Below, in pieces: positions 1-64,000 of a stretch of DNA of 64,000 nucleotides. The notes below the pieces were generated by a model. The model did not search any database and had not been told where the DNA came from. It was given only the letters and a program-made list of their open reading frames with translations. Both the position numbers and the translations under genes were made by a program. Within the stretch, counting starts at the first letter, position 1. Every line of letters begins with the position of its first letter. The stretch covers positions 3,410,001 to 3,474,000 of the forward strand of contig NZ_CP099997.1 in the NCBI RefSeq assembly GCF_024138145.1, written 5' to 3'. This stretch comes from Natronosalvus halobius (GTDB lineage Archaea > Halobacteriota > Halobacteria > Halobacteriales > Natrialbaceae).

Positions 1-1254
1 GGTGACGGCCTGCTGGTAGTGGTAGTCGACGACGTCGCCGGCACCGAAGATGCCGGGGACGGCGGTTTCGGTCTGGCCGCCGCCGTCGCCGCCGTTCGTC
101 TCGAGATATCCCTCTTCGTCGGTCTCGATGCCGAGTCCCTCGAGGTAGTCGGTGTTGGGCGTGTGGCCGATAGCGAAGAAGACGGCACCGACGTCGAAGT
201 CGAACTCCTCGGTTTCGGGGTCGTCGAGGCGGTCGGTCGGGTGCCCCTTCTCGTTGCGAACGAGGGTGACGTGGTCGACCCCCTCCTCCTGGGAGCCGTG
301 GATCTCGACCAACTCGGTGTTCTTCATGATCTCGATGTTGCCGTCCTGGACGTGCTCGTGGACGCGGTCGATCCAGTAATCTTCTGCGCGGAATTCCTCG
401 CGGCGGTGGGCCAGGTAGACCGTGTCGGCGAACTTCGTGAGGAACGAGGCTTCCTCCATGGCCGCGTCACCGCCGCCGACGACGAGCATGTCCTCGTCGC
501 GGAAGAAGGCGCCGTCGCAGGTCGCACACGTCGAGAGGCCGTAGCCCATGAGTTCGTCCTCGCCGGGGATGCCGAGGGTGCGGGCGCTGGCGCCGGAGGC
601 GACGATGACGGCGTCGGCGGTGTAGCGGTCGCCGTTGGTGAGGTCGACGCAGAAGGAGTCCTCGGTGGCGTCCTCGACGTCCTCCACGACGGAAGGATCC
701 TCGAGCCGCTCGACGTTTTCGACGATGCCGTTTTTCAGTTCGGCGCCGAACTGGCGGGCCTGTTCCTTCATGTTGTTCACGAGTTCCGGGCCGCTGATCC
801 CCTCGGGGAAGCCCGGGTAGTTCGCCACGTCGGTCGTCAGGGTGAGCTGGCCGCCGGGTTCGTCGCCCTCGATGACCAGGGGCTCGTTGTTCGAGCGCCC
901 AGCGTAGATGGCAGCCGTCAGGCCAGCGATGCCCGTTCCGGCGATGAGCAGGCGACGGTGCTCGACGACCTCGCAGTCGTCATCGCGGGCGATGCCGAGC
1001 ATCTCGTCGAGTTCGCCGGTTTCGTCGAGGGCGCTGGTCTCGTCCCAGCCGCCGATCAGTTCGTCGTTCACGAATACCTCGGGGGCGGTCTTGCGGCCCT
1101 CGGCGCGGTCGACCATCTCCTCGAACAGGTCCTCGTCGCCCGTGACGTTGTACGTCTCGTACTCGACCTCTTTGGCGTCGAAGAGGTTCTTCGCCTTCTC
1201 GCAGTACGGGCAGTTCTCTTTGGTGTAAATTTCGACTCGAGGGGCGTCGCTCAT
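1..1254 (-). CDS. trxB: Glutaredoxin-thioredoxin reductase fusion (3' end beyond window)
   Basis: NADPH-dependent flavoprotein disulfide reductase with a glutaredoxin-like domain at its N-terminus. Translation of the minus strand from the ATG at 1254 gives a Grx fold with CPYC at residues 15-18. It is followed at about residue 105 by the FAD-binding glycine motif (AGTGIAGL) and GGQL, then the redox-active CATC at residues 243-246, the NADPH-site GGGDAAMEEA and HRREEFRA, and a final FAD motif (GIFGAGDVVD). The frame is still open at base 1, so the last residues are missing. An intramolecular electron path from the TrxR dithiol to the Grx domain is inference; the cytosolic thiol-redox role is known for the family. 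The plus-strand reading of this region is a GC-driven shadow. Confidence 0.9.
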   Translation of the reverse strand, partial: MSDAPRVEIYTKENCPYCEKAKNLFDAKEVEYETYNVTGDEDLFEEMVDRAEGRKTAPEVFVNDELIGGWDETSALDETGELDEMLGIARDDDCEVVEHRRLLIAGTGIAGLTAAIYAGRSNNEPLVIEGDEPGGQLTLTTDVANYPGFPEGISGPELVNNMKEQARQFGAELKNGIVENVERLEDPSVVEDVEDATEDSFCVDLTNGDRYTADAVIVASGASARTLGIPGEDELMGYGLSTCATCDGAFFRDEDMLVVGGGDAAMEEASFLTKFADTVYLAHRREEFRAEDYWIDRVHEHVQDGNIEIMKNTELVEIHGSQEEGVDHVTLVRNEKGHPTDRLDDPETEEFDFDVGAVFFAIGHTPNTDYLEGLGIETDEEGYLETNGGDGGGQTETAVPGIFGAGDVVDYHYQQAVT

Positions 1255-1278
1255 GTATCCGTAGTACGCACAGGCGAC

Positions 1279-2697
1279 CTAAACGCCTTGCGTTCCTGGC
1301 GTTCCTGGCATTCCCCGCATTCCTGGCATTCCCCGCATTCCTAGCATTCCGCGATCGACCGCGTGTCGACTCGCCGAGTCGAGGCGAGCGTCACCACGGT
1401 CCGTTCCGGTGTCCCGATCGACGTACTCGACGGTCACCTCGATCTGGCGACCCGTCCGATCCTCGAGGGCGTCTTCGAGCGTGGGGACGAGGTCCGGATA
1501 GGCGACGCCGTCGGGGCGACGAACCACGGCGGTCACCTCGTACGACGAGGCCAGGTCGCCCCCGACGAACTCCGTTCGGAGGTCGACCAGCTCGAGCCGA
1601 TCGTACTCGGGGTCGTCCAGGGCGGTCCGAACCTCCTCGTTGACGTCGTTCTCGAAGGAGACGTGGTGAAAGAGGACGCCGCCGGCGAGCAGACAGACTA
1701 GCGAGAGGACGAGCACGGCGGGAACGATCGCGCCGAGGCGGTCGCGGGTCAGGTTCTGACCTAGATCCCCCGGAACCCAGTCGCCGGGCCGGTAGCCGAG
1801 GTACCAGAAGACGGCGAGGCCGGAGAGGACGATGGACGCGGCGTTGATCGTGAGCAGGACGAACGCCCCGGCCGCGACCAGGGGCGCGTTCCAGGCCAGG
1901 CCGATGCCGACGGCCGCCGCGGCGGGGATGAGCGCTGCGGCGATCATGACGCCGACCAGCGAGACGGGCAGGGCGGTCGCCAGACCGAACGCGCCCGCAG
2001 CACCGGCACAGATGCCGATGATCAGCGAGAGGAGGTCGGGAGAGATGCGGGTGCTCACCTGGTGGATGGCCGTGATCTCGATGGTAGAGGGGACGATCCC
2101 GCCTGAGCGAAGGAGCCAGGCGAACGCGAAGGCCCCGGCCATCGCGGCCACCAGTCCGCCGACGAGCGAGGAGATGCCGTCGACGATCATGCCGCGGTCG
2201 TTGAGCACCATCCCGACGGTACCAGTCAGCGCGGCACTCACCTGCGGGGCGATGACCATCGACCCCACGACGATGGCCGGCGAATCGAGCAGGAGACCGG
2301 CCGTCGCTACGATCGCGCTCAGGAGCGTCATCGCGTAGTAGGTGAGGCGATTCGGCGTCATGTTCAGCGCCCGCGTTCGAATCTCCTCGTAGAAGATGCT
2401 GTCGTCGGACTCACTCCCGCTGACGAAGCGCTCCTCGAGGGACTCGAGGCCCGGCGTGCGCGCCGTCTCGATCGAACTGACGACGATGAACTTGTCGTCG
2501 ACACCGGCGTCTTCGAGCGTCTCGAGGACCTCCTCGACGGCCTGCGTCGGCAGCGGAAATTGGACGATGACGTTGTCTTCCCCGTCAGTGTTCTCCCGGA
2601 GGGTCACGTAATCGATTCCCTCGGTGTCGAGCGCGAACAGCACGTCGTCCCGGACGGCGGAGGGGACGAGCGCCTGTATCAATCGCATCGCCGGCAT
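1279..2697 (-). CDS. DUF389 family membrane protein with collagen-like C-terminal tail
   Basis: Predicted integral membrane protein of the DUF389 (TIGR00341-like) family; its function is not established. The N-terminal ~90 residues form a soluble alpha/beta region (MRLIQALVPS, then VIVQFPLPT). Hydrophobic helices follow from about residue 125 to 310 with the family-typical LLDSPAIVVGSMVIAPQ and small Gly/Ala-rich segments, and then a soluble C-terminal region. The last ~25 residues are an unusual repeat of Met, Arg, Gly and Pro (GMRGMP units) encoded by a DNA tandem repeat, probably an expansion-prone extension. I prefer the ATG at 2697 because a TATA-like GATAAAG lies about 25 bp upstream on this strand; a GTG at 2703 and an ATG at 2688 are alternatives. 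Confidence 0.85.
   Translation of the reverse strand: MPAMRLIQALVPSAVRDDVLFALDTEGIDYVTLRENTDGEDNVIVQFPLPTQAVEEVLETLEDAGVDDKFIVVSSIETARTPGLESLEERFVSGSESDDSIFYEEIRTRALNMTPNRLTYYAMTLLSAIVATAGLLLDSPAIVVGSMVIAPQVSAALTGTVGMVLNDRGMIVDGISSLVGGLVAAMAGAFAFAWLLRSGGIVPSTIEITAIHQVSTRISPDLLSLIIGICAGAAGAFGLATALPVSLVGVMIAAALIPAAAAVGIGLAWNAPLVAAGAFVLLTINAASIVLSGLAVFWYLGYRPGDWVPGDLGQNLTRDRLGAIVPAVLVLSLVCLLAGGVLFHHVSFENDVNEEVRTALDDPEYDRLELVDLRTEFVGGDLASSYEVTAVVRRPDGVAYPDLVPTLEDALEDRTGRQIEVTVEYVDRDTGTDRGDARLDSASRHAVDRGMLGMRGMPGMRGMPGTPGTQGV
1291..1350. repeat. 18-bp coding tandem repeat at the 3' end of the DUF389 gene
   Basis: The plus strand reads cattcctggcattccccg-like units in tandem. On the minus strand they encode Met-Arg-Gly-Met-Pro-Gly repeats that finish the DUF389 protein. 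The units are near-identical at the DNA level, which suggests recent slippage. Confidence 0.8.
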
Positions 2698-2803
2698 TAC
2701 CACAGCCCCCTAGTTACGTCTTTATCGTCCTGACAATCGCTGTGAGTGGACCGTCCTGGATCGATGACGATGCGTTTACGACCGTTCCGGCCGACAACCG
2801 CGT

Positions 2804-3088
2804 ATGGCCGCTGATCTCGAGGAGAAGACCGATCGGTACGGAACTTTGCTGGCGGAAGCGCTCGAGGCGGCGACCGTCGCGCCGCCGGAGGGGTCGCCGA
2901 TGGCCGAGGCTGCTGCGGAGTGTGACGAGATGGCCCGGTCGTACCTCGAGGACGGCCGCCACTTTCGGGATGAAGACGACCTGGTGAACGCGCTCGCGGC
3001 GTTCTCCTACGGACACGCCTGGCTCGATGCCGGGGCTCGGATCGGATTGTTCGACGTGCCGACCGAGGGTCACCTCTTCACCGTCTGA
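2804..3088 (+). CDS. DUF357 family protein
   Basis: Small (94 aa) acidic, all-helical protein matching the archaeal DUF357 family, whose function is unknown. The recognisable part is the C-terminal half: YLEDGRHFRDEDDLVNALAAFSYGHAWLDAGARIGLF. The family's conserved helix pair (long N-terminal helix, then an ALAAFSYGHAWLDAG segment) is intact. The start is the ATG at 2804. It is divergent from the DUF389 gene across a ~100 bp spacer and stands alone, upstream of tfb but separated from it by its own promoter region. Confidence 0.85.
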   Translation: MAADLEEKTDRYGTLLAEALEAATVAPPEGSPMAEAAAECDEMARSYLEDGRHFRDEDDLVNALAAFSYGHAWLDAGARIGLFDVPTEGHLFTV

Positions 3089-3171
3089 GGGCGCCGGCGA
3101 TTCCAGCGCCTGAACGCCCGATAGGCAACGAACGATCATGTACTAACCGAAACGTACATAACTACTCGCGT

Positions 3172-3207
3172 GACTCTTTATAAAGAAGGCAAAAGCTTTA
3201 TATGCCT
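3172..3207 (+). promoter_or_regulatory. Twin TATA boxes ahead of tfb
   Basis: Two TATA-like elements, ctttataaag near 3176-3185 and agctttatatgc near 3194-3205, sit in an AT-rich island within otherwise GC-rich DNA. The second would place the transcript start near 3225, giving tfb a leader of roughly 70 nt instead of the leaderless arrangement seen at many genes here. Two tandem boxes could mean two start sites; this is inference from spacing. Confidence 0.6.
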
Positions 3208-3295
3208 TTCGCCCTTACCCTGTGTTAGCTGGAGCGTCCGGGTTTTCTTCTGGTTCCCCCCACCCGGGAGCTTCGAGTAACCGAGTCGATACACC

Positions 3296-4261
3296 ATGAC
3301 AGATACGACAATTCGAACCTACAGTGGCGAGACACAGCGGGAACAAGAACCGCGAGCCAGCGAGGACGAGCAGTGCCCCGAGTGCGGCGGCCGACTAATC
3401 TCGGACAGCGAACACGCCGAGACGGTGTGTTCGGAGTGTGGCCTGGTCGTCGAGGAAGACGAGATCGATCGCGGGCCAGAGTGGCGCGCGTTCGACTCCG
3501 CCGAGAAGGACAAGAAGTCCCGCGTCGGCGCGCCGACGACCAAGATGATGCACGACCAGGGCCTGTCCACTAACATCGGCTGGCAGGACAAAGACGCCTA
3601 CGGGCGCTCGCTCTCGAGCCGTCAGCGTCAGAAGATGCAGCGCCTGCGTACCTGGAACGAGCGCTTTCGCACCCGCGACAGCAAGGAGCGCAACCTCAAG
3701 CAAGCCCTCGGCGAGATCGACCGCATGGCCAGCGCGCTCGGTCTCCCGGAGAACGTCCGTGAGACCGCCAGCGTGATCTACCGGCGAGCGCTCGACGAGG
3801 ACCTACTCCCAGGACGCTCGATCGAGGGTGTCGCCACCTCGTCGCTGTACGCCGCCGCGCGACAGGCCGGGACGCCGCGCAGCCTCGACGAGATCGCCGC
3901 CGTCAGCCGCGTCGACCGGATGGAGCTGACCCGGACCTACCGATACATCGTCCGCCAGCTCAACCTCGAGATCAAGCCGGCCGACCCCGAGAGCTACGTC
4001 CCGCGGTTCATCAGCGACCTGGACCTCTCGGACGAGACCGAGCGCCGGGCGCGCGACCTGCTCGAATCGGCTCGCAAGCAGGGCGTCCACAGCGGCAAGT
4101 CGCCGGTCGGCCTCGCGGCCGCGTCGGTCTACGCCGCGGCCTTGCTGACCAACGAGAAGGTCACCCAGAACGACGTCAGCGAGGTCGCGAGCATCTCCGA
4201 AGTGACCATTCGAAATCGGTACAAGGAGTTGCTCGAGGCCAGCGACACGATGACGGTCTAA
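3296..4261 (+). CDS. tfb: Transcription initiation factor IIB (TFB)
   Basis: General transcription factor that bridges TBP at the TATA box and RNA polymerase. An N-terminal zinc ribbon is visible (CPECGG at ~28-33 and CSECG at ~48-52), followed by the B-reader region and two cyclin-like repeats in which the core helices (IYRRALDEDLLPGRSIEGVA; ASVYAAALLTNEKVTQNDVSEVA) are clear. Length (321 aa) is typical. The C-terminal HTH segment SEVASISEVTIRNRYKELL, which recognises the BRE, is intact. Haloarchaea usually carry several TFB paralogues, so this is one of a family and not necessarily the housekeeping copy. The first ~25 residues are a polar, charged extension ahead of the ribbon. It is monocistronic between its own promoter and the following zinc protein. 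Confidence 0.95.
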   Translation: MTDTTIRTYSGETQREQEPRASEDEQCPECGGRLISDSEHAETVCSECGLVVEEDEIDRGPEWRAFDSAEKDKKSRVGAPTTKMMHDQGLSTNIGWQDKDAYGRSLSSRQRQKMQRLRTWNERFRTRDSKERNLKQALGEIDRMASALGLPENVRETASVIYRRALDEDLLPGRSIEGVATSSLYAAARQAGTPRSLDEIAAVSRVDRMELTRTYRYIVRQLNLEIKPADPESYVPRFISDLDLSDETERRARDLLESARKQGVHSGKSPVGLAAASVYAAALLTNEKVTQNDVSEVASISEVTIRNRYKELLEASDTMTV

Positions 4262-4357
4262 GGTCGGTCGACAGCGCATCCGTCGGTTCGGTGTCGATCG
4301 ACTCGTCGTTTCAACTGCGCGGTAACGTTTTTGACGGTGGGTGTGTATTGCCATAGC

Positions 4358-4537
4358 ATGGTCGAAACGACCGTCCAACTCGTCTGCCCTGAATGCGTCA
4401 AAGAGTGGCAACTGACGCCGACGGAATTGCCCGACTCCACCTCGATGTTTCACTGTCCTAACTGCCACGCCTCCCGGCGAATGGCCGAATTTACTCGAAC
4501 GGATCGCGATCTGCGAACGTTGAAACAACTCGGATAA
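4358..4537 (+). CDS. Small zinc-ribbon protein (haloarchaeal conserved type)
   Basis: A 59-residue protein with two CxxC knuckles, CPEC at ~10-13 and CPNC at ~34-37, and a basic C-terminal helix (SRRMAEFTRTDRDLRTLKQL). The ATG at 4358 is chosen because translation from there places the first cysteine pair soon after a short beta strand; an upstream TTG in the same frame is unlikely. It resembles small zinc-binding proteins (DUF7836-like) found across haloarchaea, with no known function. Such proteins may bind nucleic acid or partner proteins; that is inference. Confidence 0.75.
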   Translation: MVETTVQLVCPECVKEWQLTPTELPDSTSMFHCPNCHASRRMAEFTRTDRDLRTLKQLG

Positions 4538-4660
4538 CTACGGCGGCCCGATCGCGAATCCTTTTTCGATCCCACCTGGACAGCGCACCGCGTCTCGAAG
4601 GGGTAAACCAATTTGTGTCCGCGGGAAACCTTATTGAATTCCGTCAGAAACGGGAGATTA

Positions 4661-4741
4661 CGCCGTTCAAAATCTCGTTAGGCCCATCCTTCCGAGTGAT
4701 TTTTGACGACCGATTTCCCCTCGAGATGGTCTTGAACGGCG
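4661..4741. repeat. 10-bp inverted repeat in the 280-bp spacer upstream of the UPF0058 gene
   Basis: cgccgttcaa (4661-4670) and its exact reverse complement ttgaacggcg (4732-4741) are separated by 61 nt. The whole spacer 4538-4819 is less GC-rich than its surroundings. An ORF of 66 codons crosses it but has no family resemblance and no clear start. The repeat could form a stem or be paired regulator half-sites. Nothing else is recognisable in the spacer. Confidence 0.4.
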
Positions 4742-4785
4742 AAATTTCGTTCAATCGCCACCTGGAGCGTGTTAACGAGACTCAA

Positions 4786-4800
4786 GATAATAATATAACC
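4786..4800 (+). promoter_or_regulatory. TATA box of the UPF0058 gene
   Basis: gataataatataacc lies centred about 27 bp before the ATG at 4820. This is the spacing expected for a leaderless archaeal transcript and supports that start codon. Confidence 0.6.
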
Positions 4801-4819
4801 CTGCAGTGGGTATGATTGC

Positions 4820-5062
4820 ATGGTTATGAAGAAACAAGAGCTCATTCACCTTCACGGCCTTCTTGCCGAAGTATCGAACCACTGTGCCAACTGGGAGGAC
4901 TGTTCGGTTTCGCTCGACGAGTACGAGTCTCTTGGGATTCGGCCGACATCGATTCACAAATCGAAAACCGATCACAAAGCTGCTGTTTTTGCGCTGGCTG
5001 GGGGAATTACGCAACCGATGCGAGAGGGGGAGGCGGAAGCAGTCGCAGCCACGGCCGACTGA
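4820..5062 (+). CDS. UPF0058 family protein
   Basis: An 80-residue protein of the archaeal UPF0058 family (unknown function). The signature N-terminus KKQELIHLHGLLAEV is followed by a histidine/cysteine-containing helix (NHCANWEDC) and a second helix (YESLGIRPTSIHKSKTDHKAA) typical of the family. The ATG at 4820 is positioned correctly for leaderless transcription from the TATA box at 4786-4800; the ATG at 4826 (MKKQ) is the alternative. The gene is monocistronic, followed by a repeat-rich spacer. Confidence 0.85.
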   Translation: MVMKKQELIHLHGLLAEVSNHCANWEDCSVSLDEYESLGIRPTSIHKSKTDHKAAVFALAGGITQPMREGEAEAVAATAD

Positions 5063-5127
5063 GTTTCCTGCGATACCCTGGTCTACGACACCACCGACTG
5101 GAGAGACTGGCTCTCTCTGACGCTTTA

Positions 5128-5255
5128 TTTCGACTTCGACTTCGATTTCGACTTCGACTTCAACTCTCACTACTCCGCCCCGCTTCGTGTTCCACTCCAC
5201 GAATCCGTTCTTCAGACCCACGAATCCGTTCTTCAGACCCCCGAATCCGTACTTC
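5128..5255. repeat. Hexamer run and 21-bp tandem repeat in a 290-bp spacer
   Basis: Two repeat tracts occupy the spacer 5063-5354. A (TTCGAC)-type hexamer run spans about 5128-5164. Units of a 21-bp repeat beginning cacgaatccgttc lie at 5198-5218 and 5219-5239, with a partial third copy at 5240-5255. No gene, promoter or RNA feature is otherwise visible here, between the convergent UPF0058 and DUF555 genes. Confidence 0.75.
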
Positions 5256-5354
5256 GAAGCTCTCGAGCGACGGACTGTGCTGCTCTCGCTCGAGATACAC
5301 GCTGCTCAGTATTCGTGGGACGGCTAGTCGACTACTGCATCTGGTTGGCGATCG

Positions 5355-5942
5355 TCACTCGAGCAAGTCTTCGAACTCGGGGAGGACGTCGTCGTCTGTT
5401 TCGGAGGCGTGCTCGTTAGCCGCGTCTTCGCTGGGAGTCTCGTCTTCGTCGTCTCGGGCCGATTCGTCGGTCGACGGTTCGTCGTCGCTGTCGTTGCTGT
5501 CGTTGTTCGCGTGGCTGTCGTTGTCTTCGTCGCTATCGCCGTCCTCGTCGCTATCGCCGTCCTCGTCGCTATCGTTGTTCGCGTCGTTGTCGTCGCCCTC
5601 GTCGTCCTCTTCGAGCACCATCACCGAGAGCACCTCCAGGGGAATGTTCTCGAGTCGCTGGCCAATCTCCTTGCGGGCGATGCGAGAGGCGTGTTCCTCC
5701 CGTTCGACGTTGAAAACGGTCATCTCGAGTTCGAGGGCCACGAGGGCCTCGTCGGCGGCGATGAACGCAGGCGGCAGTTCTTCGCCTCCTGGAGAGGTGC
5801 GCTCGCCCATGTTGATCTCGACGTAGTTCAGGTCAGGGTTCAGCATCTCGCCCGTTTTCGAGATGGCGATACGGATTGCCTCGTCCTCCGTCTCGACGTC
5901 GAACACCGGCACGGCCGCTTCGACGACAACCCTGCAATGCAT
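5355..5942 (-). CDS. DUF555 (UPF0212) family protein with long acidic tail
   Basis: Archaeal DUF555/UPF0212 protein of unknown function. The first ~110 residues carry the highly conserved core (CRVVVEAAVPVFDVET, then AIRIAISKTGEMLNPDLNY and GERTSPGGEELPPAFIAAD). The rest (~85 aa) is a low-complexity tail of Asp, Glu, Ser and Asn with an SDEDGD hexapeptide repeat encoded by near-identical 18-bp DNA units. The family core normally ends near residue 115, so the tail is a lineage-specific addition. The start at 5942 (MHCRVVVEA) matches the family N-terminus. It is divergent from the DNA glycosylase gene across ~160 bp. Confidence 0.85.
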   Translation of the reverse strand: MHCRVVVEAAVPVFDVETEDEAIRIAISKTGEMLNPDLNYVEINMGERTSPGGEELPPAFIAADEALVALELEMTVFNVEREEHASRIARKEIGQRLENIPLEVLSVMVLEEDDEGDDNDANNDSDEDGDSDEDGDSDEDNDSHANNDSNDSDDEPSTDESARDDEDETPSEDAANEHASETDDDVLPEFEDLLE

Positions 5943-6101
5943 AGTGAGCTATTGTATCGCATTCGGTATGAAGGTTCGCCCGTAGTGGGCCACGGGCGTC
6001 GCTCCTGCTCCCGCTTCCACTCTCGTTCTCGCTCTCGATGTTCGAACCGGGCCGAAATCAGAAGGCCCATAGCCGCACCCACGAAGGCCACGACGAGAGC
6101 G

Positions 6102-7013
6102 ATGGCGACAGCCACTGTCAGCGATACGATTGCCGTCGAGGACCTCTCGGGCGGGTTCGATCTGTACCTCACCCTCGAGAGCGGGCAGAGCTACCTCTGG
6201 ACGCGTAGCGATGGCGAGATGTACACGGACCGTCGAGCGCCCGAGGCGTGGTACCGGACCGTCGTCGACGACGTCCCGATTCGGTTGCGCCAGCCCGATG
6301 GCCCTGGCGGCGACCTGGAGTGGCAGTCGACGGCCGACGCCGACCCGCTCGTCCGCGAGCTAGTGCGTCTCGAGGACGACCTCGAGGCGATCGCCGCGGA
6401 CGCGCCCGATGATCCGTTGATCCAGGCGGCGTACGCGGCCCACGACGGGATGCGACTGGTCGACGACCCACCCTTCGGGACCCTGATCTCGTTCATCTGC
6501 TCGGCGCAGATGCGCGTCGGGCGCATCCACGGCATGGTCTCGACGCTCGCGAGGGAGTACGGCGACGCCCACGCGCTCGCCGGTGAGACCGTCTACGCCT
6601 TCCCGACGCCCGAACAGCTCGCGACCGCCACCGAAGCCGACCTCCGGGACCTGCGTCTGGGGTATCGCGCCCCCTACGTCCAGCGCACGGCCGAGATGGT
6701 TGCGAACGGCGAGGGCCACCCCGAGGATGCCCGCGATCTCGAGTACGAGGCTGCCCGCGAGCACCTCACGCGGTTCGTCGGTGTCGGCGACAAGGTGGCC
6801 GACTGCGTCCTGCTCTTCTCGCTGGGGTTCGACGAGGCCGTCCCCCTCGACACGTGGATCAGGAGTGCGATCGCGGAGTACTACCCCGATTGCGACCGCG
6901 GATCGTACGGCGAGACGTCTCGAGCGATTCGCGAGCGACTCGGCGGTCAGTACGCCGGGTACGCCCAGACGTACCTCTTCCATCACCTGCGAACGGGTGC
7001 GGTCGACGCGTAG
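6102..7013 (+). CDS. OGG1-type 8-oxoguanine DNA glycosylase / AP lyase
   Basis: Base-excision repair enzyme of the HhH-GPD superfamily. The N-terminal domain has the OGG1-like DLYLTLESGQSYLW segment. The helix-hairpin-helix GVGDKVADC supplies the catalytic lysine, and the GPD-loop aspartate lies downstream in AVPLDTW. Length (303 aa) fits the eukaryotic/archaeal OGG1 branch, not the short AGOG or OGG2 forms. The ATG at 6102 is preferred because the frame upstream reads through the divergent promoter region and the shadow of the DUF555 gene. It should excise 8-oxoguanine opposite cytosine and nick the strand; exact substrate range cannot be read from sequence. Confidence 0.85.
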   Translation: MATATVSDTIAVEDLSGGFDLYLTLESGQSYLWTRSDGEMYTDRRAPEAWYRTVVDDVPIRLRQPDGPGGDLEWQSTADADPLVRELVRLEDDLEAIAADAPDDPLIQAAYAAHDGMRLVDDPPFGTLISFICSAQMRVGRIHGMVSTLAREYGDAHALAGETVYAFPTPEQLATATEADLRDLRLGYRAPYVQRTAEMVANGEGHPEDARDLEYEAAREHLTRFVGVGDKVADCVLLFSLGFDEAVPLDTWIRSAIAEYYPDCDRGSYGETSRAIRERLGGQYAGYAQTYLFHHLRTGAVDA

Positions 7014-7110
7014 CGGTTCGCGAGAAATTCGACCCGTCGATTCGTGCGGCCCCTCGAGCTGGCGACGACGCGCGATATGAGCGGTGGCGATGTCGTCTCG
7101 AGGCGCTGAC

Positions 7111-7186
7111 GAGTGTACGAACGTAACTCGAGTGTACGAACGTGACTCGAGTGTACGAACGTAACTCGAGAGTACGTACGTGGCCC
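7111..7186. repeat. 19-bp tandem repeat, four copies
   Basis: Head-to-tail 19-bp units starting gagtgtacgaacg at 7111, 7130 and 7149 are nearly identical; a diverged fourth unit is at 7168-7186. They lie between the convergent ends of the glycosylase gene and the winged-HTH gene. There are no spacers, so this is not a CRISPR array. The unit contains the partial palindrome gtacgaacgtaac. Confidence 0.85.
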
Positions 7187-7224
7187 GAGAGTCACAGCGG
7201 GGGTCGAAGACGCGGTGCTGATCT

Positions 7225-7758
7225 TTAGTGGGCTGGCTCCTCTGCCGGCGCGATCATGTCCTCGATTCGCAGAATAAGGATGTTGTTCGTGTCGTCTTTC
7301 CCATCGAGTACTCCCTCGATGACCAGTTTCGACAGCGGCGTCGGCCCGACGGTGACGCTGTCGCCCTCGTGGATGTCGCCGGTCGAGCCCTGGACGTGGA
7401 TCTCGGCCCGGCAGAGTTCCGGGTGGTGGACGCTCGAGAGGTCGATTTCCTCGACGATGATGCCCTCGATGGGGGTGCCCTCGTGGGTGAGCGGGACGGC
7501 CGCTGGCTCGTCCATCTGCTGGATCTCGAGGGCCTCGAAGGCGGCTGCGGTCGGTTTGTAGCCGCCTTTTGGGCCGGGGACGCCCTCGACCAGCTGGAGG
7601 GCCTTCAGGCTCTGCATCTGATTGCGGATGGTGCCGGGATTGCGGTCGACCTGCTCGGCGATGTCCTCACCTTTAATGGCATCCTCGTCCTCGGAGTGAA
7701 GATTCGTAAGCGCTCGCAAAATTTTCTTTTGGCTCGGGGTAAGCTCGATTGATGACAT
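7225..7758 (-). CDS. Winged-HTH transcriptional regulator (Rrf2/TrmB-like annotation group)
   Basis: A 177-residue DNA-binding protein. Residues ~5-75 form a winged helix: TPSQKKILRALTNLHSE, then the recognition region GEDIAEQVDRNPGTIRNQMQSLKALQLV and a wing GVPGPKGGYKPT. The C-terminal half (~80-170) is a beta-rich domain (IVEEIDLSSVHHPELCRAEI, then SVTVGPTPLSKLVIEG) that probably senses a ligand or dimerises. Haloarchaeal homologues are widely conserved and are variously annotated; no target or ligand is known to me. A TATA-like ATTTAAG lies ~30 bp upstream of the start on this strand, consistent with a leaderless single gene. Confidence 0.75.
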   Translation of the reverse strand: MSSIELTPSQKKILRALTNLHSEDEDAIKGEDIAEQVDRNPGTIRNQMQSLKALQLVEGVPGPKGGYKPTAAAFEALEIQQMDEPAAVPLTHEGTPIEGIIVEEIDLSSVHHPELCRAEIHVQGSTGDIHEGDSVTVGPTPLSKLVIEGVLDGKDDTNNILILRIEDMIAPAEEPAH

Positions 7759-7882
7759 GGTGAATCCTTCGTAATTGATTTGCTTAAATCCGATGGTCAG
7801 GTACGGTTTCGATCGCTATCTCGATTTTCTTCACGACCGTAGTAATCAATTCCGCTTCCTGTCCGTCGATTCGTCGCCGCAC

Positions 7883-8572
7883 TTACGACTGGGCGTCCAC
7901 CGGCGTCGCGACGCGGACGTGGCGGGCCACCTCCTGTGGGAGCGAGACCTGGGTTTCGGTATCCGCTGACTCGAGCGGCCGCGCGGTCACCATCCCGAAG
8001 GGGGCGACCTCGACGATCTCGAGTTCGACCCCGGGTTCGACGCCGTGTTCGGCCAGATACGAGAGAATCTCAGGGTCGTGATCGGCGACTTCCCGGACGA
8101 CGACGCGGTCGCCCGCCTCGAACGCCGAGATGGCGTCGCCGGTCGGCGTCTCCGGTGCCTCGAGCTCGGCGCTCGGAATGGGGGCACCGTGAGGGTCGAC
8201 GTCGGGATCGTCCAGTGCAGCGGCGACCCTGGCCTCGAAATCCTCGCTGATGTGGTGCTCGAGGCGGTCGGCCTCCGCGTGGACCTCCGACCAGTCGTAG
8301 TCGAGGTGTTCGGTCAGGTAGGCCTCGAGCAGGCGGTGGTGGCGGATCACCTCGAGGGCGACGGTCTCGCCTTCCGGGGTGAGGACCACCCCGCGGTACT
8401 TCTCGCGGTCGACGAGGCCGCGCTCCTCGAGCTTCGAGAGCATGCTGGTGACGGTTGGCGAAGTGACATCGAGCGCCTCGGCAATGGCGGAGGTCTTGAC
8501 CCGCTCGTCGCGTCCCTCCTGGAGCTGGTAGATTGCCTTGAGGTAGTCTTCCATGACGTCACTCAGCATCAT
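7883..8572 (-). CDS. sirR: DtxR/MntR-family metal-dependent regulator (SirR-like)
   Basis: Iron- or manganese-responsive repressor. Residues 1-65 are a winged HTH (MEDYLKAIYQLQEG, then VTSPTVTSMLSKLEERGLV). Residues ~66-130 are the helical dimerisation/metal domain with the HHRLLEAYL, HAEADRLEHHISEDF histidine and glutamate ligands. Residues ~155-225 form a FeoA/SH3-like domain (GDRVVVREVADHDPEILSYLAEHG). The start may be ATG 8572 or 8569. A TTTAGG-N10-CCTAAA palindrome lies at the predicted promoter, suggesting self-repression. It is divergent from arginase (gap 143 bp), which may share control. The metal specificity cannot be decided by eye. Confidence 0.85.
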   Translation of the reverse strand: MMLSDVMEDYLKAIYQLQEGRDERVKTSAIAEALDVTSPTVTSMLSKLEERGLVDREKYRGVVLTPEGETVALEVIRHHRLLEAYLTEHLDYDWSEVHAEADRLEHHISEDFEARVAAALDDPDVDPHGAPIPSAELEAPETPTGDAISAFEAGDRVVVREVADHDPEILSYLAEHGVEPGVELEIVEVAPFGMVTARPLESADTETQVSLPQEVARHVRVATPVDAQS

Positions 8573-8580
8573 CGTCCGAA

Positions 8581-8602
8581 TTTAGGCGCGTCTATTCCTA
8601 AA
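8581..8602. promoter_or_regulatory. Candidate SirR operator over its own promoter
   Basis: Perfect inverted repeat TTTAGG (8581-8586), 10-nt spacer, CCTAAA (8597-8602). It starts 9 bp upstream of the sirR start, in the position of the minus-strand TATA element (read as TTTAGGAATAG). DtxR-family boxes are typically palindromes with TTAGG/CCTAA arms, so autoregulation is likely but inferred. Confidence 0.55.
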
Positions 8603-8715
8603 GGTTCCGACGATCGAATTCGATCGCGACCGGCCCCGCTTCGCCGACCTCGCGGAATTGGGTACCCGAATCCGAAATCGGATCACTCTAAACGTCAGAT
8701 GGAGAACCTCGCGGT

Positions 8716-9636
8716 ATGGATCGAGCTGTCCACGTAATTGGTGCACCGATGGACTACGGGGCTGATCGACGCGGCGTCGACATGGGAACCTCCGCGATCA
8801 GGTACGCGGGCCTCGCCGACCAACTCGCGAACGCCGGCGTCGAGTGCCTCGACCAGGGCGACCTCCCGATGCCCCGTGCCGAGGAACGCGACCCCGACGC
8901 GAACCAGCCGGTCGAGGGCAATGCCAAGTTCCTCCGCGAGGTCGAGGACGTGACCACGCGCGTCGCCAGTTCCGTCGCGGCGACCCTGGAGACCGGCGCG
9001 TTCCCGCTGGTCCTCGGCGGCGACCACTCCATCGCCATCGGATCGATGGGCGGCGCCGCCAGGGACGCCGACCTCGGCGTCGTCTGGTTCGACGCCCACG
9101 CCGACCTCAATACGCCCGCGACGTCCCCGAGCGGGAACGTCCACGGAATGCCCCTCGCGGCGACGCTCGGTCACGGCATGTTCGACGGACTCGAGTGGGC
9201 TCACGCCCCGCGGGTCCGCGAGGAATCGGTCGCCTACGTCGGTCTCCGGAGCATCGACGAGCGCGAGCGCGAACTCGTTCGCGAAAGCGAGTTGACCGCG
9301 TTCACCATGGCCGACATTGACGATCGGGGCATTGCAGCGGCCGTCGAGGACGCCCTGGACGTGGCGACGGCGGGCACCGACGGCGTCCACGTCAGCCTCG
9401 ACCTGGACTGGCTCGATCCCAACGTAGCCCCCGGCGTCGGGACCCCCGTTCGCGGCGGCGTCACCTACCGGGAGGCCCACTCGGCGCTCGAGACCGTCTA
9501 CGAGCGCGACCAGGACGAGGGAATCCTCCGGTCGATGGACGTCGTCGAGGTCAACCCGATCCTGGACGAGCAAAACGAGACGGCCGAACTGGCCGCCGAA
9601 CTGGCGGCGAGCGTCTTTGGGAAGCGGATTCTGTAA
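8716..9636 (+). CDS. rocF: Arginase
   Basis: Ureohydrolase family enzyme that should hydrolyse L-arginine to ornithine and urea. The N-terminal [15 protein letters not shown] pattern is that of arginases, not agmatinases. Manganese ligands are visible in GGDHS (~98-102), DAHADLN (~124-130) and [14 protein letters not shown] (~225-238), which is followed by GTPVRGG. Length (306 aa) is typical. The gene is divergent from sirR. A weak TATA-like ctctaaac at ~8687 precedes the ATG at 8716 and is flanked upstream by two short inverted repeats (gggtaccc at 8660-8667 and tccga-aa-tcgga at 8671-8682) that could be operators. Arginases need manganese, so adjacency to a metalloregulator is suggestive only. 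Confidence 0.87.
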
Positions 9637-9746
9637 CTATATCGAATACTTGAGTATTTCCGACGGGTTCTGCTGCATGGGAACGGTGCGCACGCCTATC
9701 CGGGTTTCAACACCTTTGTATCGGTGTGCTACGGAGGTTGGCGTAT

Positions 9747-10901
9747 ATGACCGAGAACGTCGTCGTGCTCGGCTCCGGCTACGCCGGCGCCGGTGCGATC
9801 AAGTCGCTCCAATCGGAACTCGACGAGACCGCTCGACTGACCTGGATCTCCGACACCGACTACCACCTCGTGTTGCACGAGTCCCATCGCGTGGTTCGAG
9901 ATCCCTCGGTTCGCTCGGACATCACCATCCCGGTCGCCGACATCGCCGACCCCAAGACCCGGTTCATCACCGACACCGTCACCGGCCTCGACACCGAGGA
10001 ACGCATCGTCGAACTCGAGGACGGAAAGGACGTCGAGTACGACTACGTGCTGGTCGCACTGGGTAGCAGCACCGCCTACTACGGCATTCCCGGCCTCGCG
10101 GAGCACTCGCTGACGCTCAAGAGCCTCGACGACGCCCTCGAGATCAACGAGCGGATCACCGAGGCGAGTCGCGACGCGACCCGCGGGGAACCGGCCCAGG
10201 TCGTCATTGGCGGCGCCGGTCTCTCGGGCATCCAGACCGCCGGTGAGATCGCGGCATTCCGCGACGAGAACCGCGCGCCCCTCGATATCCACCTGGTCGA
10301 GGCCCTCGACGAAATCTTCCCCGGGAACGATCCCGAGATCCAGCAGGCCCTGCGCGACCTGCTCGAGGAAGCCGGCGTCACGATCCACACCGACGACCCG
10401 ATCACCGAGGCCGAAGACGGCGTCATCCACTTCGACGAGGGCGACCCCCTCGAGTACGACGTGTTCGTCTGGACTGGCGGCATCACGGGGCGCCAAGCCC
10501 TCGACGGGACCGACCTCGAGAACCAGCACAACCGCGTCAACGCGAAGGCGAATTTCCGGACCTCCGACGAGCGCGTGTTCGCCATCGGCGACTCGGCAAT
10601 CGTCGACCAGGGCAGCCAGCCCGCCCCACCGACCGCGCAGGCCGCCTGGCAAGCCGCGGAGGTCGTCGGCGAGAACATCGCCCGCGCAATCGACAACCGC
10701 CCGCTCGAGACCTGGGAGTACGACGACAAGGGGACGGTCGTTTCCGTCGGCGACGAGGCCGTCGCCCACGGCGTCAAGAGACTCCCCGTCGACACCTTCG
10801 GTGGCTTCCCCGCGAAGAACCTCAAGAAGCTCATCGCCGCCCGCTGGATCGCCGATCTGACCTCCTGGAACCGGGCCCGCAAGGCCTGGTCCGTGCTCTG
10901 A
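9747..10901 (+). CDS. Type II NADH dehydrogenase-like FAD oxidoreductase
   Basis: Membrane-peripheral flavoprotein of the NDH-2 / sulfide:quinone reductase superfamily, which passes electrons from NAD(P)H to quinone without pumping protons. FAD-binding VLGSGYAGAGAIKSL lies at the N-terminus. Substrate-domain glycines VVIGGAGLSGIQTAGEIA are at ~150-170, the second FAD motif RVFAIGDSA at ~280, and the quinone-proximal PTAQAAWQAAE after it. The C-terminus has an amphipathic basic stretch (KNLKKLIAARWIADLTSWNRARKAW) consistent with membrane attachment. The ATG at 9747 is supported by GGAGG at 9733-9737, one of few clear Shine-Dalgarno sites here. The start is preceded by a 110-bp spacer after arginase. 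Confidence 0.87.
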   Translation: MTENVVVLGSGYAGAGAIKSLQSELDETARLTWISDTDYHLVLHESHRVVRDPSVRSDITIPVADIADPKTRFITDTVTGLDTEERIVELEDGKDVEYDYVLVALGSSTAYYGIPGLAEHSLTLKSLDDALEINERITEASRDATRGEPAQVVIGGAGLSGIQTAGEIAAFRDENRAPLDIHLVEALDEIFPGNDPEIQQALRDLLEEAGVTIHTDDPITEAEDGVIHFDEGDPLEYDVFVWTGGITGRQALDGTDLENQHNRVNAKANFRTSDERVFAIGDSAIVDQGSQPAPPTAQAAWQAAEVVGENIARAIDNRPLETWEYDDKGTVVSVGDEAVAHGVKRLPVDTFGGFPAKNLKKLIAARWIADLTSWNRARKAWSVL

Positions 10902-10919
10902 TCGAGGCCTGAGTGTCCC

Positions 10920-11537
10920 GTGGACCCGATCGTTTTCGACGTCTTGTCTTCGCTCGAGGGCGCCCTCAGTAGCCTTGCCGATGGATCGGTTCCGGTTTCG
11001 GATGCCGTTCCTGACCCGGTCCTGGTTCCAGGACTGGCCCAGGCGCAACTCGCCAGCGTCGAGGGGTGGGCTCGAAACCTCCTCGACGCCGCCAGTGGCC
11101 CCTGGCAGTACGCCCTCGTCTTCGCGCTCGCGGCGACTCCCCTGCTCGAGATCCTGGTGGTGATCCCGCTCGGTGTCGCCCTCGATCTCGATCCGGTCGG
11201 AGTCGCCATCGTGGCGTTTGCCGGCAACGTCCTCCCGATCTACGGCATCGTTCTGGCGGCCGACCGGGTCATGGCGTGGCTCGAGGGCCGTCGCTCGAGT
11301 GAACCCTCTAAGCGCCGAAAACGGGCGGTCCGCATCTGGAACCGCTACGGTCTGCCAGGGCTGGCGCTTCTCTCGCCCGTCACGACCGGGGTCCACCTGG
11401 CGGCCGTCCTCGCGCTTTCGCTAGGCGCTCGTGGCCGGGACACGCTCGCGTGGATGACCGCCAGCATCGCCCTCTGGACGGTCCTCATCACGATCGCCAG
11501 TGTCGTCGGACGGTCCGCGATCGAGGGCGCCTTCTAG
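10920..11537 (+). CDS. Small multidrug-export family membrane protein
   Basis: Integral membrane protein of the putative small multi-drug export family (PF06695 type); actual transport function is unproven. After a ~60-residue N-terminal region come the hallmark TPLLEILVVIPLGVALDL and AFAGNVLPIYGIVLAADRV helices, a basic cytoplasmic loop (SKRRKRAVRIWNRYG), and GLALLSPVTTGVHLAAVLALSLG with a final helix. The GTG start at 10920 lies 18 bp after the NADH dehydrogenase stop, so the two are probably cotranscribed. No clear alternative start exists upstream. Confidence 0.8.
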   Translation: MDPIVFDVLSSLEGALSSLADGSVPVSDAVPDPVLVPGLAQAQLASVEGWARNLLDAASGPWQYALVFALAATPLLEILVVIPLGVALDLDPVGVAIVAFAGNVLPIYGIVLAADRVMAWLEGRRSSEPSKRRKRAVRIWNRYGLPGLALLSPVTTGVHLAAVLALSLGARGRDTLAWMTASIALWTVLITIASVVGRSAIEGAF

Positions 11538-11543
11538 TCGCTT

Positions 11544-11993
11544 CTACGGACTCACTCGGTCTGGCCCGTCGTCACCGACGACGAGAACCGGCTTCGAGGA
11601 CAGGCGAACCAGCGCGTCGACCGTACTCCCCAGCAGGGCTTCGCGAAACGCCGATCGACCTTGCGCACCCACGACGATCATCGAACAGCCCTGCTCGTCG
11701 GCGTAGTCGAGAACCTCCTCGTGGGGCGTCCCTCGTTTCCGAGCGGTCGTGACGTGGACGCCGGACTCGCCCGCCGCCGCCTCGACTCGCTCCAGGGCGT
11801 CGTCAGCACGGGATCGCTGTCGCTCGCGAACCTCCTCGGGGTCGACGATTCCCGAATCGTAGGCCGTTCGGTCCTCGAGCACCGAGATGGCGAACAGCGG
11901 GACCGCGAGCGTCTCGGCGAGGAAGACGGCGTGATCGACCGCTCGCTCGGCCGTGTCGCTGCCGTCGGTGGCGACGAGAATCGACTCGTACAT
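11544..11993 (-). CDS. Universal stress protein UspA family
   Basis: A 149-residue single-domain Usp. N-terminal ILVATDGSDTAERAVDHAVFLA supplies the first strand and the nucleotide-binding aspartate. The ATP-binding loop GAQGRSAFREALLGST near residues 112-127 matches the G-2x-G-9x-GS pattern of ATP-binding Usps. The C-terminal strand KPVLVVGDD closes the fold. The start (ATG at 11993) fits the family; the frame extends further upstream only through intergenic sequence. It converges on the membrane-protein gene with a 6-bp gap and is divergent from the DUF3179 gene. Confidence 0.88.
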   Translation of the reverse strand: MYESILVATDGSDTAERAVDHAVFLAETLAVPLFAISVLEDRTAYDSGIVDPEEVRERQRSRADDALERVEAAAGESGVHVTTARKRGTPHEEVLDYADEQGCSMIVVGAQGRSAFREALLGSTVDALVRLSSKPVLVVGDDGPDRVSP

Positions 11994-12078
11994 ACCTGGC
12001 CTTGGTCGCCGATCGGAAAGAAGATTCACCTCCTGGATCGAGCCCTGGATTTTTCTCGTATCCGGACGAGGGCCTCGT

Positions 12079-13092
12079 ATGAACGTCAGACAGGTTATTC
12101 CCCGAGACGCGATCCCCAGCATCGACGATCCCCGGTTCGGCCCGGACCACCGGGGACCGGCTTCCGACGAAGCCGTCGTCCTCGAAACCGAGGACGGCTC
12201 CGCGCGGGCGTACCCGCTCCGGATTCTCGACTACCACGAGGTGGTCAACGACGAGGTTTCGGGCGCCCCGGTGGCCGTCACCTGGTGTCCGCTCTGTGCC
12301 AGTGCCGTCGTCTACGACGCCGTCGTCGACGGTCGTCGCCTTACGTTCGGCGTGAGCGGAAAGCTCGCCGACGACGACCTGGTCCTCTACGATCGAGAAA
12401 CTGACTCCGAGTGGAAACAATCCTCGGGCGTCTGCATCGACGGCTCTCTCGAGGAGGCACGACTGTCTCCGCGGGCGTCCTCACTGACGACGGTCGAGCG
12501 TTTTTCCGAGCGCTACCCCGACGGCCGAGTCCTCCAGCCCGTCCCCGACGCCGAAAGCGAAGCCGCGAGCGAGAACGACGATCCGGCGCCGGTCGACTAC
12601 GACGAACGACCGTACGCGGGGTACTTCGCGAGCGACGAAGTCGGCCTCGCTGGCCTTCGTGGCGACGGTGACGGCGACAGTGACGGCGGCCGGACCTGGA
12701 ACCGAACTGACCTCGAGCCCAAAGCGGTCGTCCTCGGCATCGAGCGCGCCGGCGACGCGCTCGGAATCCCCGTCCCGTGGGTTCGCGAGGCGGGTGGCGT
12801 CCTGACGGCGTCGGTCGGCGAGAGCGAGGTCGTCGTCCTGGCTGGCGAGGCCGGCATCCACGCGTTCGAGGCGCCCGATTTCGCCCTCGAGTTCGGGCGA
12901 GCGGTAGACGTGGATGTGGACGTAGACGTAGACGCAACCGGCAGCTCGCCGCTCGTCGGCGACGGCACGACCTGGGACCCCGTCACCGGCGAGAGTGAGG
13001 ACGGGCGCCGCCTCGAAGCCGTCCCTGCGAAGCGATTGTTCGCGTTCGCCTGGTGTGACGATCACGGGCAGGAATCGCTCGTCGATCGGTGA
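12079..13092 (+). CDS. DUF3179 domain-containing protein
   Basis: A 337-residue protein of the DUF3179 family, common in halophiles, of unknown function. Signatures are the N-terminal VIPRDAIPSIDDPRF, the central VTWCPLCASAVVYD with paired cysteines that could bind metal, and SGKLADDDLVLYDRETDSEWKQ. There is a polar insertion at ~155-200 (ESEAASENDDPAP, and a Gly/Asp stretch at ~215-225) and a short DVDVDVDVDA repeat near residue 290. No signal peptide is evident from the ATG at 12079, although many relatives are secreted. It is divergent from uspA. Confidence 0.85.
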   Translation: MNVRQVIPRDAIPSIDDPRFGPDHRGPASDEAVVLETEDGSARAYPLRILDYHEVVNDEVSGAPVAVTWCPLCASAVVYDAVVDGRRLTFGVSGKLADDDLVLYDRETDSEWKQSSGVCIDGSLEEARLSPRASSLTTVERFSERYPDGRVLQPVPDAESEAASENDDPAPVDYDERPYAGYFASDEVGLAGLRGDGDGDSDGGRTWNRTDLEPKAVVLGIERAGDALGIPVPWVREAGGVLTASVGESEVVVLAGEAGIHAFEAPDFALEFGRAVDVDVDVDVDATGSSPLVGDGTTWDPVTGESEDGRRLEAVPAKRLFAFAWCDDHGQESLVDR

Positions 13093-13162
13093 GTCGGCAG
13101 CGAGTGCACCCCTGGCGCCGGTGCCGGTGAACGCGCCGCTCGGTGACGAACGTCGCGTTACC

Positions 13163-13636
13163 TCACGCTCGAGGGTCCAGATCCGGTCCTGGATAGGTGC
13201 CTCCCTCGACGGCCTCGTACAGGCTCTCGGCGTCGAACACCGTCGCGAACGCGTCAGGCGACCGCACGCTCACGGCGACCCGCGGCTGTAAGGTCATGCC
13301 CGCTTTCGCCGACCCCAGGCGCTCGTCGAACGAGAGGAGGTGTGCGGCGTTCCCCCGGTAGGCCGAGGCGAGTGCCGGGTGATCCTCGGACGGGTGCTCG
13401 ACGCGGACGCGCTCACGCTCGAGTCGGTCACGGTGGGCTCGCGCGAGGTCGGCGTCGGCCAGCGCGGTCACGAGCGATTCGGTCGCTGCGAGAAGTTCGT
13501 CGCTCGCGACCAGGTCGATCCAGGAGTGGCGACGTACGTGGTCGAGGGCGTCCCTGGCTGCCCCGCCGACGAGGAGGTCCGCCGCGAGTACGTCCGCGTC
13601 GGCGACGACGCGCGCCGGGTTCGGCTGGTCAGGCAT
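13163..13636 (-). CDS. PIN-fold family protein (DUF7384-like)
   Basis: A 157-residue PIN-like protein. The first strand VVADADVLAADLLVGG carries the acidic residues expected at a PIN nuclease site, with further acidic positions (SEDHPALASA and LLSFDERLG) in the C-terminal part where PIN domains place the remaining metal ligands. Haloarchaeal homologues are annotated as a domain of unknown function. Its start overlaps the end of the small upstream gene by 8 bp, so the two are translated together. Whether it is an active RNase or part of a toxin-antitoxin-like pair is unproven. Confidence 0.7.
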   Translation of the reverse strand: MPDQPNPARVVADADVLAADLLVGGAARDALDHVRRHSWIDLVASDELLAATESLVTALADADLARAHRDRLERERVRVEHPSEDHPALASAYRGNAAHLLSFDERLGSAKAGMTLQPRVAVSVRSPDAFATVFDAESLYEAVEGGTYPGPDLDPRA

Positions 13637-13829
13637 CTTCGTCCTCCGGGGTCGATTCGGGCGCAGGTTTCGGTTCCGATTTCGACGCTGGTTCCGGCTT
13701 CGATCCTGAACCTGGATTGGGGTCGTCGTCGGCCGACTCGCGCCGTCTCGCTAGCTCGTTTTGAATCGTCTCGAGATCACCCGTGAACGACTCGCCCCGG
13801 TCGAACAGCGTTTGCCAGCGTTCGGTCAT
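13629..13829 (-). CDS. Small acidic partner protein upstream of the PIN gene
   Basis: A 66-residue protein starting at the ATG at 13829 (MTERWQTLFDRGESF). The N-terminal half is a predicted amphipathic helix pair (FTGDLETIQNELARRRE). The C-terminal half is a low-complexity Lys/Pro/Glu/Ser tail. It overlaps the PIN gene by 8 bp, giving a tight two-gene unit. I do not recognise a named family; conservation of the pair would be the main evidence for function. Confidence 0.6.
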   Translation of the reverse strand: MTERWQTLFDRGESFTGDLETIQNELARRRESADDDPNPGSGSKPEPASKSEPKPAPESTPEDEDA

Positions 13830-13920
13830 CACTCGAGGTTGGGGTTCGATCCTCAAAAGTACTCGAGCGGCGGCCGGTCAGTCGATGGTCGCGTTTGTTC
13901 GAGAGTGGCGTCGAGTTCGC

Positions 13921-13986
13921 GGTGGGAGGCAAGTCGAGCCCGTGGTGGGAGGCAAGTCGAGCCCGTGGTGGGAGGCAAGTCGAGTC
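13921..13986. repeat. 23-bp tandem repeat, about three copies
   Basis: Units beginning ggtgggaggcaagtcgag start at 13921, 13944 and 13967; the last is shortened. They lie in the ~240-bp spacer between the PIN operon and the bat-type regulator. The adjacent sequence at 14010-14040 contains an AT-rich TATA element (aattatataggg near 14014-14025) that probably serves the regulator gene. Confidence 0.8.
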
Positions 13987-14070
13987 AGGCAGCGATTTCG
14001 TCCAGGTAGCAACCAAATTATATAGGGGGTAGAATATTGATTCACCTATGTGTGATTTTCCGTGAGAAAA

Positions 14071-14766
14071 ATGCGCCGGTCCCCTAACGCGAAACGGAGT
14101 GCCTCCGCCGTCGAAGTTACGTTTTCTGTATCTGACGATTCGTATCCGTTCGTCGCGGCATCGACCATCGATGGCTGTGAAATCGAGTTAGCGAAACTGC
14201 TTCCGCGGGACGACGGCCGGTTCGCGGAGTACTTCACCGTCACGGGGGCCGAGACGAGTCGAATCCGCGACCTCGCGGCGAACCACGCCTCGATGAGCGT
14301 TTCGCTTCTCGAATCGTACGACCGCGGTGGGTTGTTCGAATTTCTGGTGTCCGTCGACTGTCCCGCCGTGACCCTGGCGACGTGCGGAGCGCTCCCCAGA
14401 GAGGTTCGTGGCGTCGACGGCGAAGGACGGATCGTCGCCGAAATACCGTCGCCGTACGACGCTGGTAACGTCATCGAGACGTTTCTCGAGGAGACCGCCG
14501 GCGCCTCGCTCGTCTCCAAGCGCGAAACGGGATCCATTACGCCGCTCTTTACGGAATCGTCGTTCGAGCAGGTCCTGGAGGCCCAGCTCACCGACCGTCA
14601 GCACGAGGTGCTCGAGGTCGCCTACGACGCGGGCTACTACGACTGGCCGCGAACGTGTACCGGCGAGGAGGTAGCCGAGCGCCTCGACATTACCTCCGCA
14701 ACGTTCTCAGAGCACATCCACACCGCCGAGCGAAAGCTGCTCACGATGCTTTTCAGCGGGTCGTGA
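14071..14766 (+). CDS. Bacterio-opsin activator (bat)-type HTH regulator
   Basis: Transcription regulator of the HTH-10 group. The N-terminal ~150 residues are a bacterio-opsin-activator-like sensing domain with no cysteine or PAS signature. The C-terminal HTH (~170-230) shows LTDRQHEVLEVAYDAGYYDWPRTCTGEEVAERLDI, then FSEHIHTAERKLL, which is diagnostic of the family. A GTG at 14062 is an alternative start. A TATA-like sequence at ~14016-14025 gives a leader of ~20-25 nt. Its target genes are unknown; the neighbouring HalOD1 protein and multi-PAS kinase could be signalling partners, an inference from position alone. Confidence 0.85.
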   Translation: MRRSPNAKRSASAVEVTFSVSDDSYPFVAASTIDGCEIELAKLLPRDDGRFAEYFTVTGAETSRIRDLAANHASMSVSLLESYDRGGLFEFLVSVDCPAVTLATCGALPREVRGVDGEGRIVAEIPSPYDAGNVIETFLEETAGASLVSKRETGSITPLFTESSFEQVLEAQLTDRQHEVLEVAYDAGYYDWPRTCTGEEVAERLDITSATFSEHIHTAERKLLTMLFSGS

Positions 14767-14822
14767 GGCTGGGGACGTGACCGAACACGACGGAACGTGA
14801 CTGAACGCGACAGACCACGACG

Positions 14823-15143
14823 TCAATCGCTCTCAGAAACTGTGACGGTCGTCCGGCCGCTGGTAGCGATGGTCACGTCACACCCGTGAAACCGGAACTC
14901 GATGACGCCCGTTCGCAGTGATACTCCGTGGCCGGTCGGTGCGAACAGTTGATCGAGCGCCTCGGGGTCGACGACCTCGTAGAGCGGGGGGATGGATTCC
15001 GGTGTCGACCCGGTGGCGGCGGCGACCGCCTCGACCACCTCTTCCGAGGGTGATTCCTCGCTCGCCCAGTCGTGGAAGACGGTGTACGTGTCGGTCTCCG
15101 GATCGTACCCAATCCTGTCGTCGGGTGAGTGGTTTGAGGACAT
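14823..15143 (-). CDS. HalOD1 output domain protein
   Basis: A 106-residue protein made almost entirely of a HalOD1 domain, a predicted output module found in haloarchaeal signalling. Recognisable parts are WASEESPSEEVVEAVAAATG, then PPLYEVVDPEALDQLF, and the closing beta strands VIEFRFHGCDVTIATSGRTTVTV. It lies 120 bp downstream of the large kinase on the same strand, so it may belong to its transcript or have its own promoter. The biochemical role of HalOD1 is not established. Confidence 0.85.
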   Translation of the reverse strand: MSSNHSPDDRIGYDPETDTYTVFHDWASEESPSEEVVEAVAAATGSTPESIPPLYEVVDPEALDQLFAPTGHGVSLRTGVIEFRFHGCDVTIATSGRTTVTVSESD

Positions 15144-15262
15144 TGGAGGACAGAAGTGATTATCGACTATCAGGCACGATGAGGGGCGACGTCTTAGTTT
15201 CGGCCCCTACATCTCGAGGGCCCCGAACGGATCCGAAACGAGCCACCGGATCCGGTTTTCTC

Positions 15263-18200
15263 TCACTCATCGTCGTCGCCGTCGCCGCCGCCACCGCCGT
15301 CGGCCGCGGCCGGAAGGGCAAACGAGAATGTCGCACCCTCGCCCGGTTCGGAGTCGACCCAGATTGTGCCTCCGTGACGCTCCAGGACGCGCTGGCAGAT
15401 CGCCAGGCCGATCCCGGTGCCGGTGTCTTCCTCGCGTGAGTGAGCGCGGTTGAAGACGTCGAAGATTTGGTCCGTCTCCTGGGGATCGATGCCAATGCCC
15501 TCGTCTCGCACCGAGATGACCCAGTCCGATTCGTCGCACTCGGCCGAGATGTGCACGCGCGGTGGGGCGTCGCCGGCGTAGGTGAGCGCGTTGGCAATCA
15601 GGTTCTGAAAGACCTGTCTGAGTTGACTACCATCGGCCCGGACCCGCGGCATCGGATCGGCGGTGATCACCGCGTCGGTCTCCGCGACTCGCACCTCGAG
15701 GTTGGCGAGCGCCTCCTCGAGAGCCTCGCCGGCGTCGACCGGTTCGAGCGGGGCTCCCTGGGTGTCGATCCGCGAGTACTGGAGCAAGCCGTCGATCATC
15801 TCGCGCATTCGTTCGGCACCATCGACGGCGAATTCCAGGAATTCCTCGCCGTCCTCGTCGAGGTCGTCACCGTATCGGCGCTCGATCAGTTGCAGGTAAC
15901 TCGAGACCATTCGCAGGGGCTCCTGGAGGTCGTGGCTGGCGGCGTAGGCGAACTGCTCGAGGCGTTCGTTCGAGTCCTCGAGGCGGTCGATCGTTCTCTC
16001 GAGTTCCGTCCGGTACTCGGTGCGCTCGATCGTTTCCGCGAGAATGTTGGCGACGCTCTGGACGAAGTTCACGTCCTCGTCGGTGAACGATCGGTGGTCG
16101 GTGTCGTGGACGCCGAGGATGCCCCACGGATCGTCGGCAGAGCCGATGATGGTGCTGATGCCACTGGAGACGTCGTGTTCGGTCAGCAGGTCGGGCCCCC
16201 GGAATCGGGTCTCTGACTCGAGGTCGTCGACCACGACGGGTTCCTCCGAGACGAGCGTGTACCCGGCCTGGGAGTTGTCGGTCGCGGAGACTGCTGCCGT
16301 GCCGACGATTCCCGCCTGCCAGCCGACACCCTGTCGGAGTCGCAACTCGTCGGCGACGGAATCGAGATCCAGGACCTTGCTGTAGTCGGCCTCGAGCGCG
16401 TCGGCGACCTGCCGTGTCGCCTCGTGCATGAGGTCGTCGATGTCGTTCGTCTCGATGGCGAACTGCCCCAGGTCGGCGATGACCGCCTGCTGGACGGCGC
16501 GGCGTTGCAGTCGATTTCGCGATCGGACGCGTTCGGTGATGTCCGCGAGGTAGACCGACTGGCCGGTCTCGGAGGGATAGACCGTTACCTGGAGCCAGGC
16601 GTCGGCTGGCTCGTAGTACGCTTCGCACTCGACCGTGGTCCTGGTTCGCTTCGCCTCGCGGGCCGCGTCGGAACACGCGGTTGCCTCGAGCTCGGGGAGG
16701 GCGTCCCAGATCGGCGTGCCGAGCAGTTCCGGCCCCGAGACGTCAACCAGGTCTGCGAACGCCTCGTTGGCGTAGATGACGTGCCAGTCGGTGTCGACCG
16801 CGTAGAAGGCGTCGTCGATCCGCTCGAACAGGTCGTCGAGTTCGGTTCGTAAGTCGTCGCGCTGTCGCTCGATGCGTTCGGCCTGTACCTTCAGCTGCGT
16901 GATGTCCGTTACCGCGGCGACGACGTGGCGAACGGTACCGTCGTCTCGCGTGACGGGCGCGGCGTTGATCGAGAGCCACCGGGGCTGGCCCTCGGCGTCT
17001 TCGATCCAGATCTCCGTGCCCGTCACCGCCTCGCCGGTTTCGAGCGCCCGGCTGATCGGCCGGTCCTCGAGTGGGATGTACTCGCCGGTCGCATCGTACA
17101 TGTCCCGCTGACCGGCGCTGTAGGCTTCCATCGTATCCACCGATCGGTCGAAGATCTCCGCCAGCCGGTCGTTCGCCCGCATGGTCGTCCCGTCTGGATT
17201 CGCGACCATGATCCCGACCGGACTCGTCTCCAGGACCCGGTTTATCAGATCGCGCTCGTGTTGGAGTTGCTGTTCGTGCTCGCGCCGATCGGTCATGTCG
17301 CGAGTGACTTTGAGGAACCCCCGGTGGGTACCGTCGCCGTCGAAGATCGCCGTGATGGTGACGTTGGCCCAGAACGTCGTGCCGTCGCACCTGACGCGCC
17401 ATCCCTCGTCCTCGACCGACCCCCGCTTGAGGGCAGTAGCGAGGTTTCGTTCGGGGACGCGCTCGGCTCTGTCGTCGGCCGTGTAGAACCTCGAGAAGTG
17501 CTCGCCGACGATCTCCTCGCGGTCGTAGCCCTTGATCTTCGAGGCACCCTCGTTCCAGGAGACGACGCGGCCCTCGGGATCGAGTCGGAAGATAGCGTAC
17601 TCCTCAACGGCGTCGACCAGTGAGGCAAACTCGGCCTCGCTCTCGAGGAGGGCGCCCTCCGAGCGCTTCTGTTCGGTGATGTCGGAGTAGAGTTCGACCC
17701 GACCGCCGGCGTACTGGCCCGTCTCGATCGGCTTGCTCCAGTGTTCGAGCCAGCGACCGGTCCGCTCTTCGTCTTCGGTGACGCGACACTCGAAGCGCTC
17801 GACGGTGTCGTTGTCCTCGTAGCTCGCGAGGACGCGTTCTGCGAACGTCTCGGAGTCGGCGACCCGCTGGCTGACGTCGCCGACGATGTTCCGTTTGTCG
17901 TGACCGACGAGTTCCGCTCGCGAGAGTCCGAAGTACTCCTCGATCGTTTCGTCGGCCCACGCGACGGTGAACTCGTCGTCCAGGACGATGACGCCGATCT
18001 CGGCGTCGTCCAGGACGCTCGTGATCGACCGGTAGGTCTCTCGGGCGGATTCGGCGCGTTCGCGGTGGCGTTCGCGTTCGGAGACGTCCCGCGCGACGCC
18101 GATCGTTCCGGCGAACGCGCCGTCTTCGATTAGCACCGTCATTCGGACGTCGCAGGGAACCGCGCCGCCGCCGGCAGTCCGGATCGAAAATTCCATCGTC

Positions 18201-18487
18201 GACGCGTCGTCGGTTCCCTCGTCGAGTTGTCTCCTGATTTCTCGTTTCCCCCGAGCGACGTCCTCGGCCTCGAGGAGCACCGAGATGTGCTCACCGACGA
18301 GTTCCTCACGGGCGAATCCCGTGGTCTCGACGATCGCTTCGTTGACGGCCTCGAAGCGGCCGTCGGCGTCGAGCTGGTAGAGCCCGTCGTCGACCGTGTC
18401 GACGAGCGTCCGGTATCGGTCCCGTGCCACGTCGTCGGCTACTCCCTCCCAGAAGGTCGTTCGTGTGCCTATCGACCGGTCGCTCAT
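15263..18487 (-). CDS. Multi-PAS/GAF sensor histidine kinase
   Basis: A 1074-residue soluble sensor kinase without transmembrane segments. By eye there are five PAS domains (about 22-140, 150-265, 275-395, 400-530 and 540-655), a GAF domain (~665-820), and a coiled linker. The HisKA dimerisation helix follows, with the phospho-accepting histidine in AYAASHDLQEPLRMV (~845). The HATPase domain has the N box NLIANALTYAGD, a G1 box (VRDEGIGIDP) and a G2 box (GTGIGLAICQRV). The C-terminus ends in a Gly/Asp run. Start at 18487. No response regulator is adjacent, so it is an orphan, perhaps working with the downstream HalOD1 protein. The stimuli cannot be inferred. Confidence 0.92.
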   Translation of the reverse strand: MSDRSIGTRTTFWEGVADDVARDRYRTLVDTVDDGLYQLDADGRFEAVNEAIVETTGFAREELVGEHISVLLEAEDVARGKREIRRQLDEGTDDASTMEFSIRTAGGGAVPCDVRMTVLIEDGAFAGTIGVARDVSERERHRERAESARETYRSITSVLDDAEIGVIVLDDEFTVAWADETIEEYFGLSRAELVGHDKRNIVGDVSQRVADSETFAERVLASYEDNDTVERFECRVTEDEERTGRWLEHWSKPIETGQYAGGRVELYSDITEQKRSEGALLESEAEFASLVDAVEEYAIFRLDPEGRVVSWNEGASKIKGYDREEIVGEHFSRFYTADDRAERVPERNLATALKRGSVEDEGWRVRCDGTTFWANVTITAIFDGDGTHRGFLKVTRDMTDRREHEQQLQHERDLINRVLETSPVGIMVANPDGTTMRANDRLAEIFDRSVDTMEAYSAGQRDMYDATGEYIPLEDRPISRALETGEAVTGTEIWIEDAEGQPRWLSINAAPVTRDDGTVRHVVAAVTDITQLKVQAERIERQRDDLRTELDDLFERIDDAFYAVDTDWHVIYANEAFADLVDVSGPELLGTPIWDALPELEATACSDAAREAKRTRTTVECEAYYEPADAWLQVTVYPSETGQSVYLADITERVRSRNRLQRRAVQQAVIADLGQFAIETNDIDDLMHEATRQVADALEADYSKVLDLDSVADELRLRQGVGWQAGIVGTAAVSATDNSQAGYTLVSEEPVVVDDLESETRFRGPDLLTEHDVSSGISTIIGSADDPWGILGVHDTDHRSFTDEDVNFVQSVANILAETIERTEYRTELERTIDRLEDSNERLEQFAYAASHDLQEPLRMVSSYLQLIERRYGDDLDEDGEEFLEFAVDGAERMREMIDGLLQYSRIDTQGAPLEPVDAGEALEEALANLEVRVAETDAVITADPMPRVRADGSQLRQVFQNLIANALTYAGDAPPRVHISAECDESDWVISVRDEGIGIDPQETDQIFDVFNRAHSREEDTGTGIGLAICQRVLERHGGTIWVDSEPGEGATFSFALPAAADGGGGGDGDDDE

Positions 18488-18595
18488 ACGTCGTAATGAA
18501 CGCTCGATGGGATAAAATCTCTGGCATGCTCCCCCATGAAGGCAGCCTGTGGCGAACGAAATTCGAGCGTCGAGAGCGGGCGCGACGAACGACCG

Positions 18596-19462
18596 TCAGG
18601 CATCGAGAGCATCCTGGAGCACCGCTGTGATCTCGTCCGCGACGTCCTCGTTTACCGGCTCGAGCGGTCGGCGTGGGGGCCCGACTTCGAGGCCGCGGTA
18701 GGCGAGGACTGCCTTGATGCCGGGAACGCCGTAGCGAGCCGTAAGTGTCCGGTTGAGTTCCACGATGTCGGCGTTCAGGTCGCGCGCGGCGTCGTCGTCG
18801 TTCCGATGGGTCTCGAAGATCTCGCTCGCCAGATCGGGAACGGCGTTCGCGACCGCCAGCACCCCGCCGTCGGCGCCGGCGTCGAGCGCGTGGGCGTAGA
18901 CGCTCCCGTGGCCGACGAGGACCGAGAAGTCGGCGTCGGCGGTGAACCGGACGAGGCGCTGGATCGACTCGAGGCTCCCGCTCGAGTCCTTGATTCCGGC
19001 GATATTCTCGTGGGTCGCGAGCGACTCGACGAGCCGCGGCGAGAGCGGATAGTCGGTGAATTTCGGAACGCTGTAGAGGTAGATGGGAATCGGCGATTCC
19101 TCGGCCAGGTCGCGGTAGTAGCGCCCGAGCGCGGCGTCGTCGCTGCCGTAGTACGACGGCGTCACGACGAGAGCAGCGTCGGCACCCGCCGTGGCTGCGT
19201 CCTCGGTCGCCTCGAGCGTCGGTTCGTATCCCTCGTGGCCGGTGCCCGCCAGGACGGGTTTCTCGGTCGCGCCGGCCACCGTTTCGACGACCTGCGTTCG
19301 TTCGTCGGCGGTCAACAGCGGCGCCTCACCCGTCGACCCACAGGGGACGAAGAAGTCGATGCCCGCGCTCGCGAACCAGTCCACGAGGGCCTCGAGGCGC
19401 TCGTGATCGACGCGTCCGTCGTCGGCGATCGGCGTTACCAGCGGCACGCCAGTTCCGTGCAT
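18596..19462 (-). CDS. kdgA: DapA-family class I aldolase, probably 2-keto-3-deoxygluconate aldolase
   Basis: A 288-residue TIM-barrel lyase of the dihydrodipicolinate synthase / N-acetylneuraminate lyase family. The N-terminal MHGTGVPLVTPIADDG and VPCGSTGEAPLLTADER are typical of haloarchaeal KDG/KDPG aldolases. The Schiff-base lysine is in AGIKDSSGS and the active-site tyrosine in YLYSVPKFTDYPL. It would cleave KDG or KDPG to pyruvate and glyceraldehyde (phosphate) in the semi-phosphorylative Entner-Doudoroff pathway. The ATG at 19462 matches the family start. Its specificity against DapA-like roles is inferred from resemblance, not proven. The gene is divergent from the AIR-synthase-like gene. 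Confidence 0.75.
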   Translation of the reverse strand: MHGTGVPLVTPIADDGRVDHERLEALVDWFASAGIDFFVPCGSTGEAPLLTADERTQVVETVAGATEKPVLAGTGHEGYEPTLEATEDAATAGADAALVVTPSYYGSDDAALGRYYRDLAEESPIPIYLYSVPKFTDYPLSPRLVESLATHENIAGIKDSSGSLESIQRLVRFTADADFSVLVGHGSVYAHALDAGADGGVLAVANAVPDLASEIFETHRNDDDAARDLNADIVELNRTLTARYGVPGIKAVLAYRGLEVGPPRRPLEPVNEDVADEITAVLQDALDA

Positions 19463-19705
19463 GGCGGTCGTTCGGTGGTGGCGGCTAATAGCTGTGGCCG
19501 TTCGAACGCCGACGACCATGCCGCAGTCGTCCACCTCGTCGAGCCTCGAGCGTGTCTCTGCGGTGTCGTTGGGACTCGAGTGCGTATTTTTCCTTACTAT
19601 TGAAATCATACCGAATAGATATAGGTAATATAGTAATCGATGGATCGAGAACCACTCGAACGAGCGATCAGCAGGCCTAAGCGCCCGCCTCGAGAACGCC
19701 CGACC

Positions 19706-20740
19706 GTGACCGACCCCTCGCGCGAACCCGCGCTCGGCAAGATCGACCGGACGGTGTTCGAGCGACAGATCGCGCCCCGGCTCGGCGCCGACCGCGACGA
19801 CGTCGTGCTCGGACCCACCCACGGCGTCGACTTCGGCGTGCTCGACGTCGGTGGTCGAGCCGTCGTGGTAGCGACCGATCCGGTGTCGATTCTTCCGGAT
19901 CTGGGCCTCGAGCGCGCCGCCAGGTTCGCCCTGGACATCGTGCTCACGGACGTTGCGGTCAGCGGAATCTCGCCGTCGCACCTCTCGATATCGTTCACCT
20001 TGCCCCCCGAAATGACCGACGAGCAGTTCGCGACCGTCTGGGAGGCGATCCACGAGGAGTGCGTCGACCTCGGAATCGCAATCACGGCGGGCCACACCGC
20101 CCGTTACGCCGGCATCTCCTACTCGTGGGTCGGCGGTGCGACGGTGCTCGGCGTCGGCGACCGCGAGGACGTCGTCCGCCCCGACGGCGCCCGTCCCGGC
20201 GACGCACTCTTGCTCACCACTGGGCCGGCCGTCGAGGCAGTCGCCCTCCTGAGCACCCTCTTCGGCGACCGGATCGACGTCTCCGAAGCCCTCCTCCAGG
20301 ATGCCCGGGACTGCCTCGACGATAGCTTCGCGGTTCGCGACGCGCTGGCTGCGGCGGCGAGCGCTCCGGTCCACGCGATGCACGACGTGACCGAGGGTGG
20401 CCTCGCGGGCGCACTCGTCGAGATGTCGGAGGGGTCGGGGACTCGTTTCGAGGTCGATCGGTCGGCGGTTCCGATCCGGCCGGCCGTCCGCGCTGTCTGT
20501 GACGCCCTCGAGATGGACCCCTGGCGGGCGACCAGCTGTGGCTCACTCGTGATCGCGGTCGATCCAGGGGACGTTTCGGCGGTGGTCGACGCGCTCGAGA
20601 GTCGTGGAACGACCGTCGCTGAAATCGGGCACGTCCAGGAGGCCGGCGTCGCTCCCGAAGCCCGCGTCGATGGCGCCGTGCTCGAGCACCCCGGCGTCGA
20701 CTCCTCGTGGGGAGCGTTCGAACGCCTCACAGGCGAGTAG
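19706..20740 (+). CDS. AIR-synthase-like (PurM/HypE superfamily) protein, paralogue 1
   Basis: A 344-residue ATP-binding enzyme-fold protein of the PurM/ThiL/SelD/HypE superfamily. Visible conserved blocks are [65 protein letters not shown] and MHDVTEGGLAGALVEM, the last being the superfamily's substrate/ATP site. It lacks the SelD Cys/Sec loop and HypE's C-terminal cysteine, so the substrate is unknown. The GTG at 19706 is preferred: the TATA element atagatatagg near 19615-19625 would start the transcript near 19646, beyond the ATG at 19640. It is paralogous to the protein at 21654-22751. Confidence 0.8.
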   Translation: MTDPSREPALGKIDRTVFERQIAPRLGADRDDVVLGPTHGVDFGVLDVGGRAVVVATDPVSILPDLGLERAARFALDIVLTDVAVSGISPSHLSISFTLPPEMTDEQFATVWEAIHEECVDLGIAITAGHTARYAGISYSWVGGATVLGVGDREDVVRPDGARPGDALLLTTGPAVEAVALLSTLFGDRIDVSEALLQDARDCLDDSFAVRDALAAAASAPVHAMHDVTEGGLAGALVEMSEGSGTRFEVDRSAVPIRPAVRAVCDALEMDPWRATSCGSLVIAVDPGDVSAVVDALESRGTTVAEIGHVQEAGVAPEARVDGAVLEHPGVDSSWGAFERLTGE

Positions 20741-21060
20741 ACTGCTCGAACCCGAATCTCGAAAATAGGTGGTGATTGCTCAGTACAGGGAAGGTGTAAT
20801 CGGAGAATCTGCCAATCTATCTTCAAATTTCCAAACCCGGTTTCTGAATACAGAAGGTGTATCTCACACGGCCCTCGTTAATTTCCACTCACCACATTTG
20901 AATGAGCTATCGTGTGGAGGAGCGACCTGAACGGCGGAGATCCTCACGAGGAGTGGTATCGACTCATCTCGAAACTCCGTGAGTACTTGAACGTTTTCGA
21001 TCTGAAACAGTTGTACGAACGGAAATTCTATCGATTCAAGGACTATCACTCGGATAATAA
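20741..21060. other. Non-coding or decayed stretch before the surface-protein fragment
   Basis: About 320 bp of comparatively AT-rich sequence, unlike its neighbours. No ORF shows family resemblance. A 105-codon frame from the GTG at 20912 contains an amphipathic stretch (LREYLNVFDLKQLYE) but breaks into low-quality sequence where the downstream fragment is better read in another frame. The base composition and broken frames suggest degraded foreign or surface-protein DNA. Confidence 0.4.
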
Positions 21061-21405
21061 AATACGGGAGGCACGTGCCGGTTCGTATGCCAAGGCGCAA
21101 TCGACGGTCCATGCGAAGGTGGCGGTAACGACGAGAAATCCGATTACGAGTGCGAAGCAAAAGAGGGCGGCGACGCTGGTAACGAGAGCAACGAAGCCGG
21201 CGGAGACAATGAAAACGGCAACAGCTTGAGCGCCGGGGACGACGACACTGGATCGAACAACGTCTCGAACGAAGTGAGCGAGGACGACGAGATGCCCGGC
21301 TTCACGGGCGGTGGCGGTCTCCTCGGCGCCGGGGCCGTCCTGGAGTGGCTGCGCCGGAAAGCTAGCGTCGATCAATCGACCGACGTGAACGAACCGGCTG
21401 AGTAA
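21061..21405 (+). pseudogene. Degenerate C-terminal fragment of a PGF-CTERM-like surface protein
   Basis: Reading the frame that ends at the TAA at 21403-21405 gives a Cys-containing segment (NTGGTCRFVCQGAIDG), then a Gly/Asn/Asp/Glu-rich linker, an acidic EDDE, and MPGFTGGGGLL followed by GAGAVLEWLRRK. The PGF-then-hydrophobic-then-basic order resembles the PGF-CTERM sorting signal of archaeosortase substrates. No in-frame start codon precedes the Cys-rich part; two stop codons lie immediately upstream (21055-21060). It therefore appears to be the leftover 3' end of a secreted, lipid-anchored glycoprotein gene. A further ~250 bp (21406-21653) holds only the spacer to the next gene. Confidence 0.55.
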
Positions 21406-21653
21406 CTTCGTTTGAACTGACCACTGGTACGTAGGACCTTGCGCTGTGTATTCAGCACGACTCATCGAACACTATCTGTACTTGATAGACATTCTGGCGT
21501 TTCGTTCATCGCTGTATTGGTCCGTTCCAGCCTGAATGCGACATCAGCGAGTCCATACGCGATAGGTAGCGCTCGAATCTCATTTTTCGACGTGATCTGG
21601 CTGCGAACTCGAGCGAGCAACATCCATTTGTACAACCGACGAATACCACACGT

Positions 21654-22751
21654 ATGGACGAACTCGGCAAGGCCGACCGGGAATTCTTCGATCAGTACCT
21701 CTACCCGAACCTGGGTGCCGAGCGCGAGGACGTGCGACTCGCACCGCAACACGGCGTCGACTTCGGCGTCGTCGATGTCGGCGGCACCGCCGTGGCGATG
21801 GCGACCGATCCCGTCTTCCTCATGCCCTCGCTGGGCTTCGAGCGGGCGGCGTGGTTCGCCTTCCACATCCTCTTCAGCGACGTGGCCGTCTCGGGGCTCG
21901 AGCCCGCGTACCTGAGCGTCGACTTCAATCTCCCGCCGGAGATCACCGACGAGCAGTTCGAGACCGTCTGGGAGACGTTCGACCGGGAGGCGCGCGACCT
22001 GGGCGTCTCGGTCGTCACGGGCCACACTGCTCGCTACGCCGGGTGCAACTACCCGATGGTCGGGGGCGCGACCGTCGTCGCCGTCGGGGACCACGACGAA
22101 CTGATTCGCCCTGACGGCGCTCGACCGGGCGACCACGTCCTGGTGACGAAGGGGCCGGCCATCGAGACGACCGGCTTGCTGGCAATTCAGTACGAGTCCC
22201 TGCTCGCAGAGCGGATGGACCCCGACGCGCTCGAGGCCGCGAAAGACCGCTACTACGACATGAGCCCCATCCAGGAGGCGATGCTCGCGGCAGAGGTCGG
22301 TGGCGACGCCGTCACAGCAATGCACGACGCGACCGAGGGTGGCGTCTACGGCGGCCTGTTCGAGATGGCCCGGTCGGCGGGCGTCGGGATGCGGATCGAC
22401 CGCGACCGCGTGCCGATCATGCCCGGCGTCCGCGAGACCTGCGAAGCCGTCGGCGTCGACCCCTGGATTTCGATCAGCGAAGGGACGCTGCTCGCGACGG
22501 TCGCTCCGGATGGTGTCGACGACGTGCTCGAGGCGCTCGAAGTCGAGGGAATCCCGGCGGCGGTCGTCGGCGAGGTCACGGACGGCGAGGGTGTGGTCGT
22601 CGACGGCGAGACGATCGACCACCCCGGGACGGACCCGTTCTGGGGAACCTTCGAACGATTGGCCGGGGAAGCCTCGAGCGGGGACGAATCGAGAGAACGA
22701 GGCGAGAACGGATCGGGAGACGGGGACGCGAACGGAGGCGACGACCGATGA
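21654..22751 (+). CDS. AIR-synthase-like (PurM/HypE superfamily) protein, paralogue 2
   Basis: A 365-residue paralogue of the protein at 19706-20740, with the same blocks: [65 protein letters not shown] and [17 protein letters not shown]. The C-terminus is extended by a Gly/Asp/Glu/Arg-rich low-complexity tail. It overlaps thiD by 4 bp (ATGA), so the two are cotranscribed and translationally coupled. This is consistent with, but does not prove, a role in thiamine or purine-related metabolism; ThiL (thiamine-phosphate kinase) is in the same superfamily. It is not a canonical ThiL or SelD by motif. Confidence 0.82.
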
Positions 22752-23551
22752 TCGCCCCTTCGCCCGAGACGTTGCCCGTCGCCCTCACTATCGCGGGCAG
22801 CGACTCTGGCGGCGGCGCCGGCATCCAGGCCGACCTGAAGACGATGGCCGCTCACGGCGTCTTCGGCACGAGCGCGATCACCGCCGTCACCGCCCAACAT
22901 ACCCGCGGTGTCGAGTCGAGTTACGTCCTCCCGCTCGAGGAGATCGACGCCCAGATTTGGGCGGTGCTGGACGACTTCGACGTTCGCGCGGTGAAGACAG
23001 GAATGCTCGCGACCGCCGACGTCGTCGACCTGGTGACCGAGCACGCGAGCGACCTCGAGGCGCCACTCGTCGTGGATCCGGTGATGGTCGCCACCTCGGG
23101 CGACCGGTTGCTCGACGCGGATGCGGAGTCCGCTTACCGAGAGCTGTTCGCCCAGGCGACGCTCGTCACGCCTAACGCCGACGAGGCGAGCGTGTTGACG
23201 GGGATCGATGTCGATAGTCACGACGCAGCGCGTGAAGCCGGACGGGCGCTCCTCGAGACTGGCACCGACGCCGTACTGGTGAAGGGTGGCCACGTCCCCG
23301 GTGAGACGGTTCGGGACCTCCTCTGTACCGACGACGGGATCACGGCGATCGACCACCCGCGAATCGACACGGAGGCGACCCATGGCTCGGGGTGTACGCT
23401 CTCTGCCGCAATCGCGTCGAACCTGGCTCGGGGCGAGAGCCTCGAGGTGGCCGTCCAGGACGGGATCGAATTCGTCGAGGCTGCGCTGACTAGCTACGCC
23501 GACGTGGGTCGCGGAGCGGGCGCGGTGAATCCGACTGCGTTACTCGAGTGA
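22748..23551 (+). CDS. thiD: Hydroxymethylpyrimidine / phosphomethylpyrimidine kinase
   Basis: A 267-residue ribokinase-fold enzyme that phosphorylates HMP and HMP-P for thiamine pyrophosphate synthesis. Hallmarks are [21 protein letters not shown] near the N-terminus, [15 protein letters not shown] (~105-120), [14 protein letters not shown] (~140-155), VKGGH and the closing [13 protein letters not shown] containing the catalytic-loop Gly and Cys. Standalone ThiD length; unlike many archaeal ThiDs there is no fused ThiN domain. The ATG overlaps the stop of the upstream AIR-synthase-like gene. Confidence 0.92.
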
Positions 23552-23597
23552 GTCCTGAAGGTGACGTGGTCGAGGAGATTGAACTGGGGGAATGGGT

Positions 23598-23652
23598 GGG
23601 GGGGGGGGGCGACGCCCGACGTTCAACGTCCAACGTTCAACGTCCAACGTCC
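23598..23652. repeat. G12 homopolymer and 7-bp (ACGTYCA) repeat
   Basis: A run of 12 G residues at 23598-23609 is followed by five tandem copies of a 7-bp ACGTTCA / ACGTCCA unit (about 23619-23652). They occupy the spacer 23552-23835 after thiD. A likely TATA element (gtttgtttaacc near 23739) precedes the PQQ-repeat gene. Homopolymer G tracts of this length are slippage-prone. Confidence 0.75.
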
Positions 23653-23835
23653 GATAGACGGTTCTCGTCGTCGAGTCACGTCGAGTGTTCGGGCTGACTG
23701 CCGCCAGCGTGTGTCGTACCAAATCACCGGCGATCGTTTGTTTAACCAGTCATTAGATTAGCTTGAACAGTTGCTCACTACACAACTGTAGGATAGTACG
23801 TCGATAGTAATGAGATGATTCGACCGTTCGACGGT

Positions 23836-25095
23836 ATGGGAAAATGGCAACGCCGTTCCTTCCTCGCAACTGGTGCAGTACTGTCGACCGGCGTCGGACT
23901 CGCCTCGTCCGGGGCGGGAGACGCCGACGACGGTGACGACCCCTCCAATGTCGACGGATCACTCGACGCGAAGCTTCCGGACTCGACTCGCCAACCGAAC
24001 TCCGATATGAACGAAGACTGGGCATCCTACCGCGGCGACGCGGGACAGACCAGGTGCATCGCCGACGGACACGACTTCGATGGAGACGCACTCGCCCCTG
24101 TCTGGTCGGTCGACCACGACGGCTCGGTCGCCGTCGCCGACGACACGGTGTACACTTCGACCGCCGACGGCGTCGTTGCACTGGACGCCGAGGACGGGAC
24201 ACTCGTCTGGGAGAACACGGATGTCCTCGCGCACGACCCCGCGGTCGCCGGCGGAGTGGTCTGTCTGACCACCGACGAGGGCGTCGTGGCGCTCGACCGA
24301 TCCGACGGCGCCGTCCGCTGGGAGGCATCCTTCGATCCGGCGGACTCGGTTACCCGGCACGCAGTGGCCTACGACGCCGCGTTCGTCGTCGTCGATGGAA
24401 CCCTCTACGCCCTCGAGGTCGACGACGGCTCGATTCGGTGGGAACGGGAGTCGGTCGCACTCGAGTCACCCGCCAGCCCGGACGGGTCGTTCGAGTTCTC
24501 CAGGGCCCCCGCCGCGGCGAACGGCGTCGTCTACGCCGCGACCCAACGAACCGTCCTCGCACTGGAGCCCCAAACTGGGGACGAAGTCTGGCGAAAGGAG
24601 GAAGTCTATCAGGACGTCGAAAGCCCGATCCACGCGAACGAGAGCGCGGTCGTCGTCGACTGGTGGTCGGACCTCGAGCAGGGCGTACACGATCCGCAGA
24701 CGGGCGAAGTGAGAGGCCTGATCACGTCGGAGACGGACCACGAGGTCTCAATCGGCGAGGACATGTACACCACCGGTGACATCTTCAACCTCTACGGCGG
24801 TTCTCTCGAGGATTGCGAGCACGAGTGGGAGGTCCCCTGTGAATACAACGCCGGACAGGCCGTTATCAGCGGCGAGACCGTCTACGTCTACTTCGGACGT
24901 GCCGAAGGGGATACGGGCGACTACGACCAGGAACTCGCCGCCCTGGACAAGGACGACGGAACCGAGAAGTGGGCTATTTCGAAGGACGATGCCCCTATCG
25001 GGTACGTTCGGGCGATCAGCGGCGACACGCTGTACGTCGATCACGAGGGAGACCTGGTCGCGTTCAGGGAGGGTGCGCCCGACGACGGCTGCTGA
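23836..25095 (+). CDS. Secreted PQQ-binding-like beta-propeller protein (Tat substrate)
   Basis: A 419-residue exported protein. The N-terminus MGKWQRRSFLATGAVLS is a twin-arginine signal (RRSFL); no lipobox cysteine follows, so release or another anchoring is expected. The mature part has repeated propeller blades with the motif LDxxDGxxxWE: LDAEDGTLVWE, LDRSDGAVRWE, LEVDDGSIRWE, LEPQTGDEVWR and LDKDDGTEKWA. Such proteins resemble PQQ-dependent dehydrogenases or BamB-type scaffolds but lack their catalytic residues. An upstream ATG at 23815 is in frame, but the 23836 start gives a better-positioned signal peptide. Substrate and partner are unknown. Confidence 0.85.
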   Translation: MGKWQRRSFLATGAVLSTGVGLASSGAGDADDGDDPSNVDGSLDAKLPDSTRQPNSDMNEDWASYRGDAGQTRCIADGHDFDGDALAPVWSVDHDGSVAVADDTVYTSTADGVVALDAEDGTLVWENTDVLAHDPAVAGGVVCLTTDEGVVALDRSDGAVRWEASFDPADSVTRHAVAYDAAFVVVDGTLYALEVDDGSIRWERESVALESPASPDGSFEFSRAPAAANGVVYAATQRTVLALEPQTGDEVWRKEEVYQDVESPIHANESAVVVDWWSDLEQGVHDPQTGEVRGLITSETDHEVSIGEDMYTTGDIFNLYGGSLEDCEHEWEVPCEYNAGQAVISGETVYVYFGRAEGDTGDYDQELAALDKDDGTEKWAISKDDAPIGYVRAISGDTLYVDHEGDLVAFREGAPDDGC

Positions 25096-25271
25096 CGACT
25101 TCGAACACCCGTTTTGCACCTCCAGACCCGACTCGTCATCGATTTCCTCGATCCTGGCCCCCGACTTGTCAACGAATCCCTCGGTACTGACCTCGATTTT
25201 GACTCCGGCTTCACTCTTTGCCTCGAGCGAACCGCTGACGTATTTCTGTCTGGCGCTCCTATCTCGAGACG

Positions 25272-25643
25272 ATGCCGGAGAGTCCGTTCGACGTCGAGAT
25301 TCGTATCGGAGAGATCGTCCGTGCGGAGTCGTTTCCCGAGGCGCGAAAGCCGCACATGACGAAACTGTGGATCGACATCGGTTCCGGTTCCGATTCCGAT
25401 TCCGATTCAGACACCGGTGACGATTTCGTTCGATCGGCCGGCCAGCACGACTACCACTACGATCCTAAGGAACTGATCGGTCGCCGGGTTCTCTGTGCGA
25501 CGAACCTCGGGAGCGTTCGCATCGCCGGGTTCAAATCCGAGGTTCTCACCGTAGGCGTTCCGAGCGACGAGGGATACCCCGTGCTCGTGACCCCCGACTC
25601 CGAAGTTGACGCGGACGTGCCACTTGGCGGCGTCCTCTACTGA
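25272..25643 (+). CDS. CsaA-like tRNA-binding domain protein
   Basis: A 123-residue OB-fold protein of the CsaA / Trbp111 family, which binds tRNA and may act as a chaperone. It begins FDVEIRIGEIVRAESFPEARKP and ends with GRRVLCATNLGSVRIAGFKSEVLTVGVP, both characteristic. Between them, at ~residues 39-53, a Ser-Asp repeat (GSGSDSDSDSDTGDD) interrupts the loop after LWIDIG, where canonical CsaA has no insertion. The fold should tolerate a loop insertion. Stands alone between the PQQ and DUF5799-like genes. Confidence 0.8.
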   Translation: MPESPFDVEIRIGEIVRAESFPEARKPHMTKLWIDIGSGSDSDSDSDTGDDFVRSAGQHDYHYDPKELIGRRVLCATNLGSVRIAGFKSEVLTVGVPSDEGYPVLVTPDSEVDADVPLGGVLY

Positions 25644-25695
25644 CCCTCGAGCGGCGGAGGGAAACCCTGATACTGTCGTCGCCTAATTGTCACGC

Positions 25696-26139
25696 ATGGG
25701 AACCGAGTGGACCGACCGGATCGTCAGCGAGCGCATGACCGTCGACCGGGAGTTCTCGACGCGGGTCCAGAGCTCGCGCTTTTCGAGCCAGGAGTGGAGC
25801 CTAATTATGACCGCGACCGAGTTCGAAATCGAGAACCCAGAAGACCTCGAAACCGCGCGCATGGTCGCCAATACCGACAAGATCGACCAGATCCTGCCGG
25901 AACTCGAGAACGTCCGCTCTCAGGTCGGCGCGATGGGCGGTGCCCCAGGGGGTAGCAACGACTCGGGCGGGGGCGTGCTCGATTCGATCAAGGGCGCCCT
26001 CGGGATGGGCGGTGAAAGCTCTCACGACGCCGAACGCGAGGCTGCCGAGGCGCTCACCCAGGAGTACGCCGAGAAACTGCAGGCCCGCCTCGAGGAAAAC
26101 GGCCGCTGGGAGGGGATCTGTGCGACTGCGGCGGAGTGA
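25696..26139 (+). CDS. Haloarchaeal conserved protein (DUF5799-like)
   Basis: A 147-residue acidic protein. Recognisable haloarchaeal family features are the N-terminal WTDRIVSERMTVDREFSTRV, ENPEDLETARMVANTD and the C-terminal amphipathic helix AEALTQEYAEKLQARLEENGRW. A Gly/Ser-rich linker (GGAPGGSNDSGGG) joins the halves. Function is unknown; the helical C-terminus suggests a protein interaction role. The ATG at 25696 is chosen over a TTG nine bases earlier. Confidence 0.7.
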   Translation: MGTEWTDRIVSERMTVDREFSTRVQSSRFSSQEWSLIMTATEFEIENPEDLETARMVANTDKIDQILPELENVRSQVGAMGGAPGGSNDSGGGVLDSIKGALGMGGESSHDAEREAAEALTQEYAEKLQARLEENGRWEGICATAAE

Positions 26140-26184
26140 CGCCGCTCGAGTGGCTCGCCTCGGTGCGCGCGTCGCTCCGTCGAA

Positions 26185-26328
26185 TCAATCGCCCGCGTGA
26201 AACAGCGTTCGCTCACTCGACTCGTAGATGTTGATCAGTTCGATCACGAGTTCGTCGTAGGACTCGTCTTCGATCCGCAGAGCATCCAGCCGCTCGATGG
26301 TTTTCTCGTCGAGTTCGACCTGGGGCAT
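26185..26328 (-). CDS. Small RHH/VapB-like protein (DUF7557-like)
   Basis: A 47-residue protein read on the minus strand from the ATG at 26328 (MPQVELDEKTIERLDAL). The predicted strand-helix-helix layout (VELDEKTIERLDALR, ESYDELVIELINIYE) resembles ribbon-helix-helix DNA-binding antitoxins. No toxin gene is adjacent. It is divergent from the next gene over a ~70-bp shared promoter region with an AT-rich element (ataaag and ttaagg at ~26353-26375). Too short for most ORF callers, but clearly patterned. Confidence 0.65.
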   Translation of the reverse strand: MPQVELDEKTIERLDALRIEDESYDELVIELINIYESSERTLFHAGD

Positions 26329-26397
26329 GGTCGACGGTTCGATGCCGACGGCAATAAAGGCACAGTACCTTTAAGGTTGCCCGCCAAGGGACAGTCG

Positions 26398-26694
26398 ATG
26401 ACAGACGACATCGAGACGACCACGTTTTCGATCGAAGCCGACGACGGAGACGCCGACACCGACGAGGTCACGCTCCCGACCGGCCTGGTCGACCTCCTCG
26501 CGGAGGAGGGTCAGGGTGAGGCCGAGACCGTCGCGGACATCACCCTGCTCTCGTTCGCGAGCCGCGCCCACCACCTCGTCCACCACGGCGAGGATCCAGG
26601 CGAGGACCTCGAGGCCCAGGAGGAGCGCGTCATGGACCTCTTCGAGGAGCGCTTCGGCGTCTCGTTCGCGGAAGCGACGGGCCACCACCACTGA
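26398..26694 (+). CDS. Small acidic conserved haloarchaeal protein (DUF7545-like)
   Basis: A 98-residue acidic protein: FSIEADDGDADTDEVTLPTGLVDLLAEE, then ADITLLSFASRAHHLVHHGEDPGEDL, ending with VMDLFEERFGVSFAEATGHHH. The histidine-rich C-terminus and HHLVHH could bind a metal. I recognise only a resemblance to an uncharacterised haloarchaeal family. ATG at 26398 follows a weak TATA-like element (tttaagg). Confidence 0.6.
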   Translation: MTDDIETTTFSIEADDGDADTDEVTLPTGLVDLLAEEGQGEAETVADITLLSFASRAHHLVHHGEDPGEDLEAQEERVMDLFEERFGVSFAEATGHHH

Positions 26695-26749
26695 GGCGGC
26701 GCTCGAGCTCGGGCGGCCTCGAGCCGATTTTCGCGTTTTCGACACTACT

Positions 26750-26839
26750 CTCGAGCCGTGTTGCCACCTCGAGCCGTGTTGCCACCTCGAGCCGTGTTGC
26801 CGCCTCGAGCCGTGTTGCCGCCTCGAGCCGTGTTGCCGC
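26750..26839. repeat. 18-bp tandem repeat, five copies
   Basis: Five head-to-tail copies of ctcgagccgtgttgccac/gc start at 26750, 26768, 26786, 26804 and 26822, with only the penultimate base varying (a or g). They lie in the ~270-bp spacer between the DUF7545-like gene and the bioY operator. In one frame they read LEPCCR repeated, but the reading frame has no start or partner and the repeat is taken as non-coding. Confidence 0.85.
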
Positions 26840-26924
26840 CTCGAGCTACGTCACCGGCGATTCTGCCGACGGCTCGAGTCTCGAGGGACCGAGATTCGGA
26901 GACGGTACTCGTATGACGACGGAC

Positions 26925-26952
26925 GTAAACCGAAGAATTAAATCGGGTTTAC
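26925..26952. promoter_or_regulatory. BirA-box-like operator over the bioY TATA box
   Basis: GTAAACC (26925-26931), 14 nt, GGTTTAC (26946-26952) is a perfect 7+7 inverted repeat. The known biotin-repressor (BirA) box in bacteria and archaea has the form TTGTAAACC-N14/15-GGTTTACAA, so arms and spacing agree. The spacer contains TTAAAT (26938-26943), a TATA element about 27 bp ahead of the bioY ATG at 26967. A repressor here would block TBP binding. The match to the consensus is from memory; the repeat itself is read directly. Confidence 0.8.
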
Positions 26953-26966
26953 GAGTGACTCGAGGT

Positions 26967-27548
26967 ATGGCTACGTCAACCGAAAACGTCGACCTCGTCG
27001 GCGGCGACGTCGTGCGTTCGTTCGCTCGAGCTGCCCTGTTAGCGGTGTTGATCGGCGCGAGCGCCTACGTATCGATTCCACTGCCGGTTTCGCCGGTCCC
27101 GTTCACGCTCCAGGTGTTGTTCGTCTTCCTCGCAGGACTGGTGCTCGGGCCCGTCTGGGGCGCCGTCTCGATGGTGCTGTACCTCGCCGCCGGTGCGATC
27201 GGCGTTCCCGTCTTCGCAGGGGGCGTAGGCGGCGTCGGTCACCTGTTCGGCTACACCGGGGGATACCTCTGGTCGTACCCGATCGCGGCGTTCGTTATCG
27301 GCCTCCTCGTCCACCAGGGCTGGCGGGTTCGAGACCCCGCGACGATACAGAAAACGACGCTCGCCGCGGCGCTGCTGGTTGGCCTCGGTATCATCTACGG
27401 CCTCGGCGTCCCGTGGCTCGCCTGGGTCCAGAGCCTCTCGTTGGCCGAGGCGGCCATCATCGGCATGGCGTACTACGTTCCCCTCGACCTCGTAAAACTC
27501 GCCGCCGCGATCGCGATCGTTCGGAGCGAACGGATTCCCGTCGCCTAG
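26967..27548 (+). CDS. bioY: Biotin ECF transporter substrate-binding component BioY
   Basis: A 193-residue membrane protein with about six helices. The BioY signature is visible: ASAYVSIPLPVSPVPFTLQVLFVFLAGLVLG, the VSMVLYLAAGAIGVPVFAGG segment and HLFGYTGGYLWSYP. The ATG at 26967 is at the position of the predicted transcript start, so the mRNA should be leaderless. It is the first gene of bioY-bioM-bioN and would form an energy-coupling-factor transporter for biotin uptake. Regulation by a BirA-like repressor through the overlapping inverted repeat is inferred. Confidence 0.93.
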   Translation: MATSTENVDLVGGDVVRSFARAALLAVLIGASAYVSIPLPVSPVPFTLQVLFVFLAGLVLGPVWGAVSMVLYLAAGAIGVPVFAGGVGGVGHLFGYTGGYLWSYPIAAFVIGLLVHQGWRVRDPATIQKTTLAAALLVGLGIIYGLGVPWLAWVQSLSLAEAAIIGMAYYVPLDLVKLAAAIAIVRSERIPVA

Positions 27549-27551
27549 TCG

Positions 27552-28280
27552 ATGATCGAATTTCGCGACGTTCGCTACGAGATCGAGGGCGTCACCGTCC
27601 TCGAGTCCATCTCGCTCGAGATCGGGAGCGACGAGTTTGTCGTCCTCGCGGGGGCGAACGGGAGCGGGAAGACGACGCTCCTGCGTCACTGCAACGGTCT
27701 GCTGACGCCGACGACGGGGACGGTCCTCGTCGATGGCACGCCGGTCACCGACGACCTCGTGGCCGCCCGCACGGCCGTGGGAATGGTCTTCCAGCACCCA
27801 CGAGACCAGTTCGTCGCCGCCACGGTCGGCGCGGACGTCGCGTTCGGACCCGAGAACCTCGGCCTGGAGCGGGCCGAAATCGATCGCCGTGTAGCGGACG
27901 CGCTCGAAGCCGTCCGACTCGAGGGTCGCGAGGCCGGCCGAATCCACACTCTCTCTGGGGGCGAACAGTCCCGCGTCGCCATCGCGGGCGCGCTCGCGAT
28001 GGAGCCGACCCACCTCGTCCTGGATGAACCGTTCACCGGCCTCGACGACCCTGCCCGGCGGGCCGTCCTCGAGCGCCTGGCTGCCCTCTCCCGGCAGGGA
28101 ACCGGAATCGTCCTCGCAACCCACGACCTGCGGGACGTCCTCGAACTGGCCGACCGGGTGATCGTTATGCGAAACGGCGCGATCGCGATCGATAAACCAC
28201 CGGCCGACGCTCGCGATTCTCTCGAGGGCGAATCATTTGCCGTTCGCGCGCCCGGCAGCGGTTCGCGAGTCGGGGACTGA
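27552..28280 (+). CDS. bioM: Biotin ECF transporter ATPase BioM (CbiO-type)
   Basis: A 242-residue ABC ATPase. Walker A is GANGSGKTTLL (~38-48), the Q-loop is MVFQHPRDQFVAATVGADVAFGPENLG (typical ECF A-component), the signature motif is LSGGEQSRVAIAGAL and Walker B is LVLDEPFTGLD. Four bases separate it from bioY and six from bioN, consistent with an operon. It powers BioY-mediated biotin uptake. A role with other S components in the cell is possible. Confidence 0.92.
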   Translation: MIEFRDVRYEIEGVTVLESISLEIGSDEFVVLAGANGSGKTTLLRHCNGLLTPTTGTVLVDGTPVTDDLVAARTAVGMVFQHPRDQFVAATVGADVAFGPENLGLERAEIDRRVADALEAVRLEGREAGRIHTLSGGEQSRVAIAGALAMEPTHLVLDEPFTGLDDPARRAVLERLAALSRQGTGIVLATHDLRDVLELADRVIVMRNGAIAIDKPPADARDSLEGESFAVRAPGSGSRVGD

Positions 28281-28286
28281 CGATCG

Positions 28287-28991
28287 ATGCTCGGTTACGA
28301 ACCCGACGACACGCTCGCCCACCGCCTCGATCCGCGGTCGAAACTCGCCGTCCAGATCGGGTTCTCCGTCGCGGCGCTGGCTCACCTCTCGCCGCGACTG
28401 CTCGCGGCACTCACCGTCCTCGCGGTGGGGTTCCTGTGGTCTGCGGACGTTTCGCCGCTTCGTGCGCTCGTCGCCTACCGGTTCGCGCTGCCGTTTCTGC
28501 TCGCGGCCCCGGTCGTCGCTGCGCTCTCTCTCGGCCCGCCCTGGCTCGAGCCTGGCGACGCGATCGAGCCGATGCTTGCGAGCTACCGCGTCCTGTTGAT
28601 CGTCCTCGTCAGCGCCGCCTACGTGCGCTCGACGCCGGTTCGCGCCTCTCGGGCGGCTATCCAGCGAACGATTCCGGGGAAACCCGGCCAGGTGCTGGGA
28701 ATGGGCGTCGCGCTCGTCTTTCGGTTTCTCCCCGTGCTCCGGGCCGATCTGCGGTCAATCCGGGACGCCTCTGCGGCTCGACTGGGGACCGAACGGGGCT
28801 TGCTCGAGCGGGTAACCCACCTCGGGGTGACGGCCCTCGAGCGAGCGTTCCTCCGGGCCGACCGACTGGCGATCGCAATGCAGGCGCGGTGTTTCGCCTG
28901 GAACCCGACGCTCCCGGAACTCGCGCTCACACGACTCGACGTGCCAGCGTTCGGGCTTGCCGTCGCGCTAACGGTATCGGCGTTCCTCTAG
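28287..28991 (+). CDS. bioN: Biotin ECF transporter transmembrane component BioN (EcfT)
   Basis: A 234-residue EcfT-family protein with 4-5 hydrophobic segments. The conserved HRLDPRSKL near the N-terminus and the cytoplasmic coupling motifs SIRDASAARLGTERG and DRLAIAMQARCFAW link it to the ATPase. The last gene of the biotin transporter operon; its stop overlaps the convergent lipoate-ligase gene by 4 bp, so the transcripts would run into one another. Confidence 0.9.
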   Translation: MLGYEPDDTLAHRLDPRSKLAVQIGFSVAALAHLSPRLLAALTVLAVGFLWSADVSPLRALVAYRFALPFLLAAPVVAALSLGPPWLEPGDAIEPMLASYRVLLIVLVSAAYVRSTPVRASRAAIQRTIPGKPGQVLGMGVALVFRFLPVLRADLRSIRDASAARLGTERGLLERVTHLGVTALERAFLRADRLAIAMQARCFAWNPTLPELALTRLDVPAFGLAVALTVSAFL

Positions 28992-29698
28992 GCGTCGAGT
29001 TCCTCGAGAATGCGTTCCCGCTCGCCGACGAGTGCCGACTCGAGGACGCGCCGCACCCGTTCGGGAGAGACGGCCGAGCCGTCTGTGACACCACCCACTG
29101 ATTTCGGATCGAACGCCACCTCGAGCGCGTCGTAGACGGCCTCGAGGACGTCTCGGATTTCGTTGCTTGCCTCGACGAGCAGAATGCCCGAGACGAGGGC
29201 GGCGTCGCTCGTCACTCGCTGGGCGATGCCGACGACCTTGCGACGCGTCCCGCCCGCCTCGAGCGAGAGGGAGTGGGCCCCCGGACAGAAGGAGTCGTCG
29301 GGCTCGCCGCGAATCGGTTCGACGCCGAGGGCTGCGAGGGCCGATTCGACATCGGCCGTGAGCCGTTCGTAGCGCTCGTCGGTCCCTCGCCGAAAGTCCG
29401 CGACGGGTTCGGCGCGGGCGAACGCCATCACCTGAACGCCGTCGTAGGCGACCGCTCGACCGCCGACGTTGCGCTCGACCGGTGGGAACCCGCGTTCGTC
29501 GGCGGCCTCGCGGGCCCGTTCGTACCCCTCGCGGCGGGCGTCGCGGCGGCCGAACGCGACCTGTTTGTGGGGCGTCCAGACGCGAACCGCCGGTCGTCCC
29601 GCGGCGGCGATCTCCAGGAGCCGTTCGCTCGCCGCACGGTCGGCGTCGATGGTCGGCTTCCGGCCCCGGAGGACGCAAACCGGCGGAGTCGCTGGCAT
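28988..29698 (-). CDS. Lipoate/octanoate protein ligase family (BPL_LplA_LipB fold)
   Basis: A 236-residue ligase-fold enzyme for attaching lipoate or octanoate to dehydrogenase E2 subunits or GcvH. Seen are PAVRVWTPHKQVAFGRRDARREGYE near residues 36-58, PPVERNVGGRAVAYDG (a divergent form of the RRxxGGG motif), and TRRKVVGIAQRV, where the lysine is at the expected catalytic position. The C-terminal accessory domain of full LplA is absent. It converges on bioN with 4-bp overlap. The same fold is used by biotin ligases, but the sequence lacks the GRGRxxR of BirA. Confidence 0.8.
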   Translation of the reverse strand: MPATPPVCVLRGRKPTIDADRAASERLLEIAAAGRPAVRVWTPHKQVAFGRRDARREGYERAREAADERGFPPVERNVGGRAVAYDGVQVMAFARAEPVADFRRGTDERYERLTADVESALAALGVEPIRGEPDDSFCPGAHSLSLEAGGTRRKVVGIAQRVTSDAALVSGILLVEASNEIRDVLEAVYDALEVAFDPKSVGGVTDGSAVSPERVRRVLESALVGERERILEELDA

Positions 29699-29752
29699 AC
29701 CCGGAGCGTGGAGTCGAACTATCTAAATTCCCGCGACTCCGATTTGCGGTCG

Positions 29753-30649
29753 ATGGACACGCCGGGACCGGTCGCGCTGGGCCCGTCGGTGCTCGAGCGC
29801 TACGCTCGCTTCTCGCTGTACAATTCGCCGTACCCCGCCCACAACCGGGGCTGTGCGATCGACCTCTATCCCGGGACGCTCCAGGACGGCCGGACGACCG
29901 CGGCGCCGAGCCCCGTCTCGGGGACCGTCCTCGAGACGCGAACCGTCCGAGCGCCTTCGAAACCGTACGCGGCCGATCACGACCATCTGATCCTCCTCGA
30001 GTGCGACGAGCCGTTCGCTGGATTGATCGCCAGAATCCTCCACGTCGACCCGTCCGTCGAGGCGGGCGAGACGGTCGAGGCGGGCGAGTCGCTGGGTCGG
30101 CTCGTCCGGGCCGGCTTCTTCGCCCCCTGGGTCGACAACCACCTCCACGTCGGCTTTCGCCGACCAGACCAGAACCTCGACCGGGCGTCGGGATCGCTCC
30201 CGCTGGCGCTCGACCTGGAGGTTCGGCCGCTCGCGTGGGACGGCGCCGGAACGGTGGTCGACGTCGGCGAGACGTACGCCGTGCTCGACGCCCCGGCGCA
30301 TCCGTCTCCTGGAGCGGCGTTCGTCGGCATCGCGGCGGACGACGGCGGCGTCCTGGACGGTGGGATGCCCCACTACGAGGGTGGAGGCGTCCTCGGCTCC
30401 GCTGCCAAGTCCGATGTTCGACTCGGTGGAATCCGACTCGGCACACTCGACGACGGCGGTCGAACCGTCGACTGGGATCGCCTCACGGTAACCGTCGACG
30501 GCACGCCGATTACCGGACTCTCGTTCTTCTGTGCGCGCGACGCCGACTTCGGCGCGAAGCTCATCTGTCCGGACCAGGACCTCGTCGTGGGCTCCCAGGT
30601 CGCAGTCGAGATCCGAAATGGTAGTTTCGGCGCCAACAGAAAGGGTTAG
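29753..30649 (+). CDS. M23/lysostaphin-like fold protein, haloarchaeal
   Basis: A 298-residue protein with no signal peptide. The motifs HNRGCAIDLY (~residues 30-39) and HLHVGFR (~130) match the H-x(n)-D and HxH zinc-site pattern of M23 (LytM-type) peptidases, with intervening beta strands (PSPVSGTVLETRTV and GETVEAGESLG). A C-terminal half of unknown type follows (VGIAADDGGVLDGGMPHYE, CARDADFGAKLICPDQD). Archaea have no murein, so another substrate or a non-enzymatic, lipoyl-like beta-barrel role is likely. It is divergent from the lipoate ligase. The call rests on motif spacing, not a database match. Confidence 0.5.
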   Translation: MDTPGPVALGPSVLERYARFSLYNSPYPAHNRGCAIDLYPGTLQDGRTTAAPSPVSGTVLETRTVRAPSKPYAADHDHLILLECDEPFAGLIARILHVDPSVEAGETVEAGESLGRLVRAGFFAPWVDNHLHVGFRRPDQNLDRASGSLPLALDLEVRPLAWDGAGTVVDVGETYAVLDAPAHPSPGAAFVGIAADDGGVLDGGMPHYEGGGVLGSAAKSDVRLGGIRLGTLDDGGRTVDWDRLTVTVDGTPITGLSFFCARDADFGAKLICPDQDLVVGSQVAVEIRNGSFGANRKG

Positions 30650-30675
30650 GTCGCTCGAGATACTGATGGCCGGTA

Positions 30676-30906
30676 ATGGCTGCACTGAATACGGATGTCG
30701 TCCTCGAAATGGCGACGCTGCTACTTTACTCACTGATCGCGGCCGCCTTGACGGTGGCCGGGGCCGCCGCGGAGCTGCTGAGCGTCCAGAATCTCGGCGC
30801 CGGTGAACTGTCCGTGGCCGTCTGGGCGGGAGTGCTCGGATTCGTCCTGCTGTACGCCGGTCTCTACGGCATCGGCTACCAGAAACTGCTGGTTCGAGTG
30901 ATCTGA
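30676..30906 (+). CDS. Small two-helix membrane protein (DUF8151-like)
   Basis: A 76-residue protein with two hydrophobic helices (LLLYSLIAAALTVAGAAAELL and VWAGVLGFVLLYAGLYGIGYQ). Each has small residues suggesting helix packing. It follows the M23-like gene by 26 bp and may be cotranscribed. Function unknown; similar short proteins occur next to unrelated genes in haloarchaea. Confidence 0.65.
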   Translation: MAALNTDVVLEMATLLLYSLIAAALTVAGAAAELLSVQNLGAGELSVAVWAGVLGFVLLYAGLYGIGYQKLLVRVI

Positions 30907-31003
30907 GTCGCCTCTTGCTTCGCCGATCGATCGTCGACTGACGAGCGACGGCGTTCTCGTCGCCGATCCCTGGTCCGAAAACCCTACCGATCAGACAACG
31001 CCG

Positions 31004-32113
31004 CTACCGGCGCAAAATCAGCTTCAACACGTCCTCGTCCTCCAGGACGTGCTGGTCGCCCACCTGCTGTTTGTCGTGGGTCGCGCTGGGACCCGACACC
31101 CGCGCGAACCGGAATCGCTCCTCGAACTCGCCGCCGAGTTTGTCGACGGCATCCTCGATGGTCGACCCTGCCGGGATGACGAGCGGTTCCTCGTAGTCGA
31201 CCCCTCGTCCTGGTTTGTCCATGTAGACCCGGATCAGGTCGAGGTTGTTCCACATGCGATCCTTGAGCGCGTCGAGTCCCCTCTCTTCTTCGGCGCTGAT
31301 GAACGTGACCTCACCGGGGTCGAGGCCGCGCTCGCGGAGTTGCTCGTCGACGGTCTCCTTGTACTCCGGGGTGATCAGGTCGACCTTGTTGACGCAGGTG
31401 ATCGACGGGATGTACTCCCGGTTTTCCATCAGGCCGTCGATCAGGCGGTCGATGTCGACTTTCTCTCCGAGGTTGAGGTCGGCGTTGACGTAGCCCTGGT
31501 CGCGCAGGACCTCCTTGATCGTGGCCTCGTCCAGGTCCTGGTCGGCGCTGGAGGTGATCTTGATGCCGTCTTTGATCTTCGGCCGGACGGTCACCCGGGG
31601 CGGTTTCTTGTCGACCCGGATGTTGATGTTGTACAGCTCCTCCTGGAGGCGCTCGTACTGCTCGATTTCGAACACCGAGAGGACGAAGAGGATGAGGTCG
31701 GCGTTTCGGACGACCGAGAGCACTTGCTTGCCGTCGCCTTTCCCGGTCGCCGCGCCTTCGATCAGACCGGGCACGTCGAGGAGCTGGATGTTCGCACCGC
31801 GGTGTTTGCACATTCCGGGATTGACATCGAGGGTGGTGAACTCGTACTCGCCGGTCTCGCTCTCGGCGTTGGTTAGCGAGTTCAACAGTGAGGACTTGCC
31901 GACGCTCGGAAACCCGACGAGGCCGACCGTCGCGTCGCCGGTCTTCTCGACGGAGTAGCCCGTGCCGCCGCCCGCCGAAGACTGGTTCTGGAGCTTCTCT
32001 TTCTTCTCGGCGAGCTTCGATTTCAGCCGACCGATGTGTGCCTCGGTCGACTTGTTGTAGGGCGTGTTGGCGATTTCGTCCTCGATTGCCTGGATGTCCT
32101 CCTCGAGCCCCAT
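31004..32113 (-). CDS. DRG-family GTPase (OBG/TGS type)
   Basis: A 369-residue GTPase of the developmentally regulated GTP-binding (DRG/Rbg) family, associated with ribosomes. An N-terminal coiled-coil (LEEDIQAIEDEIANT, then GRLKSKLAEKKEKLQ) precedes G1 (GFPSVGKSSLLNSLT), G2/G3 (TTLDVNPGM; DVPGLIEGAATG) and G4 (NKVD). The C-terminal TGS domain starts near residue 300 (IRVYMDKPGRGVDYEEPLVIP). Start at ATG 32113. The Ser/Gly-rich insert SSAGGGTGYSVEKTGD between coiled coil and G domain is short. Likely cellular role in translation; conserved in all archaea. Confidence 0.92.
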   Translation of the reverse strand: MGLEEDIQAIEDEIANTPYNKSTEAHIGRLKSKLAEKKEKLQNQSSAGGGTGYSVEKTGDATVGLVGFPSVGKSSLLNSLTNAESETGEYEFTTLDVNPGMCKHRGANIQLLDVPGLIEGAATGKGDGKQVLSVVRNADLILFVLSVFEIEQYERLQEELYNINIRVDKKPPRVTVRPKIKDGIKITSSADQDLDEATIKEVLRDQGYVNADLNLGEKVDIDRLIDGLMENREYIPSITCVNKVDLITPEYKETVDEQLRERGLDPGEVTFISAEEERGLDALKDRMWNNLDLIRVYMDKPGRGVDYEEPLVIPAGSTIEDAVDKLGGEFEERFRFARVSGPSATHDKQQVGDQHVLEDEDVLKLILRR

Positions 32114-32289
32114 TCTATCTAGCCTCACCCGCGCGTGGCGAAAAACCCTTTCGACCTCGTGCAGGCGTCGCGTTGCGGTCGAGACTGCGGAGACGCGAAC
32201 CGGGACGCCTGGGCCACCGATTTTCGATTCGGTGCGACGGACACTTCGACACACATAAACGACCGGCAACGCATCGTTTAGCCGAACGA

Positions 32290-32493
32290 ATGCCAGATCC
32301 GTCGAGTTTGCGCGACAGCACGCAAATTGTCCTCCCGCAGGAAGCCCTCGCTGGCCTCGAGGCACAACTCGACGAGGAGTTTACGATAACGATTTTCCCC
32401 GAAGGCGATCGGTACTGCCGGATCATCGGCAGCCCGGTCGAGATCAAGGAAGCGAGTCAGTTCCTGGTACGCCAGGGCGTCAGTCTCCCCTGA
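32290..32493 (+). CDS. Small conserved haloarchaeal protein (VNG_1110C-like)
   Basis: A 67-residue protein: SSLRDSTQIVLPQEALAGLEAQL, then EFTITIFPEGDRYCRIIGSPVEIKEASQFLVRQG. The compact alpha/beta pattern with one cysteine is well conserved in haloarchaea, but the function is unknown. The ATG at 32290 follows about 175 bp of divergent promoter region from the DRG gene. Resemblance to the VNG_1110C family is from memory. Confidence 0.65.
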   Translation: MPDPSSLRDSTQIVLPQEALAGLEAQLDEEFTITIFPEGDRYCRIIGSPVEIKEASQFLVRQGVSLP

Positions 32494-32507
32494 CTCCCTG
32501 ACTGCGG

Positions 32508-32572
32508 TCACGATTACGACTACGATTACGATCACGACCACGGTGACGGCCACGATTACGGTCGCGATCACC
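32508..32572. repeat. Imperfect 9-12 bp acgattacg repeat at the 3' end of tiaS
   Basis: The plus strand has repeated acgattacg / tacgattacg / atcacgacc units. They fill the short gap between the 32290-32493 gene and tiaS and reach the tiaS stop codon. They look like decayed slippage products. Confidence 0.55.
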
Positions 32573-33908
32573 GCTCCGGGTGCGTCGGCCCGTCGAACCC
32601 CCCTCTGACCAGCGGTTTCGCGACGTGGCGTCGCGCACACGGAGGCACCTCGTACCACCCGACATCGAGGTCGCGCTCGAGGGGTCGGTCGACCTTCGTC
32701 TCCGCCGCCGTCCCGCAGTCGCGACACCGGTATCCCTGGCCCCGACCGGCGCTCTTCATCCGTCGGCCACAGGACTCGCAGGTCGGCGTCACGCGCTCGG
32801 TTTCGACGAGGTCACGAACCGCGAACTTCTCGAGCTTCAGAGTACCACGGGCAACCTCGCCACAGACGGTGAGCCGGTCGCCGACCCGCAGGGCGCGAAC
32901 CCGGTCGCGAAAGCGTTTGGTGGGCTCGAAGGCGGCGCAGGTGAGCGTCTCGGTCGCCTCTACGCTCGAGGCGGGCGAAATATCGCCGTTGGCTGGGTCG
33001 ACTAGCTTGAAGAAGACGTGCCCACCCTGTCGCGTTTCGGGCTCGCCGGCGACCCGGCCTTCGAGGCGGTAGGCCCGCCCGTCTCGGACTGCCGCGAGCG
33101 ACTCGAGGGTCGACCCGTCCTTGAGGTGGACATCGGTTCCCTGGTTGGTCACGAACCGCTGGGTTCGGGCGACCGGTTCGCTCCCGATGGATCTGGAGAC
33201 GGTCCGGACGGCTTCCGGGTCGTCGCCGCGGATCCCGTGCAGGATCGGCCCCGGCGTGTGCGGTACGCAGACCGTCTCGCCCTCGGCCCGGTCGACGGTG
33301 TCCCATACGGTCGGATACCCTTCCTCGGCGGCCGCGAAGACGCTCTCCTCGTCGACCGTTCGCGGCGTTCCCCACCGTTCCGGTTCCCGATACGAGATAT
33401 ACTCGTGGGTCCAGTCCCGCTCCTCGAGGGCGACCCAGGCGCCGACCGCCGCCAGCGCGCCGATCTGTCCGCGGCCGTTGCCCGCCCCCCATCGGCGATA
33501 GCCGTGGTCATCGGCCAGCGTCGTGGCCTCGGCAATCGACAGGTGGTCGCGGATCGCCGACAGCGTGAACGCGCTCACGCCGTCGGGAACCTCGTCGGGA
33601 GCGTGGCCGGCGACGACCAGTCCTGGATTCGTTCGATCGTCCGCGGTCTCCGCGAGATCCTCGAGCGTCGCCCGGGCGACCTCGAAGGCCGTCTCTGGAT
33701 CGCACTCCTGGTCGTGGCCGAGGTGGATCGCGAGGGCGGCGTTCCCGCGAGTCTTGTGTTCGACGGCAGGGTTGAGGCGGACCAGGAGCAGGCGCTCGAC
33801 GGTCGCGTCCGTCTGTTCAGCCAGGCGGCTCGCCACTTCGGTCGCGACGTAGGTCGTACACATTCCGCGCTCGCGGGAGTCCGTATCGTCGAGGCCGACG
33901 ACGGTCAT
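32568..33908 (-). CDS. tiaS: tRNA(Ile2)-agmatinylcytidine synthase TiaS
   Basis: Archaea-specific enzyme that ligates agmatine to C34 of tRNA-Ile(CAU), using ATP, so the tRNA reads AUA. The N-terminal [27 protein letters not shown] is diagnostic, with the catalytic core LDDTDS. A central OB-fold segment follows ([21 protein letters not shown]) and a C-terminal zinc ribbon CESCGRRM ... GYRCRDCG (~residues 385-405) ends with a short tail. Length (446 aa) is typical. Start at ATG 33908. It is divergent from the HTH regulator. Essential in most archaea. Confidence 0.93.
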
Positions 33909-34123
33909 CGGTGCTCGTTGGACCGCGAGTCGTTAACCGGTTTCGCCTCGCGGTTCTACGAGTCCACCAGGCCGATCCCGATCGATCGTGTCAGTTCGTC
34001 TGTTATAAAACCGGGTACTCGAATCTCGAGGAGTGGCGACGATCCGGCCGAAACCCAAAAAGACCGGACAGCACGGCGCCATCGGGGAAACGCTCATATA
34101 CCAGGAGTGACTTACCTTTCCCT

Positions 34124-35092
34124 ATGTCCCGATCCGCACTGGTCGGCAACGTCACCGCGATGCTCGAGGACGCGGGCTTTACGGTGAGCGACCGGTGTGC
34201 AATTCGCCCGAAGAGCTTCGACATCGCGGCCCGCCGCGGCGAGGACCTGATCCTCGTGAAGATCCTCGGCAACGTCGATGCCTTTAACCAGGCAACCGGC
34301 CACGAGATGCGCCGACTCGGCACCTACCTCGAGGCGACGCCGCTGGTCATCGGCCTGCGCAGTCGCGACGAGGACCTCAAACCCGACGTGGTCTACTTCC
34401 GCCACGGCGTCCCGGTATTCAGCCCCGACACGGCCTACAGCCTGTTCGTAGAGGGCGTCCCGCCGCTGATCTACGCCGCCCCAGGCGGTCTCTACGTCAA
34501 CATCGACGGCGACTTGCTGGCCGACGAGCGCGAATCTCGCGAGTGGAGCCTGGGCCAGCTGGCGAACGAACTCGGCGTCTCCCGCCGGACGGTCTCGAAG
34601 TACGAGGACGGCATGAACGCCTCCATCGAGGTCGCGATGGCGCTCGAGGATCTCTTCGACGCGCCCCTGACCAGCCCGGTCGACGTCCTGGAGGGCACGG
34701 AGGACGTTCGCGAGCGCGACGCGACGCCCGAAGAGCCAGACGCCGACCCCGACGACGAGGAGGTCGTCGCGGTCCTCACGCGGGCGGGCTACCGGGTCCA
34801 CCCGACGCTGCGCTCGCCGTTCAAGGCCGTCAGCCAGGACGAGGCCGACGACGAGGACGTCGTCCTCACCGGCCACTCTCAGTTTACCAAGGCGGCGGAG
34901 AAACGCGCCCGGATCATGAGTTCCATCGGCCAGGTTACCCACACTCAGTCGGTCTACGTCGTCGACCGTGCGAAGCAAGAGAACGTCGACGGGACGGCGT
35001 TAGTCGAGCGTGAGGAACTCGAAGGCCTGGACGACGCCGCGGAACTCAGGAAGGTGATTCGTGAGCGGGCGAAGCGAGAAGAAGCGGCCTGA
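34124..35092 (+). CDS. Archaeal HTH-type transcriptional regulator (MF_00584 family)
   Basis: A 322-residue protein of the widespread archaeal HTH-regulator family. The N-terminal half is a nuclease-fold-like domain ([24 protein letters not shown]; the lysine in KILGN). The cro/CI-type HTH is at ~136-165: [30 protein letters not shown]-terminal domain ([21 protein letters not shown]) probably binds a signal; a polar linker ([14 protein letters not shown]) joins the two. The ATG at 34124 is consistent with a TATA-like catatacc at ~34094. Targets unknown. It is divergent from tiaS. Confidence 0.85.
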
Positions 35093-35147
35093 ATCCGAAT
35101 CTAAATCCGAACTCGGGTTTGTAGCCCCTGTATTTCTGCCGACGACG

Positions 35148-35807
35148 CTACTCGAACGCTGTCCAGGCGGTCGATTTTCGGCCGAACCCGCGAACGCGAC
35201 ACTCCCAGTTGCCGGCACCTGTTTCCTGTAGTTCGATGACCCCGTCGAACTGGCCCCGGACCGTGTTGATGATCTGTGTGTCGTGTGTGTCGTCGTTGAG
35301 CGTGTAGATCCCGAGGCCGTTCGTGTCGTTTACTCGGTTGGCAAAGACGTACAGGAACTTGAACACGGTGTTGCTATCGAGGTGCTGGAGGATGGACGAA
35401 ACGGAGATGAGGCCGTACCTGATGTCCGAAACGCCTCGTTCGTGAAATCGGTTGAATAGTTTGGCCGTCCCGATGCTGATCCCGGTCAGGTCGGCTGGTG
35501 AGGAGACTGACTCCGTCATCTCCTCGATCGTCGGTCGGGTGGTACCCCCACCGCAGTTGATGACGCCGACCTGCTTTCGATCCAGCGACGCGACGTGTCG
35601 ATCGAGGTTGCTGAACAGTCGTTCTGCGTTACCTGTTGTAATGCACAGAATGCCGTCACCCGCTTCGTAACCGGTCGCGAGCAGACGAAGCGCTAGCTCG
35701 CGTTTCCCGCTCATCGACGGCCCGATGACCGCGACGTTCGTCCCCGGCGCGACCTCCTCGAGCAACCCGTCGGGGAGTACTCCTGCGATGTCGTACCCGT
35801 CGGTCAT
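35148..35807 (-). CDS. RAD55/KaiC-like ATPase-fold protein (DUF7504-like), possible output component
   Basis: A 219-residue RecA-fold protein. The Walker A region reads GPSMSGKRELALRLL (~31-45), where the usual Ser/Thr after the lysine is replaced by Arg, so ATP hydrolysis may be weak or lost. The Walker B-like strand YGLISVSSILQHLD lacks a clear acidic end. Haloarchaeal DUF7504 relatives often accompany signal-transduction genes. It overlaps the HalX regulator gene by 4 bp and is third in the operon kinase - HalX regulator - this gene. Its role in signalling (perhaps as a nucleotide-sensing partner or output protein) is inference. Confidence 0.75.
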   Translation of the reverse strand: MTDGYDIAGVLPDGLLEEVAPGTNVAVIGPSMSGKRELALRLLATGYEAGDGILCITTGNAERLFSNLDRHVASLDRKQVGVINCGGGTTRPTIEEMTESVSSPADLTGISIGTAKLFNRFHERGVSDIRYGLISVSSILQHLDSNTVFKFLYVFANRVNDTNGLGIYTLNDDTHDTQIINTVRGQFDGVIELQETGAGNWECRVRGFGRKSTAWTAFE

Positions 35808-36445
35808 CGTTCCTCTTCGCCGTCGGTGATCCGGTTGACTGCATCTGAACCGTCCTGGTCGCCGCCTTCAGCGTCGTCGGCCAGTTCACGGATCGCACTG
35901 ACGAAGTCGATATCGGAGCTCATGTCCCCGAGCCCTCCGTCTATCTCGGCCTGTTTCGCGTCGATGCGGTCGAGAAGGTTCCGGTACTCGTCGCTCGCTT
36001 CTAGCTCGGCGAGCGGTTTTTCGGACTCGAGGGCGCCTTTCCGGGCCAGCAGCGAGTGATACTCCTGTAACGCTCCATCGAGGGTCGCCCGCTCGAGCAA
36101 TTGGTCGATCGTTCCGATCAGGTCTGCTCGCTCCGGCGGTTTGGTGATGTACGCGTCGAACCCCATCTCGACGACGTCGAAGTCGGGTTCGACTGCCGTC
36201 ACCATCGCGACGCGACAATCGATTCCGCGTTCGCGGATCTCGCGCAGGACCTGTTCGCCGGATAGCTTCGGCATCATCCGGTCCAGGAGAACCACGTCCA
36301 CCGTGTCGTCGACGACATCGAGCGCGTCCTCGCCGTCGTGTGCGCGCCTGATTTCGTACCGACCCGCGAGCCAGAGTTCGTAACTCTCGGCCACGTCCGG
36401 TTCGTCTTCGACGATGAGGACGACCGGAGCGTCTGCGTCCGTCAT
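35804..36445 (-). CDS. HalX-domain response regulator
   Basis: A 213-residue response regulator. The receiver domain has acidic pocket residues in LIVEDEPD (~9-17), the phospho-acceptor D55 in VVLLDRMMPKLSG and the conserved lysine K102 in YITKP. The C-terminal HalX domain (~130-185: LDGALQEYHSLLARKGALESEKPLAELEASDEYRNLL) is a coiled helical output found only in archaea. It is downstream of the kinase (31-bp gap) and overlaps the RAD55-like gene by 4 bp, so the three are one unit. HalX outputs have no known target. Confidence 0.92.
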   Translation of the reverse strand: MTDADAPVVLIVEDEPDVAESYELWLAGRYEIRRAHDGEDALDVVDDTVDVVLLDRMMPKLSGEQVLREIRERGIDCRVAMVTAVEPDFDVVEMGFDAYITKPPERADLIGTIDQLLERATLDGALQEYHSLLARKGALESEKPLAELEASDEYRNLLDRIDAKQAEIDGGLGDMSSDIDFVSAIRELADDAEGGDQDGSDAVNRITDGEEER

Positions 36446-36476
36446 TTCCTTGCCCTCGGTACGGAGAGCGAACGTA

Positions 36477-38573
36477 TCACGTTTTTCCCCCTCCGTTCGC
36501 TTTCGGGAGTTCGAGAACGAAGCAGGCGCCGCCGGAGTCGCTGTCCGTCACCCTGACCTCGCCGCCGTACTTGTCGACCATGACGTCGACGAAGAACAGC
36601 CCGAAGCCTGACCCCGTCTCTTTGACGTGGGAGGTCGTACCGCGACGGAACACGCTTTCTTTGCGCTCGTCGTCGATTCCAACCCCGTTATCGTCGATCC
36701 GTATCGTGACGCCGTCGCCGTCGGTTTCGACCGTCACCTCGACCCGGAGGTCGTCCGTGTCGTTGTGTTCGATGCTGTTCGCCAGGAGGTTGCCGAGGAC
36801 GTCGGACAGCAACTCGTCGGCACGAACGGACACGTCCGAGTCGAAATCGCCGACGAAGACGATCTCGGGGTGCGCGTTTTGCAGTTCATCTAGCTTCCGA
36901 CGAAGCATCGCGGCCGCATCGACCGGTACGACCTGGCTCTCCTCGTCCGGCGTCGTGAGCGTCTCGATGACGCGCTGGACGCGCTTCGTGACCGCCGTCG
37001 TGGCGTCACACCAGTCGACGATCGTCCGCGCATATTGCCCGTGCTCACCCTCGAGTTGCTCGGCCAGGAGTTCACCACGCGTCTTGATGATGGTCATTCC
37101 GTTCAACACGTCGTGACGGAGGATCGAGTTGAAGAACTCCATTTGCTCGCGCTGGCGTTCCAATTCGGTGATGTCCATCGAGACGCCGATGAGTTCGGTT
37201 ACGTCGCCGTTCTCGACGATCGGTCTGAACTGGCTCTGGAAGTAGTGGTTTTCGACTTCGAACGTGAGAGACACCTCTTCGCCTTCGAGCGTCCGTTCGA
37301 CCGCCTCGGTGATTTCCGGGTTGGCCGCGTACACGTCGAACACGGATTCGCCGGCGACGGCGCCGGGCTCGAGACCCAGCATCGTCAGTCCTTTGCCGCG
37401 AGATTCCTGGAAAACTCCCTCGCTATCGATCCGGTAGAAAATGAGTGGCATGGAGTCCAGCACCATCCCAAATCTCTCCTTCTGGTCGGTGATGTCGGCC
37501 GAGATGACCGCGACCCCGTCCTCGTAAGGATACGCCTGCGCCTCGATCCAGTACTCGTAGTCTTCGACGTAGAATTCACAGGACGTTACCTCCTGACGCT
37601 CCTTCGCTTCCTGGAAGGTCTCCTCGAGGATCGATCCTCGCGTGCCGGGTAACGTCTCCCAGATAGACGTTCCAATCAGTTCGTCGACGGTCGTTTCGAG
37701 TCGTTCGGCCAGCACCTCGTTGCAGTACGTCAGTGTCCAGTCGCTATCGAACGTATAGTAGGCCTCCGGAAGACGGTTGACGAGTTTCCTGTACTGCAGG
37801 TCCCGTCGGTGGAGTCGTCGCTCCTGTTCCTTGCGCTTCGTGATGTCGGTGACGATTCCCACCATTCGACCGTTGCCGTCCTCGAATCCGTACGTTTCGG
37901 CCCGTGCGTATCCCCAGCGCTGCTCGCCGTCGTCACGGAGGATTCGGTATTCGAGCTGGAACACGTCGTCCTGCTCGATGGCCGTCTCGATAGCCGACTT
38001 GACAGCAGGGCGGTCGTCGGGGTGGACGCGCTCGGCGAACGCCTCGAAGGTTCCTTCGAACGTGCCGGGCTCGAGTCCGAACAGTCGTTCCATCGATTCG
38101 GTCCAGGTCACCTCGTCGGTTTCCATATTCCACTCCCAGACGCCCGTGTTCGTTCCGGCCAGAGCGATGTTGAGCCGCTGAACAGTCGTGTCGAGCGTTC
38201 GGGATTGCGTTCCTTCGGACCCACGTTCGCGGATGGTCGACATCCACCGGCGACCGCCGTCGACGTCGAGTAGCGTGAGCGTCAGTTCGACGCGGCGCTC
38301 GGTCCCCTCGTCGGTTTCCAGGACGTACTCGAACTGGTGAGATTCGTCCGTTCGGGGTGTCTCGAGGATCATCGACAGGGTATCCCCGTCCGAGGGACCA
38401 CCGTCACTGATCACCTCGACGAAGGACGCACCCTCGAGTTCGGACGGTTCGTACCCGAGCACGTCGGCGTACGCTCGATTGACGTCCTCGAATCGTTCGG
38501 TCCGGGGATCGATTATCGCGACGCCCTCGGTGAGTTCCTCGAACACTCGCGTATAGAGAGAGGATTCGGACAT
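36477..38573 (-). CDS. PAS-domain sensor histidine kinase (operon with HalX regulator)
   Basis: A 698-residue soluble kinase. PAS domains are recognisable near residues 5-110 (YTRVFEELTEGVAIIDP), 120-250 (GTNTGVWEWNMETDEVTW), 250-370 (VNRLPEAYYTFDSDWTLTY) and 370-480 (DSMPLIFYRIDSEGVFQE). The phosphoacceptor helix contains FFNSILRHDVLNGMTII (histidine near residue 485), a HisKA-type variant common in haloarchaea. The HATPase has N box NLLANSIEHND and DDNGVGIDDE. The ATG at 38573 is supported by a TATA-like tcatatatatgg centred ~30 bp upstream on this strand. It leads the kinase-regulator-RAD55-like operon. Confidence 0.92.
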   Translation of the reverse strand: MSESSLYTRVFEELTEGVAIIDPRTERFEDVNRAYADVLGYEPSELEGASFVEVISDGGPSDGDTLSMILETPRTDESHQFEYVLETDEGTERRVELTLTLLDVDGGRRWMSTIRERGSEGTQSRTLDTTVQRLNIALAGTNTGVWEWNMETDEVTWTESMERLFGLEPGTFEGTFEAFAERVHPDDRPAVKSAIETAIEQDDVFQLEYRILRDDGEQRWGYARAETYGFEDGNGRMVGIVTDITKRKEQERRLHRRDLQYRKLVNRLPEAYYTFDSDWTLTYCNEVLAERLETTVDELIGTSIWETLPGTRGSILEETFQEAKERQEVTSCEFYVEDYEYWIEAQAYPYEDGVAVISADITDQKERFGMVLDSMPLIFYRIDSEGVFQESRGKGLTMLGLEPGAVAGESVFDVYAANPEITEAVERTLEGEEVSLTFEVENHYFQSQFRPIVENGDVTELIGVSMDITELERQREQMEFFNSILRHDVLNGMTIIKTRGELLAEQLEGEHGQYARTIVDWCDATTAVTKRVQRVIETLTTPDEESQVVPVDAAAMLRRKLDELQNAHPEIVFVGDFDSDVSVRADELLSDVLGNLLANSIEHNDTDDLRVEVTVETDGDGVTIRIDDNGVGIDDERKESVFRRGTTSHVKETGSGFGLFFVDVMVDKYGGEVRVTDSDSGGACFVLELPKANGGGKT

Positions 38574-38729
38574 CGAAGTAGCGGCATTTCGTACCGCCTC
38601 ACCATATATATGAATAAAAATAATTTGACATGCATGACGTGGTGACGTGGTGATGCTTCTCCGTTCGCTTCCGGATCGGTTTTTCGTCACGAGATGAGCG
38701 ATGCCGACTGTCGTCGTCGAGTCGTCGGC

Positions 38730-38984
38730 CTACGCCTCGGCGCCGTAGGTTTCTTCGAGATACGCGACGATGTCGCTACTCTCGGCCATTCCCTCGACGC
38801 CGTGAGCCTCGTCGACGATGATCGGGACGCCGGTCTGCCCGCTGACGGCCTCGACCTCGGTGCGCTCGTTGCGAGCAGCCGGAACCTGGACGGTGTCGTA
38901 CTCCAGGTCGAGGTCCTCGAGTTTGGTTCGGACTTTCGCACAGAACGGACAGCCGGGCAGTTCGTAGAAGGTAATGTCTGTCAT
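38730..38984 (-). CDS. Glutaredoxin-like / GST N-terminal domain protein
   Basis: An 84-residue thioredoxin-fold protein. The active site GCPFCAKVR lies at ~10-18 and the cis-proline loop TGVPIIVD at ~51-58. The C-terminal AESSDIVAYLEETYG motif resembles the GST/Grx N-terminal fold. Start at ATG 38984. It would reduce disulfides with the cell's low-molecular thiol; in haloarchaea that is gamma-glutamylcysteine, not glutathione (established knowledge). It follows the NCS2 permease gene on the same strand, 76 bp apart. Confidence 0.85.
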   Translation of the reverse strand: MTDITFYELPGCPFCAKVRTKLEDLDLEYDTVQVPAARNERTEVEAVSGQTGVPIIVDEAHGVEGMAESSDIVAYLEETYGAEA

Positions 38985-39060
38985 GTCTGAAAAACGGGGC
39001 TCGAGCGAGAAGAAAGACGTGGTTGCGGCAGTCTGCCGACGTTCTGCCGTTCGCGAACGA

Positions 39061-40473
39061 TCAGCCGAGCATTCCACTCGTGTAGACGTAGAAGTAGCCC
39101 ACGAGCGCCAGCGCCATCAGCCACTGGCCGAGACGCACGTCCTCGAGTTCGCCGGTGGCGGCCTTGATGATCGGGTACACGATGATCCCGGCAGCGAGGC
39201 CGTTCGCGATGGAGTACGTCAGCGGCATGATCGTGATCGTTAGACCGGCCGAAACCGCCCAGGCAGGGTCCTGCCACTCGACGTCCAGGACGCCCTCGAG
39301 CATGATGATGCCGACGACCACCAGGGCGATGAAGGAGGCGTAGGCGGGAATCATGGCGATGAGCGGAATGAGAACTAGCGCAGCGAGGAAGAGGAGCCCG
39401 ACGACGAGCGCGGTCATGCCCGTGCGTCCGCCCTCCTCGACGCCGGTCGAGGACTCGATGTACGTCGTTACCGTCGAGGTGCCCACCATCGCCCCGACGG
39501 TGGTGCCGACAGCGTCGGCCATCAGCGGCTTGTCGATATCGGGTAGGTTGCCGTCTTCGTCGAGGAAGCCGCCGAACTGAGAGACGCCGATGAGTGTCCC
39601 GGCGGTGTCGAAGAAGTCGACGAAGAAGAACGTGAAGACGACCAGCGTGAACGTGAGCGGATCGACGTCACGCAATCCGTCGACGAACGCAAAGAGCAGA
39701 GGTGAGATGTCGTACTGCGGAGACGTGACGACGGCGAACGAGAGTCCTCCGTCCTCGGCGACGAGCGCTCCCGGCAGGACTTCGTTACCAGCGAGACCCG
39801 AGAAATACGTCAGCCAGCCGAGTACGGTCGTTCCGAGAATCCCGACGATGATCGAACCCGTGATGCCGCGTGCCCAGAGGACGAACGTGATCAGCAGGCC
39901 GAACAGGCCGAGTAAGGCGGCGGGATTCGTCGCGAGCCCGCCGAGCGTGACCGCCGTGTCGGGGTCGGGGACGACGATCGACATCTCGAGCAAGCCGATG
40001 AAGAGCAGGAAGATCCCGATCCCGGCACCGACGGCGAACTTCACCGGTTCGGGAAACAGTCGGATGACGTACTCGCGAGCGCCGATCGCCGTGATCGCGA
40101 TGAAGAGTATTCCCTCGACGAACACGGCCGCGAGCGCAGTCGTCCAGTGAATTCCCATCCCGATGACGACCGTGTACGCGAAGAAGACGTTCAGTCCCAT
40201 CCCGGGCGCGAGGCCGAACGGCCGGTTCGCGTAGAACGCCATCACGAAGATGGCGACCGCCGAGGCGATGATCGTCCCAATGGCGATCATCTGTACGGTG
40301 GCGGTGAAGCCATAGCCGGGGATGTCGATCGCCTGCGCCAGAATGAACGGGTTGACGAGGATGATGTACGACATCGCGAGGAACGTCGTGAGCCCCGCGA
40401 TCGATTCGGTCCGCAGGTCCGTGTCGTGTGCCCGGAAGTCGAAGTACTCCGCGAGCGTGTCGGTTGCCCCCAT
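39061..40473 (-). CDS. NCS2/AzgA-type purine permease
   Basis: A 470-residue membrane transporter with about 12-14 helices of the nucleobase-cation symporter-2 AzgA branch. Typical segments are AGLTTFLAMSYIILVNPFIL (N-terminus), GLAPGMGLNVFFAYTVV, TVGAMVGTSTVTTYIESSTGVEEGGRTGMTALV and VDFFDTAGTLIGVS. It probably imports adenine, guanine or hypoxanthine with a cation; the exact base cannot be told. The frame starts at 40473. It is divergent from the trkA gene. A minus-strand TATA-like gtttaagcg lies ~35 bp upstream. Confidence 0.9.
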   Translation of the reverse strand: MGATDTLAEYFDFRAHDTDLRTESIAGLTTFLAMSYIILVNPFILAQAIDIPGYGFTATVQMIAIGTIIASAVAIFVMAFYANRPFGLAPGMGLNVFFAYTVVIGMGIHWTTALAAVFVEGILFIAITAIGAREYVIRLFPEPVKFAVGAGIGIFLLFIGLLEMSIVVPDPDTAVTLGGLATNPAALLGLFGLLITFVLWARGITGSIIVGILGTTVLGWLTYFSGLAGNEVLPGALVAEDGGLSFAVVTSPQYDISPLLFAFVDGLRDVDPLTFTLVVFTFFFVDFFDTAGTLIGVSQFGGFLDEDGNLPDIDKPLMADAVGTTVGAMVGTSTVTTYIESSTGVEEGGRTGMTALVVGLLFLAALVLIPLIAMIPAYASFIALVVVGIIMLEGVLDVEWQDPAWAVSAGLTITIMPLTYSIANGLAAGIIVYPIIKAATGELEDVRLGQWLMALALVGYFYVYTSGMLG

Positions 40474-40706
40474 GTTGGACGTTCGAGCATAGGTGAGGGG
40501 GGTCGCTTAAACCTTCCCGTCTCGATGTGACCACCTATACGCATACTTGCATACTCGAGCCGGCTCAAAGGCCATCCTGGCCCCTACCTGTCATCGAATT
40601 TGAATTCGAGGGTCGGTTCTATCGCTGGACCGATACACTCGCCCGACCGGACGTGGTCCGTGTCACGGACCAACATATTTCACCCCTGCCCGCGTACCTC
40701 TCTCGC

Positions 40707-41366
40707 ATGAAGTTCATCATCGTCGGGTACGGTCGCGTTGGCGCGCGAACGGCCCGCATTCTCGCGGAGGAGGGCCACGACGTCGTCATCCTGGACAACG
40801 ACCAGAAACGCCTCGAGCGCGCCGACGGTGAGGGGTTCGACGGCGTGCAGGGGGACGGTGCCGACGAGGATGCGCTGCTCGAGGCGGGCATCGAGACGGC
40901 GGACGCAATCGGCGCGATGACGCCCGACCTGAACGTCAACTTCGCGGCGTGTATGGTCGGCAAACACTACGGCTGTCGGACCGTCTTGCGGATCGACGAG
41001 GACTACCGGGAGGACATCTACGAGAAGTACGCCGCGGACGTCGACGAGATCATCTACCCCGAGCGACTCGGTGCCGCCGGCGCGAAGACCGCGCTCCTCG
41101 GTGGCGACTTCAACGTCGTCGCGGACTTGGCCCAGAACCTGCACCTGACCGTTCTCGAGATCGCCGAAGGGTCACCGGCGGTCGGCAAGCGACTCAGCGA
41201 ACTCGAGTTACCCGAAGGCTCGCGCATCTACGCCCACGGACGGGAGACGGAGTCGCTGACGATTCCGCTCCCGGGGACGGCGCTGGCCGCTGGTGACGAG
41301 GTAGCGGTGATCACCGAGACGGACGCCATCGAGCAGGTTCGGTCGACGTTGCTGGCTGAAACCTGA
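40707..41366 (+). CDS. TrkA-type potassium regulatory subunit (RCK)
   Basis: A 219-residue soluble RCK protein that gates a Trk/Ktr potassium transporter. The Rossmann N-domain (KFIIVGYGRVGARTARILAEEGHDVVILDND) binds NAD(H) or ATP. The C-terminal RCK_C (TVLEIAEGSPAVGKRLSELEL, then GDEVAVITETD) is complete. The ATG at 40707 lies ~30 bp after a TATA-like catattt (40675-40681). No channel gene is adjacent, so the membrane partner must be elsewhere. Confidence 0.9.
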   Translation: MKFIIVGYGRVGARTARILAEEGHDVVILDNDQKRLERADGEGFDGVQGDGADEDALLEAGIETADAIGAMTPDLNVNFAACMVGKHYGCRTVLRIDEDYREDIYEKYAADVDEIIYPERLGAAGAKTALLGGDFNVVADLAQNLHLTVLEIAEGSPAVGKRLSELELPEGSRIYAHGRETESLTIPLPGTALAAGDEVAVITETDAIEQVRSTLLAET

Positions 41367-41522
41367 GTCGACGCCGAAAGAGGGGGTACGTGCAGGCACA
41401 CACCGGGGAAGGATGGGAACTGATACCGTCAGGGTGGTGCGTGCCTCGAACGTACCTACTCACTGACCGGGCATAAAGCTGAGTCAGACGGCCGTGTGAC
41501 GGCGGTCAGACGCGTTCGCTAC

Positions 41523-42701
41523 TCACTCGTCGACCCGAAACACGAGCACGTTCTGGTGGACCATCGACGGCACGAACGAGAACGGGTAGCCGTAGACGTG
41601 GAGATCCTTCGACGGATCGTACCAGATCAGGTTGGCCGCGAGCGTCATCGGCGCCGCGTCCTGGATCGCTCGAGCGAGGTCGGCGGCCAGGAACGCGTAG
41701 GATTGCTCGCGGTACATGTCGCCGATGAAGACGACGGCGTACCGGCCGGGTTTGACGACCCTTGCGAACTGGGCGAAACGATCGCCCATCTCGGCGAGCC
41801 AGTCGGCTTTCGACTGGTCGCTCGAGTCGGCGTGTGGTGTCGTGGTGTCGTTCGTGCTGTCGCTCTCACTTTCACTCACCTTCTCGCGCTCACTCTCACG
41901 GCGGCCGGCATTGTCGCCATTGCCGTCGCCGTCATTACAGCCGTCGCCATTGCCGTCGCTACCACCGTCGCCATCATCGACACCGTCAGCGTCGAACGCC
42001 CCCAACTTACTCTCGCGAGTCGCCCGCCGGTTTCGCGTCTGCTCGCGCTCGTCCATATCCCAGTAGGGAACGTCGGCCAGGAGCAAATCGACCGAGTTCT
42101 CGGAGAGGTCCTGGACCAGGTCTGCACAGTCGCCCTCGTGGACGTCCTGGGCAGCCAGCGGCGCCTCACCGCGTTCCCGGCGCTCCTCGTTTTCCCGCTC
42201 GAGGGCCGTCTCGTAGACCTCGATCCACCGGGGGTTTCGCTCGAAGCCGATTGCCTCCCGCAGGCCGGTTCCCTCGTGTTCGCAGAGGCTCGCACCCAGG
42301 AGGGTGCCCCCGACGCCCGCGAACGGATCGAGGACGGTCTCGCCGGCCTTGCTGAACCGACCGACGAGGTCCGCACAGAGCCGCGGGGGTTTCTGCCCCC
42401 CGTGCTCGCTCCGCAGGTCGTGCTGGAGGTCCGGCGGATAGGCTTCGGGAATCACCGACTTCGTGGCGAACTTCCACTCTCGGCCAGTGAGGTCGTTGAG
42501 TCGGTTTCGCTCGTCGTAGATCCCCCGTCCATCGAGGTAGGTCTGGTGGTCGGCCAGTTCGTCGGTGTTGACCACGTCGCCGTCCTCGACGGGGAGGGAC
42601 TCCTCACGCGCCCGCTCGGCGTCGAAGTCGCCGTCGTCGTCGGTGAACAGGCGGCTCTGGCGGTGCCCGTTCTCGCCGCCTGCGTCGCCGTCGTCAGCCA
42701 T
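41523..42701 (-). CDS. DNA methyltransferase with disordered insertion
   Basis: A 392-residue SAM-dependent DNA methyltransferase. Motif I is LDPFAGVGGTLLGASLCEHEGTG with the acidic GFERNP following. The catalytic motif is LLLADVPYWDMDE, an unusual variant of DPPY/SPPW. A Gly/Asp/Asn/Ser-rich insertion of ~75 residues follows the catalytic motif. Motif order (I before IV) is unlike most beta-class enzymes. No restriction endonuclease is nearby, so it is an orphan. It may be the haloarchaeal CTAG methylase type (Zim-like), a guess from the overall character; the target site cannot be read from sequence. Start at ATG 42701. Confidence 0.75.
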   Translation of the reverse strand: MADDGDAGGENGHRQSRLFTDDDGDFDAERAREESLPVEDGDVVNTDELADHQTYLDGRGIYDERNRLNDLTGREWKFATKSVIPEAYPPDLQHDLRSEHGGQKPPRLCADLVGRFSKAGETVLDPFAGVGGTLLGASLCEHEGTGLREAIGFERNPRWIEVYETALERENEERRERGEAPLAAQDVHEGDCADLVQDLSENSVDLLLADVPYWDMDEREQTRNRRATRESKLGAFDADGVDDGDGGSDGNGDGCNDGDGNGDNAGRRESEREKVSESESDSTNDTTTPHADSSDQSKADWLAEMGDRFAQFARVVKPGRYAVVFIGDMYREQSYAFLAADLARAIQDAAPMTLAANLIWYDPSKDLHVYGYPFSFVPSMVHQNVLVFRVDE

Positions 42702-42804
42702 ACCCCGAGTCCTCACCGGTCGGGCATAAGCGCTTTCGCTCGCGGATCGGTGTCGGACCAGTGTCGACGCCGACACTTATCCGGTCGGCAGTGGAAGGTC
42801 ACCC

Positions 42805-43743
42805 GTGTCTTTGCTCGGACCTGCGGCGTCGACCCTCGTCGGTCTGGTCGCGCTCTGGCTGGGCGCGCGGTGGCTCGTCACCGCGGCTTCCCGACTCGCT
42901 CGAACCGCGGGCATCCCGCCGCTGATCGTCGGTCTAACCGTCGTCGCCTTCGGGACGTCGGCACCCGAGATCGTTGTGGGCGTCGAGGCGGCTCTCGAGG
43001 GCCGCGGCGCCATCGCGGTCGGCAACGTGGTCGGATCGAACGCGTTCAATCTGGGCGCGATTCTGGGCGCACTAGCGATCATTAGTCCGTTTCGCGTCGC
43101 CGACACCCTCGTTCGGCGGGACGCCGTCGCGATGGCGGCGGCGACCGGGGTCGGGATCGCGGTTCTGGTAAATCTGCACGTCTCGCGCACGGAAGGGATC
43201 TTTCTCCTCGCGTGTCTGGTCGCCTACCTGGCCTGGCTCGCCCGCTCGGCACGCGATTCCGACACCGGCGCCGTCGAACCTGAACGCTCGGGAACGAACC
43301 GCCACCCTGGAGTCGACGCGCTCGTCCTCGTCGTCGGTCTGGTCCTGGTCGGTCTCGGCGGCCGGTTGCTCGTCCAGGGCGCTGTCGAACTCGCCCGCGC
43401 CGGAGGCGTCTCGGAGTGGCTCATCGGCGTGACGGTGGTCGCAGGGGGAACTTCTCTCCCCGAGGCGGCAGCGTCCGTCGTCGCGGCGCGGCGCGCCGAG
43501 GTCGGCCTCGCGGCCGGGAACGTCATCGGGTCGAACGTATTCAACCTGCTGGGCGTGCTCGGCGTCTCCGCGGTGGCCGCGCCGCTGGTCGTCGGCGCGA
43601 GTGTTCGCTCGGGGTTGTGGTGGCTCGCCGCGTTGACCGCCGTTTCGGCCGTCCTCCTGGGGACCGGCCGTCGGCTGACCCGTCTCGAGGGTGTCGCGCT
43701 TGTGCTCTCGGTGGCGGGCTTCTGGGTGCTGGCGGCGGGTTGA
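42805..43743 (+). CDS. Sodium/calcium antiporter (CaCA family)
   Basis: A 312-residue membrane protein with two inverted alpha-repeats. The first has PPLIVGLTVVAFGTSAPEIVVG and NVVGSNAFNLGAILG; the second EWLIGVTVVAGGTSLPEAAASV and NVIGSNVFNLLGVLG. The GTSAPE and GTSLPE acidic sites coordinate Ca2+ and Na+. About ten helices in total with a short polar loop (ARSARDSDTGAVEPERSG) between halves. The GTG start at 42805 is used. Likely exports calcium using the sodium gradient. Confidence 0.9.
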   Translation: MSLLGPAASTLVGLVALWLGARWLVTAASRLARTAGIPPLIVGLTVVAFGTSAPEIVVGVEAALEGRGAIAVGNVVGSNAFNLGAILGALAIISPFRVADTLVRRDAVAMAAATGVGIAVLVNLHVSRTEGIFLLACLVAYLAWLARSARDSDTGAVEPERSGTNRHPGVDALVLVVGLVLVGLGGRLLVQGAVELARAGGVSEWLIGVTVVAGGTSLPEAAASVVAARRAEVGLAAGNVIGSNVFNLLGVLGVSAVAAPLVVGASVRSGLWWLAALTAVSAVLLGTGRRLTRLEGVALVLSVAGFWVLAAG

Positions 43744-43856
43744 GGGGGCTTCGACTCGAGGCTCGATGGCTCCTCGAGCCACTCGTTTGTCGTCGTCGCT
43801 CGAGGTGACATTAGTGTTAGCGAGGGCCTTTGTGCGAGCGCCCCCTCTATTCGACC

Positions 43857-44861
43857 ATGAACATGCTCGTCGACGGCGAGTGGCGAACCGATGCGTCCGA
43901 GACCACCACCGAGGAGGGAGCCTTCGAGCGCCAGACGACGACGTTCCGCGACGAGATCCAGGACGACCCGGACGCCCGCTTCCAGCCGGCAGCCGGACGT
44001 TACCACCTCTACGTCTCCTACGCGTGCCCGTGGGCTCACCGGACGCTCCTGGTGCGGTCGCTGAAGGGGCTCGAGGATGCCATCTCCGTCTCGGTCGTCG
44101 ACCCCTACCGCGACCAGGATGGCTGGCAGTTCACGCCCGAGAAAGACGGGTGTACCGTCGATCACGTCCACGGAGCGGACTTCCTCCGGGAACTCTACGG
44201 GCGTGCCGACCCGGACACGACCTGTCGGGTCACGGTGCCGGTGCTCTGGGACACGAAGGAAGACACCATCGTCAACAACGAGTCCGCAGAGATCATCCGT
44301 ATGCTCGATACCGAGTTCGACGACCTGGCGACCAGGGACGTCGATCTCTATCCCGAGGGCTACCGCGAGGACGTCGACGAGATCATCGAGGCGATCTACG
44401 AGCCGATCAACAACGGCGTCTACCGGGCCGGGTTCGCGACGAAGCAGGAGCCGTACGAGGCGGCCGTCGACGACCTCTTCGAGGCGCTCGCACACTGGGA
44501 CGACGTGCTCGCCGAGCAGCGCTACCTCGCCGGTGACCGCCTGACCGAGGCCGACGTCTGCCTGTTCACGACGCTCGTGCGATTCGACCAGGTCTACCAC
44601 ACGCACTTCATGTGCAACGTCAAATTCATCCGCGAGTTCGACAACCTCTGGCCGTACCTGCGCGACCTCTACCAAACGCCCGGTGTCGCAGAGACGGTCG
44701 AGATGGACCACATCAAGGAACACTACTACACGACCCACCCGGACGTGAACCCGCACGGCATCGTCGCCCGCGGCCCCGACCTCGAGTTCGAGGCGCCACA
44801 CGACCGGGACGCGCTGTCTGGAGAGCCACCCGCGGCGCTGGCGTCGTCGCTCGAGCGCTAG
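43857..44861 (+). CDS. ECM4/GSTO-like glutathionyl-hydroquinone reductase family
   Basis: A 334-residue GST-fold enzyme. The N-terminal HLYVSYACPWAHRTLLVRSLKGLE has the catalytic-cysteine motif CPWAH, the mark of xi-class glutathionyl-hydroquinone reductases (YqjG/ECM4). The FTPEKDGCTVDHVHGADFLRELY and TVPVLWDTKEDTIVNNESAEIIRML segments are also typical. Haloarchaea make gamma-glutamylcysteine rather than glutathione, so the thiol cofactor is probably different. The ATG at 43857 is used; ATG 43863 is also possible. Confidence 0.85.
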   Translation: MNMLVDGEWRTDASETTTEEGAFERQTTTFRDEIQDDPDARFQPAAGRYHLYVSYACPWAHRTLLVRSLKGLEDAISVSVVDPYRDQDGWQFTPEKDGCTVDHVHGADFLRELYGRADPDTTCRVTVPVLWDTKEDTIVNNESAEIIRMLDTEFDDLATRDVDLYPEGYREDVDEIIEAIYEPINNGVYRAGFATKQEPYEAAVDDLFEALAHWDDVLAEQRYLAGDRLTEADVCLFTTLVRFDQVYHTHFMCNVKFIREFDNLWPYLRDLYQTPGVAETVEMDHIKEHYYTTHPDVNPHGIVARGPDLEFEAPHDRDALSGEPPAALASSLER

Positions 44862-44996
44862 GGAACGATCTCCCTCTCCGCCAACGCTGTATGGCGTTCC
44901 GGTGGTCGTGCCTCTGCTATCTCTTTTACCGACTCGTACTCGTACTCGAGGCGGCGAGCGCCTCGGGTGGATGAAAACAGTGGATCAATCGGTCGC

Positions 44997-45398
44997 TTAC
45001 TCGTCCTCGAACTCGAGCGCCGCCGAGTTGATGCAGTAGCGCTTCCCCGTGGGTTCGGGACCGTCCTCGAAGATGTGACCGAGGTGGCCACCGCAGTTGG
45101 CACACAGGACTTCGGTGCGGTGCATGCCGTGGCTGGTGTCGACGCGCGTCTCGATCACGTCGTCGTCGGCGTCGTAGAAACTCGGCCAGCCACACCCCGA
45201 GTGGTACTTCGTGTCCGACTCGAAGAGCGTGGCTTCACAGCCTGCACACGAGTAGGAGCCGTCCTCCTCGTGGTCGACGTACTCGCCGGAGAACGGGCGC
45301 TCGGTCCCGGCCTCCCGGAGAACGCGGTACTCCTCGTCGGTCAGGCGCTCGCGCCACTCCTCGTCGGTCAGCGTTCGCTCGTCGGATTCCTGGCTCAT
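44997..45398 (-). CDS. msrB: Peptide methionine (R)-S-oxide reductase MsrB
   Basis: A 133-residue repair enzyme reducing methionine-R-sulfoxide in proteins. Motifs: [10 protein letters not shown]-like [18 protein letters not shown] ... CGWPSF, then [24 protein letters not shown] and the catalytic cysteine in [10 protein letters not shown]. The two CxxC pairs bind zinc. Length and start (ATG 45398) are standard. It converges on the GST gene; reducing power would come from thioredoxin systems, possibly the Grx-TrxR fusion at the left end. Confidence 0.95.
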
Positions 45399-45459
45399 AG
45401 GTTTAGTAAGGGCGTCGGACTCAAGAGTCTGTCTGCGGCGAGGCGGTAGGCGAAGTGGA

Positions 45460-45621
45460 CTACCGCCCCGTCATCACGTTCGTGCTCTCACACTCCGGAC
45501 ACTGAGTCATCCGCCCGAGACCAGGTACCTCGAGGCGAACCCACGCGTCGTCGCCGCCGGGCGCTTCGAAGCCGCAGTTCAGACAGCGCGAGTGTCGACC
45601 GGAGGGGGATTGCATCGCCAT
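45460..45621 (-). CDS. Small zinc-ribbon protein
   Basis: A 53-residue protein read on the minus strand from ATG 45621 ([19 protein letters not shown]). Two CxxC pairs, CLNC at 13-16 and CPEC at 41-44, frame a Gly/Asp-rich middle; the knuckle spacing fits a treble-clef/ribbon. Basic residues (RHSRC) lie ahead of the first pair. A TATA-like gcctatgctatc is ~30 bp upstream. I recognise no named function; small zinc ribbons of this sort are common in haloarchaea. The second ATG (residue 3) is also possible. Confidence 0.7.
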
Positions 45622-45762
45622 ACTCGAGCTATGCCAGATGATAGCATAGGCGTTTTCACGACCTCGAGTGACTCTCTTCGCTCGTGATTGGTCCGCCGGC
45701 TATCGTCGGATTATACTATAAAACTCATAGTGATGCAGAAAACGCTCTCTATCGCGACCGAA

Positions 45763-48042
45763 TCAGGCGTGACCTGGATAGTCCCGCTCGAATCGGTCCT
45801 CGAGGTCGTCGTACTCGAACTGTACGAGGACGGGACGCCCGTGGGGACAGGCGTAGGGGTTCTCACAGTCGTCCAGCGCCTCGAGCAGGTCCAGGACGGA
45901 CCCCTCCGAGAGGGAGGTGTTGCCGGTGATCGACGGATAGCAGGCCAGGTCGGCGAGGAAGTCGTCGGCCAGCGCGTCGATCGTCTCGGCGCCCGCCTCG
46001 CGGTCGCCGTCGAGGAACGAGCCGAGGACGTCCCGGAGCTGGGCCGGCTCGAGGGTCTTCTCGAGGACGGCGGGAACGGTGGTGACGGCGACCGTGCGGT
46101 CGTCGATCCGGTTGGCGGAAAAACCCAGGCGTGCGAGCGCGTCCCGGTAGTGCTCGAAGGCCTCGGCCTCTACAGCAGTGAGCTCGAGTTCGACGGGCGA
46201 GGCGAGCGCCTGGGTCGTCGGATCGTCGGCGAACGCTCGCTGGAGGCGCTCGTAGTTGACCCGCTCGTCGGCGGCGTGCTGGTCGACCAGGACGAGGCCC
46301 TCGGGGGTCTCACAGACGACGTAGGTGTCCTTCAGCTGACCGAGTACCCGAAGTGAGGGCAGAGAGTCGTACTCGAGGGCGTCGGTGGCCGTCCCGCCCG
46401 CCAGCGTCTGCTGGTCGGTCGACGGGGTGATCGAGTGCGACGGGTCGCCCGAGGCGGCGTGTCGGGATCGGTCTCCTGCATCTGTCGCGCCCGTCACGTC
46501 TGTCGCATCGCTCGAATCCGTCGTGCTCGCCGTTCGATTCGTCGGTTCGGATGCGATCGAAGGATCGGAACGGCTCGCCTCCAGGTCGGACGAAGGAGTT
46601 GACGACGCCGTATCTGCCCGACCCGAGGCGTTCGTTCGTGTCGCGTCTAACGACCCTTCGGCCTCGGGTGACTCGGTCGTCTTCGAGCCATCTGCCTGCG
46701 TTGCGGGTGCCTCGCTCGAGTCGGCATTCGAATCGAGCGAACGCGAGCCGACGGCATCGCCCGAGACCGACTGATTCGACGGTCCTGAACCACTCGAACC
46801 GCCCGCCTCGGGTTCGTCAGCCGCCCCCGCGAGCGTTCCGTCTTCGTACCCAGCGTCCGGTTCGACCGCCGCCTCGTCGGGCGCCGAGCGTCCTCGGGGC
46901 GCCCGCGAACGGAGCAACCCGTACTCGAGCAGCGCGTCCTGGACGGCTGACTCGACCGCACGGCGGACGGCATCGTCGTCGTCGAAGCGAACCTCGCGCT
47001 TTCTGGGGTGGACGTTCACGTCGACGGCGTCGCCGGGGACCTCGAGGAAGAGCACGACGAAGGGGTAGCGGTCCCCGCCGAGTTGGCCGCCGTAGGCGTT
47101 CATGATCCCCTCGCGAATGGCCTCGGAGGTGACCGCTCGGCCGTTGACGTAGGTCGCGAGGTAGTCCCGGCTGGCCCGGTTCGTCTCCGGGTGCGAGACG
47201 GTTCCCGAGACCGACTCGAGCGGGCCGATCGGGAGGTCGTCGCCGTCGGCCTCGACGTCGATCATCGAGCGGGCGACCTCCCGGCCGTAGACCGAGAGGA
47301 TGGCGGCCTGCAGATCGTCCTGGCCCGTCGTGGCGAACACCTCCCGCCCGTCGTGGGTGAGCGAGAGCGCCACGTCCGGATTGGCGAGGGCGTAGCGGGT
47401 GACGATCTGGTTGACGTGGGCGAACTCGGTCGCGGTGGTCTTGAGGAACTTCCGTCGGGCGGGGGTGTTGTAGAAGAGGTCTTCGACGACGACGGTGGTT
47501 CCCTCCGGACAGCCGGTCGGCTCGACGGCAACGACGTCGCCGCCCTCGTAGACGAGTTCGGTTCCCGTCGGGGATTCGCTGCTGAGTCCGTCGGCTCGAG
47601 GCCGGGTCCGAATCGTCAGCTTCGACACCGAACCGATGGTGTGGAGCGCCTCGCCGCGGAAGCCCAGGCTTTCGACGCCACGCTCGAGGTCCTCGAGGCC
47701 CGTGATCTTGCTCGTCGTGTGCTGGCGAACCGCCCGGCGGACGTCCGTCTCGGTCATCCCGCGGCCGTCGTCGCTGACCCGGATGAATTCGGTGCCGCCC
47801 GCCTCAATCTCGACGTCGATGCGCGTGGCGTCGGCGTCGAGGGCGTTCTCGACCAGTTCCTTGACCGCGCTGGCGGGCCGTTCGACGACCTCTCCGGCGG
47901 CGATCCGGGCGACGGTGTGCTCGTCGAGTTGGTGGATGGTCGTCTCGTCCGCTGCTCGCTCGTCCGTTGCTCGACTGTTTGCTCGGTCGTCCGCGTCGTC
48001 GGTTGGGTCGTCAGATGGGGTGTCGATTGTGTCGTCGGTCAT
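45763..48042 (-). CDS. mutL: DNA mismatch repair endonuclease MutL
   Basis: A 759-residue MutL. The N-terminal GHKL ATPase has ELVENALDADATRIDVEIEAGG, DDGRGM and GFRGEALHTIGSVS. A long Ser/Thr/Asp/Glu-rich disordered linker (~375-565) is followed by the C-terminal dimerisation/endonuclease domain with DQHAADERVNYERL, which fits the metal-binding DQHA(X)2E(X)4E motif, and the conserved ACPHGRP near the C-terminus. The nuclease motif means it would nick DNA, as in most bacteria lacking MutH. It starts 3 bp after the stop of the DapA-like gene, so the two share a transcript. Archaeal mutS/mutL are thought to be bacterial acquisitions. Confidence 0.93.
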   Translation of the reverse strand: MTDDTIDTPSDDPTDDADDRANSRATDERAADETTIHQLDEHTVARIAAGEVVERPASAVKELVENALDADATRIDVEIEAGGTEFIRVSDDGRGMTETDVRRAVRQHTTSKITGLEDLERGVESLGFRGEALHTIGSVSKLTIRTRPRADGLSSESPTGTELVYEGGDVVAVEPTGCPEGTTVVVEDLFYNTPARRKFLKTTATEFAHVNQIVTRYALANPDVALSLTHDGREVFATTGQDDLQAAILSVYGREVARSMIDVEADGDDLPIGPLESVSGTVSHPETNRASRDYLATYVNGRAVTSEAIREGIMNAYGGQLGGDRYPFVVLFLEVPGDAVDVNVHPRKREVRFDDDDAVRRAVESAVQDALLEYGLLRSRAPRGRSAPDEAAVEPDAGYEDGTLAGAADEPEAGGSSGSGPSNQSVSGDAVGSRSLDSNADSSEAPATQADGSKTTESPEAEGSLDATRTNASGRADTASSTPSSDLEASRSDPSIASEPTNRTASTTDSSDATDVTGATDAGDRSRHAASGDPSHSITPSTDQQTLAGGTATDALEYDSLPSLRVLGQLKDTYVVCETPEGLVLVDQHAADERVNYERLQRAFADDPTTQALASPVELELTAVEAEAFEHYRDALARLGFSANRIDDRTVAVTTVPAVLEKTLEPAQLRDVLGSFLDGDREAGAETIDALADDFLADLACYPSITGNTSLSEGSVLDLLEALDDCENPYACPHGRPVLVQFEYDDLEDRFERDYPGHA

Positions 48043-48045
48043 GAT

Positions 48046-48933
48046 TCAGCCCTCGAGCAGCGTGTCGGCACGGTCGGTGATCGTCTCTCGTCCTGCCTCG
48101 GGAACGGTGACCAGCGGCGGGCGAACCGCGTCGGACGGGAGCCACCCGCGGTGGCCGAGGGCGGCTTTGGTCGCGGGAGCGAATCCATAGGTTCCACACG
48201 CCTCGAACAGTCCCGAGATCGACGCCTGGAGCGCCTCTCCGCGCTCGGTTTCGGCGGTCTCGAGTACCTCGGCGTACGCCTCCGGGGCGACGTTCGAGAG
48301 CGCGTTCACGCCCCCGTCGGCGCCCATTCGGAGAGAGGGGACGAGCAGCGTGTCGAACCCCTGGAGACACAGAAATTCCTCGGGCGTTCGGCGCATCGCC
48401 GCCAGGAAGTACTCGAAGTCGCCGCTCGAGTCTTTCAGGCCGACGACGTTCTCGTGGCTGGCGACAGCCTCGAGCGTCTCGAGGGCGATGGGCTGACCCG
48501 TACACGACGGGATGTTGTAGAGCACGAGAGGGAGTGGCGACCGGTCGGCCACCGCCTCGAAGAATCGGCAGTCGCCAGCGGGATCGTTCGCTGTGTGGAA
48601 GTACGGCGGGACGACAACCGCGATGTCGGCGCCGACCTCGGCGGCCGATTCGGCGTAATCGACCGTCTCGGCGACGCTCGTCGCAGCGGCACCGGCGAGG
48701 ACCGGTACCTCGCCGTTTGCTCGCTCCACTGTGACCTCGACGACCCGACGCCGTTCGTCGGGCGAGAGGCTCGCGAACTCGCCGGTCGTCCCGCAGGGAA
48801 AGAGCCCATCAATGCCGCCCTCGAGGAGCGCGTCGACGAGCGAGCCCAGCGATTCCTCGTCGACCGATCCTGATTCGTCGAACGGCGTCACGATGGGGCA
48901 CGTGACGCCCTCGAGCGCCTGCTGGAAAGTCAT
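48046..48933 (-). CDS. DapA/NanA-family aldolase, substrate unknown
   Basis: A 295-residue TIM-barrel class I aldolase. GVTCPIVTPFDESGSVDEE, PCGTTGEFASLSPDERRRVVE, PLVLYNIPSCTGQPI (active-site Tyr) and VVGLKDSSGD (Schiff-base Lys) are all present. It is clearly distinct from the KdgA-like protein at 18596-19462. Possible activities are dihydrodipicolinate synthase, KDG aldolase or a related lyase. The stop is 3 bp ahead of mutL, giving an unexpected aldolase-mutL operon. Confidence 0.8.
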   Translation of the reverse strand: MTFQQALEGVTCPIVTPFDESGSVDEESLGSLVDALLEGGIDGLFPCGTTGEFASLSPDERRRVVEVTVERANGEVPVLAGAAATSVAETVDYAESAAEVGADIAVVVPPYFHTANDPAGDCRFFEAVADRSPLPLVLYNIPSCTGQPIALETLEAVASHENVVGLKDSSGDFEYFLAAMRRTPEEFLCLQGFDTLLVPSLRMGADGGVNALSNVAPEAYAEVLETAETERGEALQASISGLFEACGTYGFAPATKAALGHRGWLPSDAVRPPLVTVPEAGRETITDRADTLLEG

Positions 48934-49029
48934 GTATGGTTGTTTCTGAGCGGACGCAAAAGGGTATCGACGGCCGGACCCGTTCCCGGTGCGAATGCTT
49001 GTTAGGCGGTGGGGACGAACGGTCCTGCG

Positions 49030-49953
49030 ATGACTCCCACGGACAGCGAGGACCGCGTTTCGCCGTCGGCGAGCGACGCGATCGACTCACTCGCGAACGA
49101 CCGCCGCCTCGAAATCCTGATCGCGCTGGCAGACCGCGAGTGGGAGGTGCAGGAAAACGGACACGTCATGTCGTTCACTGACCTGTATGACGCGGTCGAC
49201 GTCGACAGCACGTCCCAGTTCTCCTACCACCTCACGACCCTCGTCGGACGATTCGTCGCCGAGACGGACGGTGGATACCGACTCACGTACGCCGGCGACA
49301 AGGTCGTTCGCGCGATTCTGTCGGGCCTGTACGAGGCGCCGCCGACGTTCGAGGCCGTCGACGTCGACGGCGTGTGCCCGTTTTGCCGAGAAGCCGCACT
49401 CGTCGCAGACTCCCTCGAGGAGCGCTTCGTCGTCCGGTGTGCGGCCTGTGACTCGACACTCCTGGCGGATGCCTTTCCGCGCAGCCAGGCGGCACACCGA
49501 TCGCCGTCCGAAATCGCCGAGAGTTTCGGATGCGGCATCTGGAGTACGGCCGTCGCGGTCGACGGCGGCGTCTGTCCGGAGTGTAACGGCGTCGTCGACG
49601 CTGCCGTCGACTCCCACGAGCGCGATGGTCTGGTCGTGCACACGGTCGCCCACACCTGTCGCGAGTGTCGCACGATGATCCACCTGCCGATAGAGGTGTT
49701 CGTCGCGCTCCATCCCGAAACCGCAGCGTTCCTCCACCGACACGGCATCTCGGTTCTCGAGACGCCACTCTGGGAACTGTTCGGCTCCTTCACGTCCGGG
49801 GAGTGGACGACCGACGTTCGGTCGATGTCGCCACTCGAGGCCCGATTCGAACTCTCGTATGACGATGAGATGCTCGTTCTCGAGATGGATGACGACCTCG
49901 AGGTTACGCCAGTCGCAAAACCCTCGGAGATTGGTATGGAAGCGAACAAATGA
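49030..49953 (+). CDS. ArsR-like winged-HTH regulator with zinc-binding C-terminal region
   Basis: A 307-residue regulator. The N-terminal ArsR-type HTH (~15-90) shows AIDSLANDRRLEILIALADRE and SQFSYHLTTLVGRFVAETDGGYRLTYAG. The rest (~105-240) holds cysteine pairs CPFC, CAAC, CPEC and CREC, suggesting two zinc ribbons and an interaction or sensing role. The ATG at 49030 is preferred; the frame extends further but with no ATG. Haloarchaeal relatives (DUF7351-like) are uncharacterised. It may regulate the adjacent ABC exporter operon (inference). Confidence 0.78.
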   Translation: MTPTDSEDRVSPSASDAIDSLANDRRLEILIALADREWEVQENGHVMSFTDLYDAVDVDSTSQFSYHLTTLVGRFVAETDGGYRLTYAGDKVVRAILSGLYEAPPTFEAVDVDGVCPFCREAALVADSLEERFVVRCAACDSTLLADAFPRSQAAHRSPSEIAESFGCGIWSTAVAVDGGVCPECNGVVDAAVDSHERDGLVVHTVAHTCRECRTMIHLPIEVFVALHPETAAFLHRHGISVLETPLWELFGSFTSGEWTTDVRSMSPLEARFELSYDDEMLVLEMDDDLEVTPVAKPSEIGMEANK

Positions 49954-50023
49954 GCGGGAAGACGATTCGAATGCGAGGCTCGAAAACACACCGCAGCGAT
50001 GACGAGTCCTGCACTTATCCTTG

Positions 50024-50039
50024 CTCAAACGTATTTGAG
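50024..50039. promoter_or_regulatory. CTCAAA-N4-TTTGAG inverted repeat upstream of the ABC operon
   Basis: Perfect 6+6 arms around cgta, in the 210-bp AT-rich spacer between the ArsR-like gene and the ABC transporter operon. A TATA-like ctataac follows at about 50065. No T-run follows the stem, so an operator is more likely than a terminator. The regulator next door is the obvious candidate to bind it. Confidence 0.4.
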
Positions 50040-50105
50040 TAGCATCGTTGTCAATATGTAAGAACTATAACAATACTTTTCACGTCTCGAGCGAAGGCGT
50101 ACGTG

Positions 50106-50162
50106 ATGAGCGCTATTACACACGATCGTGGCCGACGACTGCCGTTCGGCGGAGGGGACTAG
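50106..50162 (+). promoter_or_regulatory. Short leader ORF with Shine-Dalgarno ahead of the ABC ATPase gene
   Basis: An ATG at 50106 opens an 18-codon ORF that ends TAG at 50160-50162. GGAGGGG (50151-50157) inside it precedes the GTG at 50164 by six bases. This supports GTG 50164 as the start of the ABC ATPase and raises possible translational coupling. A GTG at 50128 in the ATPase frame is a weaker alternative start. Confidence 0.45.
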
Positions 50163-50163
50163 C

Positions 50164-51084
50164 GTGGCCGCAATCGAACTCGACGGACTGACGAAACGCT
50201 TCGGCGACGTCCTGGCCGTCGACGACTTCGACCTGACGGTCCAGGAGGGCGAAATCTTCGGCTTCCTGGGCCCGAATGGGGCCGGAAAATCGACGACCAT
50301 CGACATCTTGCTCGATTTCACGCGACCAACCGGCGGCACCGCGACGGTGCTCGGCCACGACGCGCAAGAAGAGAGCCTCGCCGTTCGCCAGCGGACCGGC
50401 GTCCTCCCCGACGGCTATCACGTCTACGACCGCCTGACGGGCCGCCGGCACCTCGAGTTCGTCGTCGAGTTGAAGGCGGTCGATGAGGACGTCGACGCCC
50501 TGCTCGAGCGCGTGGGGATCGCCGAGGCGGCCGACCGCAAAGCGGGTGGCTACTCGAAGGGAATGCGCCAGCGACTCGTCCTCGCGATGGCGCTGGTCGG
50601 CGATCCTGACCTGTTGATCCTCGACGAACCCTCCACCGGCCTCGACCCCAACGGCGCCAGGGAGATGCGCGAGATCATCCGCCGGGAGAACGAGCGCGGG
50701 ACGACCATCTTCTTCTCGAGCCACATCATGGAGCAGGTCGAGGCCATCTGCGACCGCGTCGCCATCATCAATCGCGGCCGACTGGTCGCGGTCGACACTG
50801 TCGAGGGGTTGCGCGACGCGACCGAGACGGCGACGACACTATCGATTTCGGTCTCGAGCGTCGACGACGCGCTCCTCGAGACCGTCGCCGGGCTCGAGGG
50901 CGTCACCGACGTCGCGCTCGAGGAGGGCCGGCTCCGGGTGATCCTGTCCGGCGGATCGAAGTTCGACGTGCTGAACACGCTCGACGACGCCGGCGCGGAC
51001 GTCGGAGACTTCTCCGTCGACGAATCCTCGCTCGAGGACCTGTTCGTGCGGTACACGACCGAAGACCAGGAGGTGCGTGCATGA
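50164..51084 (+). CDS. ABC exporter ATP-binding protein
   Basis: A 306-residue ABC ATPase of the DrrA/CcmA-type (ABC-2) class. Walker A is GPNGAGKSTTIDILL (~40-54), the signature region YSKGMRQRLVLAMAL, Walker B LLILDEPSTGLDPNG and the H-loop FFSSHIMEQVEAICDRV. The C-terminal ~80 residues (DDALLETVAGLEGVTDVAL and beyond) are an accessory domain typical of drug/antibiotic or NatA-like exporters. GTG 50164 is supported by the Shine-Dalgarno-like GGAGG. It overlaps the permease gene by 4 bp (ATGA). Confidence 0.9.
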   Translation: MAAIELDGLTKRFGDVLAVDDFDLTVQEGEIFGFLGPNGAGKSTTIDILLDFTRPTGGTATVLGHDAQEESLAVRQRTGVLPDGYHVYDRLTGRRHLEFVVELKAVDEDVDALLERVGIAEAADRKAGGYSKGMRQRLVLAMALVGDPDLLILDEPSTGLDPNGAREMREIIRRENERGTTIFFSSHIMEQVEAICDRVAIINRGRLVAVDTVEGLRDATETATTLSISVSSVDDALLETVAGLEGVTDVALEEGRLRVILSGGSKFDVLNTLDDAGADVGDFSVDESSLEDLFVRYTTEDQEVRA

Positions 51085-51932
51085 ACACGAGGTGGGCTGC
51101 CGTCGCCAGGAAGGACTTCCAGGACGCCGTGCAGTCGCGGGCGCTGTGGGCGCTGCTCGCTACGTTCGTGCTGTTCTCGCTGCTCACGACGTACGCCTAC
51201 GTCGAACTCCCCGAGGCGTTCGGCGCGGCCGGCGAGGTCTCGTTCTCCGGGCTGGTGTTCTTCCTGGCGGGGATCACCAGCCTGTTTGTCGCACTGGCAG
51301 CGATCGTCGTCTGTTACAAGTCCGTCGCTGGGGAGCGCGAACTGGGCAGTATCAAGCTCCTGCTCGCGCTCCCGGTCACCCGGCGAGACGTGTTCCTCGG
51401 CAAGGTGATCGGCCGGGCCGCCGTAATCGCGGCCACGCTCGGCGTTGGATTGCTCATCGGACTCGGATTCGGCTCCCTGCTGCTCGGAACGATCGAAATC
51501 GTCCCGCTGGTGACGTTCGTGCTGGCCGCGGTGGTCTTCGCCGGCGTCTACGCGGCGATCATCGTCGGCCTCTCGGCGACCACGTCGTCGACGTCACGAG
51601 CGACGACGCTCGCCCTCGGCTTCTTCGTCGTGTTCGAACTGGCCTGGGACGTGGTGCCGCTGGCGCTCGTCTACGTCGCGAACGGCTTCTCGCTTCCCCA
51701 GCAGATGCCCGACTGGATGTTCCTCGCGACCCAGATACCGCCGTCTTCAGCGTACTTCTCGGCACTCGTCGCGCTGCTGCCGGGTGTCGCCGACGAGGCC
51801 AACGCCCAGACACAGGCCGCTGGCTTCGACGCGGCCTACGCGACGCCGACGGTCGGGTTCGCCGTGCTCGCGTTCTGGGTAGTCGTTCCGTTGGCGATCG
51901 GTTACTATCGATTCGACGGGACGGACCTCTGA
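51081..51932 (+). CDS. ABC-2 type transporter permease
   Basis: A 283-residue membrane protein with about six helices of the ABC-2/NosY group. AAVARKDFQDAVQSRALWALLATFVLFSLL is the usual amphipathic interface helix plus first helix. The segment SVAGERELGSIKLLLALPVTRRDVFLGK matches the coupling region of NatB/DrrB-like permeases. The ATG overlaps the ATPase stop, so the two form one exporter; its substrate is unknown (ions, drugs or lipids are all possible). Confidence 0.88.
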   Translation: MNTRWAAVARKDFQDAVQSRALWALLATFVLFSLLTTYAYVELPEAFGAAGEVSFSGLVFFLAGITSLFVALAAIVVCYKSVAGERELGSIKLLLALPVTRRDVFLGKVIGRAAVIAATLGVGLLIGLGFGSLLLGTIEIVPLVTFVLAAVVFAGVYAAIIVGLSATTSSTSRATTLALGFFVVFELAWDVVPLALVYVANGFSLPQQMPDWMFLATQIPPSSAYFSALVALLPGVADEANAQTQAAGFDAAYATPTVGFAVLAFWVVVPLAIGYYRFDGTDL

Positions 51933-52035
51933 TCGGGCCCGGATGAGTGGCCCGGACCGCGTCTAGAGATCGACTCGCCGATTTCTCCCCCGTTCGGCCC
52001 TTGCACCTATATCCTCGTAGTTTGTGTCTTCTGCT

Positions 52036-53817
52036 ATGAACGATTCGTCAGAGACCATTTCGGTTCTTCACGTCGACGACGACCCGCACTTTGCCGATCT
52101 AGCGTCGACGTTTCTGGAGCGAACCGACCCGCAGATCGACGTCGTTACCGCGTCGAACCCAACGGACGGACTCCAGTTGCTCGCGGAGACGCGAATCGAT
52201 TGCGTGGTCTCCGACTACGACATGCCCCACACGAACGGAATCGACTTTCTCGAACAGCTCCGACGCGACCACCCGGAGCTCCCCTTCATCCTCTACACGG
52301 GGAAGGGGAGCGAGGAGATCGCCAGCGACGCCATTTCCGCCGGTGTCACAGACTACCTGCAAAAGGAGCGCGGAACGAGCCAGTACACCGTGCTGGCGAA
52401 CCGGATTCGAAACGCCGTCGAGCAGTCTCGCGCGAAGCGAGCAACCAGGGAATCGCAGACGAAACTCACACAAATCGCGGCGAAAGCCGACGACGTCCTC
52501 TATATGTTCTCCGCAGACTGGACCGAACTTCTGTTCGTCAACTCCGCATACGAGGACCTCTGGGGCGATTCGATCGAGGCGCTCGAGGCCGACCCGAAAC
52601 GATTTCTCGAGCGGATTCACCCCGACGACCGGGGCCGCGTTCGGGAGGTGATGCAGATCGTCTCCGAGGGACGCTCCGAGACGATCGAGTACCGGGTCGT
52701 GGTCGACGGTGAACGACGCTGGGTTCGAGCCGACAGCAAACCCATCCTCGATTCGAACGGCCAACCCGAGCGAATCGTCGGATTCGTCCGAAACATTACG
52801 GCACAGAAACGCCGCGAGCAGCAACTTCGCTCGAGTCGCGCCCGACTCGAGGCGCTGTTCGAGCACTCACCGGACATGATCGCGATCCACGACGCCGAGG
52901 GCAGGATCTGTGACGTGAACGAGCGATTCGCCGAAGCACTGGGATACGCGGCGGCCGACCTCGTCGGCCTGCCGGTCTGGGAGATCGACACGACTGTCGA
53001 ACCCGATCGGGCGCGGGCCTTCTGGACGGAGCTCCCGACGAACGACCCCCGCCGGTTCGAGGCGGAACTCCAGCGCCGAGACGGGACGACGTTTCCGGTC
53101 GAAGTCCACTTGATCCGACTAAATCTGGATGGAAAGGACCGATTCGTCGCGATGGATCGGGATATCTCGGACCAGAAGGCCAGAGAGCACGAACTGCTCC
53201 GGCAGAACGAACGACTGGACCGGTTCGCCAGCGTCGTCTCACACGACCTCCGCAACCCGTTACAGGTAGCTCAGGGCCGACTCGAGTTGCTCGCGGCGGA
53301 TTGCGAGAGCGACCACCTGACCGATCTGGACGCCGCACTCGAGCGCATGAACGCTCTGGTCGACGATTTACTCACGCTCGCTCACGAGGGTGATGCGGCC
53401 ATGGATCTCGAAGTGGTCGACCTGACCGATCTCGCCGAGGCGTGCTGGGCTACGGTACAGACGGATGCCGCGACGCTCACCACGAACTCGGCGCCTGCGG
53501 TACGAGCGAACCGACAGCAGCTTCGCCAGCTCCTCGAGAACCTCTTTCGTAACGCGGTCGAGCACGGCGGTGGTCCAGTTACCGTGACGGTTGGCGGGCT
53601 CGAGAACGGGTTCTACGTCGCGGACGACGGCCGGGGGATCCCTGACGGGGAACGAGAGAGCGTCTTCGAGTCGGGGTACTCGACGTCATCGGAGGGGACC
53701 GGGTACGGTCTGTCGATCGTCGACCGCATCGTCGGTTTACACGGGTGGGAGCGACAACTTGTCGAATCGTCGGCCGGTGGCGCCCGTTTCAACGTTTCGA
53801 ACGTCGAGACGGGCTAG
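52036..53817 (+). CDS. Receiver-PAS-PAS sensor histidine kinase
   Basis: A 593-residue hybrid-like kinase with the receiver first. The receiver has SVLHVDDDPHFAD at the N-terminus, phospho-acceptor D60 in CVVSDYDMPHTNG and YTGKG. Two PAS domains follow at ~145-260 (KADDVLYMFSADWTELLFVN) and ~270-390 (LFEHSPDMIAIHDAEGRICD). The HisKA helix has FASVVSHDLRNPLQVAQGRL (histidine near 400) and the HATPase has NLFRNAVEHGG and DDGRGIPD. A GTG-type start 12 bases earlier is possible; ATG 52036 is used. Such receiver-first kinases can take phosphate from an upstream partner. Confidence 0.9.
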   Translation: MNDSSETISVLHVDDDPHFADLASTFLERTDPQIDVVTASNPTDGLQLLAETRIDCVVSDYDMPHTNGIDFLEQLRRDHPELPFILYTGKGSEEIASDAISAGVTDYLQKERGTSQYTVLANRIRNAVEQSRAKRATRESQTKLTQIAAKADDVLYMFSADWTELLFVNSAYEDLWGDSIEALEADPKRFLERIHPDDRGRVREVMQIVSEGRSETIEYRVVVDGERRWVRADSKPILDSNGQPERIVGFVRNITAQKRREQQLRSSRARLEALFEHSPDMIAIHDAEGRICDVNERFAEALGYAAADLVGLPVWEIDTTVEPDRARAFWTELPTNDPRRFEAELQRRDGTTFPVEVHLIRLNLDGKDRFVAMDRDISDQKAREHELLRQNERLDRFASVVSHDLRNPLQVAQGRLELLAADCESDHLTDLDAALERMNALVDDLLTLAHEGDAAMDLEVVDLTDLAEACWATVQTDAATLTTNSAPAVRANRQQLRQLLENLFRNAVEHGGGPVTVTVGGLENGFYVADDGRGIPDGERESVFESGYSTSSEGTGYGLSIVDRIVGLHGWERQLVESSAGGARFNVSNVETG

Positions 53818-53889
53818 ATCGAGCGAGTGCTCCAGACGTGGTGAACCGGCCGAGCGCACGAGACGTCCCATCCTCGTGCTGGCCCGCCC

Positions 53890-56586
53890 TCACCCCTCGT
53901 TCTCGAGTCGCCGTTTCCACTCCTGGACAGTCGCCATCAGCTCGACAGGGGACGTACTGTTCACGTCGATCGATTCGAGGGCCTCGAGGACGGCTTCGAC
54001 CGCTGGATCGACCGTCGGCCCTGTTGGCTCGGGGTCGCCCCCGTCGGCGTTCGCCGGTCCTCGAAAACTCCCACTCGAGACGTCGAACACCGTCTGGACG
54101 GGATCGCTCGAGTTTCCACCCTTCGCTTCGATTGCCTTCTCCTCGCGCAGGCGCTCCAGGACGTCGCGGGCGCGGTCGACGACGGGAACGGGGACGCCCG
54201 CGAGGTCCGCGACGTGGATCCCGTAGGAGCGATCGGTCGGCCCGTCGCGGACGGTCCGCAGGAAGGTCACGTCGCCGTCGCGCTCGTCGGCCGCGACGTG
54301 GACGTTCGCCACGCGGGGCAGGTGGTCGGCCAGCCCCGTGAGTTCGTGGTAGTGGGTCGCGAAGAGCGTCTTCGCCCGGATCTCGTTGTGGAGGTACTCG
54401 GTGGCCGCCCAGGCGATGGAGATGCCGTCGTAGGTGGCGGTTCCCCGCCCCACCTCGTCCAGGATGACGAGCGACTCGTCGGTCGCCGCGTGCAGGATGT
54501 TCGAGAGTTCGCTCATCTCGACCATGAACGTCGAGCGCCCTTGTGCTAGCTCGTCGAGAGCGCCGACGCGGGTGAAGATGCCGTCGACCAGTCCGATCCT
54601 GGCCTCCCGTGCGGGGACGAAACTGCCGATCTGAGCTAATAGGACGATGCAGGCGACCTGGCGCATGTACGTCGACTTGCCGGACATGTTGGGACCGGTC
54701 ACCACCAGAAAGCCGCGGTCGGAGTCCATCGCGACATCGTTCGGGACGAACTCGGTCGTCTGTTCGACGACGGGGTGGCGGCCCTGAGAAATTTCGAGGT
54801 CCTGCCCCCGGTGGAGAGCGGGTCGAACCCACCCATTTTCGGCGGCGTGGCTCGCCAGACTCGAGAGCGCGTCGACCGTCGCGAGGGTGCGACCGACGTC
54901 CTGGAGGAGGGCTGCTCGCTCCGCGACGTCCTGACGTAGTTTCTGAAACAGTTCGTACTCGAGGTCGCCGCGCTGTTCTTCGATCCGGAGTATCTCGCGT
55001 TCTTTGTCCTCGAGTTCGGTAGTGGTAAACCGCTTGGAGTTCTTGAGCTGTTTGATCTCCTCGTAGTGATCCGGGACGCCGTCGGCCGCCGACCGTCCGA
55101 CTTGGATGTAATAGCCGTCGGTCTTGTTCCGGTCGACGGTGACGTGGCTGAGCCCGTGCTGGCGCTTCTCGCGGTCGGCGAGCGTGTCGAGCCATCGATT
55201 GAGTTCGTCGTGGCGTTCGATGAGCTCGTCGAGGTCGTCGTGGTAGCCCTTCGTCAACAACTCGCCCTGACGGACCGTCGACGGCGGTTCCTCGGCCAGT
55301 GCGTCCGCCAGCGCTTTGCGAAGGTCAGCGGCGCGCTCGCGGTCGACACGGTCGACGATGGTCGACAGCGGCGAGTCGACCAGGTTGGGCGTCGACTCGA
55401 CAATCTCGACCACCTCGGGAACCAGCGCGAGGGTATCTCGCACCGCCAGCAGGTCCCGCGCGTCCGCGCTTCCGTGGGTCGCTCGCGAGGCCAGGCGCTC
55501 GAGGTCGTAGGCCCCGCCGAGCACGTCCTGGAGTTCGTCGCGGGCGAGCGCGGCGGTGGCGAGGGCGCCGACGCTCGCCTGGCGCTCCTCGAGCACGTCG
55601 AGCGAGCGCCGGGGGCGCTGGAGCCACTCCTTGAGTAACCGCCCCCCAGCGCTGGTCTTCGTGTGGTCGATGGTCGCGAACAGGGAGCCGTCGCGGTCGC
55701 CGTGCATTGTCTCGGTCAGCTCGAGGTTACGCTGGGTGGTTACGTCGAGGGTGACGTGGTCGTCCCCGCGGTGGGTCTGGAGGCGGGTCATCGACGCGAG
55801 CACGCCCGCGCCGGTCTCCTCGACGTAGGCGAGAACGGCGCCCGCGGCGGCGAGCGCGGATTCGGGGAGGTCGAGTCGGTCGACGGTCTCGCTTCCGAAG
55901 TGATCGCGCACGCGGTGGGTCGCTCGCTTGGGGGCGAACGCCTCCGTCTCGTGGAGGGTGAGGCGGGCCTCGAGTCGGTCGCGAAGCTGGGCGAGGAACT
56001 CATCGTTGGTCCGAACGTCGGGGCCGGGCAGGACCTCGACGGGGGCGAAGCGGTAGAGTTCGGTCATCGCCTCGTCGACGTCCTCGGCACCGGCGACGAG
56101 GAATCTGCCCGTCGTGACGTCTGCGAAGGCGAGCCCGTACGCGGTTTCGCCGCTTGAACTCGAGCCAGCTGGCGACCCAGATCCCGAACCTGAGTTCGAA
56201 CCCGAGCCCTGATCCGCAACCACCGCCGCGAGGTACTGCGCGTCGGCGTCGCTCTTCTCGACGAACGTCCCGGGCGTCACCACGCGAACGACCTCGCGGG
56301 CGTGACCGTCGTCGGTCTCGTACTGGTCGGCCACCGCAACCCGGTAACCGCGCTCGACGAGGGCCTTCAGGTAGGGCGTGAGGTCGGCCAGCGGCACGCC
56401 CGCCATCGGGTACGACTGGCCCTGGGACGATTTGGAGGTCACCTTGAGTTCGAGTTCCTCCCCGACGAGTTCGGCGTCGTCGCCGAAGAATTCGTAGAAG
56501 TCACCACACTGCATCGCCAGCACGTCCGCGTCGGTGTCGGCTTTCAGAGAGAAAAACTCGCCGACGATCCCCGTCGCCTCGGTCAT
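53890..56586 (-). CDS. mutS: DNA mismatch repair protein MutS
   Basis: An 898-residue MutS1. The mismatch-binding GDFYEFFGDDA (F-x-E equivalent) is near residue 30, the connector/core follows, and the ABC ATPase has Walker A TGPNMSGKSTYM (~620-632), Walker B LVILDEVGRGTATYDG and the HTH-like C-terminal region. A Ser/Gly-rich insertion (~127-148) lies in the mismatch-binding/connector region where family members are ungapped. A polar linker precedes the final helices. The start is ATG 56586. It works with MutL, encoded ~6 kb away on the same strand, but is separately transcribed. Confidence 0.95.
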   Translation of the reverse strand: MTEATGIVGEFFSLKADTDADVLAMQCGDFYEFFGDDAELVGEELELKVTSKSSQGQSYPMAGVPLADLTPYLKALVERGYRVAVADQYETDDGHAREVVRVVTPGTFVEKSDADAQYLAAVVADQGSGSNSGSGSGSPAGSSSSGETAYGLAFADVTTGRFLVAGAEDVDEAMTELYRFAPVEVLPGPDVRTNDEFLAQLRDRLEARLTLHETEAFAPKRATHRVRDHFGSETVDRLDLPESALAAAGAVLAYVEETGAGVLASMTRLQTHRGDDHVTLDVTTQRNLELTETMHGDRDGSLFATIDHTKTSAGGRLLKEWLQRPRRSLDVLEERQASVGALATAALARDELQDVLGGAYDLERLASRATHGSADARDLLAVRDTLALVPEVVEIVESTPNLVDSPLSTIVDRVDRERAADLRKALADALAEEPPSTVRQGELLTKGYHDDLDELIERHDELNRWLDTLADREKRQHGLSHVTVDRNKTDGYYIQVGRSAADGVPDHYEEIKQLKNSKRFTTTELEDKEREILRIEEQRGDLEYELFQKLRQDVAERAALLQDVGRTLATVDALSSLASHAAENGWVRPALHRGQDLEISQGRHPVVEQTTEFVPNDVAMDSDRGFLVVTGPNMSGKSTYMRQVACIVLLAQIGSFVPAREARIGLVDGIFTRVGALDELAQGRSTFMVEMSELSNILHAATDESLVILDEVGRGTATYDGISIAWAATEYLHNEIRAKTLFATHYHELTGLADHLPRVANVHVAADERDGDVTFLRTVRDGPTDRSYGIHVADLAGVPVPVVDRARDVLERLREEKAIEAKGGNSSDPVQTVFDVSSGSFRGPANADGGDPEPTGPTVDPAVEAVLEALESIDVNSTSPVELMATVQEWKRRLENEG

Positions 56587-56664
56587 ACTGGCTCGAGCGT
56601 GTTCCGACGAGTAAAGTCCTCCGGGTTGGGGAAGGACTCGAGCGATCCGCACACCATCAAAACG

Positions 56665-56965
56665 TTTTTATTCCGTTCGGGGATATCCAGAGGTACGATG
56701 GTAGGTGTCTACTTTACAGGGCCGGCCGCCCGTTTCTAATTCCCACCTGCCGCTCGTTGTGTCGACACGAACGCCTCAGCGAGCGGTACGCACGACGCTC
56801 GGTGCGACGCCCGGTGGTACGAGTCTGGACGCGGTCACGCGTACCAACGTTCCAACACCCCGTCCGAGCGACTCGAGCGAGGACACCACCTGTCTGTAGT
56901 CACCCGATAGCGACACTCACAGCTACCACAACATCGACACCCACCCCAACACCCACAACCCACCA
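56665..56965 (+). promoter_or_regulatory. Long thrS leader with promoter, short ORF and inverted repeats
   Basis: The ~380-bp gap 56587-56965 has a TATA-like gtttttattcc near 56664-56674, about 29 bp ahead of ATG 56698. That ATG opens a 13-codon ORF (MVGVYFTGPAARF, stop 56737-56739). Downstream are an imperfect palindrome over gtgtcgacac (56755-56773) and a 7-bp inverted repeat GGTACGC (56785-56791) / GCGTACC (56839-56845). The last ~60 nt before thrS are almost free of G (CA-rich). If the TATA box is used the thrS mRNA leader is ~270 nt, unlike the leaderless norm here. Confidence 0.45.
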
Positions 56966-58924
56966 ATGTCAGAACCCGAACCTGAATCCGAATCCGCACC
57001 GCAATCGATCAACGTCGTCCTCCCCGACGGCTCCGAACTCGAGGTCGCTCCCGACGCCACCGTCCAGGACTGCGCCTACGAGATCGGCCCCGGCCTCGGT
57101 CGCGACACGGTCGCCGGCAAACTCGACGGCGAACTCGTCGCCAAGGAGGCCCCCGTTTACGACGAGGCGCGACTCGAGATCGTCACCGATCAGTCCGACG
57201 AGTACCTCGACGTACTCCGTCACTCCGCGGCCCACTGCCTGGCCCAGGCCGTCGAGCGCCACTTCGACGACGTGAAACTCGCCATCGGCCCGCCGACGGA
57301 GGAGGGCTTTTACTACGACTTCGACGACCTCGAGGTCGACGAGAGCGACTTCTCGGCACTCGAGGCCGAGATCGAGGACATCATCGAGGCCGATTACGAC
57401 ATCGAGCGCGAGGAAGTCCCGGTCGCGGAGGCCGAGGAGCGACTGGCCGACGAACCGTACAAACTCGAGTTGCTCGAGGAGTTAGCCGAGGAGGGCGAAC
57501 AGGTCACCTTCTACAGCCAGGGCGAGTGGGAAGACCTCTGTGCCGGCCCGCACCTCGAGTCGACGGGCGAGATCGGCGTCGTCAAACTGCTCGAGATCGC
57601 GGGCGCCTACTGGCGCGGCGACGAGAAAAACCCGATGCAGACCCGGATCTACGGCACGGCCTTCGAGGACGAGAGCGACCTGGAGGACTACCTCGAACGC
57701 CGCGAGGAGGCCAGAGAGCGCGACCACCGTAAGATCGGCAACGAGATGGACCTGTTCTCGATCCAGGACGTCACGGGGCCCGGACTCCCCCTCTACCATC
57801 CGCCGGGGAAGACGATCCTCCGAGAACTCGAGGGCTTCGTCGAGGACCTGAACGAGTCGGCAGGCTACGACTACGTCGAGACCCCCCACGTGTTCAAGAC
57901 GGACCTCTGGCACAAGTCCGGCCACTACGAGAACTACGAGGACGACATGTTCATCTTCGACGTGGGCGACGACGAGTTCGGCCTCAAACCGATGAACTGT
58001 CCTGGCCACGCCGCCATCTTCCAGGACCACTCCTGGAGCTACCGAGACCTGCCGATCCGATACGCCGAGAACGGGAAGGTCTACCGGAAGGAACAGCGCG
58101 GCGAACTCTCCGGCCTCTCGCGGGTCTGGGCGTTCACGATCGACGACGGCCACCTGTTCGTCCGCCCCGACCAGATCGAGCGCGAGGTCGAGGCCATCAT
58201 GGACGTCATCGACGAGGTGCTCTCGACGTTCGACCTCGAGTACGAGGTCGCACTCGCGACGCGTCCCGAGAAGTCCGTGGGGGGCGACGAGATCTGGGAC
58301 AAAGCGGAGGCCCAGCTCGAGTCGGTCCTCGAGAAGCGAAACGTGGACTACGACCTCGAGGCCGGCGACGGCGCGTTCTACGGCCCGAAGATCGACTACG
58401 CCTTCGAGGACGCCATCGGCCGCCACTGGGACGGCCCGACGGTTCAGCTGGACTTCAACATGCCAGAGCGCTTCGACCTCGACTACGTCGGCGAGGACAA
58501 CGAGGCGCACGAGCCGGTCATGATCCACCGGGCGCTCTACGGCAGCTACGAGCGCTTCTTCATGATGCTCATCGAGCACTACGAGGGGAACTTCCCGTTC
58601 TGGCTCGCCCCCGAGCAGGTTCGTGTGCTGCCCATCTCCGACGACAATCTCGGCTACGCCCACCGTGTCGCCAACGAGTTCGGCGACTTCCGCACGGAGG
58701 TCGACCACCGGGATAGCACGCTCGAGCGCAAGATCCGAGCGGCCCACGACGACCGCGTCCCCTACCAGATCATCGTCGGCGACAACGAGGAAGAAGCCGG
58801 GAACATCTCGGTCCGTGACCGCTTCGAGGACCAGGAGTACGACGTCGAGATCGACGAGTTCCGGGCCCATCTCGAGGCCGAGCGCGACGAGAAGCGCTCC
58901 GAACCGGACTTCCTTGCGGAGTAG
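56966..58924 (+). CDS. thrS: Threonyl-tRNA synthetase
   Basis: A 652-residue class II aminoacyl-tRNA synthetase. An N-terminal TGS domain (~8-70) is followed by the second-additional editing domain with [12 protein letters not shown] (~90-101; zinc-independent editing site) and the catalytic core with [22 protein letters not shown] and QRGELSGL. The anticodon-binding domain ends it ([12 protein letters not shown], then RDDS-type basic region). This is the bacterial layout; most euryarchaeal ThrRSs carry a different, D-aminoacyl deacylase-like N-domain. The ATG at 56966 is preceded by a long CA-rich leader. Confidence 0.95.
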
Positions 58925-59116
58925 GACTCGTTTTTTCGCTTGCGGCGGCGTTTCGGACTCGCTTTCGCCCGTATTCTCGTACTCGTTCTCGCTCCGCTCT
59001 CGACTCACTCTGGGTCAAGCCTCGACCCTCGAGTCCCGGACCTCGAGCGCCCTCCGTTTGCGTGCGGCGATCGCCTGTGGTCCACGTTTGTGGTGGTGTA
59101 GCAGGAGCTCGCCGAT

Positions 59117-59128
59117 CGAAATATACAT
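59117..59128 (+). promoter_or_regulatory. TATA box of gfcR
   Basis: aaatatacatac is centred ~30 bp before the ATG at 59153 and within the otherwise GC-rich 230-bp spacer after thrS. Consistent with a leaderless gfcR transcript. Confidence 0.6.
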
Positions 59129-59152
59129 ACTTGTGGAATCGTGCTTACACGC

Positions 59153-59863
59153 ATGAACCGAGCCGAAAAAGCCGCGCTCCAGCTACGAGCGGTCGACGTG
59201 TTGCGAATGCTCAAGGAAACCCGGACGTACGACGAACTCGCCGAGGCGACCGGCCTGCCGGCGGGCGACCTCAATCGCTACGTCAACGGGCACGTCCTCC
59301 CCGGAACCGAACGCGCCAGCGAGGTGGTCGAGGAGGTCGGCCGCGAGGCGCTAGCGGCCGAACTCGAGGCCCGCATCCAGGTCGACTCGGAAGGGTACGT
59401 CGACAACTCCGGGGCTGTCTTCGACCAGCCGTTTCTCGACCTCGCCGCACCCGTCGTGGCCGACGCGTTCGACTTCGAGCGCCCCGACGTCGTGTTGACG
59501 GCCGCCACCGACGGCATCACGCTGGCCGCCTCGCTCGCCAGCTACTACGGAACCCGGTGTGCGTACGCGAAAAAACGCAAGGAAACCGCCGTCGAGGACT
59601 TCTTCGAGGCCCGTGAACGCCTCGAGTCGGGCATCGAGCTCACCTACTACCTGCCGGCGGCCGCGATCGATCGCGACGACTCCGTCCTGGTCGTCGACGA
59701 CCTGATCCGATCCGGCGAGACCCAGGAACTGCTCCTGGACATCGTCGAAACGGCAGAGGCGGAGGTCGCCGGGGTCTTCGCGCTCATCGCTGCTGGAAGC
59801 GACGGCATCGAGCGCGCAGAGGGTCGCACGGAGGCGCCGGTCGGGTCGTTGACGACGGTTTAA
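59153..59863 (+). CDS. gfcR: GfcR-type transcriptional regulator (HTH + PyrE-like)
   Basis: A 236-residue regulator of the haloarchaeal GfcR family, in which a phosphoribosyltransferase fold is reused as a sensor. The N-terminal HTH (~10-55) shows AVDVLRMLKETRTYDELAEATGLPAGDLNRYVNGHVLPG. The PRTase-like domain has VLTAATDGITLAASLASYYG, the flexible loop YAKKRKETAVEDFFEARERLESG and the PRPP-binding LVVDDLIRSGETQ. GfcR controls glycolysis and Entner-Doudoroff genes in Haloferax (established). A KdgA-like gene lies at 18.6 kb; a regulatory link is inferred. Confidence 0.88.
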   Translation: MNRAEKAALQLRAVDVLRMLKETRTYDELAEATGLPAGDLNRYVNGHVLPGTERASEVVEEVGREALAAELEARIQVDSEGYVDNSGAVFDQPFLDLAAPVVADAFDFERPDVVLTAATDGITLAASLASYYGTRCAYAKKRKETAVEDFFEARERLESGIELTYYLPAAAIDRDDSVLVVDDLIRSGETQELLLDIVETAEAEVAGVFALIAAGSDGIERAEGRTEAPVGSLTTV

Positions 59864-59875
59864 GGTTGGTTTTCG

Positions 59876-59985
59876 TTCTCGTTCTCTCTTCGCACTCTCG
59901 CTCTCTCCCGCTCTCACCTTCTCGCTCTCCCCCGCTCTCACCCTCTCCCTTCGCCCTCCTTTCGCTCTCTATCTTGCTTCCCCCT
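59876..59985. repeat. Polypyrimidine CT-rich tract
   Basis: About 110 nt of nearly pure C and T with recurring ctctc and cgctctc motifs after the gfcR stop, between the convergent gfcR and cdd genes. Archaeal terminators are T-rich, so the tract may end transcription from either side; no stem was seen. Confidence 0.6.
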
Positions 59986-60015
59986 CACTCGACCCACGCT
60001 TTCACCTCACTCGCC

Positions 60016-60408
60016 TCACTCGAGCATCTCTTCGGTGATCGTATTCGGCAGGAGTTCCCCGAGGGTGTACTCACTCGGCGGGTCGTCGTCGCCCTCGTCA
60101 CAGCAGACGACGAGGTCGTCGTCGGCGAACTCCGCGAGCGTCTGGCGGCACATTCCACAGGGGGTAACACCGTCGCGCCGACCCGAACTGACGGCGAGTC
60201 GGGCAAAGTCGCGATGGCCGTTCTTGACGGCTTCGGCGATGGCGACCTCCTCGGCGTGGAGGCTGTTGCTGTAGTTCGCGTTCTCGAGGTTACAACCGAC
60301 GAAGACCTCGCCGTCGGCGGTCTCGATCGCTGCGCCGACGGGGTACTTGGAATAGGGAACGTGGGCTCGAGACTGGACATCGCGGGCGGCCTCGATGAGT
60401 GAATCCAT
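60016..60408 (-). CDS. cdd: Cytidine deaminase
   Basis: A 130-residue zinc enzyme converting cytidine and deoxycytidine to uridine forms. The catalytic HAEEVAIAEA (His/Glu, ~50) and PCGMCRQTLAEF (the zinc cysteines, ~83-94) are intact, together with GAAIETADGEVFVGCNLENANYSNS. Typical for the homotetrameric short type. Starts at ATG 60408 and converges on gfcR; salvage of pyrimidines is the expected role. Confidence 0.94.
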   Translation of the reverse strand: MDSLIEAARDVQSRAHVPYSKYPVGAAIETADGEVFVGCNLENANYSNSLHAEEVAIAEAVKNGHRDFARLAVSSGRRDGVTPCGMCRQTLAEFADDDLVVCCDEGDDDPPSEYTLGELLPNTITEEMLE

Positions 60409-60534
60409 GGCTGTGGCCCACGATTCGGCGGGGAGGTATCAAAGCGTTTCGTCGAGACCCGAACGGCTGCCATCGATTCCCACCGAGTGGGAGCCACTGG
60501 CAGGAGGTATGTGTTCACGGGGTGACGATTACGT

Positions 60535-60882
60535 ATGGGCCAGATCGCATCCGACGGACATCCGTGCGGTATCAGCGACGGGGAGGGTGGCTGCAACCCC
60601 GAGCAAATCGTCTCCCTCCTCTCCGAGGACACCGCCCGCGAGCTGTATCGCTACGCGGACGGCCCGACGACCGTCAGCGAGTTCACAGAGGCACTCGAGC
60701 TTCCGCTCAGCACGACCTACCGAACGGTCTCCCGACTCGAGGACGCCGGGCTGTTACGCTCGGTGAGTCGGACCGATCCAGCGAGGTACGTTCGCGCGGC
60801 CGATCACGTCTCTGTGAGCTACGATGACCCGATTCGGATCACGTGTGTACGCGGCGGATTGCCGCTGCACTGCGATCTGTAG
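60535..60882 (+). CDS. Small winged-HTH regulator
   Basis: A 115-residue DNA-binding protein. The winged HTH is clear at ~20-85 (IVSLLSEDTARELYRYADG, then TVSEFTEALELPLSTTYRTVSRLEDAGLLRSV). The N-terminal ~18 residues contain two cysteines and a histidine (HPCGISDGEGGCN) that could bind metal. The C-terminal tail VSYDDPIRITCVRGGLPLHCDL has two more cysteines. Its targets are unknown; the next gene is convergent. Confidence 0.75.
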   Translation: MGQIASDGHPCGISDGEGGCNPEQIVSLLSEDTARELYRYADGPTTVSEFTEALELPLSTTYRTVSRLEDAGLLRSVSRTDPARYVRAADHVSVSYDDPIRITCVRGGLPLHCDL

Positions 60883-60902
60883 ACTCGACCCTCCGTTTTT
60901 CA

Positions 60903-60974
60903 CTCTGCTCTTTTCGCTCTGCCACTTTTCACTCTGCCACTTTTCACTCTGCTCTTTTCGCTCAGCTTTTTTCG
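60903..60974. repeat. 15-bp ctctgccacttttca-type tandem repeat
   Basis: About five units of ctctgc[t/c][c/a]cttttc[g/a] follow the HTH gene stop in the gap 60883-61025, between the convergent HTH and phosphomutase genes. T-rich, so it may also help terminate transcription. Confidence 0.7.
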
Positions 60975-61025
60975 CTTTGGCTGACCGTTCTTCCGGACCG
61001 CTCTGGCGGCCACCCCACGATAGGG

Positions 61026-62411
61026 TCATCTCTGGTCGGCCACCGCCGACTCGATTACGTCACGTGCGTCCGAGACGAGCGCGTCGACGTCGTCGCTCTC
61101 GGCGTACAGGCGAACGTAGGGCTCGGTCCCGCTCGGGCGAACCAGCAGCCACGAGGCATCGGGGAACTCGAGGCGGACCCCGTAGTCGGTGTCGACCGTC
61201 ACCTCGTCGAACGCCGCCGGCAGCGTCGACTCGAGTGTCGCCATCGCGGGGCTTTTCGCAGACTCCGGGCAGTCGACCGAGACCTTGCGGTAGGGTCGTT
61301 CGGTGACGGGGTCGCGCAGGGCCTCGAGCGATCCGGCCTCGAGGGTGAGCGCGCCGACGACGGCCGCGCTGGTGACGCCGTCGATCCAGCCACCAGAGGC
61401 GGTGTGGATGTGTTTCCAGGGTTCGGCGGCGAAGACGACCTCGGTGTCCGCTGCGGTGTCATCTCCGGCCGCTGCTGCCTCGACCCGGGCGATTCCCTCG
61501 TGGAGCGATCCCAGCCGAACTCGCTCGACGCGGCCGCCGGCTTCTCGAACGCACTCGTCGATTCTGGCGGAGGCGTTGGGCGTCGTGACGACGACTGGGT
61601 CGTCCGCACCACTCGTTTCGGCGTAGTGGGCGGCGACGACCGCCAGGACCGTGTCCTCGTGGACGACTTCGCCGTCGCCGTTCAGGACGACGAGCCGGTC
61701 GGCATCTCCGTCGTGGGCGAGCCCCAGGTGGAACGAGCCCTCGGCCAGGAACGCCGAAAAGTCCGTCAGCGTCGCCGCGGTAGGCTTGCTCTCCCGGGCG
61801 GGGAAGTGACCGTCGACCGTCGCGTTGATCGCTACCACGTCTGCGCCGAGGACGTCGAGTACCTGCGGAGTCGCCAGCGCGCCGACGCCGTTGCCGCAGT
61901 CGACGGCGACCGACAGTCCCGCGAGTGGGCGGTCGTCCTCGTCGGGAAACCGCTCCTGGACATAGTTCACCACAGCCTGCCGGTACTGCTCGAGGACGTC
62001 GCCGCGTCGCGGTTTTCCCCACTCGTCCCACGGGGCGAGGTCGGGCGTTTCGACGACCGATTCGATCGCCTTCTCGGCCTCGCGGTCGTACTCGACGCCG
62101 TCGACGAACAGTTTGATCCCGTTGTCGGCGGGCGGGTTGTGACTCGCGGTGACCATGACGCCGCGACGCCCCTGCGAGGCGAACGCGAGCGCGGGCGTCG
62201 GCACCTGGCCGACGCGTTCGACGTTCGATCCGGCGCTCTCGAGGCCGGCCTCGAGCGCTGCGGCCAGCGCGGGACCGGTCTCTCGGCCGTCCCGACCGAC
62301 GACGAAGGAGTCACCTGGCGAGCCAGCGGCCTGGCCGACGGCGAGCGCGAGCGACGGCGTCACCGTGTCGGCGACGGGGCCGCGAATACCTGCGGTTCCA
62401 AAGAGGGTCAT
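61026..62411 (-). CDS. Phosphohexomutase (phosphoglucosamine/phosphomannomutase family)
   Basis: A 461-residue alpha-D-phosphohexomutase superfamily enzyme. The N-terminal MTLFGTAGIRGPVADTVTPSLALAVG is the archaeal GlmM/ManB type. The phosphoserine loop is VMVTASHNPPADNGIKLF (~98-115), the metal-binding loop HDGDADRL, the sugar loop EPWKHIHTASGG and the phosphate-contact loop VRPSGTEPYVR near the C-terminus. It interconverts hexose 1- and 6-phosphates for UDP-GlcNAc or GDP-mannose synthesis; which sugar is not determined. Start at ATG 62411. Confidence 0.88.
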   Translation of the reverse strand: MTLFGTAGIRGPVADTVTPSLALAVGQAAGSPGDSFVVGRDGRETGPALAAALEAGLESAGSNVERVGQVPTPALAFASQGRRGVMVTASHNPPADNGIKLFVDGVEYDREAEKAIESVVETPDLAPWDEWGKPRRGDVLEQYRQAVVNYVQERFPDEDDRPLAGLSVAVDCGNGVGALATPQVLDVLGADVVAINATVDGHFPARESKPTAATLTDFSAFLAEGSFHLGLAHDGDADRLVVLNGDGEVVHEDTVLAVVAAHYAETSGADDPVVVTTPNASARIDECVREAGGRVERVRLGSLHEGIARVEAAAAGDDTAADTEVVFAAEPWKHIHTASGGWIDGVTSAAVVGALTLEAGSLEALRDPVTERPYRKVSVDCPESAKSPAMATLESTLPAAFDEVTVDTDYGVRLEFPDASWLLVRPSGTEPYVRLYAESDDVDALVSDARDVIESAVADQR

Positions 62412-62622
62412 GCGGGTGTGTTGCTCGAGGAGGTACTTAGCGACACCGTCTCGGGGCGTTTCGTTGGCCGGCGTCGACAGCGCTACAAACCCGGGAGCCA
62501 GCACCCTCTCCCGGTCGGCGCGACTGCAGGCACCACGAATTTTGACGTCACCGATGGACTCTCACGTAATCCGACGAAAGTTCGTCAGCCACCGAACGCT
62601 GGCAGGGAATGACCGTCCGAAT

Positions 62623-62667
62623 CGTCCAGTGCGACCAGAACGTCCAGTGCGACCAGAACGTCCAGTC
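62623..62667. repeat. 18-bp tandem repeat in the 524-bp gap 62412-62935
   Basis: cgtccagtgcgaccagaa repeats at 62623-62640 and 62641-62658, with a partial third copy. The remainder of the gap holds no ORF with family resemblance; a 71-codon minus-strand ORF over the repeats (WTFWSHW) is a by-product. A weak TATA-like gtttaaagg lies just before the next ATG at 62936. Confidence 0.7.
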
Positions 62668-62935
62668 GATTGATCGGGAACCGATCGTCGGCGAGATTGG
62701 CACCGTCATCGGCGACGACCTGAACGGGCTGAGGTCGAGGTGAAAAATGTGGTCGTCTGGCACGTCCTGGAGTTCGTCCCTGACGCGTAACTAGCGACCG
62801 CGCACTATCCCCTCGGCTGCGTAACTGCTTCCTGGCGAGACACAACGCAGGCCCCGGTAGAAAATCTCCTCGTAGTATCGAGTGTCTGCGTTTATCGAGA
62901 CTCTCTACTTGTAGTCTGGCGCCCTGTTTAAAGGC

Positions 62936-63400
62936 ATGAGTAGGGGGCAAAGGGGGAGATGGCGATGGTCGAACGTCCCTGTCCCGGAATCGCACGTTGC
63001 CGGGCTACTCGTAGGGACGGTCGTCCACGTACTGAAGCCGTTGCGGTTGCTCGGGAACCAGCGACTCGCGCGGTCCGCAGGCTGGGGATTGACCGGGATT
63101 GGCCTGCTGATCATCGGGTGGGCGGTACGAACGGTTGGCGGGTCGGAACTGGGCGGTGAGAGGCCCGCGGTGCTCGTGACGACCGGACCGTACGCGTTCA
63201 GTCGCAACCCGATGTACGTCGGGTGGACGGCGTTGTATCTGGGGATCGCATTGCTTCTGAACACCGCGTGGCTGCTCGTCGTACTCCCAGTCGTGCTGTC
63301 TACCGTTCACCTGGTCGTCCGACGCGAGGAACGTTCGCTGGAACGTGAATTCGAAGACGCGTATCGCGCCTACCGGCGCGACGTTCGTCGATATCTCTAG
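62936..63400 (+). CDS. Isoprenylcysteine methyltransferase-like (ICMT/PEMT) membrane protein
   Basis: A 154-residue integral membrane SAM-dependent methyltransferase-fold protein. The diagnostic TTGPYAFSRNPMYVGWTALYLG (~85-106) and EERSLEREFEDAYRAYRRDVRRYL (C-terminus) match the ICMT/PEMT family. There are about four hydrophobic segments. Archaea lack protein prenyl-cysteine targets in the usual sense, so the substrate is probably lipid or small-molecule. Start at ATG 62936. Confidence 0.85.
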   Translation: MSRGQRGRWRWSNVPVPESHVAGLLVGTVVHVLKPLRLLGNQRLARSAGWGLTGIGLLIIGWAVRTVGGSELGGERPAVLVTTGPYAFSRNPMYVGWTALYLGIALLLNTAWLLVVLPVVLSTVHLVVRREERSLEREFEDAYRAYRRDVRRYL

Positions 63401-63527
63401 ACGAGGAACGCGTCGTCGATACAACCACCCGCTATCGGCTGGCTAAATGTTTCTCTAGCCGCCTGAGCGGACGGAGGAACTGAACGCGTGCTCGATGGCA
63501 GTGTTCCCCGTCCTGATCCAGTCGATA

Positions 63528-64000
63528 TCATCGAACCACCTCCTGCCTGCCGGTCTCAACGTCCGCGAGTTGGACCCGGGAATCGCCAGATCGCACCAGG
63601 GCGACACCGAACCAGAGGGTCCACAGGCTCATGACGATCGTGGACACCACCCAGACGAGACCGCCCAGGGCGATTCCGAGCAGCAGTCCCAGAACGACGA
63701 ACCCCACGAAGGCCGCGACCCCCGCAACGGCACCAATCCACGATGCCCAAACGGACGTCACTGATTGGGCACTCCGGGCTTCGTTGCCGGCGATCACGGC
63801 GATAGCCGCTGCCAGGAAGCCGAATCCGATGGCTTTTCCTTCGGCGAAGAGCTGCCACGCCTCGAACGTCGCTGTGTCGCCGGCCACCGCGGCCTGGGTG
63901 ATCACGGTGGCCTCTGCCACGGCGGTCGTCGTGACCCATAGTGAGCCTACGACCAGTACGGCCCACGCAGTCGTCGTCCACCAGTTCTGGGTGAGGCGCG
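63528..64000 (-). CDS. Partial multi-pass membrane protein (start beyond window)
   Basis: The minus-strand frame ending at 63528 is open to base 64000, with no in-frame ATG inside the window. Reading inward from 64000 gives a hydrophobic stretch (TAWAVLVVGSLWVTTTAVA), then further helices (AIGFGFLAAAIAVIAG, WIGAVAGVAAFVGFVVLG, and STIVMSLWTLWFGVALV). It ends with a short polar tail. Its family is not recognised; a GTG at 63920 could be a false internal start. About four or more helices in this part. Confidence 0.55.
   Translation of the reverse strand, partial: RLTQNWWTTTAWAVLVVGSLWVTTTAVAEATVITQAAVAGDTATFEAWQLFAEGKAIGFGFLAAAIAVIAGNEARSAQSVTSVWASWIGAVAGVAAFVGFVVLGLLLGIALGGLVWVVSTIVMSLWTLWFGVALVRSGDSRVQLADVETGRQEVVR

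Follow-up and report, generated by a model that had tools for sequence, protein, structure and literature searches.

BirA regulons have been described in E. coli (bioO), B. subtilis (the bioW, yuiG and yhfU operators) and S. aureus. Their operators share a GTnAACC inverted repeat with about 14–15 nt between the arms and lie ahead of genes for biotin uptake or synthesis; the cognate biotin ligase carries an N-terminal HTH, and the presence of this domain tracks the presence of sites. Such regulons and their boxes were reportedly predicted by Rodionov, Mironov and Gelfand in 2002 to be conserved in bacteria and archaea. For B. subtilis BirA, operator binding requires both biotin and ATP (PMC4016012). 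The transporter genes are also of a known type, as bioYMN operons such as those of Corynebacterium glutamicum and Natrialba magadii (Nmag_0886-0888) encode the same three-gene ECF biotin transporter (PMC3403918; PMC3398298). The passage of PMC3403918 on the Natrialba genes mentions no BirA operator, whereas a predicted box of this kind is present at the locus analyzed here. A search of the open-licence literature found no experimentally studied BirA regulon in haloarchaea. While a BirA-type regulator and its box are of an already known kind, the use of two fixed box placements within one regulon is the part that appears undescribed. The present analysis started from a window of Natronosalvus halobius DNA (the whole stretch analyzed, 64,000 nt), in which a BirA-type operator had been predicted over the TATA box of bioY.

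An inverted repeat encloses the bioY core promoter

The exact 7-14-7 inverted repeat GTAAACC GAAGAATTAAATCG GGTTTAC spans positions 26925-26952 of the window (Table 1). Its letters, and the TTAAAT box inside its spacer, are as the original prediction described them. The prediction had also assigned the repeat the form and spacing of a biotin-repressor box, and this assignment holds: the repeat is of the GTnAACC type with a 14-nt spacer, and boxes of the same form also precede bioY in some bacteria and in a member of the Methanosarcinaceae. The predicted distance of 27 bp to the bioY ATG is correct only when counted from the middle of TTAAAT, where it gives leaderless spacing; from the end of the box to the ATG (26967-26969), the distance is 14 nt.

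Table 1. Features of the predicted operator, its target operon and the candidate repressor (window positions unless stated otherwise)
Feature	Position	Strand	Description
Left half-site GTAAACC, predicted BirA operator	26925..26931	+	Outer flank here GAC; clade consensus (T)C-GTMAACC
14-nt spacer GAAGAATTAAATCG with core promoter	26932..26945	+	BRE-like CCGAAG overlapping the left half-site, then TTAAAT
TTAAAT box inside the spacer	26938-26943	+	About 24-29 nt before the bioY ATG
Right half-site GGTTTAC	26946..26952	+	Flanked by GAG, shared with most relatives
bioY, biotin-specific S component of ECF transporter	26967..27548	+	PF02632, E 1.4e-41; start 14 nt after the box
bioM-type ECF ATPase	27552..28280	+	PF00005, E 6.4e-30; NCBIfam ECF_ATPase models best, below cut-off
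bioN-type T component (CbiQ family; CbiQ/EcfT-type)	28287..28991	+	PF02361, E 3.1e-15; ORF stop at 28991
BirA, 314 aa (locus L001)	G000:C1:459863-460804 (outside the window)		HTH_11, BPL_LplA_LipB and BPL_C in one protein

The exact palindrome occurs once in the window and in none of 100 dinucleotide-preserving shuffles, and the whole 3.85 Mb genome holds no other exact copy. Below it in rank come six genomic sites with 2 mismatches each, all of them within open frames of 109-885 aa. Because every one of them falls in a frame of at least 109 aa, they were rejected as further operators and no second target is claimed in this genome. The sequence upstream of birA was also searched for a box that could indicate autoregulation, and none was found.

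The core promoter was examined through sequence columns numbered from the start codon. Haloferax promoters carry TTWT (TATA-box) and CGAAA motifs, and 72% of the transcripts are leaderless (PMC4983044); the CCGAAG ahead of TTAAAT resembles this haloarchaeal BRE (CGAAA). Across 95 aligned bioY loci, A is found at -34/-33, T at -29/-28 and A/T at -26/-25. At bioB, where the box occupies a different position, the corresponding columns hold A (-34/-33), T (-29/-28), A (-27) and T (-26). Since these BRE/TATA positions are common to bioY and bioB despite the different placement of the box, the core promoter can be recognized independently of the operator. Judged from these columns, the BRE/TATA element is within the spacer of the predicted operator at bioY. 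At both genes it is found about 25-35 nt before the start codon, as in leaderless haloarchaeal promoters, and the bioY transcript is expected to be leaderless, which the promoter spacing fits. Unlike bacterial BirA operators, the haloarchaeal spacer holds an archaeal BRE/TATA from which a leaderless transcript is predicted.

The gaps within the run of bioY, ATPase and T-component genes are only 3 nt and 6 nt, so that one promoter plausibly serves all three. A longer in-frame bioY ORF from the ATG at 26913 was disfavored, as both homology and the spacing in relatives back 26967.

Several further features were observed around the operon. About 80 bp upstream of the operator lies a tandem array of 5.4 copies of the 18-bp unit CTCGAGCCGTGTTGCCGC (window 26750-26846); this unit was sought at the bioY loci of three congeners and was absent. 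Directly downstream of bioN, a convergent lipoate-ligase-like gene (LplA-B_cat) occupies window positions 28991-29698 on the minus strand and is possibly a cofactor-ligase neighbor. A small tRNA-binding-domain protein (PF01588; window 25272-25640) contains an acidic insertion, GSDSDSDSD.

The box is conserved at haloarchaeal bioY genes

Conservation was assessed at 102 haloarchaeal bioY loci, which were picked by the Pfam BioY model alone, with no use of the motif, and which span 57 genera and 11 families of the same order. The best upstream palindrome of the form 7-13..16-7 was scored against GTMAACC/GGTTKAC with at most 2 mismatches. A box was present at 98 of the 102 loci (49 exact, 44 with one mismatch), compared with 1.8% of shuffled upstream sequences and 1.4% for permuted half-sites at the same threshold; the compared genomes are related, and these counts do not amount to independent trials. 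The recurrence upstream of orthologous bioY genes that the original prediction implied was thus observed, including in the named relatives Natronosalvus, Halovivax, Halorussus and Halegenticoccus. The spacer measures 14 nt in nearly all bioY loci, and the gap from box to start is 14-15 nt in most; in one genus (g35), two genomes depart from this, with an unusual gap and weakly matching boxes (2-3 mismatches).

Most core positions of the box are 97-100% conserved, and bases further upstream are near random. Conservation falls quickly outside the box except for a short outer extension, C before and GA after. This haloarchaeal outer flank is C/G (TC-GTMAACC ... GGTTKAC-GA), unlike the T/A outer flank of bacterial BirA boxes. 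The box hardly varies, while the identity of BioY proteins from different families is only about 50%.

The palindrome might instead have arisen by chance or be something common to promoters in these genomes, and the looser versions with 3 mismatches, of which this genome has about 58 compared with 37 for the control, could be read in that sense. However, the genome contains the exact site only once, and the contrast between 98 of 102 bioY upstream regions and 1-2% in controls refutes this reading, which retains a negligible probability. A relaxed form of the box was found in 164 of 242 genomes, against 12 matches of a reversed control pattern, and nearly all sites that can be assigned are at bioY or bioB.

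Relatives also have sites elsewhere than at these two genes (G172 C2, G228 C1:1889407, G156 C12 and G200 C42); these were dropped, as they fall within the chance rate of the control pattern. At one of them (L237, G228:C1:1889407), GTCAACC-N14-GGTTGAC ends 8 nt ahead of an ORF of 299 aa other than bioY or bioB, possibly by chance. A separate observation concerns short ORFs of 4-13 codons, often 12, at bioY loci of several genera (L192, L201, L229, L193, L194, L190 and L196). They start 13-18 nt after the box, the usual leaderless position, and their TGA overlaps the bioY ATG or GTG (ATGA/GTGA). These ORFs resemble a leaderless mini-ORF coupled to bioY, and their peptides are not conserved.

A shifted box at bioB

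The second gene that carries the box is bioB. All 37 bioB loci have it: 20 were retrieved by their BATS domain, independently of the motif, and each of these carries the box at ≤2 mismatches; the other 17 were found through the motif. The box is therefore located at the promoters of both biotin uptake and biotin synthesis genes (bioY, 98/102; bioB, 37/37). Relative to the start codon, it spans about -42 to -15 at bioY and -19 to +9 at bioB, a shift of about 23-24 bp with the TATA element unmoved. Starting just past the TATA element, the bioB box thus covers the initiation region and the start codon, a position over the start codon that is unlike the known BirA regulon.

A leadered bioB was first suspected, with homology starting 42 nt after the box. 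This was rejected on the basis of an in-frame GTG or ATG inside the box in 37 of 37 loci, reading (G/A)TG-GTT-(TAC/GAC/AAC); GTG-GTT-TAC thereby serves as codons and as half-site alike. The valine codon in this stretch is GTT in every locus (37/37), compared with 42 of 852 valine codons in the gene bodies; the DNA site, rather than the protein, therefore best explains the codon choice. BioB was sought in the window's own genome and was absent. This genome is predicted to depend on biotin uptake, and bioY is the only operator-bearing gene found in it.

BirA as the candidate repressor

The genome encodes a single full BirA, which with its HTH and ligase domains is probably a group II biotin ligase. 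Its N-terminal HTH_11 domain is matched with an E-value of 2.5e-11 (43.7 bits vs. a cut-off of 25), and the ligase model TIGR00121 scores 177 bits against a cut-off of 83; the NCBIfam birA repressor-domain model TIGR00122 gives 57 bits, with a cut-off of 70. A phmmer alignment to E. coli BirA covers residues 9-296, HTH included. The DNA-binding domain on which the original prediction depended is present, as both the HTH_11 match and the E. coli alignment attest. The recognition helix reads SRAAVWKH, compared with SRAAINKH in E. coli BirA, and this motif is conserved in haloarchaea.

Losses of the box, of BirA and of its targets are correlated. Ten of the 242 genomes lack BirA, and in all ten BioY, the box and biotin carboxylase are missing as well. 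One genus (g60; genomes G124 and G174) retains BioY, the ligase and biotin carboxylase, yet the BirA match begins only at residue 61/63, past the HTH, and the box is missing from bioY in both genomes. Sites are thus absent where the HTH or the whole of BirA is absent. In G108, which has neither BioY nor BioB, the recognition helix reads SRTAVRRAV, compared with SRAAVWKAV in eight congeners. G131 lacks BioY and retains BioB, and its sole box is at bioB. These four kinds of change, which comprise few independent events, all in the same direction, point to BirA as the protein that would bind the box. G136 goes against the pattern, as its bioY-like gene (C1, locus L280, about 2251-2949), located between dnaK and dnaJ, is unboxed although the BirA of this genome keeps its HTH; the boxed bioB in the same genome can explain this retention.

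A different biotin-responsive or general regulator could bind the palindrome in place of BirA, given that bacteria also have biotin regulators from other families, such as BioR of alpha-proteobacteria (PMC4554459). We regard this as unlikely, for the form of the box matches the BirA signal and recurs upstream of the bacterial and Methanosarcinaceae bioY genes, the box is lost together with the BirA HTH in g60, and decay of the recognition helix in G108 accompanies the loss of targets.

Discussion

The palindrome is very probably the operator of the bifunctional biotin ligase/repressor BirA, which would repress bioY-bioM-bioN by TBP/TFB exclusion when biotin is plentiful, much as the original prediction proposed; that proposal is well supported. 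The sequences themselves show the site, its position over the BRE/TATA, its conservation, the HTH on BirA and the correlated loss, and we infer binding by BirA, biotinyl-AMP as the signal and exclusion of TBP. Once acceptor proteins are fully biotinylated, BirA carrying biotinyl-AMP would dimerize, and the dimer would occupy both half-sites, which sit on either side of the BRE/TATA in the predicted leaderless bioY promoter. This would keep TBP/TFB away and repress the importer operon. When biotin is scarce, BirA would be occupied as a ligase, leaving the bioY promoter free. In genomes that make biotin, the same repressor would act on bioB too, blocking RNA polymerase rather than TBP/TFB.

It is also conceivable, though improbable, that BirA binds the box and activates transcription, or has little effect, instead of repressing it through TBP/TFB exclusion. 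Some archaeal regulators do activate by recruiting TBP (PMC2995911). However, the half-sites flank and overlap the BRE/TATA at bioY and cover the start at bioB, the archaeal regulator LrpA represses from beside the TATA element by blocking RNA polymerase (PMC2995911), and bacterial BirA is itself a repressor (PMC4016012).

If BirA represses at both genes, the two placements become informative. Regarding the step at which initiation would be blocked at bioY and bioB, we infer that it differs between them. The bioB placement leaves the TATA element free and should therefore block RNA polymerase loading, as does LrpA bound just downstream of TATA (PMC2995911). We give an even chance to the proposal that one repressor blocks two steps at two genes, the step depending solely on whether an otherwise identical operator is displaced by about 23 bp, with TBP/TFB excluded at bioY and RNA polymerase loading blocked at bioB. 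Operator position likewise sets the blocked initiation step for archaeal repressors acting at the core promoter, such as P. furiosus LrpA (PMC2995911). LrpA nevertheless belongs to another protein family and responds to another signal, whereas the haloarchaeal case is that of one repressor predicted at two placements on two genes.

As such a repressor, BirA would represent a vitamin sensor of wholly bacterial type that directly controls a eukaryote-like TBP/TFB promoter, an arrangement kept across an entire archaeal class. The two fixed box positions, together with one genus in which HTH and box are jointly lost, provide a natural comparison of the step blocked by an archaeal repressor, and this comparison is available in easily grown Haloferax-type organisms. 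If the two-step proposal is true, importer and synthesis genes that receive one and the same biotin signal could differ in how fast or how deeply they respond.
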